This document shows positions 1 to 31,479 of a stretch of 31,479 nt of DNA, one piece after another. The notes under the pieces are model-generated. The model saw only the letters and a program-made list of their open reading frames with translations, was not told the DNA's origin and did not search any database. Source of the DNA: a virus. The stretch is taken from positions 1 to 31,479 of the IMG/VR virus record IMGVR_UViG_3300024514_000017. One strand, given 5' to 3'. A program made the position numbers and the translations under genes. Position 1 is the stretch's first letter. Every line of letters starts with the position of its first letter.

Positions 1-3000
1 AATGCCTCGGGCAGTAGTATATGTAAAATCTCCGCCGCTGATTTCAGAGTCTAAATATTGCTGGTTTGGTCTAAAACTACCATCGCTGGTACTCTTACGG
101 AAGATAATAGTATCTCCGCTGTTTACATCTACGTATGCAGGAATGACTATAGGAGTATCAGTGCTTCCGTCTCCTACAAATGTCTGCATCTGTGCATCTG
201 GATTTGTAATTTCATCGGTTGCATTTAATGTTGCTAACTTTGCGGCAACATCAAGAGTTTTGTTAGCCACTTGTACTTGTTTGGCTGTTAGTAATGCTTC
301 TGCATCGTCTAGTTCGCCTTGGGCAATGGTCAAGTCTGAAATTAACTGTGTTTCCTGTGCTTGATTTTCTGCCAATGTAGTTTGTAAAGCAAAGTATAAA
401 GGATCGCTTGGGGAGGTAATTTCTAACTGTGCTTGTAAGTCAGCAATAACTGCCTGTGTATCAATAAGCTCTTGTGTTAGAGAATTAACTGTTATTTCTT
501 TAGCGTCTTTATCTGCTTGTAGAGCAATCTCTTCAGCAGTATAAACTTCTAATAATGCGGCTGCGGTATTATATGCAGTTTCGGCACTGGTGTAAACGTC
601 ATAATTAATGTCATCAATTCTTACACCATTAATATAAACGTTAATCTGTTCTCCATCTGCAGGAATATATGGCAGATTATAAGAACGTGTTGTACCATCT
701 GATACAACTAAAAAGTCTGTATAATCTTCATCGAAGTCGTCCCAGCCAGCAGTAAACCATGGAAGTCCGTCCCAACCAGAACTTATTTCAAATCCTAGCC
801 CTGTAATTTCAACGCCGCCGTAGTCAACTCCAGACATTAACTGTCCTAGGTCTTTACCAATCTGTCCTGTTATTGGACTATAGTAATATTGAATTCTATC
901 TGCGGCTGTAAGAAGTCTTATATCTTTAGTATAAGTTACAGTAATATTAGAACTGCCAACTTCTGCCGCAGTAGATAACTCTAATATACCAATATAACGT
1001 GTATATCCTAACGAAGTATCTTTCTTATTATAAACTGTAAAATCACTAGACAATAATTCTTCGTTAGATACTGTTACCGCAGTCTTGTTTGTTCTAATAT
1101 CAATAGGCCAGTTTAACTGGAACAATGTTCTAGATCCTGTACCATCGAATGTCTGCGACATTGTAATAGAACTTACTTGATACTCCGGAATAATTCTGTC
1201 AAATTTAACACCAATGGTGTTTGTTCTTGTAACGCCTTCTCCAAGAATTGCTGTAGCCTTGGCTGTTACTCCGCTTGCGCCAACTGATCCGCTAATAACT
1301 ATAGTAGGTGTAGTTAGGTAACCTTCTCCTTTAGTTTCTACTGCAATCTTTGTTACTGATCCTTGTGAAATATACGCTTTAGCAGTGGCTTTAGTTTTGC
1401 ACACACCAACTACTTCAACAGCAGGTGCGGCTTGGTATCCTGAGCCACCGTCAACAACAACAATTTCTGTAACACGATATCCAGCATGATCTAACCAATC
1501 ACTGTATGGTGCATTTAATATTGCAGATGAGTTATATGTAATTACAGAATTATTGACTTTTACATCAAACGGAAGAATTTTTCCTTCTTCAGTATCATAA
1601 CGTGCTGGAAGGTCAAAGTCTGTAGTTCCTGTATATGTATTATCAGTTGCTGTGTAATTGCTGATAAATTCTCTAACTTTAGTTCTGTAAGGTTTTACTT
1701 CATTAATGTATTCTTCGTAACTAGCAAGATTGTCATTTTTATAATTAACTTTTTGTTTTAATTCGCCAAGGTTGTGTTGACTCTTAACGAACGAAGTCTT
1801 AAATGCCCAATCAACAAATGTTTGTTCTGAGAATACGTAACGCAGACTTGCAAAGAATAACTTATTATACTCTACTTCTAAATCGTCTATTAATAAATTA
1901 TTTTTAATGACATCGAGAATAATTCTTAATTCTTCTTTTGGTTCGTCGTCGTATACATCGCCATCATAGGTAAAACTATCAAATCCAATATTACTATTTG
2001 TAAACTTGTACAAATTACTATTGAATTGGATTGTTCCGTTTTGACGACCTACTGTTGTGTAATTTAAAGAAATGTTATCTGTAACTAGTGTATTAATTCT
2101 TTCTAAAAGAATCCAACCACCAGATTTTTCATTTTTAATTTTTACTAAATCGCCTACAGCAATATCTATGAAACTCATTTCATATGAGAAGTCAACTAAA
2201 TGGTCAACTTTAGTAAATGCGCTGTAGCCATCGGCATACCAGTCGGCATAATCCCAATGCTTGGTTACATCATAAATTTGAGTTTTTGATCTGAACCAGT
2301 CGCCTTTGACACTATCCCAAATGTATAAACTCCATTTATTAGCCGCTGTTTCATCATTGTTGACTAAAATTGTAAATGGTCTAATATACAATGTAGTAGA
2401 ATCTAAATAATCTCGGCCAAAGTTATCAACTGTTACACCAGTAACTTCGCCAATAGTGTTAATCTTTGCTGTTAATTTTACGCCAGTGCCTGCACCATTA
2501 ACTATAATTTCTGGAGCAATTTTATATCCACGGCCTGGATTTGTAACTACAACACGTACAATCTTTCCTGCTTCTACTACCGGAACAGCAGTGGCTTGAA
2601 TAAATCCTGTAGAGCCAACAAAACGTATTTGACTTTGACTGTCGATTGCAATATCGTACTTTCCTGATAATTCAGTCGGAGGTTCTTCTTTAGAGTTTAA
2701 TGCTGTAAAATCAAAGTCGTCAATAATTGCACGTTGTATTAATACAGAGTTAACACGCTCTATAAATTGTTTTAGAGCTTCAAGTCTGTTAACAAACATA
2801 CCTTGACGAGGTTTGTTTAGAATACCGTATTTCAATTTAGCAGGCAATCTAGGATCTGGCACTTCTGCGCCGTTGATATCGTAACCGATTAAACTGTCAA
2901 ACCATTTCTGTTCAACATACTTGTTAAGTTTTTTATTAGTGTTTCCTTCTGCTAATAACTGATAATGTGCATGAATATTGTTTTCAGTATTATTCACTGT

Positions 3001-6000
3001 CCAGTAACGAACATTTAGTGCAACATCTTTGCCTGTGATTAATCCTTTGCAGTTCACTAATGCAAATTGATTTTTACCTAATAAAGTAGCATACTGAATG
3101 CCCTGACCTTTAGGATTGGATATTAAATTTGCAACATCGCTGGCAGACGTTTTTCTAAAGGTAACGTCAGGTACTGTAGTTTTATTTTTAACCCAGAAAT
3201 AATAAGTGTTGGTAAATGTTTTGCTTATAGTATCATATTTTTGTTTAATACTGTATGCAAGGTCGCCGTACTTAGATGTTCCGCTAATACCTAATGCTAG
3301 TCCAGTTTCAGTATCTGCTAACGAATCCCATTCGCTCGGTGTGTATTCAGATTCTACCCATTCGTAGATATCCACAGTGGAATCATTGTAGACATTATTC
3401 CAAGTGTTGGCTTTATATACAATAGATCCTTGTAGGGGATTAGCAAATTTAATAGTGCTGAGATCCCACCATAATTTACCAACATGAGGTGTTGTCCATC
3501 CCATTAGTAAATCTACTACTACAGATTCTACACCAACTGTATATATTGCTGGATCGTAGTATGTTTTGAATGTTAATTCTTGTTCAGCGATTCCTAAAAT
3601 CTTTCCTGTAATTGGATCGATAAAATCTAAGTTGGCAACTACGCTGTTTGTTCTTGTATTATATAAGAACAATGATTTAATCTTAGATAAGTTAACACTA
3701 GGTTCCGGTTCGCGGAACTTAGTCCAAGATTTAGTGCTTCCAGAAAACTCATGGAATGATCCGTTAATCGATGTTTGATCGTTAATATAAATTTTTCTTG
3801 CTACAACAAACGCATCGCCGTAGTTAATTCCAGAAACTGCTGTTGGTTCTAATTCGTCGCCGATTAAGAACTTGGCGTCGTATTTTTCATAAACACGAAC
3901 ACTGCCAGTAAATTCTTGTTCTTCGATAAATGTAGTTACATTTAAATCAAATGTTGTTTCGCCGGAGTCAATTATTGTTTCAATTGTTTGACTACCACCG
4001 TAACTATAAATTACTAATCTATCATTGTCTAGATTAAATCTTACTCTATATCCAAATTTTTCACTGTCTTGGTTTAGCGGACTTGTAATAAAATCATCAG
4101 CAACGTATGTTGAAGCATTTAATTTGAATAGTGCAACTGCTCCTTGATTAGATGCTACGCCTGAATACCCTGGTACACCAACAGCAACAAAAGTTGAATC
4201 TTTTGTAATTGCTACAGATGTGCCAAAATTACTACCTGTTTCTAAAACTTCTAGTGATGTAAAATCGCTAACATTGATTTCTTGTACTGTTGTAAAGGCT
4301 GTTCCTGCTAAACGAACAACTAAAACAGATTCGTCATTTTTAGATATTGCTACAATATTGCTCGAACTAATATCTATGTCAGTTATACTAATACCTGTTG
4401 GTAGAGTTAGTGTTGCTAGGAAAGTGTTTGTTGTTAAGTTATACGCAGACACGGCTGCTGGAACTGAAGATCCATTGCCTTTAGAAACAATGTATAATAC
4501 ATTTCCATTTACCTGTATCTTCTGTCCAAAATATTGGAACTGTGTTGGTGTAGCACTTTGAATTACTCTTGTAAATTCGTAACTGCCGTAGATATTTTTT
4601 GTGTACTGTGCCACATAACCAATATCCACTTCTGTAATGATTGGAGGATCTGTTGGTAGAGCACCTGGTTCAGATGTAATACCGTAACGCGGTGCGCCTA
4701 CAAATAAGTAAGATCCGTCGGCATTAAAGCATAAACTATCACCGAAACTTCCGTTAGTGTCGGTAAATGTTTCTGTCGATAATGGGAAAATAGAATCCTG
4801 GAACGCCCATCCAAATGTCGATGTAGGTCTGCTGTAGAACAAAACTGCATTTGTTGATGTTGCTGCCAATACTGTTTCTGTGTTATCAACCGCAATAACT
4901 TTTCCAAAATAATTTTCTTCACTAGTGATTTTTGTGCTAGTGTATGTTTTAGCAAACTTCCAGACACTCCAAGCATTGTTGACTCCGTCTGTCCATACTA
5001 TTTCATTATTTTTCTTAGCAGAAACAGGCAAGGAATTTAAATCGTTAATTGACGATAGTCGTTGTGGAGTAAATTTAAACAAATTAATGTTTAAAAATAA
5101 ATTAATTTCTGCAATTGCCGCAGTATCTAAATTAGCAGGCATGGTTATTTCAAACCAGTTTAAGCCTGTATCTAATACTTGTTTAATGCCTTCTAACGAA
5201 GCATTAGTATTATTAATTCCAATATAAGATCCAACTTCTATATCTACAGGTAGTTTAGTATTAAGAGTAATTCTTAAGTTAGTACCTTCTGATACACTCT
5301 TAACAGACTTAGCGAAATTAGTAAATCTATAAACATTCCAAGAACTGTTATCAAATCCTAACCAGAAATATGTACCTTCTACAAGATTTTTAATATTGTA
5401 GTTGGCGAATTCATCTTTAGAAGAAATAATGTAGTCAACGTCTTCATAGTTAACATAGCCCGCAGTTCTAATATATTCTTTCTGAGATGCTAGTACTGGG
5501 AACGGCTCGTGTGTATAGTCGTCAGGTTTTAAGTAAACTTGATCCTGAGTAATTCTATAAACAAAATCGTTCACTCCAAACGGAACTGCATTTACTAATT
5601 CAATTGGCTGTGGGTTAATTAAGAATTTTTCTTCATTAAGAATATATTCTACTTCCTCGTAGCCACCGCTGGCACCGTATTGTCCTAAGCGAATTGCCCA
5701 CTCTTCAAAGAATTCTAAACTATCTGTGTTTGCATAGTTTAGTGCGTCAAACAATTTAGATAAACTGTTTTGTGTACCCTTTTCTTGAATCATACCTTGA
5801 TAGAACTTGTACTGACTTACATCATCATTAATAATATTCTCAAGGTATTGGCGCTTTTGATAGCCGATTAAATGTTGAGCAAACTTTTGTTGGTCAACAT
5901 CAAAACTATCTGTATCTAAATCATAAAAATCTTCAAACTGTGTAGCACGATAATCCCAGTTAGGAATTAATTTACTTTGTGGTCTTCCATCTAGTCTGTA

Positions 6001-9000
6001 CCAATTATTGTCGTCAAACAATTCTGTACCTGGAACATTTGTTCTGGCACTATAATAAAATTCTTTGTATTTTACAGTTTCACCTAAGGCATAGTCTTTC
6101 CATGCTGTCCATTCTGAAACAACTGCACGGTCGTAGACAAACCCTGGAATACTAAAGTCGCCTGTCCAGTCGCTAATTTTATATCCAACTACTTTAATAC
6201 GTTCTTGTCTATAGCCCTGTACTTGATCGTAGATAATGTCATTAAAAATTGTAGTGTCATCTAAAATTAAAACGTGTTCTTTTTGTACAAGATTCAATGT
6301 AGCATGATATAAACCGTCTGCTGTATTTTTTGGTCGCAGACTAAAACTATTATTTTCACGAATGCTATTAGTAAAACTTGGTTCTAATTCTACGCCGTCT
6401 TGTTTGAATAGGCTATATTCATAGAAAGGATCGTAAATGCTGTCAACTACAGCATAATCTTGTCTGTAAATCAATTCTTCTGCGGCAGGACTTACAGTAA
6501 TAATCGAACCTTCGGCCCAGTTTTGTGTAGTCCAAAACGCAAACTCTTTGGCACTGGTTTGCCAGTCTGTGACTGTTTTTAAATTAGGATTAAAATATTC
6601 AAATGTGAAACCTGCATCTGTTAGATATTTTCCGTAACCTAATAAGAAATCAACGACTTCTTGTACTGTTCTTAATTCTGCGCCGTAGTGTAATGTGCTT
6701 ACAGATTTTTCAAAATTTCTTCTTATTACAATCTGACGTCCGCCAACAATTGGTAGATATGGCAGTTTAACAAAATACTTTGATTCAAATGCCGTAGTAC
6801 TTGTATGCGCTACAGTAACTCTAAAATAGTTTTGATCTGTCTTAACAATTTGACCTTTGCTGTAGAATTTATTTGAATTCCAGTCAATATAAGTTTCAGA
6901 GATTCCGCCCACATTGATTATCGGGTCCGATACTGTATCCAGAGCTTTTTTATACTTAAATTCTGGTATAGATTTATCGTAACCTTTAATAACAAAGCCG
7001 CTGGTTGTTTTTTCAATAATTACACCGCTATAGTTAATAGTAGTAACTGGTGTGCTAGAGTTTAAAATAATGTTATAGTTTTCCTGAGGAATGAATACAT
7101 TGCCTTCATTCAAAGGACTACGACTATCTAAAATTAATTTAAATTTTTCTTTAGTAGTAAAGCCGGCTAATTTGCTGGAAATTTTTACTTGTAAAGAAGT
7201 TAAGTCTGATTTAAAATTGTCAAGTATTGCAAACGATTTGCTAATACCATAGTCTGACAAATAGTTTACTAGTCCGCTGGTAAACACTCTTGTGCTGTCT
7301 TTAACAGTACTTGGGAATACCATATTTGTGGTATTAAATCTCAAGTTACCTGTAGGAAGTTTATAAACAATTTGTCCTGTTTGATCTCTGTACTGGCGAA
7401 TTCTATCAAATCCTAAAGCAAACATTTTTGCAGGACGTAATAGAGTAAGTGCAGTAATTAAAGAAAATGCGTAATGACTGCTACGTCTCCACGCTGTTTC
7501 AATAGGTGTTTGATCGCCAAAAGTGAATTCTTTTTCTGTAAAGACTGAAACAAAATCTGAAACTAGTCCAACAGTTAGTGGGTCAATTAATTCTCCTGAC
7601 GCATTAACAGGTACATATTTTAACAATTCAGGTCTAGCATATAAACTGTTTCGTGTTGGTAACTGACCCGGAGCTCTTACAAGGCCTTCTGCTAGGTCAT
7701 TCCATAGTAATAAATTATCTTTAGTATAAGGTGCTGGACCGTAGGTAGTCTCCCACCATTTTGGTTTAATACTGAATCCTAACATCTCCCATGGATGTGT
7801 GTGCGGACGATCTGTATCGTAGAAATATTTGTATATTCCTCTCCAGAAACCTGGCAACGGATTTCCTTGCGGGTCAGCAAATGACTTATAGTTATAAGTA
7901 AACGGCTCGTTTCTATCAAAGAAACTGTGTTTAGTATAATCGTCGTTGATTAAACTAGTCCAGTTTAAGAACTCTTGTCTTAGTGTAGAATTCAATTCGT
8001 CAACAGTAATATCGGCATTTCTAAAATATCCAGTCATTAATGTATCAAGATTAAACAATTCTGGATTGTAACGAATTTTAATATTATTATAGATACGTGT
8101 TTCTAATTCTAGTAATAACTCGTCTCTAAATTCATTTGGCTCATCTGGTTTTGAAAATGCAACAGTAATACTACCGTCGTGACCTTGTATAACTTTTGTA
8201 GGAGTAACATAAGTGTTATCGACAAAAATCTTTGGTTCAAACAATGGATACAATCCTAACTTAGTAGGAGTCGGTGGAACACAACAGCCCGCAGTTTGAT
8301 CGTATTGATAAATTTTTAATATATCGCCAGTTTGTATTGCAGATAATATTCTAACAAAACTTGTATTGACGAAAATGTAATCTCTGCCGTGCAGTAAAAG
8401 ATCATCGTTGACATATACCATTACTGCTTTAGAACTTGCTTCGTCTAAATTAAAATCGAATGTCAGTGGATAATCAGTGAAGGAATTATCAATAACTTCT
8501 TGTTCATAGACAAAATTAACTCCAAACGGAACCATGTCGCTTAGATAAAATGGAGACTCGACTGTTTTATCTTTGGTTACTTCTTTAAGCACCAAATCTA
8601 AATGTGTACGAGTTATACCATCGTAACCATATGTAGTTGCAGTTCTAATTAAATTACGTTTGAATTTAGAATATTCGTCTCTGGCATAACGCAAACTCTT
8701 AATAATGTTAACGTTTTTATTTGTAAAACTATACATGATTGGTGCTAAAGGTCCAGAATGCTGAACTATCTGTGTACCATATCCTGATATGTTTCCTAGG
8801 TCGCGCAGATTACTAATGCCTGGAATGTTACCTTCAAACTTAACAAAATTTTCTGAAATAGTTTTTAAATGATTAGAAATTTGACCTAAGGTCAAATCTT
8901 CTAAACTTAAATTTTGCGGGTTGCTTTCAAGATTACTTGGGAATTTATAATATCCGATGTTATCTAATTTAGTAGCAGAAGACATTGTTTCTATAACTAC

Positions 9001-11193
9001 AACATCGTCTACAGTTAAATCTGCGGTAAACTGAATGTAAGCAATACTATTTTGTCTGTAAATTTCATAATCTGTACGTTTCTTATTGTTAACAAAAACC
9101 TTAACATCTAAGTCGTCTAACATTCCGCTCTTTGCATAGACGTCAATAGGGAATAAATTTAACAAATCTGCCTGGACATTGATTTGTCGTATAACCGGTT
9201 GTTTTGTTTGAAACTCAGATTTGACCCATCCATTAACAAGTCTATAGTCTGAAAGACTATCATTAATTCGAAGATACCCTCGGTCAAGCACTCGTGTGAT
9301 AAGTTCAACTTCGCCTTGATAGGTAAATGAATCTTTTTGTAAATTGAAGTCAAAAACAATATCTCCAATATTACCAATGTTTCTATAAGAAATATTTTGT
9401 GTTAAAATATTATCATATGTGTCGCCTGGCTGGTAACTAAAAACTTTAGATCCGATAAATGAAGAACCAATATAAGTTGTTCTATCTCCAAAACTTGTGG
9501 CGTTTACATCAACTACATCAAACAATGGTGCAACATTAACTGCTGTTTTGTCCTGACTCTCTACCCACGCACCACTAGAATAGTGGAACATTTTTCCTTT
9601 AAAATTGTCGCCGTCTGTAACTAGTACAGTTTCACCGTCAATAGGAGTAGTATCTGTTTCTTCTAATAGTGTAATTCTCTTAACACCAAGGTGTGTAATA
9701 AATCCAATTTTAAAAATACGACCATTTACAATGGCATCAGTATCAGCGGCAAACAGAACACGCATGCCTTCTAGTAATAATACACCGTCAATATTATAAC
9801 CTATACTACCTTCAACAGTCGAAAACGCATCTTTAGTATACAAGTCAACTAAATCAACGCTACGCTTTGCCTGACGTCCAAAATTCCATAATTGTAAGTC
9901 TGGTTTAAATTCAATAATAGGTCGTTTAGCTCTAGCAGTCTGATCTATTTCAACAGGTTGATTATTATATGTTGCACTGGCTTCTATGACTGAACGATGG
10001 AACCAGCGGTTATATCTCGACCAGTGATTTCTATCTCTGCTTGCTCTGCTGATAGTGATATAATCTTTTTCCGCAGGATAGTTACTATTAACATCAAAAC
10101 CTTGTGTATCAAAGTTTTCTGTATCAAATTCGATGTCGCTGTCTAAGGCAAAAGATGATGGAGTTTGTAAATCAAACTCTGCAATTAATCTAATTTTATC
10201 ACCTACACCTTCAACATACCAGTTGTCTGTAGCATACTTCGCCGGAGTAACATTACCTATAAAATAAACTTTCATACCGTTGGACAACTCTGTTGTACCG
10301 TCAATATTATATGTTTTCTTTCCTAGTATTTCTTTTTCGACATCGATAAATGTATTCTCGGCAATATCATAAATTTTAAAGAATCCAGATGTATTAATAT
10401 TGTTAGCACTAACGTAATATAATAAATCTGGTGCATCGTCTGGAACTGTAAAAGTAATAGTTCCCACTTCTACATAAGGAGTATCGCTGATAACCCCATC
10501 AGTGTAGATATAAGAATCGGCCATATCTCTGATTGTCTTAAATGCGATTGCATTACCTGGACAATTAATATCAAACTTATAAGTTTGACCTCTATACAAT
10601 TTTAGACTTGGGTTGCGAGTTAATCCGTCTGGACTGAAAACATAGGCAATATTGTCAACATCGCTGACAGTAGTCACAGTATATGTGCTAATAATACTAC
10701 GAGATTGTCCTTTAACTGCAATAGACTGCGGACCTTTTGGTAGCCAGTAATATTCTCTATAGTTAACAAATTTGTCCCAATCTATATTAGGATTCCAACT
10801 ATAAAACTCTTGACTGTTAATCTTGCTATGGTCTACCGCAGAAGAATTAAAATATACAAGTTGGTTGATATAGTCGTTATAATCACTGAAGAATGTTACA
10901 TTCTCTAAACTATCTTTGACAATAATTGCTGGCTCAAGTTGGTAGGCAGAACGTTCTACAGATATTTCATCAACATAGTTGTCCGAAGGCACATAGGCTT
11001 TGCTATTTTTTCTACCAATATACGCATTAATTTTATCAACATTGCCAACAGAAATTAACTGATCTAATGTTCCGTTTAAAAATTTCTGATTGGTACTAGT
11101 TCTAAAATATCTAGGTAAAAAATTAACCGCGCTTCTAGTTGTATCTGTACCGATTGGCAGACTTGGTTCTTTTTGATCTTTAGTAAATGCCAT
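1..11193 (-). CDS. Giant virion structural protein (C-terminus outside window)
   Basis: I read every in-frame triplet from the ATG at 11191-11193 to base 1 and found no stop, so at least 3,731 codons are present and the frame is still open at the edge. A Shine-Dalgarno AAAGGAC (11199-11205) overlaps the gp6 stop and fixes the start. The N-terminus (MAFTKDQKEPSLPIG) leads into a long aromatic-rich region with motifs such as DYNDYINQL and WNPNIDWDKF, which I associate with very large structural proteins of marine T4-like phages. Residues about 2085-2470 hold FG-GAP-like repeats. Two GxGY beta modules lie near 2885-2930 and 3245-3300. A long coiled coil lies near 3535-3660. Short 'V-Y-V-N-N' fibre-type strands recur, for example near 699, 924 and 3518. 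It follows gp6, the slot of gp7 in T4, but I see no specific gp7 signature. A role in the baseplate periphery or fibres is inferred. Confidence 0.85.
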   Translation of the reverse strand, partial: MAFTKDQKEPSLPIGTDTTRSAVNFLPRYFRTSTNQKFLNGTLDQLISVGNVDKINAYIGRKNSKAYVPSDNYVDEISVERSAYQLEPAIIVKDSLENVTFFSDYNDYINQLVYFNSSAVDHSKINSQEFYSWNPNIDWDKFVNYREYYWLPKGPQSIAVKGQSRSIISTYTVTTVSDVDNIAYVFSPDGLTRNPSLKLYRGQTYKFDINCPGNAIAFKTIRDMADSYIYTDGVISDTPYVEVGTITFTVPDDAPDLLYYVSANNINTSGFFKIYDIAENTFIDVEKEILGKKTYNIDGTTELSNGMKVYFIGNVTPAKYATDNWYVEGVGDKIRLIAEFDLQTPSSFALDSDIEFDTENFDTQGFDVNSNYPAEKDYITISRASRDRNHWSRYNRWFHRSVIEASATYNNQPVEIDQTARAKRPIIEFKPDLQLWNFGRQAKRSVDLVDLYTKDAFSTVEGSIGYNIDGVLLLEGMRVLFAADTDAIVNGRIFKIGFITHLGVKRITLLEETDTTPIDGETVLVTDGDNFKGKMFHYSSGAWVESQDKTAVNVAPLFDVVDVNATSFGDRTTYIGSSFIGSKVFSYQPGDTYDNILTQNISYRNIGNIGDIVFDFNLQKDSFTYQGEVELITRVLDRGYLRINDSLSDYRLVNGWVKSEFQTKQPVIRQINVQADLLNLFPIDVYAKSGMLDDLDVKVFVNNKKRTDYEIYRQNSIAYIQFTADLTVDDVVVIETMSSATKLDNIGYYKFPSNLESNPQNLSLEDLTLGQISNHLKTISENFVKFEGNIPGISNLRDLGNISGYGTQIVQHSGPLAPIMYSFTNKNVNIIKSLRYARDEYSKFKRNLIRTATTYGYDGITRTHLDLVLKEVTKDKTVESPFYLSDMVPFGVNFVYEQEVIDNSFTDYPLTFDFNLDEASSKAVMVYVNDDLLLHGRDYIFVNTSFVRILSAIQTGDILKIYQYDQTAGCCVPPTPTKLGLYPLFEPKIFVDNTYVTPTKVIQGHDGSITVAFSKPDEPNEFRDELLLELETRIYNNIKIRYNPELFNLDTLMTGYFRNADITVDELNSTLRQEFLNWTSLINDDYTKHSFFDRNEPFTYNYKSFADPQGNPLPGFWRGIYKYFYDTDRPHTHPWEMLGFSIKPKWWETTYGPAPYTKDNLLLWNDLAEGLVRAPGQLPTRNSLYARPELLKYVPVNASGELIDPLTVGLVSDFVSVFTEKEFTFGDQTPIETAWRRSSHYAFSLITALTLLRPAKMFALGFDRIRQYRDQTGQIVYKLPTGNLRFNTTNMVFPSTVKDSTRVFTSGLVNYLSDYGISKSFAILDNFKSDLTSLQVKISSKLAGFTTKEKFKLILDSRSPLNEGNVFIPQENYNIILNSSTPVTTINYSGVIIEKTTSGFVIKGYDKSIPEFKYKKALDTVSDPIINVGGISETYIDWNSNKFYSKGQIVKTDQNYFRVTVAHTSTTAFESKYFVKLPYLPIVGGRQIVIRRNFEKSVSTLHYGAELRTVQEVVDFLLGYGKYLTDAGFTFEYFNPNLKTVTDWQTSAKEFAFWTTQNWAEGSIITVSPAAEELIYRQDYAVVDSIYDPFYEYSLFKQDGVELEPSFTNSIRENNSFSLRPKNTADGLYHATLNLVQKEHVLILDDTTIFNDIIYDQVQGYRQERIKVVGYKISDWTGDFSIPGFVYDRAVVSEWTAWKDYALGETVKYKEFYYSARTNVPGTELFDDNNWYRLDGRPQSKLIPNWDYRATQFEDFYDLDTDSFDVDQQKFAQHLIGYQKRQYLENIINDDVSQYKFYQGMIQEKGTQNSLSKLFDALNYANTDSLEFFEEWAIRLGQYGASGGYEEVEYILNEEKFLINPQPIELVNAVPFGVNDFVYRITQDQVYLKPDDYTHEPFPVLASQKEYIRTAGYVNYEDVDYIISSKDEFANYNIKNLVEGTYFWLGFDNSSWNVYRFTNFAKSVKSVSEGTNLRITLNTKLPVDIEVGSYIGINNTNASLEGIKQVLDTGLNWFEITMPANLDTAAIAEINLFLNINLFKFTPQRLSSINDLNSLPVSAKKNNEIVWTDGVNNAWSVWKFAKTYTSTKITSEENYFGKVIAVDNTETVLAATSTNAVLFYSRPTSTFGWAFQDSIFPLSTETFTDTNGSFGDSLCFNADGSYLFVGAPRYGITSEPGALPTDPPIITEVDIGYVAQYTKNIYGSYEFTRVIQSATPTQFQYFGQKIQVNGNVLYIVSKGNGSSVPAAVSAYNLTTNTFLATLTLPTGISITDIDISSSNIVAISKNDESVLVVRLAGTAFTTVQEINVSDFTSLEVLETGSNFGTSVAITKDSTFVAVGVPGYSGVASNQGAVALFKLNASTYVADDFITSPLNQDSEKFGYRVRFNLDNDRLVIYSYGGSQTIETIIDSGETTFDLNVTTFIEEQEFTGSVRVYEKYDAKFLIGDELEPTAVSGINYGDAFVVARKIYINDQTSINGSFHEFSGSTKSWTKFREPEPSVNLSKIKSLFLYNTRTNSVVANLDFIDPITGKILGIAEQELTFKTYYDPAIYTVGVESVVVDLLMGWTTPHVGKLWWDLSTIKFANPLQGSIVYKANTWNNVYNDSTVDIYEWVESEYTPSEWDSLADTETGLALGISGTSKYGDLAYSIKQKYDTISKTFTNTYYFWVKNKTTVPDVTFRKTSASDVANLISNPKGQGIQYATLLGKNQFALVNCKGLITGKDVALNVRYWTVNNTENNIHAHYQLLAEGNTNKKLNKYVEQKWFDSLIGYDINGAEVPDPRLPAKLKYGILNKPRQGMFVNRLEALKQFIERVNSVLIQRAIIDDFDFTALNSKEEPPTELSGKYDIAIDSQSQIRFVGSTGFIQATAVPVVEAGKIVRVVVTNPGRGYKIAPEIIVNGAGTGVKLTAKINTIGEVTGVTVDNFGRDYLDSTTLYIRPFTILVNNDETAANKWSLYIWDSVKGDWFRSKTQIYDVTKHWDYADWYADGYSAFTKVDHLVDFSYEMSFIDIAVGDLVKIKNEKSGGWILLERINTLVTDNISLNYTTVGRQNGTIQFNSNLYKFTNSNIGFDSFTYDGDVYDDEPKEELRIILDVIKNNLLIDDLEVEYNKLFFASLRYVFSEQTFVDWAFKTSFVKSQHNLGELKQKVNYKNDNLASYEEYINEVKPYRTKVREFISNYTATDNTYTGTTDFDLPARYDTEEGKILPFDVKVNNSVITYNSSAILNAPYSDWLDHAGYRVTEIVVVDGGSGYQAAPAVEVVGVCKTKATAKAYISQGSVTKIAVETKGEGYLTTPTIVISGSVGASGVTAKATAILGEGVTRTNTIGVKFDRIIPEYQVSSITMSQTFDGTGSRTLFQLNWPIDIRTNKTAVTVSNEELLSSDFTVYNKKDTSLGYTRYIGILELSTAAEVGSSNITVTYTKDIRLLTAADRIQYYYSPITGQIGKDLGQLMSGVDYGGVEITGLGFEISSGWDGLPWFTAGWDDFDEDYTDFLVVSDGTTRSYNLPYIPADGEQINVYINGVRIDDINYDVYTSAETAYNTAAALLEVYTAEEIALQADKDAKEITVNSLTQELIDTQAVIADLQAQLEITSPSDPLYFALQTTLAENQAQETQLISDLTIAQGELDDAEALLTAKQVQVANKTLDVAAKLATLNATDEITNPDAQMQTFVGDGSTDTPIVIPAYVDVNSGDTIIFRKSTSDGSFRPNQQYLDSEISGGDFTYTTARGI

Positions 11194-11203
11194 TTACTGT
11201 CCT

Positions 11204-14200
11204 TTAGTTACTTACTATGCCGTTTGCTGAAGTGGTGCTAGATGTTAGCACAACTCCTGTTGTGTTTAATCTTGCCGCTGTAATTTCTGAAATAATTTCA
11301 ACATTATCTACAGACACAGAACTGGCAAATATTTCATCCGGATTTGCTTTAATTTCATAAAGACTGCCAAATGACAAGTTTTGATTTTTAGGAACTAAAA
11401 CAATATTTGCAATTCTTGGACTCATTCTGTTCATGATATAGGTTGCTAATTCTCCAAAGTAGAATGTATCTCCAAAGTCCCAGTTATCTATAGAAAAGAA
11501 TTCCTTAATTGCGCTAACAACTCCAGTCTTAATATCATTGTCGCTGACTACTAATGAACTATTTTTAACAACTTTAAATGTTGCCTGTAGACTAATATCT
11601 GCTTTAGATCCAAATAAATTTTTATATTTTACAGGATGATAGATTACTTCGTCGCTAATTGCTTTAATTTTTCCTAACTCTGCACCAAAATTAATGAATA
11701 GTGCATCACTGCTTGGAGGCAGTGGCTTGGTTGTTATGTCACCGTTTAGCCACAAGCGATATTGCGTGTCATAGTTTTTTGTTAACATGAATACATCAAT
11801 AATATTTGTTGCTGCCGGATCTATTCTTGCACTTTCATCTGCGGCGTGTACGTATTGGAATTTTAACATGTCTCTGCCCACAAATGCTCTGTACTCTGTA
11901 GTGATTACAAAACTTACACTTTCTTTATAGAAAACTTTAACAACGTTTTCATCCATAATATAGATTAATTGTTGGTTGTCTAACAGATTGCTGTCTACTA
12001 CACCCTGTGTCGTAAAAATTTTAATTAGATTATTTTCATTCTTAATATAATAGTAATCTGTTATACCATCGATACTAACTCTGCTCTTTTGAAAAATAAA
12101 TTTTTGTTCTGGGTTAACATCTGGTGCAACAATAACATCAAAAATTTCTGGGTTGTCAACTACACCGTCTTCGTCCTGATCGTAAAAACTAATTGAAATC
12201 TTTTTACTATCGATGTAGCCGTCAGATCCTTTATATTCGTCAACAATTTCCCAATTAACATCTTGATTAATCGGTGTTGTGGCATCTGGTTCTGGGTTGA
12301 TTCCTAATACAGAAATTTTGTCTCTAACAATTTTTCCTGTACTAGTGTCGTATACTTTGTCTGAACTATCAAAGAAAAATCTAATTTCTTTTTCGCTTTC
12401 AAAAACGTAGCGAGTGCCGCGACTTGTAACAGTATAAGTTTCACCGTTAGTTTCAAATAAAATAATCCAACTGGCGTCTAATTGTTGGTTACTTACATCT
12501 CCTGCTTTACCTAAACTAAAATCGTTTTTCTTATCGACGTTGGTGTCTGTAACAATTTTCCATGTAGTAAGATTAGCATCGTAACGTAAACCAAATTCTT
12601 TATTAGCAAATATTAAATCAACCATTCTGGTAATTACGCTAGATTCTAAACCTGTTACAAATTTAGGTAATATAGAATCTATGTATGATCCGGTAGCAAT
12701 AACATCGTTAAGGATAACCGGTCCGGTTCCGTCAGTTAATTGTCCTGTATTTGAAGCAGTACCATCAGAAATAACATTAATTACTTTGCTCCAAATGTAT
12801 GTTTTTGAATTTTCATCTGCCGCTGTTGCATCTATAATATTATTATCTGCATCAAATACTTTTCCTGTCGGTGGAATAAATTTTGCAAGGGCACCTGGAA
12901 TTAAGTATCTCAAATTAGAACTGGTAAAAGATCCTAACTTCTTTGTGGCTGCATTTTCAATGTCGCCTACATAACCTGTAGACAAATTAACTGCATTAGT
13001 CTTTTGATAAAATGCACTATAATTAGGTGCTAGTGTAACTGTTGGATATCTGTCAAGATAAAAATCAATAGTTTTTCTAAGAGCAAGTATAGGCTCTATT
13101 TGATTTAATACTACATTTTCGATATCAGAACGTGTGCTTACGCTAAAGGTAAAAATATCTACTATCGGTTCTTTATAGATAACTCCATCTGTACCAAACA
13201 AATTAGTCGTGCTGTATTTTCCTGTAGAATCTTTTAGGTCAAAATAACGGCTAATACCACTGCTAACTCTGTTAACAGATTTAATTTTAACAACTTCTTG
13301 ATTAACACTTAGTGGAAGAATATTATAATCTTCACCGGTGATCATTCGACTCTGTGTATAATAAGTTGCAGGAGCATTGTTTTTAATTTCGTCAGATGTT
13401 TCTGCAATAGTCGCATTAGTAACTGTATATTTTAATCCTAATGCAACGGTTACAACTTCCTTCTTTCCTGAGCGACTGATGTAAGGAATATCAATGGTAA
13501 CGTTTTTAATATCTGCTGGATTAATAGAATAAGACTGTCCATTACTTGTTCTGTAATAAACTTTAAAATTACCTTGTGGTAAATTTCCAAAAGTTCCATC
13601 AGAAAAGATTAATCTAATACGATCCAATGAACGTGTAAGCACAGAGTAAACATCTCTAATATTCTTAGAAAGACTATTGTAAATGATGTTGTTGCCTTCA
13701 ACAGAATCAACTTTAGTCCATAGTGTGGATTCAAAACCAATACTGTCAAGTCCGTATAACCACACGTCTGTGTTGTTTACGTTAGGACTGTCAATGTCTA
13801 ATGTTTCACTAGTGCTTGGTCGTTCAATTGTAAATGTACTTTCTTGTAATGTACCTTGACGGAAATGTACAAAGAAACCTGTGTTACTACTAGGAGGACC
13901 GCCGCCATCATCTCTGTATAAGAATGCTAGACTGTTTGTTGGAAACGGAGGTTCTTCATAGATAAAGTTTGCTCCAGAAAATGATGTAGATACTACTTCG
14001 AAATCAATATTTCTACCATCAATATTTTTGCTAAATCCGTAGATAGGCACTTCAGTATTTGATGCGTTGAATCGATATTGTTCGCAAGGAACACCACTAA
14101 TTGTTGCGCTGTCTGTTGGTTTTCCAAATTGGCTGGTTTCTGGCAACGAAGCATTGATTACTTTAATAAACTGCTCGTACCAATTGCTGTTAGCACTGTC

Positions 14201-14635
14201 ATTCCATACAATAGTCTGATTGGATAAATCTCTGCCGTTGCTGTCAATAACAGATTCTGTTGTAGATATAGAAGTGAACTTTAAAAGTCCGTTGGCTGGC
14301 TGATTGCGCTTAGGGTTGTAGGATAGTAAACGTGCTAGACGTAGCACACTTTCACGACGTTCTGCTAGTTCAAGGAAGTTATCACGAGCGTTTAAATCAA
14401 ATCTAAATGCTAGGTTTTGTCCCAAGAAAGCAATAAGGTCAATAAGGGCCAAGTATTCACTTGACTCAATATAATCGTTAAAATCTTCTGGATAATTTTC
14501 ACGTAGATACGTGATCATAGTACGACGAAGGTTGTCAAAGTCGTACGATTTAAAGTCTGCGTTTTTAAAGCTCTGGTATACTCGTTTCCAGTCTTCTGCC
14601 GCTATTAGTTTATTTTGTCTATCTACACTTGCCAT
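11204..14635 (-). CDS. 6: Baseplate wedge protein gp6
   Basis: Forms the inner ring of the baseplate wedge and, in T4, joins wedges around the hub. The N-terminal 110 residues are strongly gp6-like: a tyrosine-rich start, then NLRRTMITYLRENYPEDFND, the helical segment LIAFLGQNLAFRFDLNARD and LLSYNPKRNQ. The rest is beta-rich and continues to a C-terminal region typical of the gp6/baseplate-J type. At 1,143 residues it is far longer than T4 gp6 (about 660), with apparent insertions in the middle, as in other marine T4-like phages. A GAGGG ribosome site (14642-14646) precedes the ATG. It lies 49 bases after gp25 and 10 bases before the giant gene, in one transcription unit. Confidence 0.93.
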   Translation of the reverse strand: MASVDRQNKLIAAEDWKRVYQSFKNADFKSYDFDNLRRTMITYLRENYPEDFNDYIESSEYLALIDLIAFLGQNLAFRFDLNARDNFLELAERRESVLRLARLLSYNPKRNQPANGLLKFTSISTTESVIDSNGRDLSNQTIVWNDSANSNWYEQFIKVINASLPETSQFGKPTDSATISGVPCEQYRFNASNTEVPIYGFSKNIDGRNIDFEVVSTSFSGANFIYEEPPFPTNSLAFLYRDDGGGPPSSNTGFFVHFRQGTLQESTFTIERPSTSETLDIDSPNVNNTDVWLYGLDSIGFESTLWTKVDSVEGNNIIYNSLSKNIRDVYSVLTRSLDRIRLIFSDGTFGNLPQGNFKVYYRTSNGQSYSINPADIKNVTIDIPYISRSGKKEVVTVALGLKYTVTNATIAETSDEIKNNAPATYYTQSRMITGEDYNILPLSVNQEVVKIKSVNRVSSGISRYFDLKDSTGKYSTTNLFGTDGVIYKEPIVDIFTFSVSTRSDIENVVLNQIEPILALRKTIDFYLDRYPTVTLAPNYSAFYQKTNAVNLSTGYVGDIENAATKKLGSFTSSNLRYLIPGALAKFIPPTGKVFDADNNIIDATAADENSKTYIWSKVINVISDGTASNTGQLTDGTGPVILNDVIATGSYIDSILPKFVTGLESSVITRMVDLIFANKEFGLRYDANLTTWKIVTDTNVDKKNDFSLGKAGDVSNQQLDASWIILFETNGETYTVTSRGTRYVFESEKEIRFFFDSSDKVYDTSTGKIVRDKISVLGINPEPDATTPINQDVNWEIVDEYKGSDGYIDSKKISISFYDQDEDGVVDNPEIFDVIVAPDVNPEQKFIFQKSRVSIDGITDYYYIKNENNLIKIFTTQGVVDSNLLDNQQLIYIMDENVVKVFYKESVSFVITTEYRAFVGRDMLKFQYVHAADESARIDPAATNIIDVFMLTKNYDTQYRLWLNGDITTKPLPPSSDALFINFGAELGKIKAISDEVIYHPVKYKNLFGSKADISLQATFKVVKNSSLVVSDNDIKTGVVSAIKEFFSIDNWDFGDTFYFGELATYIMNRMSPRIANIVLVPKNQNLSFGSLYEIKANPDEIFASSVSVDNVEIISEITAARLNTTGVVLTSSTTSANGIVSN

Positions 14636-14653
14636 AATCAGCCCTCGATATTA

Positions 14654-14661
14654 TATTTATC
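14654..14661 (-). promoter_or_regulatory. Candidate late promoter for gp6
   Basis: The minus strand reads GATAAATA, 7 of 8 matches to the T4 late box TATAAATA, in the gp25-gp6 gap and 18 bases upstream of the gp6 start. Transcription would begin about 6 bases further on, leaving a short leader that contains the GAGGG ribosome site. This is inferred from sequence only, in an AT-rich genome where chance matches occur. Confidence 0.45.
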
Positions 14662-14684
14662 AAGTCTAAAAAGTGGGTAGATTA

Positions 14685-15128
14685 TTAACTGAGGATGTTA
14701 TTTTCTTCGTCAAATCTGAAGCGTAGTTGTTCAGAAATATTATAAGGCAAATAAGTTAAGTTACATTCTACTTGAATGCCGCTTTCATATTGGCTTACTA
14801 TAAGGCTATCTACTTTAACTCTAGGGTCGTAGTTCATTATCTGTGTAACGTTTTCTGCAATAATATCTTTTAATTCTTCTGTTAAAGGATCGAATAAAAG
14901 GTCCCAAATAATACAACCAAACTCAGGATTTTCTAATTTTTCACCCTGTCTAATATGTAGATGATTCACAATATCCTGCTTGATTAGACTTAAATCATAT
15001 AGTGTAAAACTACCTGTTGGGTTGCTAATTGTGCTTAGTCCGCGGTACGCTCGGCCCGTTGGAACGGCATCTGGTATTCCGTTTTGAGGGATTACACTTC
15101 TACCTGAGACTGAGTTATAAGTTGCCAT
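14685..15128 (-). CDS. 25: Baseplate wedge protein gp25 (lysozyme-like fold family)
   Basis: gp25 links the wedge to the hub and starts sheath assembly; it belongs to the gpW/gp25 family shared by contractile tails and type VI secretion (TssE). The 147-residue length is close to T4 gp25 (132). The diagnostic features are LYDLSLIKQDIVNHLHIRQG, then NPEFGCIIWDLLFDP (residues about 84-98) and the helix EELKDIIAENVTQIMNYDPR, followed by the C-terminal beta strands. It sits between gp5 and gp6 on the same strand. No good Shine-Dalgarno precedes the ATG, so it may be translated by coupling to gp5, which ends 17 bases upstream. Confidence 0.93.
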   Translation of the reverse strand: MATYNSVSGRSVIPQNGIPDAVPTGRAYRGLSTISNPTGSFTLYDLSLIKQDIVNHLHIRQGEKLENPEFGCIIWDLLFDPLTEELKDIIAENVTQIMNYDPRVKVDSLIVSQYESGIQVECNLTYLPYNISEQLRFRFDEENNILS

Positions 15129-15145
15129 AGTTTAATATTTATTTC

Positions 15146-16540
15146 TTATTTTTTTGATATCTTTTTGAAGGTATCAACGATTTTAGACTGTGTTCCATCT
15201 GTTACACTTGCACTAGAACTAGAGTCTGTTTTAGCAGGAGTATGGCCTGCTGGATTTAAATTTTCATGTCCTGACCACGGTTCGTGCTGTGGAATTCGCT
15301 TGGGCGCACTAGCCGATCCGCAGGTCGATGCCGCAGGGCCGTTCATATGAATTTGGCTGGCTGTTTCAACATGGTTGCCGCCGGCACTGATATTGCTCTG
15401 TCCGCTAACTGTTAATTTGCTGTCTGCACCTACAGACACTAACCAGTCTGCACCCGTTTCCGTGTGCATTTTTTCTCCGGCAATTAAATTTATATTTCTA
15501 CCGGCTTTCATATTAATATCTCTGTCTGCTGTAATATTTAGGTCGTTTTTAGTATGGATACTAATGCTGTCTTCGGCAAAAATATCTATCTTTCCGTTGC
15601 TAGTCAATTCGATCCAAGTAGTACCTCGAGCATTACCTATGTAAATTAAATCTTCACTATTGTGTAAAAGAATCTGATGTCCAGTTCTTGTCCTAATACG
15701 AAATAATTCATTGTGAGGTATATCTTTGCTGCCGCCTTTGTCATCTACAGACACATAATTAGAAGCAGTTTCTGAAGCATGTCCTGTTCGTAGATAATTT
15801 TCATCGCCGTCATCCATTACTAAAGTTGTGCCGCCTAAACGACTAACAAAGGCTCCTTTAACAGGATTTTCTTTTGTTCCAACTGTACCGCGTGCCTGTC
15901 CAGATAATCTATCTACAGGCCCTGGGGTACTAATACCAAATACATTACTTGGGCTTTCTCTGCGAGCAGAGCTAGTTGTTATGCCTCTAATTTCATCTGT
16001 TAGTAAACCTTGTGTGCTTAATACTCCTGTAAACGGATGTACAGGTTTTTTAATTTGTGTAGCATCAGGTTGATTTCCTGTATTAAGTTTTTTATTGTAT
16101 TCTGCTACAGGTTCTTTTGCTGGAGGAATTTTTGTATTCAATTCCGTTGCGGCAATTCCAGGAATCATAAAATTCATGTATTCATCCTGAACACAGCCTA
16201 GCCAGAAACCTTTGCTAGTATCGCCTTCAATAAAAATAACAACAACTATTCCTCCTTCAGTTGGCGGCACCATCCACATACCGTAACTTTTTTGTGTGTC
16301 GTCATAGGTATTATTTTTTCCCACATGCTCTAAACTAGTAACACCATAAAATGGACTTAGATACTGTACAGGATATGTGCTACCTTCACTGTTTGGTATA
16401 TTACCAACATCACGCAATAACTGTACATGGAGTGTGCCCATATATTTGTTATCTTCATTTCTAACTACTCTTGCCAAGTGAGGGCCTGGATCAACTCTTC
16501 CACCGCTTACTTCATTACTTCTATTATTTTCATTAGACAT
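15146..16540 (-). CDS. 5: Baseplate hub spike gp5-like, no lysozyme domain
   Basis: Central spike protein of the tail tip. Residues about 15-130 fit the gp5/VgrG OB-fold: GPHLARVVRNEDNKYMGTLH, then YGMWMVPPTEGGIVVVIF and GFWLGCVQDEYMNFM. Residues about 275-400 form a repetitive beta-helix stalk (alternating DLNITADRDINMKAGRNIN-type strands) of the VgrG/gp5C kind. The segment IPQHEPWSGHENLNP near residue 420 is typical of phage gp5 C-termini. T4 gp5 has a T4-lysozyme domain between OB-fold and helix. Here that interval (about 130-270) shows no lysozyme-like E-D-T pattern and is too short, so cell-wall cutting must come from another protein. The start codon overlaps the upstream stop in TAATG, suggesting coupling. 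Confidence 0.88.
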   Translation of the reverse strand: MSNENNRSNEVSGGRVDPGPHLARVVRNEDNKYMGTLHVQLLRDVGNIPNSEGSTYPVQYLSPFYGVTSLEHVGKNNTYDDTQKSYGMWMVPPTEGGIVVVIFIEGDTSKGFWLGCVQDEYMNFMIPGIAATELNTKIPPAKEPVAEYNKKLNTGNQPDATQIKKPVHPFTGVLSTQGLLTDEIRGITTSSARRESPSNVFGISTPGPVDRLSGQARGTVGTKENPVKGAFVSRLGGTTLVMDDGDENYLRTGHASETASNYVSVDDKGGSKDIPHNELFRIRTRTGHQILLHNSEDLIYIGNARGTTWIELTSNGKIDIFAEDSISIHTKNDLNITADRDINMKAGRNINLIAGEKMHTETGADWLVSVGADSKLTVSGQSNISAGGNHVETASQIHMNGPAASTCGSASAPKRIPQHEPWSGHENLNPAGHTPAKTDSSSSASVTDGTQSKIVDTFKKISKK

Positions 16541-18975
16541 TATGCGCCGCCTCTTGGTCTTCCTGGAATTGGTATTCCTGTATTAGTGTATTCAACTTGA
16601 CTTTCTCTCGATCCTTTAGAAACAGAATCGATTGACTTCTTAGCAGTTTCTCCTGGACGTTGTGTTAATGATTTACCTTCGTCTGTGTTAGGCGGTAATA
16701 CATTTTCACCTTTATATCCAGTATGATAAACTCCAGTATTACCTGTCTTAGGATCTGTCCAAGTAAATCTGCCGCCGCTATTTCCTGCACTCTTTCTTGC
16801 AGATGCAAATGCCTGTGCAAACGTTTGTTGTTTTGGAGGTTCAGGTTTGTTTGTTGCTTGTTCTGCTACAGGAACTTCTTGTTTTTTAACATCTTGTTTA
16901 GTTTCAGCCGGTGCTTCTTTAACTGGTTCTTGTATTGGTCTGCGTATTGCTTTTAATGTTTGTGTAAATTTTCCGCCTTTAAAGACGTTTGTAACTTCTT
17001 GAACATTATACAACCCACTAAATCCTGCATTTTGAACACCAGACATAAAGTCCATGTTTCCGGTGATAGAATTATAATCCGATGGTGTTCTAAAATTAAC
17101 GATAACATCGACTTCGCCACTTTGATAATTCATTGCGCCACTGGATGTTTCATTAAAGTTTGCAGGAATGTCACTGAAATTTCCCATACCACTATCGGCA
17201 ATATAGTAAGGGTCTCCTAGTATTTCTATGTCTGCTGTCATTAAATCTGCTTGACTGTTTAGTAATGCTTCGTAAAAGTTTTTAGCAACTAAACTACGAT
17301 AGTCATCGTTTGGACCGCCACCAGCATTTTTATATCTTCTAAATGTTTCGCCTACAGGAACAACTGGAGCACCTTTTTCAACAGCATTTTTGTTTGCTTC
17401 GTCGTTGGTCGGTTGTCCTGCGGAACCTACGCCTTGGCCATTAATTTGCGGGTACACCGCGCCGGATAGTGCGTTTTTATCTGCATAAGCCGTTGTAAAC
17501 AATCCTGCTTTTAATTGAATATTAAAAGTAAGAATATCTACGTTTTTGCCAGTGTAAATGTAATTGTATTCTTTAACTGCATTCTTTTTTAATTCATCGT
17601 AACCCTGTGGCTGTGCGCCTGGAGGTTTAAATCTGTGCTCGTGTACAAGATATTCAACAATTTTAAAAACATAAAGTTTAGGAATCTTTGCCCTGTTATT
17701 GTTTCCAGGCTGTGGCTTTAAATTGAATACCTGTGTTTCAATTCTAAACCATTTTTTAAATCCCATTTTGTCTGAAGGCGCCGTTGTGTTTGTTTTACAA
17801 AATTCGCTCATCAACAATACTTCTGTAATAGCATTAACTATTGTTGTGCCTTGGCCAAATTTAAAAACTTTATCCTTAGGATCGTAGACGTTGTCTTTTC
17901 TAGAGTTAGGCTTGTCTGGGTCTTTTTGTATTTGATCTTTAGGTTTTAATTGACTGTCTCCGCCAGTGTCTAGGTCAAATCCCATTTTTGATTTACCTAT
18001 ATCGTTTAAAGATTCTGAATTCTGCACGAGCATTTTTACAGATCCTGCTGTGCCGCCCACAGAGTTACTACTTTTGTTTAATGTTAATTTTTCTTGAACT
18101 TTTTTATCTTTTGATTCCGACGATGGATTAACTGTTGCTGATTGTCCAGCATCATCTTGAATTTCTGTAGATGATATCTGTGCGCCGTCTTTAGGAAAGA
18201 TTATAACAATTTCGTCTGGAACATATTCTTCTTTGCCTGTTTCACTTCCTTGTTTGGCCATTTCTTTTGTACGCTCATTGGCCCATCTTTGCAGACTATT
18301 AGTACCCGACTGTAATATTTCCTGAACTGTTGTGCCGCTGATTTTTATATCTGATTTTAATGTGTTTACTTCGTCTGACAGTGCAGATTCGTTGTAAGGA
18401 ATGGCTGTGCATTTATATCGACAACCAGAGGCAGAAATATCCATTTCTATCTGTCCCCAAGTAAAAGGAATGTGTCGATTTAAAACGTCGTCTACAGGAA
18501 TAATATTTCCTGCGCTGTCATAGCCAATAAATTCTATGGTTAACAAAAAAGGCATTTCTGTATAGTTAACCATCATACCTTGATCCGATTGTGCGGCGGC
18601 GGCTAATTGTAATGTCTGTAAAAACATTCCTAAACTATAAGGTTCAAATATTTCAAAACTTATATTTGTAGAGTTTGTTCCTTTAGTTCTTTTATCGTAG
18701 GTTATTAAACTACCTATTTCAATGTTGTCAATATAAAAGTCGTATTTTCCTGTTGGGTTTGCCGCTGAAGTATATGCAGTCATAACTCTGTTGTCGGGTC
18801 TGCCTGCACCGCTACGTAAAATAATCTGTCCTAGTTGATTATTTTTATAACTTGTAGATGATTCTGGAAAATTTATTTGTTCACTAGTTAAAGCACTAAT
18901 TGTAAAAATGCTGTTATAGGAAGAAAATTTTTCCAGTACATTTCGTTTAATACCGATACTGTCTGTTAAAGGCAT
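16540..18975 (-). CDS. Baseplate hub protein, gp27-like candidate
   Basis: 811 residues, placed between gp53 and gp5, where a hub subunit that docks gp5 would be expected. The N-terminal 250 residues contain FEIFEPYSLGMFLQTLQLAA and MPFLLTIEFIGYDSAGNIIP, then a second beta domain. This is similar in style to gp27/VgrG-type hub folds of marine T4-like phages, but I cannot confirm homology by eye. Residues about 260-380 and 680-811 are K/E/Q/P-rich and probably disordered. The intervening part (about 380-675) is folded and rich in tyrosine. T4 gp27 is 391 residues, so this would be an enlarged version. It starts one base after gp53 ends, and its stop overlaps the gp5 start. Confidence 0.6.
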   Translation of the reverse strand: MPLTDSIGIKRNVLEKFSSYNSIFTISALTSEQINFPESSTSYKNNQLGQIILRSGAGRPDNRVMTAYTSAANPTGKYDFYIDNIEIGSLITYDKRTKGTNSTNISFEIFEPYSLGMFLQTLQLAAAAQSDQGMMVNYTEMPFLLTIEFIGYDSAGNIIPVDDVLNRHIPFTWGQIEMDISASGCRYKCTAIPYNESALSDEVNTLKSDIKISGTTVQEILQSGTNSLQRWANERTKEMAKQGSETGKEEYVPDEIVIIFPKDGAQISSTEIQDDAGQSATVNPSSESKDKKVQEKLTLNKSSNSVGGTAGSVKMLVQNSESLNDIGKSKMGFDLDTGGDSQLKPKDQIQKDPDKPNSRKDNVYDPKDKVFKFGQGTTIVNAITEVLLMSEFCKTNTTAPSDKMGFKKWFRIETQVFNLKPQPGNNNRAKIPKLYVFKIVEYLVHEHRFKPPGAQPQGYDELKKNAVKEYNYIYTGKNVDILTFNIQLKAGLFTTAYADKNALSGAVYPQINGQGVGSAGQPTNDEANKNAVEKGAPVVPVGETFRRYKNAGGGPNDDYRSLVAKNFYEALLNSQADLMTADIEILGDPYYIADSGMGNFSDIPANFNETSSGAMNYQSGEVDVIVNFRTPSDYNSITGNMDFMSGVQNAGFSGLYNVQEVTNVFKGGKFTQTLKAIRRPIQEPVKEAPAETKQDVKKQEVPVAEQATNKPEPPKQQTFAQAFASARKSAGNSGGRFTWTDPKTGNTGVYHTGYKGENVLPPNTDEGKSLTQRPGETAKKSIDSVSKGSRESQVEYTNTGIPIPGRPRGGA

Positions 18976-18976
18976 A

Positions 18977-19276
18977 TTATAATCCTAACACATCGAATAA
19001 ACTAGATTTTTTAGGAATGTAAATTTTTACTCCAGATCTAAAATCAAAAATTGGATCTTTTATAGTGTCCATATTACGTTGCATGAACACCCACCATAAT
19101 TTAGTAGAGCCATACAAGTCATATGCTAATAAATCAGGTCTGTGATTGTACTGCGGTTCAATTGTATAAACCCAATCGTCTGGCTCTGCACTAACTGGGC
19201 GCACATTGATAGGTGCAAGAAATCCTGGAAGTTCTTGTGTTTTAAACCACGGGCTTTTATTGTTATACGTTACCAT
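18977..19276 (-). CDS. 53: Baseplate wedge protein gp53
   Basis: Small wedge component that helps join wedges into the ring. The 99 residues carry the gp53 core: a PWF start, PDLLAYDLYGSTKLWWVFMQ, NMDTIKDPIFDFRSGVKIYI and a C-terminal PKKSSLFDVLG. The Y-G-S/T-LWW pattern followed by a 'GxxIxIP' strand is a LysM-like signature of this family. T4 gp53 is longer (about 196), so this is a compact form, common in marine relatives. The start overlaps the upstream stop by one base (TAATG), indicating translational coupling within the baseplate operon. Confidence 0.87.
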   Translation of the reverse strand: MVTYNNKSPWFKTQELPGFLAPINVRPVSAEPDDWVYTIEPQYNHRPDLLAYDLYGSTKLWWVFMQRNMDTIKDPIFDFRSGVKIYIPKKSSLFDVLGL

Positions 19277-20163
19277 TAAATGAATCCTGATTTATTGTTA
19301 CCTGAACCAAGTACATAGTCTCCTTTGATAAACTTATCAAGGCTAAAGTTTCTAACTTGTTCTCTACTGTACAATGGCTGTACTGTAACTGTAATTGTAC
19401 TTTTAACTGGTGCCCACGCGACACCTTGTCCTACGCTGGATCCTGGAATGTTAATTCCAACTAAAGATGCTGCCTTTGATACTACACCTGCACTAGGTGC
19501 GCCGGCAGATAGTCCTGTAGAAATATAATCACAATCATTAGGTAATTCTATTGAAAAGTTTGTAACTACCACAGGCACATCTTTGAATACATAATCTCCG
19601 TATCCGTTAAGTTTTAATACTGGAGGAGGTGCTCCTGCATTTGTGTCAGAACCGAATGCCATCTTTGTTACTGATTTTAGATAATGTACTGCGGCAATCC
19701 AGTATGCGGCTTCCACAGCATCTTCGCAGAAAAACTGTCCTGTAATTGTCATTGCATCAACTTTGCTGTTTTCATAAGACAAGAAAGGATAATTATTGTG
19801 TACAGGTGTCATTGGCTGGTAGTTTGCCGTATGTTGCATCTGTATTGAGGGCGTAAAAGGAAACACCATACCATTGGTTTCTATCAACGGACGCATAATA
19901 GAACTAGATTTATATGCTGGGTTAGTTGGGAGGCTTAAACGCACTCTCCAATCTCTACTTGCAGATGAACTAAAAATTGCAGATGCTGGATTACTTTTTG
20001 CGCCTGTTTCTCCGCCCGGGAGTAAATTAACGCTACGTAATGCCGCGCCAAACCCTTCCGTTTTTAATGTGTTTACCGTATTCCCGATAGTACCCAATGT
20101 ACCGGCTACAGAGCCAGCAATAGATCTAGCACCGCTAACAAAATTGTTTAAGTCTAATGGCAT
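19276..20163 (-). CDS. Tail-tube/baseplate cap protein (gp48-like candidate)
   Basis: First gene of the minus-strand baseplate block. The N-terminal 60 residues are low complexity with a glycine/alanine/serine-rich helix. The core has WRVRLSLP (about residue 72), then VFPFTPSIQMQHTANYQP, a HNNYPFLSYENSKVDAMTI strand and a helix containing AAYWIAAVHYLKSVTKMAFG. This arrangement is what I know from marine T4-like proteins annotated as gp48, which sits on the hub and starts tail-tube polymerisation. gp54 is the alternative. Length (295) compares with 364 for T4 gp48 and 320 for gp54. Expression probably comes from the late-type box at 20186-20193. Confidence 0.55.
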   Translation of the reverse strand: MPLDLNNFVSGARSIAGSVAGTLGTIGNTVNTLKTEGFGAALRSVNLLPGGETGAKSNPASAIFSSSASRDWRVRLSLPTNPAYKSSSIMRPLIETNGMVFPFTPSIQMQHTANYQPMTPVHNNYPFLSYENSKVDAMTITGQFFCEDAVEAAYWIAAVHYLKSVTKMAFGSDTNAGAPPPVLKLNGYGDYVFKDVPVVVTNFSIELPNDCDYISTGLSAGAPSAGVVSKAASLVGINIPGSSVGQGVAWAPVKSTITVTVQPLYSREQVRNFSLDKFIKGDYVLGSGNNKSGFI

Positions 20164-20185
20164 TTTTGGTTATCCTTGTTAAACA

Positions 20186-20193
20186 TATTTATT
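20186..20193 (-). promoter_or_regulatory. Candidate late promoter for the baseplate operon
   Basis: The minus strand reads AATAAATA, 7 of 8 matches to the T4 late box, 22 bases upstream of the gp48-like start. The leader contains AAGGAT as ribosome site. It overlaps by two bases the -35 element of the rightward gp55 promoter, so early and late transcription would compete in this interval. Confidence 0.5.
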
Positions 20194-20220
20194 GACTTTA
20201 TTAAGTGCATAGTTTATAAT
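20192..20220 (+). promoter_or_regulatory. Sigma70-type early promoter of gp55
   Basis: TTGACT (20192-20197) and TATAAT (20215-20220) are separated by exactly 17 bases: a -35 with one mismatch and a perfect -10. The start site would lie near 20227, with a GAGGAG ribosome site at 20228-20233. Host polymerase should therefore transcribe the late sigma gene early in infection. Confidence 0.8.
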
Positions 20221-20244
20221 TTATAGTGAGGAGTCATAATTATA

Positions 20245-21075
20245 ATGAAAAAAGTTAACTACCTGAATAACAAAGATTTGTTATCCGAGATACACAAAAG
20301 TAAGAACTCTTACTGTAGTTTTGTTAAGCCAGAGTACCATCAATACGACTTAATACTACCAAGTTTAGAAAAAATTAACATTAGAACCATCGCAGAAGCC
20401 AAAAGAGTTAAGGCTAAACGACAGCAACAACAAGCATTTGAAGCGGCTAAAGCCGTAAACCCCAAAGTTAAAGTAGCCGAGTTTGAAGTAGATTATAAGA
20501 AAATTGAAAAAACTGATTTAGTTTTTAGAATTATGACTTACGATCACATTCCGCTAGAACCTGGGCGTAAACGTACACCAAAAAGTCAGGCGGATCATAG
20601 AGAGAAAGTAAATTTTCCAGCGTTCCAGCACTGGAAATTTGACGACAATGACGAACTAATATGTGTAGGTAAAAGCCACTGGAAGGGCGGAATGATTAAG
20701 GGCAAGTTCAGTAAAGATCATGGTCAAATTACAGACACACTAGCCCGTATGTATATCAAACTCTGCGAACGATATGCTACCAGAGGTAACGTTAGAGGTT
20801 ATACTTACAATGACGAAATGAAGGGTCAAGCAATCCTTCAACTTACACAAATAGGATTACAATTTGATGAAAGCAAAAGTGATAACCCTTTCGCATATTT
20901 TACCGCGGCAGTCACGAATTCGTTTGTCCGTGTCATTAATATCGAAAAGAAAATGCAAAACATCCGAGACGATATCTTGCAAGAAAATGGTATGAACCCA
21001 AGTTACACCCGTATGATTAATCAAGAATACGATAACGCAATGAAACGAGAGAATACACCGGCCGCAGAAGATTGA
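20245..21075 (+). CDS. 55: Late transcription sigma factor gp55
   Basis: Phage sigma that directs host RNA polymerase to TATAAATA late promoters, together with the sliding clamp in T4. The start VNYLNNKDLLSEI matches the T4 gp55 N-terminus (YVNNKELLQAI). Residues about 175-240 hold the sigma region 2-like core: RGYTYNDEMKGQAILQL, FDESKSDNPFAYFTAA and NSFVRVINIEKK. Between them lies an insertion of roughly 100 residues, rich in lysine/glutamine then aromatic, so the protein is 276 rather than 185 residues. Marine relatives share the same HGQITDTLARMY and NIRDDILQENGMNPSYTR segments. The ribosome site GAGGAG is 11 bases upstream. Its stop overlaps the -35 of the next promoter. Confidence 0.92.
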   Translation: MKKVNYLNNKDLLSEIHKSKNSYCSFVKPEYHQYDLILPSLEKINIRTIAEAKRVKAKRQQQQAFEAAKAVNPKVKVAEFEVDYKKIEKTDLVFRIMTYDHIPLEPGRKRTPKSQADHREKVNFPAFQHWKFDDNDELICVGKSHWKGGMIKGKFSKDHGQITDTLARMYIKLCERYATRGNVRGYTYNDEMKGQAILQLTQIGLQFDESKSDNPFAYFTAAVTNSFVRVINIEKKMQNIRDDILQENGMNPSYTRMINQEYDNAMKRENTPAAED

Positions 21076-21101
21076 CACGGCTGTTGTATTTTTGCTATAA
21101 T
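21072..21101 (+). promoter_or_regulatory. Consensus sigma70 promoter for gp47-gp46
   Basis: TTGACA (21072-21077) and TATAAT (21096-21101) are both perfect matches, with an 18-base spacer ending in TGC, which adds an extended -10. The -35 overlaps the gp55 stop codon. The start site would be near 21108, giving a leader of only about 11 bases with AAGGA (21109-21113). Confidence 0.85.
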
Positions 21102-21118
21102 AACCAAAAAGGATTATA

Positions 21119-22123
21119 ATGTTTAAAAAAGTTGCGTGTTTTACAGACATACACTTTGGATTAAAATCGAACTCTAGTACACATAATCAGGACTGCGAAG
21201 AATTCGTAGATTGGTTTATTGCTGAGGCTAAAAAGGAAGGATGTGATACTGGCATCTTCCTAGGCGATTGGCATCACAATCGAAACAGTCTTAATATGTT
21301 GACTATGCACAGTTCAATCCGCTGTTTAGAAAAACTGGGCAAGGCATTTGATCAGTTTTACTTCTTTCCAGGCAATCACGACTTATACTATAAGGATAAG
21401 CGTGATGTACACTCAGTTGACTGGGGCAGACATATTCCAGGAGTAACTGTTATCAGCGAAATTACTACCATAGATGATGTTACACTAGTTCCTTGGTTAG
21501 TAGGCGATGAGTGGAAAAAGATGGAAAAGTTAAAAAGTCGTTATGTGTTTGGACACTTTGAACTTCCGTTGTTTATGATGAACGCAATGGTGCAGATGCC
21601 GGACCACGGTGAGTTACAGGCCAGCAACTTTAAGAACCCTGAATATGTATTCAGCGGGCACTTTCATAAACGCCAAGCAAAAGAAAATATTGTTTACATT
21701 GGTAATGCGTTTCCGCACAACTATGCAGATGCTTGGGACGACGACAGAGGCATGATGATTTTAGAACACGGAAAGAAGCCTGTGTATAAAGTTTGGAACG
21801 ATGCTCCTAAGTTTAAGACTGTAAAACTGAGTCAACTTATTGACGAATCCGAAACACTAATTCTTCCTAAAACATATCTACGTGTAGGTATTGATATTGA
21901 TATTAGTTTCGAAGAAGCCAGTTTTATTAAAGAAACATTTATGGCTCAGGAAAATATCAGAGAACTTACATTAATTCCTGAGAAGAAAGACGTAGAAATT
22001 AACACTAACCTTGATGTCCAACAGTTTGAAAGTGTAGATCAAATTGTTAGTAATCAAATTGCCAGCATACAAAGCGACACATACGATCCTAAAGTATTAC
22101 TCGCGATTTATAATAACCTATGA
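21119..22123 (+). CDS. 47: Recombination nuclease subunit gp47 (Mre11/SbcD-like)
   Basis: Metallophosphoesterase half of the gp46/47 complex, which resects DNA ends for recombination-dependent replication and host DNA breakdown. All phosphodiesterase motifs are present: D10-x-H12, G49-D50-xx-H53, G85-N-H-D88, G145-H146 and G180-H-F-H183. The 334-residue length fits T4 gp47 (339). The C-terminal third is the capping and partner-binding part. It is followed by gp46 with a 4-base ATGA overlap, so the two subunits are translationally coupled. Transcription is expected from the consensus promoter just upstream. Confidence 0.95.
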   Translation: MFKKVACFTDIHFGLKSNSSTHNQDCEEFVDWFIAEAKKEGCDTGIFLGDWHHNRNSLNMLTMHSSIRCLEKLGKAFDQFYFFPGNHDLYYKDKRDVHSVDWGRHIPGVTVISEITTIDDVTLVPWLVGDEWKKMEKLKSRYVFGHFELPLFMMNAMVQMPDHGELQASNFKNPEYVFSGHFHKRQAKENIVYIGNAFPHNYADAWDDDRGMMILEHGKKPVYKVWNDAPKFKTVKLSQLIDESETLILPKTYLRVGIDIDISFEEASFIKETFMAQENIRELTLIPEKKDVEINTNLDVQQFESVDQIVSNQIASIQSDTYDPKVLLAIYNNL

Positions 22124-23901
22124 TTAGAATAAAAGACTTAACAGTTAAAAATTTCATGAGTGTAGGTAATGCTACACAGGCAGTAGATTTTGGTAAAGAA
22201 CAACTTACCCTCGTCTTAGGCGAGAACTTGGACCAAGGAGGTGACGATTCCGGCTCTCGAAACGGCACGGGTAAGACCACTATCGTAAATGCACTAAGTT
22301 ATGGGCTTTACGGACAGGCGTTGACTAACATTAAGAAGGATAATCTTATTAACAAGATTAATTCTAAGAATATGTTAGTTACTGTTGAGTTTGAAAAAGA
22401 CGGACGTTTATACAGAATCGAACGTGGGCGCAAACCTAACATATTAAAATTCTATGTCGACGAGCAAGAACAAGAAAATGCAGATGTAGATGACGAAGGT
22501 CAAGGCGATAGTCGAGAAACACAGAAAGATATTGATGAATTACTAGGCATGAGTCATGATATGTTCAAGCACATTGTTGCATTGAACACTTATACTGAGC
22601 CATTTCTTAGTATGCGGGCCAACGACCAGCGTGTAATTATTGAACAATTACTAGGTATTACACTTTTAAGTGAAAAAGCAGAAACTCTCAAAGAGCAAGT
22701 ACGTATTACTAAAGAAGAAATTACACAGGAAAGTGCTAGAATTGATGCTGTAAAGAAAAGCAATGATAAAATTCAAGAAAGCATCGACAGTTTAAAATTA
22801 AAACAAGCGGCTTGGCAACGTAGTAAAGATGCAGACATTAGTAAAATACAAAAAGCCATAGATGAGCTGGCTGGCGTGGATATTGATGCAGAAATTGCAC
22901 AGCATGAAAAGTTAAAAGTATATGACGAACAAGCGGCTAGAATTAAAAGTCTTAACAAAGAAAAGGCTACCTTAGAAACTGCTGTGATGCAGGCTGATAA
23001 AACTGTACGAAAGTATCAGAAAGAAGTAGAACGACTAGAACACAAGACTTGTCCTGCGTGTGAACAAGAACTGCACGATCATAAACATGAAGAAATGATT
23101 AAAGCGGCAGAGAAAAATCTCGCTGATGCAGATACATACTTGTCCAAGGTAGCGGGAGATCTCGAGTTGATTATAAAGGAACTTGAGTCTATTGGAGACA
23201 TCAACGGTCGTCCACAGACTTTCTATGACACACTAAACGAAGCCTATAATCATAGGTCTAATTTAGATAGCCTTGCTGTACAATTAAAAAATAAACAAGA
23301 AGAACGCGATACTTACCAAGAGCAGATTACTGAATTAGAGAATACTGCACTTCAAGAAGTAGCGTGGGACTCTGTTAACAGTTTAAATCTAATGAAAGAG
23401 CATCAAGAGTTTTTATTAAAACTGTTAACTTCAAAAGATTCGTTTATTCGTAAGAAGATTATAGATCAAAATCTTGCTTACTTGAATAACCGTCTGACTT
23501 ATTACCTTGATAAGGTGGGTCTACCTCACACCGTTGTATTCCAAAATGACCTAACGGTAGAAATAACCCAACTCGGGCAGGACTTAGATTTTGATAACCT
23601 GTCACGAGGAGAAAGGAATCGCTTAATCTTAGGATTGTCGTGGGCGTTCCGCGATGTCTGGGAATCATTATACCAGAACATTAATCTCTTATTCATAGAT
23701 GAACTTATCGATAGCGGTATGGACGCCAATGGCGTTGAAAACTCTCTGGGTGTTTTGAAGAAAATGGGCAGAGAACGTAATAAGAACATCTATCTAATTT
23801 CTCATAGGGATGAATTAGTGGGTCGAGTGAACAACGTGCTCAAGGTAATAAAAGAAAACGGGTTCACAAGTTATGCTAACGACATAGAAGTTTATGACTG
23901 A
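22120..23901 (+). CDS. 46: Recombination nuclease ATPase subunit gp46 (Rad50/SbcC-like)
   Basis: SMC-like ATPase partner of gp47. Walker A is GSRNGTGKTT at residues 45-54, preceded by the GENLD-plus-insert typical of T4 gp46. A long helical coiled-coil region (about 190-440) is interrupted by a zinc hook CPAC (C311, C314). The ABC signature LSRGERNR starts at 494 and Walker B LLFIDELID covers 523-531, followed by an ISHRDEL switch-histidine motif. The 593-residue length fits the family (T4: 560). The coiled coils are short compared with cellular Rad50, as usual in phages. The start is set by overlap with the gp47 stop; the 3' end overlaps the next gene by 8 bases. Confidence 0.96.
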   Translation: MIRIKDLTVKNFMSVGNATQAVDFGKEQLTLVLGENLDQGGDDSGSRNGTGKTTIVNALSYGLYGQALTNIKKDNLINKINSKNMLVTVEFEKDGRLYRIERGRKPNILKFYVDEQEQENADVDDEGQGDSRETQKDIDELLGMSHDMFKHIVALNTYTEPFLSMRANDQRVIIEQLLGITLLSEKAETLKEQVRITKEEITQESARIDAVKKSNDKIQESIDSLKLKQAAWQRSKDADISKIQKAIDELAGVDIDAEIAQHEKLKVYDEQAARIKSLNKEKATLETAVMQADKTVRKYQKEVERLEHKTCPACEQELHDHKHEEMIKAAEKNLADADTYLSKVAGDLELIIKELESIGDINGRPQTFYDTLNEAYNHRSNLDSLAVQLKNKQEERDTYQEQITELENTALQEVAWDSVNSLNLMKEHQEFLLKLLTSKDSFIRKKIIDQNLAYLNNRLTYYLDKVGLPHTVVFQNDLTVEITQLGQDLDFDNLSRGERNRLILGLSWAFRDVWESLYQNINLLFIDELIDSGMDANGVENSLGVLKKMGRERNKNIYLISHRDELVGRVNNVLKVIKENGFTSYANDIEVYD

Positions 23902-24121
23902 CGACATCAAAGACGACACTCACGACCAGTTAGTTAAAGCGTTTATCGAATATTCACGCTGGAACGAACGATTTGAACGTTATGGATACTTTGCATCCAG
24001 TCAACAGGCTCGCGAATATCTGCGAGACATACGCGATTTATGCACAAAAAGGCGAATGGAAATACAGGCACAGCGGCGATTAAACAAAAAGGCCAAAACG
24101 ACACAAGATGATTCAGAGTAA
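23894..24121 (+). CDS. Small charged helical phage protein, unknown function
   Basis: 75 residues. It is very acidic at the N-terminus (MTDDIKDDTHDQ), then becomes a basic helix (REYLRDIRDLCTKRRMEIQAQRRLNKK). The pattern 'x-A-REYLRDIRDLxxxRRMEIQ' resembles small proteins of unknown function found in many tailed phages with a 'ARKALxxIRKLxKxRRxEIQ' core. The basic helix could contact nucleic acid or a protein partner, but nothing proves this. It overlaps the gp46 end by 8 bases, so it is translated as part of the gp47-gp46 unit and is probably expressed early with it. Confidence 0.75.
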   Translation: MTDDIKDDTHDQLVKAFIEYSRWNERFERYGYFASSQQAREYLRDIRDLCTKRRMEIQAQRRLNKKAKTTQDDSE

Positions 24122-24130
24122 CTGGTATAT

Positions 24131-24580
24131 ATGTGCATGTCGTGGCACTATCAAAATGTATTAGTTGAAGAAATACCCGAAGGCGTTATAGGCTTTGTTT
24201 ATCTCATCACTAACAACCAATCTGGACAGAAATATATAGGCAAAAAACTAGCACAGTTTAAGCGTACAAAACCACCACTCAAAGGCAAAAAACTCAAAAG
24301 ACGTAGCACAGTAGAAAGCGATTGGCGCGAATATTGGGGCTCATCTGAGAGATTACAAGCAGACGTCCACGCACTAGGTCCAGAAAAATTCACAAGAGAA
24401 ATACTTTATTTTTGCAAATCCAAGGCAGAAATGTCTTATCTAGAGGCAAGAGAGCAGTTCGAACGTAGGGTTTTAGAAACTGACGACTACTATAACGGTA
24501 TTATTAATGTTAGAGTAGGCGGATCAAATATACTAAGACAGCGTTTATTAGAACAAGCACAGGCAAAATCAAACGGTTAA
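24131..24580 (+). CDS. GIY-YIG nuclease-like protein (Seg-like)
   Basis: 149 residues. GFVYLI (21-26) and KYIGKK (34-39) are the two signature strands of the GIY-YIG fold. They are followed by a basic segment (KRTKPPLKGKKLKRR), a DWREYWGSS motif and a helix with AREQFERRVL, which may supply the catalytic arginine/glutamate. This fits the stand-alone GIY-YIG-type phage proteins related to Seg homing endonucleases, though no separate DNA-binding domain follows. It could be a homing enzyme or a housekeeping phage nuclease. An alternative start at 24137 (MSWHYQ) is equally possible; no clear ribosome site is seen for either. It is the last gene of the rightward block and is followed at once by the structured non-coding gap. 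Confidence 0.75.
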   Translation: MCMSWHYQNVLVEEIPEGVIGFVYLITNNQSGQKYIGKKLAQFKRTKPPLKGKKLKRRSTVESDWREYWGSSERLQADVHALGPEKFTREILYFCKSKAEMSYLEAREQFERRVLETDDYYNGIINVRVGGSNILRQRLLEQAQAKSNG

Positions 24581-24585
24581 TGGCT

Positions 24586-24717
24586 AGCGCAGGCTAAATT
24601 CGTGCGCTCTATACCTGGACCTCGGGTCGCAGGGACGGAATTCTCTTGCCGTTAAGAGTACTCAGCAACTATCCTTAACAGGACGAGGATCGCAAATTGC
24701 CGCGGTTTTGCTGTTTT
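24586..24717 (+). ncRNA. Candidate structured RNA downstream of the GIY-YIG gene
   Basis: A locally GC-rich stretch with successive hairpins: AGCGCA/TGCGCT (24586-24591 with 24603-24608); CCTGGACC/GGTC-G-CAGG with a TCG loop and one bulged G (24614-24633); CTCTT/AAGAG (24643-24647 with 24654-24658) or, as an alternative, GTTAAG/CTTAAC (24651-24656 with 24674-24679); and GCAAA/TTTGC (24692-24696 with 24707-24711) followed by TGTTTT. It contains no plausible open frame. It could be a 3' UTR structure, a small RNA or a degraded intron relic. It matches no RNA family I can recognise; the group I intron core motifs were not found. Confidence 0.4.
24692..24717 (+). terminator. Possible weak rightward terminator
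   Basis: GCAAA and TTTGC form a short stem with a 10-base loop followed by TGTTTT. The stem is only 5 pairs and the T-run is broken, so it is a weak candidate for ending transcription from the gp47-gp46 block. Confidence 0.3.
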
Positions 24718-24833
24718 AAGAAGAAAAGGCTCAAGGAGAGGAGAAAAACCTCACGTAAGCAAGTATGATAGCGTATATTTGTTTACCGCCGTTGTGATAA
24801 GACGGAGCTCGTGGTACCGGACAACCGCCACTG

Positions 24834-24957
24834 TAATGCTCTAACGCTGTGTGACATTGTGCAACTCGGATAATGTTTTTAACTTTGCCCTGTGCGGGCG
24901 AAGTGTGACTGAACAATCTGGATAATGCTAAAGTGCTTCGCACTTAATAATGCTCTA
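24834..24957. repeat. Duplicated repeat-plus-hairpin unit with flanking 10-base repeats
   Basis: Two imperfect direct repeats, 24849-24875 and 24903-24927, share GTGTGAC, then TG, CAA and GGATAATG (about 20 of 25 aligned bases, one 2-base gap). They start 54 bases apart. Each is followed by a hairpin: CTTTGCCC/GGGCGAAG with a TGTGC loop (24883-24903, 8 pairs including one wobble), and AAGTGC/GCACTT with a TTC loop (24931-24945). The pair is bracketed by the identical 10-mer TAATGCTCTA at 24834-24843 and 24948-24957. Confidence 0.6.
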
Positions 24958-24960
24958 TAA

Positions 24961-24997
24961 TTAAAATAAAACAAATAGTTCGAGCGAAGCGATGAAC
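24961..24997 (-). terminator. Possible leftward terminator after the gp26-type gene
   Basis: On the minus strand, GTTC (24997-24994) pairs with GAAC (24981-24978), with a short inner GC/GC stem around TTC. A T-rich run (TATTTGTTTTATTTTAA) follows down to 24961. The stem is short, but the position, 27 bases past the stop at 25024, suits an end point for the leftward transcript. Confidence 0.35.
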
Positions 24998-25023
24998 AGA
25001 TGAACGCAGTGAATCTTGAAGTA

Positions 25024-26114
25024 TTAGAAAAAGGGTAATCCTGATTTCTTAGTAGTTTCTAAATTCTCTTTGATAATATTCGATATGATTTCACGATCTT
25101 CATAGGATAATGCAAATGCGTCATCTATGGTGATGCTACCTCTCATATACCAGCACAATTTAAACAATTCGGTTCTTATGGACTTTGCTTCTTTATCTAG
25201 CCCCTCAACTACTCTTAGTGCGTCTTCGAGTGTTAGGCTGAAGAGCTTTACGCGAAAAAATTTGAAGCGTCTAGTCCTATAGGAGTTTCAAATTCAGCAG
25301 GAGCACCTTGAGCTTGCTCTTCTGCTGTAGTTTGAATTTTAAACGACGGCATTTGAAACTTAATGCGTTGTTTTTCCAAGTGATCGATGATTTTAGTATA
25401 AAATTCTTTGTCAGCATTATCGATAAACTCTTTAATAAATGCTGGATCACTTACTTCGCCTTCAGGCGTAACAACTTTGACTAATCCATTGGCCACTGAT
25501 CTCATGGTAATTTCAGTTAATGCTTTAAAACTCTTATTAAATTGAGCAATCTTTTGTTCTTCTGTTAGTTCTTGACTGTTAACAATAGTAAAAATTCGTT
25601 GTTCTTCTAAACTTTTTAAAGAACTTTTAGTAAATTCTTCATAGGATAATGGACGTAAAAATGCAGTTAATTCATCATTAATTCGAACTTCTGGATCAAA
25701 TGTAGCATCTAACAGTTTATCTAACGCTAATCGTAGGTCAGTAGTATACGTTTTTGTTTCTGATATGTTTGGAATAGCAATATCTACATCAATTTGTTCG
25801 CCATATGTTGCAATACGAATAGCAATTAATATAGCATCAATATCAATACTAGGAATTGCCCAGGCATTTTTAATATTAGGCATACAACTTTGAATAACAT
25901 CAACAGTACTTTGACCATTTAACAATGCGTCTGGTGTTTTAATAGAAATTTCATCTCTAGCAGTCATAGCATAAACTGGAAACTCCATATTTTGTGTAGG
26001 TTCTAACGTGCCTGGTGGATAAAAATTACCAGAACTAGGCAAACGAACATAGAGCTTCGGTTGTCTAAAGTACTTCTTCAACGGGTTTTGCGGTACTGCT
26101 ACTTGATTTTCCAT
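25024..26114 (-). CDS. Predicted -1 frameshift product of the gp26-type gene (long form)
   Basis: Reading shifts from the gp26-type frame into the -1 frame at T-TTT-TTC (25260-25254), two codons before the normal stop (the TAA at 25250-25248). The extension then runs 76 codons to a TAA at 25026-25024, giving about 363 residues (287 + 76). The extension has regular protein character: LFSLTLEDALRVVEG, then ELFKLCWYMRG, a LSYEDREIISNII helix and the end NLETTKKSGLPFF. I know this kind of ending from T4-like tail proteins annotated in the gp26/gp51 region. The -1 frame is closed by a stop at 25288-25290 and has no ATG or GTG before residue 36 of the extension, so it cannot easily be a separate gene. 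By analogy with the G/GT chaperones of lambda, a short and a long form would load the tape measure encoded next door. Confidence 0.7.
25248..26114 (-). CDS. 26: Baseplate hub/tail assembly protein gp26-type (short form)
   Basis: 288 residues with the hallmark segments of the T4 gp26 family: KLYVRLPSSGNFYPPGTLE near the start, FPVYAMTARDEISIKTPDAL, the helix VDVIQSCMPNIKNAWAIPSI and DIDAILIAIRIATYG. The family is needed for baseplate hub assembly in T4. The C-terminal half is helical (KSLEEQRIFTIVNSQELTEE...). A GGAG ribosome site lies at 26124-26127. The gene is alone on the minus strand between convergent gp46-block genes and the divergent tape-measure gene. In lambda-like phages a gene immediately before the tape measure encodes its chaperone; this neighbourhood, with the frameshift, suggests the same role here. 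Confidence 0.85.
   Translation of the reverse strand: MENQVAVPQNPLKKYFRQPKLYVRLPSSGNFYPPGTLEPTQNMEFPVYAMTARDEISIKTPDALLNGQSTVDVIQSCMPNIKNAWAIPSIDIDAILIAIRIATYGEQIDVDIAIPNISETKTYTTDLRLALDKLLDATFDPEVRINDELTAFLRPLSYEEFTKSSLKSLEEQRIFTIVNSQELTEEQKIAQFNKSFKALTEITMRSVANGLVKVVTPEGEVSDPAFIKEFIDNADKEFYTKIIDHLEKQRIKFQMPSFKIQTTAEEQAQGAPAEFETPIGLDASNFFA
25254..25260 (-). other. Slippery heptamer T-TTT-TTC (candidate -1 frameshift site)
   Basis: In the gene's frame the codons are AAT-TTT-TTC-GCG-TAA. A simultaneous one-base backward slip re-pairs both tRNAs on TTT-TTT and continues with CGC-GTA-AAG. A 5-pair stem TCTTC/GAAGA (25244-25240 with 25227-25223) starts 9 bases downstream and is the only local stimulator I can see. 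Confidence 0.65.
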
Positions 26115-26128
26115 GTGTTTTTACTCCA

Positions 26129-26136
26129 ACTAAATA
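26129..26136 (+). promoter_or_regulatory. Possible late promoter toward the tape measure gene
   Basis: ACTAAATA, 6 of 8 matches to the T4 late box, lies 51 bases upstream of the tape-measure start. It points at the stronger leftward box at 26156-26163. Confidence 0.3.
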
Positions 26137-26155
26137 ATATACTGCTGTGTCATTA

Positions 26156-26163
26156 TATTTATA
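26156..26163 (-). promoter_or_regulatory. Late promoter of the gp26-type gene
   Basis: The minus strand reads TATAAATA, a perfect match to the T4 late box, 41 bases before the gene start, with a GGAG ribosome site between. It is the best late box in the window. Confidence 0.7.
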
Positions 26164-26187
26164 TACGCAGTTTTTGACGGAAAAATT

Positions 26188-28557
26188 ATGTCAGTAAAAG
26201 CCATAGTTCCTGGAGTAGGAACAGTTATTGTAGAAAACGCTGCCGAAGACTCGACTCTTAGACAGATACTTGCGGCAATTAATAAAAGCGGAATACCTGC
26301 AGGCGGAAAACCTGGTGCCACGCCCGGCGGTGGCGGTGGCGCAGGAGACAATGATGCTCGGGCTGAGCAAATGCGAAAAGGTGCTGAAACTGAAAAAGAA
26401 TATAAGGCACGAATGAAACTAGCAGGAGATGCTGTATCTCTTGGTGCAGACTCATTTGCTAAAACATTTTCAAATACTACTCCTACAATTAAAGATTTTT
26501 CTGGTGTACTGGCACAAATGCCCGGCGCAAACATCAAGGGCGTTAGCGATGTAGTTCAGCAATTTGGCGGAACATTAGAAGATCAAATACAAATTTTTAG
26601 AACACTAAGTGGATCTGGTATTGACTTAGGTGATTCATTGTTACAAGCACAACTATCAGCAGGTGAAGCAAGACTTCCTTTAGAAATTTTTGGAAAAACT
26701 GTAAAAGAAAACAGCCAATCGCTGGCTATGGCGTTTGGATCTGCCACTGCTGGTGCTACTAAGTTTGCTGAAACACAAGGCAAGTTTATGGCACAGAGCG
26801 GTCAAAAATTTGCCGCGCTTGGATTTAGTATGGATGAACTAGCAACATATAATGCTAGTTACATGGAACAACAACAACGCAACGGTCGCTTGTCAAAGAT
26901 GAGCACTGATGAAATTGTTGCAGGTCAAGAAAAATATAACGAAGAACTAGACAGACTATCAAAGGCAACAGGATTATCTAGACAACAGATAGATGAAGCC
27001 AATAAATCATCTCAACGTGATGCTAGAATGAAATTAGCATTAGGCAAATTAGATGCAGACCAACAGGCGGCAGTTAATGCTAAAATTAAACAGTTAGAAC
27101 AACTAGATCCAACTGGTAAAATGGCCGCAGGCTTTAAAGATATTATTGCTGGCGGTGGTGTTGCTGTAACTGCTGAAGCAAGACAATTTGCATTGACAAT
27201 GCAAAGTGCAGGCGTTGATGCTAGTAAAATGGGCCGAGAAATTTTTAACGGATCTAAGTCTGCTGTCGACGATATGAACGCTGGATTTAGTAAAGCCGCC
27301 AAAGCCAGCGAAAATATCAGCGAAGGCGAAAGAAGAACAGCCGCCGCAATGGCAACTATGGGTCAAATGACTCCAATGTTAGGTAAAGCAGTATTACAAG
27401 GCATGGGCGACTCGCAAAAAGCAGCCGCAATGGCCAAGGAAGAACAAGAAAAACGTCTGGCTGCATCTAAGACAGACCCAACAAGAGCAGTAGCAGGTTT
27501 AGATCAGACATTAACTAATGTACAAAATTCATTTAAGAAGTCATTTATTGAAAGTGGCGTACTAGATTTAACCGCAACTGGATTAAAATCGGCGGCAAGT
27601 GGTGCAGAAGCAGCCGCTGAAAAATTTGCTAAGTTAGATCCAGCCGCAAGAATTCCAGTATTGTTTGGAGCCGCACTAGGTAAAGAGATTGCAGATGCTC
27701 TTATTAAGGCTGGTGTAGGTACTGCAATAGGTTATGCTGGTGCAAAAGCCGCTGGCATGGATTATAAAAAATATGAAGAAATGAAAAAAGGTGGCGGTGA
27801 ACCTAAAGGTGGTGAACCTAAAACTCCTAAAGGAGAACCAGTTAAGCCAGGAGCAGCCGCAGAAGCCGCAGAAGATGTTGCAAAAGCCGGAAAACTAGAA
27901 AAAATTGTTTCCACTATAAAGAATCCATGGGCCTGGGCAATAGCAACAACAGCAGGATTAATCATTTATAAAGATGAAGTTGTTGATTTTCTAACTCCAG
28001 ACTTTTTAAAGACAAAAACAAATGCGGCCGCTAATGCACAAACGGAAAATACTAAAAATACAGTACCTGGTGCAGAAATACCAAAAGCAAATGCACCAAA
28101 ACCTCCAGAGACAAATGCTGCCGAACCTGTAGCAAAGTTAAATCAAGAAGTTAATGCACTTAAAACGGCATTAAAGGATGTAGATTATTCAAAATTAATG
28201 TTCCCAGAGGCAGTGGGTTCAAGTATCGATGCAGGTGTTATTAAATTAAAAAATCTTAGAGAAGAAATTACTACAACAACTAGTGCATTTAAAGATTTGA
28301 ATAACACTAATTTAGATCAACTGAATAATAACATTAATAAATTAAGCGAAACCATCAAGAGCTCTATGAAGTCTGAGCAAAAAGAAGGAGCACCTGGAAA
28401 CGTAAAAGTATCCGATGCGTCCAGCAAAGAGATGGTAGACCTGTTAAATCAGTTAAATATGAATATGAGTCAATTAGTCTCACATCAATCAGACGCTGTG
28501 GATTATTTGAGCAAGACAGCCAAATACACTAGACAAACTTCAAATAATAGTGCATAA
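26188..28557 (+). CDS. 29: Tail tape measure protein (gp29-like)
   Basis: Sets tail length and sits inside the tube, attached to the hub. The 789 residues are alanine-, lysine- and glutamine-rich and mostly helical. The N-terminus holds a glycine-rich linker (about 45-55). Long helices run from about 60 to 480, including repeated 'A-x-x-F-A' patterns. Alanine/glycine-rich segments near 495-530 (PVLFGAALGKEIADALIKAG) and a hydrophobic stretch NPWAWAIATTAGLIIY near 578-593 could insert in a membrane during DNA delivery. A coiled-coil C-terminus follows. It is divergent from the gp26-type gene and upstream of the portal. T4 gp29 is 590 residues, so this would give a longer tail if length scales. 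No sequence motif is diagnostic; composition and location carry the call. Confidence 0.72.
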   Translation: MSVKAIVPGVGTVIVENAAEDSTLRQILAAINKSGIPAGGKPGATPGGGGGAGDNDARAEQMRKGAETEKEYKARMKLAGDAVSLGADSFAKTFSNTTPTIKDFSGVLAQMPGANIKGVSDVVQQFGGTLEDQIQIFRTLSGSGIDLGDSLLQAQLSAGEARLPLEIFGKTVKENSQSLAMAFGSATAGATKFAETQGKFMAQSGQKFAALGFSMDELATYNASYMEQQQRNGRLSKMSTDEIVAGQEKYNEELDRLSKATGLSRQQIDEANKSSQRDARMKLALGKLDADQQAAVNAKIKQLEQLDPTGKMAAGFKDIIAGGGVAVTAEARQFALTMQSAGVDASKMGREIFNGSKSAVDDMNAGFSKAAKASENISEGERRTAAAMATMGQMTPMLGKAVLQGMGDSQKAAAMAKEEQEKRLAASKTDPTRAVAGLDQTLTNVQNSFKKSFIESGVLDLTATGLKSAASGAEAAAEKFAKLDPAARIPVLFGAALGKEIADALIKAGVGTAIGYAGAKAAGMDYKKYEEMKKGGGEPKGGEPKTPKGEPVKPGAAAEAAEDVAKAGKLEKIVSTIKNPWAWAIATTAGLIIYKDEVVDFLTPDFLKTKTNAAANAQTENTKNTVPGAEIPKANAPKPPETNAAEPVAKLNQEVNALKTALKDVDYSKLMFPEAVGSSIDAGVIKLKNLREEITTTTSAFKDLNNTNLDQLNNNINKLSETIKSSMKSEQKEGAPGNVKVSDASSKEMVDLLNQLNMNMSQLVSHQSDAVDYLSKTAKYTRQTSNNSA

Positions 28558-28569
28558 TAGGAATTAATA

Positions 28570-30279
28570 ATGAGTTGGAAAAGACATTTCTCTCCAGTAA
28601 CAACAGGCAACGTTAGCCCGATATCCGGCGCAGGCGGAAAGCCTGGTCCTGCACGATCCAACTATAGTTCCTATCTTCCAGATGTTTACACTGGTAGTCC
28701 AAATCGTGTTGAGCGTTATATGCAGTACGACACCATGGATTGGGACAGCGAAGTTAATGCCGCATTGGACATTCTAGCAGAGTTTTGCACACAGAAAAAT
28801 AAAGAAAACGGTACACCGTTTACATTACAATTTAGAAATCGTGCTACAAATTCTGAAATTAAAATTTTAAAGGAATACCTACAACAGTGGACTAAGTTAC
28901 AAAAACTTGATACACGTATGTTCCGTATTGCACGTAACTTGTTCAAATACGGCGACGGATTCTTTGTACGCGATCCAGAAACACAAAAATGGTATTACGT
29001 TGATCCGGGTAAAGTTGTAAAGATTATTGTTAACGAAAGCGAAGGCAAGAAGCCAGAACAATACGTTATCCGCGACTTAAACATTAATTTACAGGATTTA
29101 GTTGTAACACAGATTAATCCTAATACACAAAATCAACAGCCTGGTGGTGCCGCTTATACACAAGGCGGCAGCGGTGCTCGCGGTATGACAGGATCATATC
29201 CTCAGCAGTCAGGAACACGTTTTAGCAAAAGTCAAAATGAATTTGCTATTGATGCTAAACACGTTGTACATCTTAGTCTAAGTGAAGGCTTAGACAACAA
29301 TTATCCTTTTGGTAATTCGCTGTTAGAATCTGTTTTTAAAGTTTACAAACAGAAAGAATTACTGGAAGATGCTATTATTATCTATCGTATTCAACGTGCT
29401 CCAGAGCGTAGAATTTTCTACATTGACGTAGGCAATATGCCTAGTCACTTGGCCATGAGCTTTGTTGAAAGAGTTAAAAATGAGATTCATCAAAGACGTA
29501 TTCCTAGTAGTACAGGCGGTGGCAGTGCTATTGATAGTGCTTACAATCCGTTGTCTATCAATGAAGACTACTTCTTTCCACAGACAGCAGAAGGTCGTGG
29601 AAGTAAAGTTGAAACGCTACCGGGCGGTACTAACCTGGGCGAAATCGACGACTTAAAGTATTTTACTAACAAGTTAATGCGAGCTCTACGTATTCCTAGC
29701 AGTTACTTGCCTACAGGCGCAGATGACAGTCAAGCGGCATTTAATGATGGACGTGTAGGTACAGCATACATTCAAGAACTACGTTTTAACAAATATTGCG
29801 AGCGTTTACAAACGTTAATGATCAGTACATTTGATACAGAATTTAAATTATTCTTGTATAACAAAGGTGTAAACATTGACTTTAGTTTGTTTGATATTCG
29901 TTTCCAAAGTCCACAAAACTTTGCCGCATATCGTCAAGCAGAGTTAGACAATCAACGTATCAGTACTTTTGCACAGGTAGTAGCATTGCCATTTATTGCT
30001 AAACGGTTTGCACTAAAACGTTTCTTAGGTATGACAGACGAAGACTTAGCAGAAAACGAACGTCTGTGGAAAGAAGAAAGCGGTATGGCCAAGTCTAACG
30101 CAATGGATGCCGCAGGAGAATTGCGTACAGCAGGTGTAAGCCCAACGGGCATTGCCGCAGATGCTAGTGCTATGGCAGGAGAAACACCAGCACCCGAAGG
30201 TATGGCACCTGAAGCAGGAGCAGAAGGCGGTGCGCCAGCACCAGGTGCCGCTCCCGCGCCAGCCGCTCCACCAGCATAA
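28570..30279 (+). CDS. 20: Portal protein gp20
   Basis: Dodecameric ring at the head vertex through which DNA is packaged and ejected. Strong portal signatures: YLPDVYTGSPNRVERYMQYD, DWDSEVNAALDILAEFCTQ, the 'clip/stem' helices, then YRIQRAPERRIFYIDVGNMP and EIDDLKYFTNKLMRALRIPS. At 569 residues it is slightly longer than T4 gp20 (524). The extra length includes a glycine/glutamine-rich loop (about 190-220) and an alanine/proline-rich tail (about 535-569). gp20 is a common marker gene for marine T4-like phages. It starts 12 bases after the tape measure ends; its stop is 8 bases before the next gene. Confidence 0.95.
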   Translation: MSWKRHFSPVTTGNVSPISGAGGKPGPARSNYSSYLPDVYTGSPNRVERYMQYDTMDWDSEVNAALDILAEFCTQKNKENGTPFTLQFRNRATNSEIKILKEYLQQWTKLQKLDTRMFRIARNLFKYGDGFFVRDPETQKWYYVDPGKVVKIIVNESEGKKPEQYVIRDLNINLQDLVVTQINPNTQNQQPGGAAYTQGGSGARGMTGSYPQQSGTRFSKSQNEFAIDAKHVVHLSLSEGLDNNYPFGNSLLESVFKVYKQKELLEDAIIIYRIQRAPERRIFYIDVGNMPSHLAMSFVERVKNEIHQRRIPSSTGGGSAIDSAYNPLSINEDYFFPQTAEGRGSKVETLPGGTNLGEIDDLKYFTNKLMRALRIPSSYLPTGADDSQAAFNDGRVGTAYIQELRFNKYCERLQTLMISTFDTEFKLFLYNKGVNIDFSLFDIRFQSPQNFAAYRQAELDNQRISTFAQVVALPFIAKRFALKRFLGMTDEDLAENERLWKEESGMAKSNAMDAAGELRTAGVSPTGIAADASAMAGETPAPEGMAPEAGAEGGAPAPGAAPAPAAPPA

Positions 30280-30287
30280 ATAATAAT

Positions 30288-30527
30288 ATGATCCTACGCG
30301 AACTATTTTATTTTAATCGTGAAACTGCTGAACTAGAGCAGGACGACAAGTACATGGCTAAACGTGATACTGATGTCCTTAATGGTTTAGAAGACACACG
30401 CAAGACTCGTTTAACTCTTGGTCAAATCAACGAGTTACGTAGAGCATCCGACCAACACGTCAAAGAAACTCAAGCAGAGCTAGAATTTATCGCTCGAATG
30501 TACGCGGCACCTCCACCAGCCGCTTGA
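30288..30527 (+). CDS. Small protein in the gp67 (prohead core) position
   Basis: 79 residues, starting 8 bases after the portal stop. Charged and mostly helical, with DDKYMAKRDTDVLNGLEDTRKTRLTLGQINELRRASDQHVKETQAELEFIARMY-type content and a proline/alanine end (APPPAA). T4 has the small prohead core protein gp67 (80 residues) directly after gp20. The length, position and charge fit, but I see no conserved motif that proves homology. Similar small genes with a 'DTRKTRLTLxQIN' core follow the portal in other marine T4-like phages. Confidence 0.65.
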   Translation: MILRELFYFNRETAELEQDDKYMAKRDTDVLNGLEDTRKTRLTLGQINELRRASDQHVKETQAELEFIARMYAAPPPAA

Positions 30528-30538
30528 TAAATTAATAC

Positions 30539-31114
30539 ATGAATCACGCCTTTGTGTTAGGCAATGGTCGTAGCCGTATGGCCATTGAACCTAACAGACT
30601 AAAAGCTCTTGGCAAATTATACGGCTGTAACGCATTGTACAGGGACTGTGACCCAGATTATCTAGTGGCAGTAGATGCCAAAATGGTATTGGAAATCACA
30701 GATAAAGCAGTACACAGGCGTATCCCAGTATGGACTAACGTCAATACAAAACTTAAAAATATCTACGATTTAAACTTTTTTAACCCGTCAAAAGGCTGGA
30801 GTAGTGGGCCTACAGCACTATGGCTGGCCAGTACACACGGCTACGATACAATCTATATTCTAGGCTTTGACTATAAAGGAATCAACGATAAACTAAACAA
30901 CGTTTACTCGGATACTCCTAACTACAGACGCAGTACAGAACCTGCTACATTTCATGGTAACTGGCAACGTCAAACCGAATCTGTTATTAAAGAATTTACT
31001 GATACTAAATACATTAGAATTACTGAACCTGGTGCATTAGAGTTCGGGTGGCAGAAATACAAAAATTATAGTACAATGACTTATGATGAGTTTAAGTCTG
31101 TGATATTTTATTAA
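30539..31114 (+). CDS. Unrecognised Rossmann-like protein in the head module
   Basis: 191 residues. FVLGNGRSRMAIE near the N-terminus looks like a nucleotide-sugar or nucleotide-binding glycine loop after a first beta strand. It is followed by YGCNALYRDCDPDYLVAVD, GWSSGPTALWLASTHGYDTIYILGFD and a NYRRSTEPATFHGNWQRQ segment. The strand-loop-helix order and the 'G-x-x-x-A-x-W-L-A...I-Y-I-L-G-F-D' pattern recall DUF115/MptE-like and some sialyltransferase-like folds, but this is only a resemblance. It lies between the portal and prohead core genes, 11 bases after the previous gene, with no good ribosome site, and ends at a terminator. T4 has no counterpart at this position. Confidence 0.7.
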   Translation: MNHAFVLGNGRSRMAIEPNRLKALGKLYGCNALYRDCDPDYLVAVDAKMVLEITDKAVHRRIPVWTNVNTKLKNIYDLNFFNPSKGWSSGPTALWLASTHGYDTIYILGFDYKGINDKLNNVYSDTPNYRRSTEPATFHGNWQRQTESVIKEFTDTKYIRITEPGALEFGWQKYKNYSTMTYDEFKSVIFY

Positions 31115-31128
31115 AATTTCGTATTTTG

Positions 31129-31151
31129 AACCGGTTTGCACCGGTTTTTTT
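31129..31151 (+). terminator. Rho-independent terminator after the portal unit
   Basis: AACCGGT (31129-31135) pairs with ACCGGTT (31140-31146) around a TTGC loop, followed at once by TTTTT. The stem has 7 pairs and no mismatch. Confidence 0.85.
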
Positions 31152-31219
31152 ATATACATAGTAAATACATCGACAGCCTTGCGGGTGAATAACCCCATCA
31201 CATATATAGGAGAACATAA
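31152..31219 (+). promoter_or_regulatory. Leader of the prohead core gene with possible late box and hairpin
   Basis: After the terminator comes AGTAAATA (31160-31167, 6 of 8 to the T4 late box), then GGGT/ACCC with a GAATA loop (31183-31195), and a good AGGAG ribosome site (31208-31212). A terminator followed by a new leader implies a separate transcription start for the scaffold/capsid genes. Confidence 0.4.
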
Positions 31220-31479
31220 ATGACTGATCGCGCAAAGTTCGAGCAGATGCTTGAATATCTAATTAATGAAGACAAACAAAAAGCCGAAGAATTGTTCCAC
31301 GAACTAGTGGTAGCAAAATCTCGCGAAATTTACGAAAACTTGTTGGACGATGATCTACAATTTGATCAACCAGCAGAAGAAGCATTTGGTTTAGAAGCTC
31401 AAGACGAGCCAGCAGCCGATTTACTAAGCGATATCGATGCCGATGAACCAGAAGATGACATGGACGGTGGCGAAGGTGG
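31220..31479 (+). CDS. Prohead core/scaffold protein, partial (gp68-like candidate)
   Basis: The first 86 codons are in the window; the end lies outside. The start has AGGAG 7 bases upstream. The N-terminus, FEQMLEYLINEDKQKAEELF then HELVVAKSREIYENLLDDD, is an amphipathic helix pair that I associate with prohead core proteins encoded after gp20 in marine T4-like phages. It is followed by a strongly acidic, glycine-rich stretch (DEPEDDMDGGEGG). Scaffold proteins of this kind fill the prohead and are cut by the gp21 protease before packaging. gp67 is an alternative name for the slot. Confidence 0.6.
   Translation, partial: MTDRAKFEQMLEYLINEDKQKAEELFHELVVAKSREIYENLLDDDLQFDQPAEEAFGLEAQDEPAADLLSDIDADEPEDDMDGGEG

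Follow-up and report, generated by a model that had tools for sequence, protein, structure and literature searches.

The window analysed here is a 31,479-nt stretch of virus DNA (positions 1 to 31,479 of IMG/VR record IMGVR_UViG_3300024514_000017) and carries a gp26-like gene whose minus-strand 3′ end reads AAT TTT TTC GCG TAA, raising the question of whether all ribosomes finish at this stop codon or some slip into the −1 frame to make a second, longer protein. A preliminary description of the sequence had proposed such slippage, and the elements on which it built are present: a slippery heptamer T_TTT_TTC separated from TAA (25250-25248) by the single sense codon GCG, and beyond the heptamer a −1 frame open for 76 codons (Table 1). 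On sequence grounds, we consider it very likely that this gene specifies a T4 gp26/gp51-family tail assembly chaperone made in two forms by −1 slippage. The 0-frame protein scores 33.5 bits against Pfam PF12322 T4_baseplate (cut-off 24.5), placing it in that family, and its PHROG match is phrog_150 (baseplate hub). An AlphaFold2 model of this product (pLDDT 85.5) has as its best match in BFVD a T4-like baseplate hub assembly protein (E 6.4e-22), and a PDB fold search with the same model gave no significant match among solved structures. BFVD also lists larger uncharacterised proteins from other large phages, Erwinia Special G and Ralstonia RP12 and RSF1 (E 5.5e-7 to 9.2e-6), which may hold a gp26-like domain.

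Table 1. Positions of the gp26-like gene, its recoding elements and neighbouring features in the window
Feature	Position	Strand	Basis
gp26-like gene, 0-frame (short) product, 288 aa	25248-26114	−	PF12322 T4_baseplate; phrog_150
Slippery heptamer T_TTT_TTC	25254-25260	−	In frame across relatives
−1 frame extension, FF then RVKLF...GLPFF	25024-25260	−	Stop at 25026-25024
Hairpin 5′ arm, downstream of heptamer	25237-25247	−	Folding, register counts
Hairpin 3′ arm, register S3	25199-25209	−	Folding, register counts
Candidate tape measure gene, 789 aa	26188-28557	+	Place, length variation, RaK2 annotation
Portal protein gp20	28570-30279	+	PF07230 Portal_T4
SegE-like GIY-YIG homing endonuclease gene	24131-24580	+	PF19835
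Polynucleobacter-1 RNA (Rfam RF01718)	24582-24716	+	119.3 bits, gathering score 37

We examined conservation of this arrangement in two sets of uncultured relatives from IMG/VR. A scan with the 0-frame protein provided the window-type set, the best 80 of 126 relatives (42-100% identity, nine identical to the window protein), and T_TTT_TTC stands in frame in all 80 of these loci. Counted from TTT, the stop lies three codons on in 69 loci and six in 11, and the −1 frame is of equal length throughout except in L045, where the contig runs off. Reduction by k-mer similarity left 56 loci, 55 of them with a complete extension. A second scan, from P-SSM7 gp26, provided a cyanophage-type set (best 80 of at least 600 loci) with the heptamer in 79 of 80; leaving out L175 (no heptamer), duplicates, and L133, L173 and L176 (which run off) gave 64 distinct extensions. 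The Phe-Phe pair at the slip site is encoded as TTT TTC in every non-redundant heptamer-bearing gene (56 of 56 window-type and 64 of 64 cyanophage-type), compared with just 1 of 9 and 2 of 70 other Phe-Phe pairs in the same genes. Away from the site, 543 of 654 Phe codons in window-type genes are TTT. Eight of the 64 cyanophage-type loci have AGT, TCA or TGA instead of an Arg codon after the heptamer and yet keep its final C, so that an Arg codon alone does not explain the conservation.

In the window's own sequence, openness of the −1 frame is modest evidence, because 52 of 20,000 shuffles of the extension remain open over the same length, as do 15.7% of 76-codon stretches drawn at random from the window, coding frames among them. 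Judged by sequence comparison, conservation across relatives is decisive for the reality of the extension. The 55 complete loci, the window's twin among them, align without gaps over 78 columns, and across the 56 non-redundant loci the −1 frame contains no stop in 3718 codons while the other two frames contain 352 and 423. Pooled pN/pS of the extension is 0.27 in the −1 frame against 1.07 and 1.98 in the others, and pN is below pS in 38 of 38 pairs of window-type relatives whose extension DNA is at least 70% identical, pairs that have members in common and are therefore not independent. The extension evolves under purifying selection when read in the −1 frame and is, as the preliminary description had read it, a conserved protein; the alignment of relatives that it had suggested as a check finds the heptamer, the −1 frame and codon-level constraint all kept. 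An AlphaFold2 model of the extension is all-helical (pLDDT 89.7); a PDB fold search with this model found nothing significant among solved structures, and Pfam and PHROG scans with the window extension alone gave nothing useful.

The same arrangement extends to cultured phages. We examined 17 named phages, each carrying a single gp26-like gene in the stretch retrieved (one PF12322 copy per whole record was checked in 15, all but phiWae14 and Asswx_1); T_TTT_TTC is present in 14: Phosso, Atu_ph07, PA5oct, Hallingskeid, Vibrio 2.275, RaK2, PBECO4, XaC1, XbC2, P-SSM7, Moby, V09, phiWae14 and Asswx_1. Two others have variant poly-T sites, T_TTT_TTG in RL2RES and a run of seven T in XacN1, and a further five loci, retrieved with the V09 and PBECO4 proteins and in part near copies of those phages, keep Phe-Phe-Arg in the −1 frame. 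Only GG32, of the Ackermannviridae, has neither the heptamer nor a poly-T variant. The arrangements that the preliminary description had named as contrary to its proposal, an extension in frame or persisting without the heptamer, occur in the loci examined only outside the window's group. One is this Ackermannviridae case, where the GG32 protein led to 15 loci, ten sharing at least 96% identity with it, and every one retains the extension and a junction ATT TTC ATT TAA with no classic heptamer; conservation of this junction makes another recoding route, or re-initiation, likely there. In this Ackermannviridae group (L194-L208 and L094), the longer string ATT TTC ATT TAA TTT TTG is kept in 15 of 15 loci. 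The other is L175, a cyanophage-type contig in which gp26 and extension share one frame (about 3700-3900) across a different junction without a heptamer, and which may be a natural fusion or else an assembly error.

Most window-type loci carry a hairpin 3′ of the heptamer. Folds of this region in the 55 loci are on average more stable than those of dinucleotide shuffles, with a mean z of −3.99 and 42 of 55 loci at −2 or lower; nine loci folded singly span −0.01 to −7.37, and the window itself reaches only −1.34. The 5′ arm is nearly constant in position (alignment columns 12-21, 13-20 or 14-24), and the 3′ arm is found at columns 74-83 (36 loci), columns 37-44 (8 loci) or columns 52-62 (5 loci), the last being register S3 of the window's group, where 11 of 11 pairs are standard in all 5 loci; six of the 55 loci fit none of the three registers. 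Within the assigned groups 94-100% of positions are paired, versus 22-67% when the 3′ arm is slid by 1-3 columns, counts that are descriptive because the registers were drawn from a few folds and then counted. Synonymous codon choice in the main-register stem is strongly skewed at four of the six codons tested and weakly at two: AGG is used in 34 of 36 loci, CTT in 35 of 36, TTG in 33 of 36 and GCC in 36 of 36, against 21/293 (7%), 139/915 (15%), 120/915 (13%) and 99/512 (19%) elsewhere, with two of six loop control codons also deviating, more weakly. Covariation in this register is slight: both sides have changed in 4 cells, a number that 13 of 500 shuffles attained, and the percentage of paired positions there is no better than in shuffles. 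Cyanophage-type loci have a further putative stimulator, a Shine-Dalgarno-like element 6-22 bases upstream of the heptamer in 54 of 64, an element absent upstream of the heptamer in 52 of 55 window-type loci; the upstream Glu codon is GAG in 52 of 64 cyanophage-type loci versus 391 of 1352 elsewhere, and of the 56 of these 64 loci that were folded, 27 fall below z −2 against simple shuffles. As the loci are related, all p-values for these stimulators are too small. The hairpin with its shifting 3′ arm would serve as a naturally occurring test case for the evolution of a frameshift stimulator.

These observations bear on how the two frames could be joined. A sequencing error in the window was an alternative raised from the outset, to which an assembly error or a decaying gene remnant can be added; the single in-frame fusion among 80 cyanophage-type contigs speaks in favour of this group. 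The group is excluded, with a residual probability that is practically negligible, because many assemblies and cultured phages show the same arrangement (80 of 80 IMG/VR loci, these being the best 80 of 126, and among named phages 14 of 17), with an extension under purifying selection. Re-initiation or coupling after the gp26 stop, yielding the extension as a separate small protein, gains from an ATG in the −1 frame that overlaps the stop or directly adjoins it in Phosso, Atu_ph07, PBECO4, V09, Moby and RL2RES, from an ATG at codon 5 from the slip in 43 of 64 cyanophage-type loci, and from records (Phosso, PBECO4, P-SSM7, V09) that annotate the extension wholly or partly as its own ORF. The window itself conforms to the earlier claim that the extension has no usable start: the −1 frame is closed 37 bases upstream of the 0-frame stop (read in L001, identical to the window there), its codons between that upstream stop and the slip hold no ATG, GTG or TTG in the window translation, and the first candidate is a TTG about 30 codons into the extension. 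Between the upstream stop and codon 20, 15 of the 55 window-type loci and 16 of the 64 of cyanophage type lack all three of these codons, and a start with a Shine-Dalgarno-like match occurs in only 3 of the 55 and 2 of the 64. Re-initiation also leaves conservation of the heptamer unexplained, and we regard it as improbable.

Transcriptional slippage, in which RNA polymerase would add a U within the T run and produce a mixed mRNA population, would shift the frame in the right sense at a run of six T, which is, however, short for such slippage. TTTTTTC is kept in 159 of 160 IMG/VR loci of the two scans (best 80 each) despite TTT being the common Phe codon, so longer T runs seem to be avoided, XacN1 with its seven T being the exception, and the downstream hairpin and the cyanophage upstream GAGG fit slippage by the ribosome. 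This explanation is, in our judgement, less probable still than re-initiation. The simplest account has ribosomes slipping by −1 on U_UUU_UUC, with a hairpin downstream; re-initiation and transcriptional slippage fit worse.

The relation to T4 is seen in the second T4 protein of this family. T4 gp51 is a PF12322 protein over residues 1-201 with 48 further residues, and a profile of gp51 C-termini from 11 T4-type phages aligns with the −1 extensions of cyanophage, KVP40-type and other phages at an hhalign probability of 97.9% (score 63.8, highest of 50 shuffles 17.3). Six of the ten loci found with T4 gp51 entered alignment A3, leaving out near copies (L179-L181) and L186; alignment A4 comprises 28 of the 64 cyanophage-type extensions, P-SSM7 and five other named phages. 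In L186, a T4-type contig, the gp51 frame (3001-3747) is interrupted about halfway along, through a mutation or an error in sequencing. All 34 A4 extensions match PHROG 634, 'baseplate hub assembly catalyst', as does T4 gp51, and the 31-aa 'gp51' of the P-SSM7 record falls within the −1 extension in the same frame. Because the cyanophage/KVP40-type extension is homologous to the gp51 C-terminus, T4 gp26 and gp51 in all probability correspond, as judged from these alignments, to the two products of one frameshifting gene. Window-type extensions are clearly related to those of nine named giant phages (score 118) and resemble the gp51 C-terminus weakly (score 19.7, highest shuffle 17.4), as they do the cyanophage-type extension (20.9, highest shuffle 15.7); a cyanophage-type profile matched none of the 4 window-type contigs and none of the 4 named giant phages searched, setting the two extension families far apart. 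Copy number agrees with this correspondence: over 22 records PF12322 occurs twice in T4 and once in each of 19 others, with no match at E 0.01 in two records with a divergent gp26. The window-type extension profile finds a single place in 12 of 13 records and, in PA5oct, one extra weak match of 18 residues. CfP1, PM2, AS-gz and Riv-10 carry gp26 and gp51 as separate genes, as T4 does, and T4 has no heptamer at its gp26 end where the window has one gene with a heptamer.

Taken together with the published T4 assignment and with gene content, from which the chaperone role is suggested, these data are consistent with a mechanism in which most ribosomes would end at TAA to release the 288-aa short form, while a fraction would move back by one base on T_TTT_TTC, where both Phe tRNAs would pair again with UUU, an event that the hairpin beginning 4-6 bases past the heptamer would promote. 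Slipped ribosomes would add 76 mostly helical residues to make a long form. In phage lambda, gpG and gpGT are a short and a long form with a common N-terminal domain, generated by a −1 shift near the end of the short frame at a heptamer different from T_TTT_TTC. The window gene is like this pair in its shared domain and in the place of its predicted shift, and differs in that no sequence relation is shown and the candidate tape measure gene is divergent here and directly downstream in lambda. On this reading, T4 gp51 and lambda GT would correspond to the long form and T4 gp26 and lambda G to the short one; the comparison with lambda G/GT was already drawn in the preliminary description and is backed by the gp51 match of the cyanophage/KVP40-type extension and by PF12322 copy number, with the window-type match weak. 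The extension would bind the tape measure protein and the shared domain would help load the tail tube around it. In T4 and close relatives, frameshifting would have been replaced by two separate genes, a direction we offer as a proposal. A possible wider scenario, put forward tentatively, makes −1 frameshifting ancestral in the T4 superfamily, with T_TTT_TTC and a hairpin whose 3′ arm takes at least three registers in the giant branch, gene duplication in T4-type phages, and a different recoding at ATT TTC ATT TAA in the Ackermannviridae.

The observation in the preliminary description is real and its reading largely right, but the idea is less new than was thought there, because T4-like chaperone genes had already been identified. 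As paraphrased in papers that cite them, Vladimirov, Gautam and Davidson (Virology 2022) describe gp26/gp51-type proteins as T4-like tail chaperones, some with poly-T −1 signals, and a passage of PMC12846349, citing them, treats poly-T −1 signals as known in T4-like chaperone genes; with assignment and signals in print, the kind is known. The accessible text of PMC12846349 also proposes a −1 shift at GTTTTT in the tail assembly chaperone of Pakpunavirus Adele, likewise a poly-T site with an extension usually annotated as a separate hypothetical gene, in another phage family and at another slippery motif. PMC10885494, paraphrasing Vladimirov et al., states that in place of frameshifting certain T4-like phages have one short gene together with a longer gene that is a fusion. 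In a 2010 review (PMC3004832), gp51 is listed as essential, its function unknown. For cyanophages and marine vibriophage, passages of Sullivan et al. 2010 (PMC3037559) report a gp51 that is about 20% of T4 length, lacks the first ~200 residues and C-terminally resembles the others; this short gp51 corresponds to the −1 extension seen in P-SSM7 and relatives. Those passages treat it as a reduced separate gene, and the word 'frameshift' is absent from the main text. T4 gp26/gp51 and the oddly short cyanophage gp51 are thereby joined as products of a single gene with probable frameshifting, the state in most phages sampled here, and annotation of giant and marine T4-like phages needs correction, since several records split the halves into separate genes or miss the extension. 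The open-licence literature searched contained no paper on a frameshifted chaperone in these giant phages; as far as searched, the giant-phage branch, the re-registered hairpin and the exceptions (Ackermannviridae and one in-frame fusion) are new.

The gene lies in a T4-like region, flanked by the portal gene to one side and, to the other, by SbcC/SbcD-like and baseplate genes. The preliminary description had placed the gene at the border of the tape measure gene, as in lambda-like phages; a long gene does adjoin it, in divergent orientation, and it is a candidate for the tape measure gene by its place, its length variation (69 loci out of the best 80 of 126 have an ORF of 635-970 aa there) and its counterpart in the corresponding place in RaK2, annotated as similar to tape measure protein. 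The candidate protein has no PHROG or Pfam match, and profile comparison is not significant, with probabilities under 1% both with T4 gp29 (score 20.8, reversed control 21.8) and with the large gene 3′ of gp26 in four other phages (22.1, reversed 18.3); those four downstream genes give a weak hint of similarity to gp29 (probability 10%, score 34, reversed 21). An open frame of at least 3731 codons occupies positions 1-11193 of the minus strand, beside the baseplate genes, and runs off the window edge. The RF01718 RNA sits between the SegE-type homing endonuclease gene and the gp26 extension.
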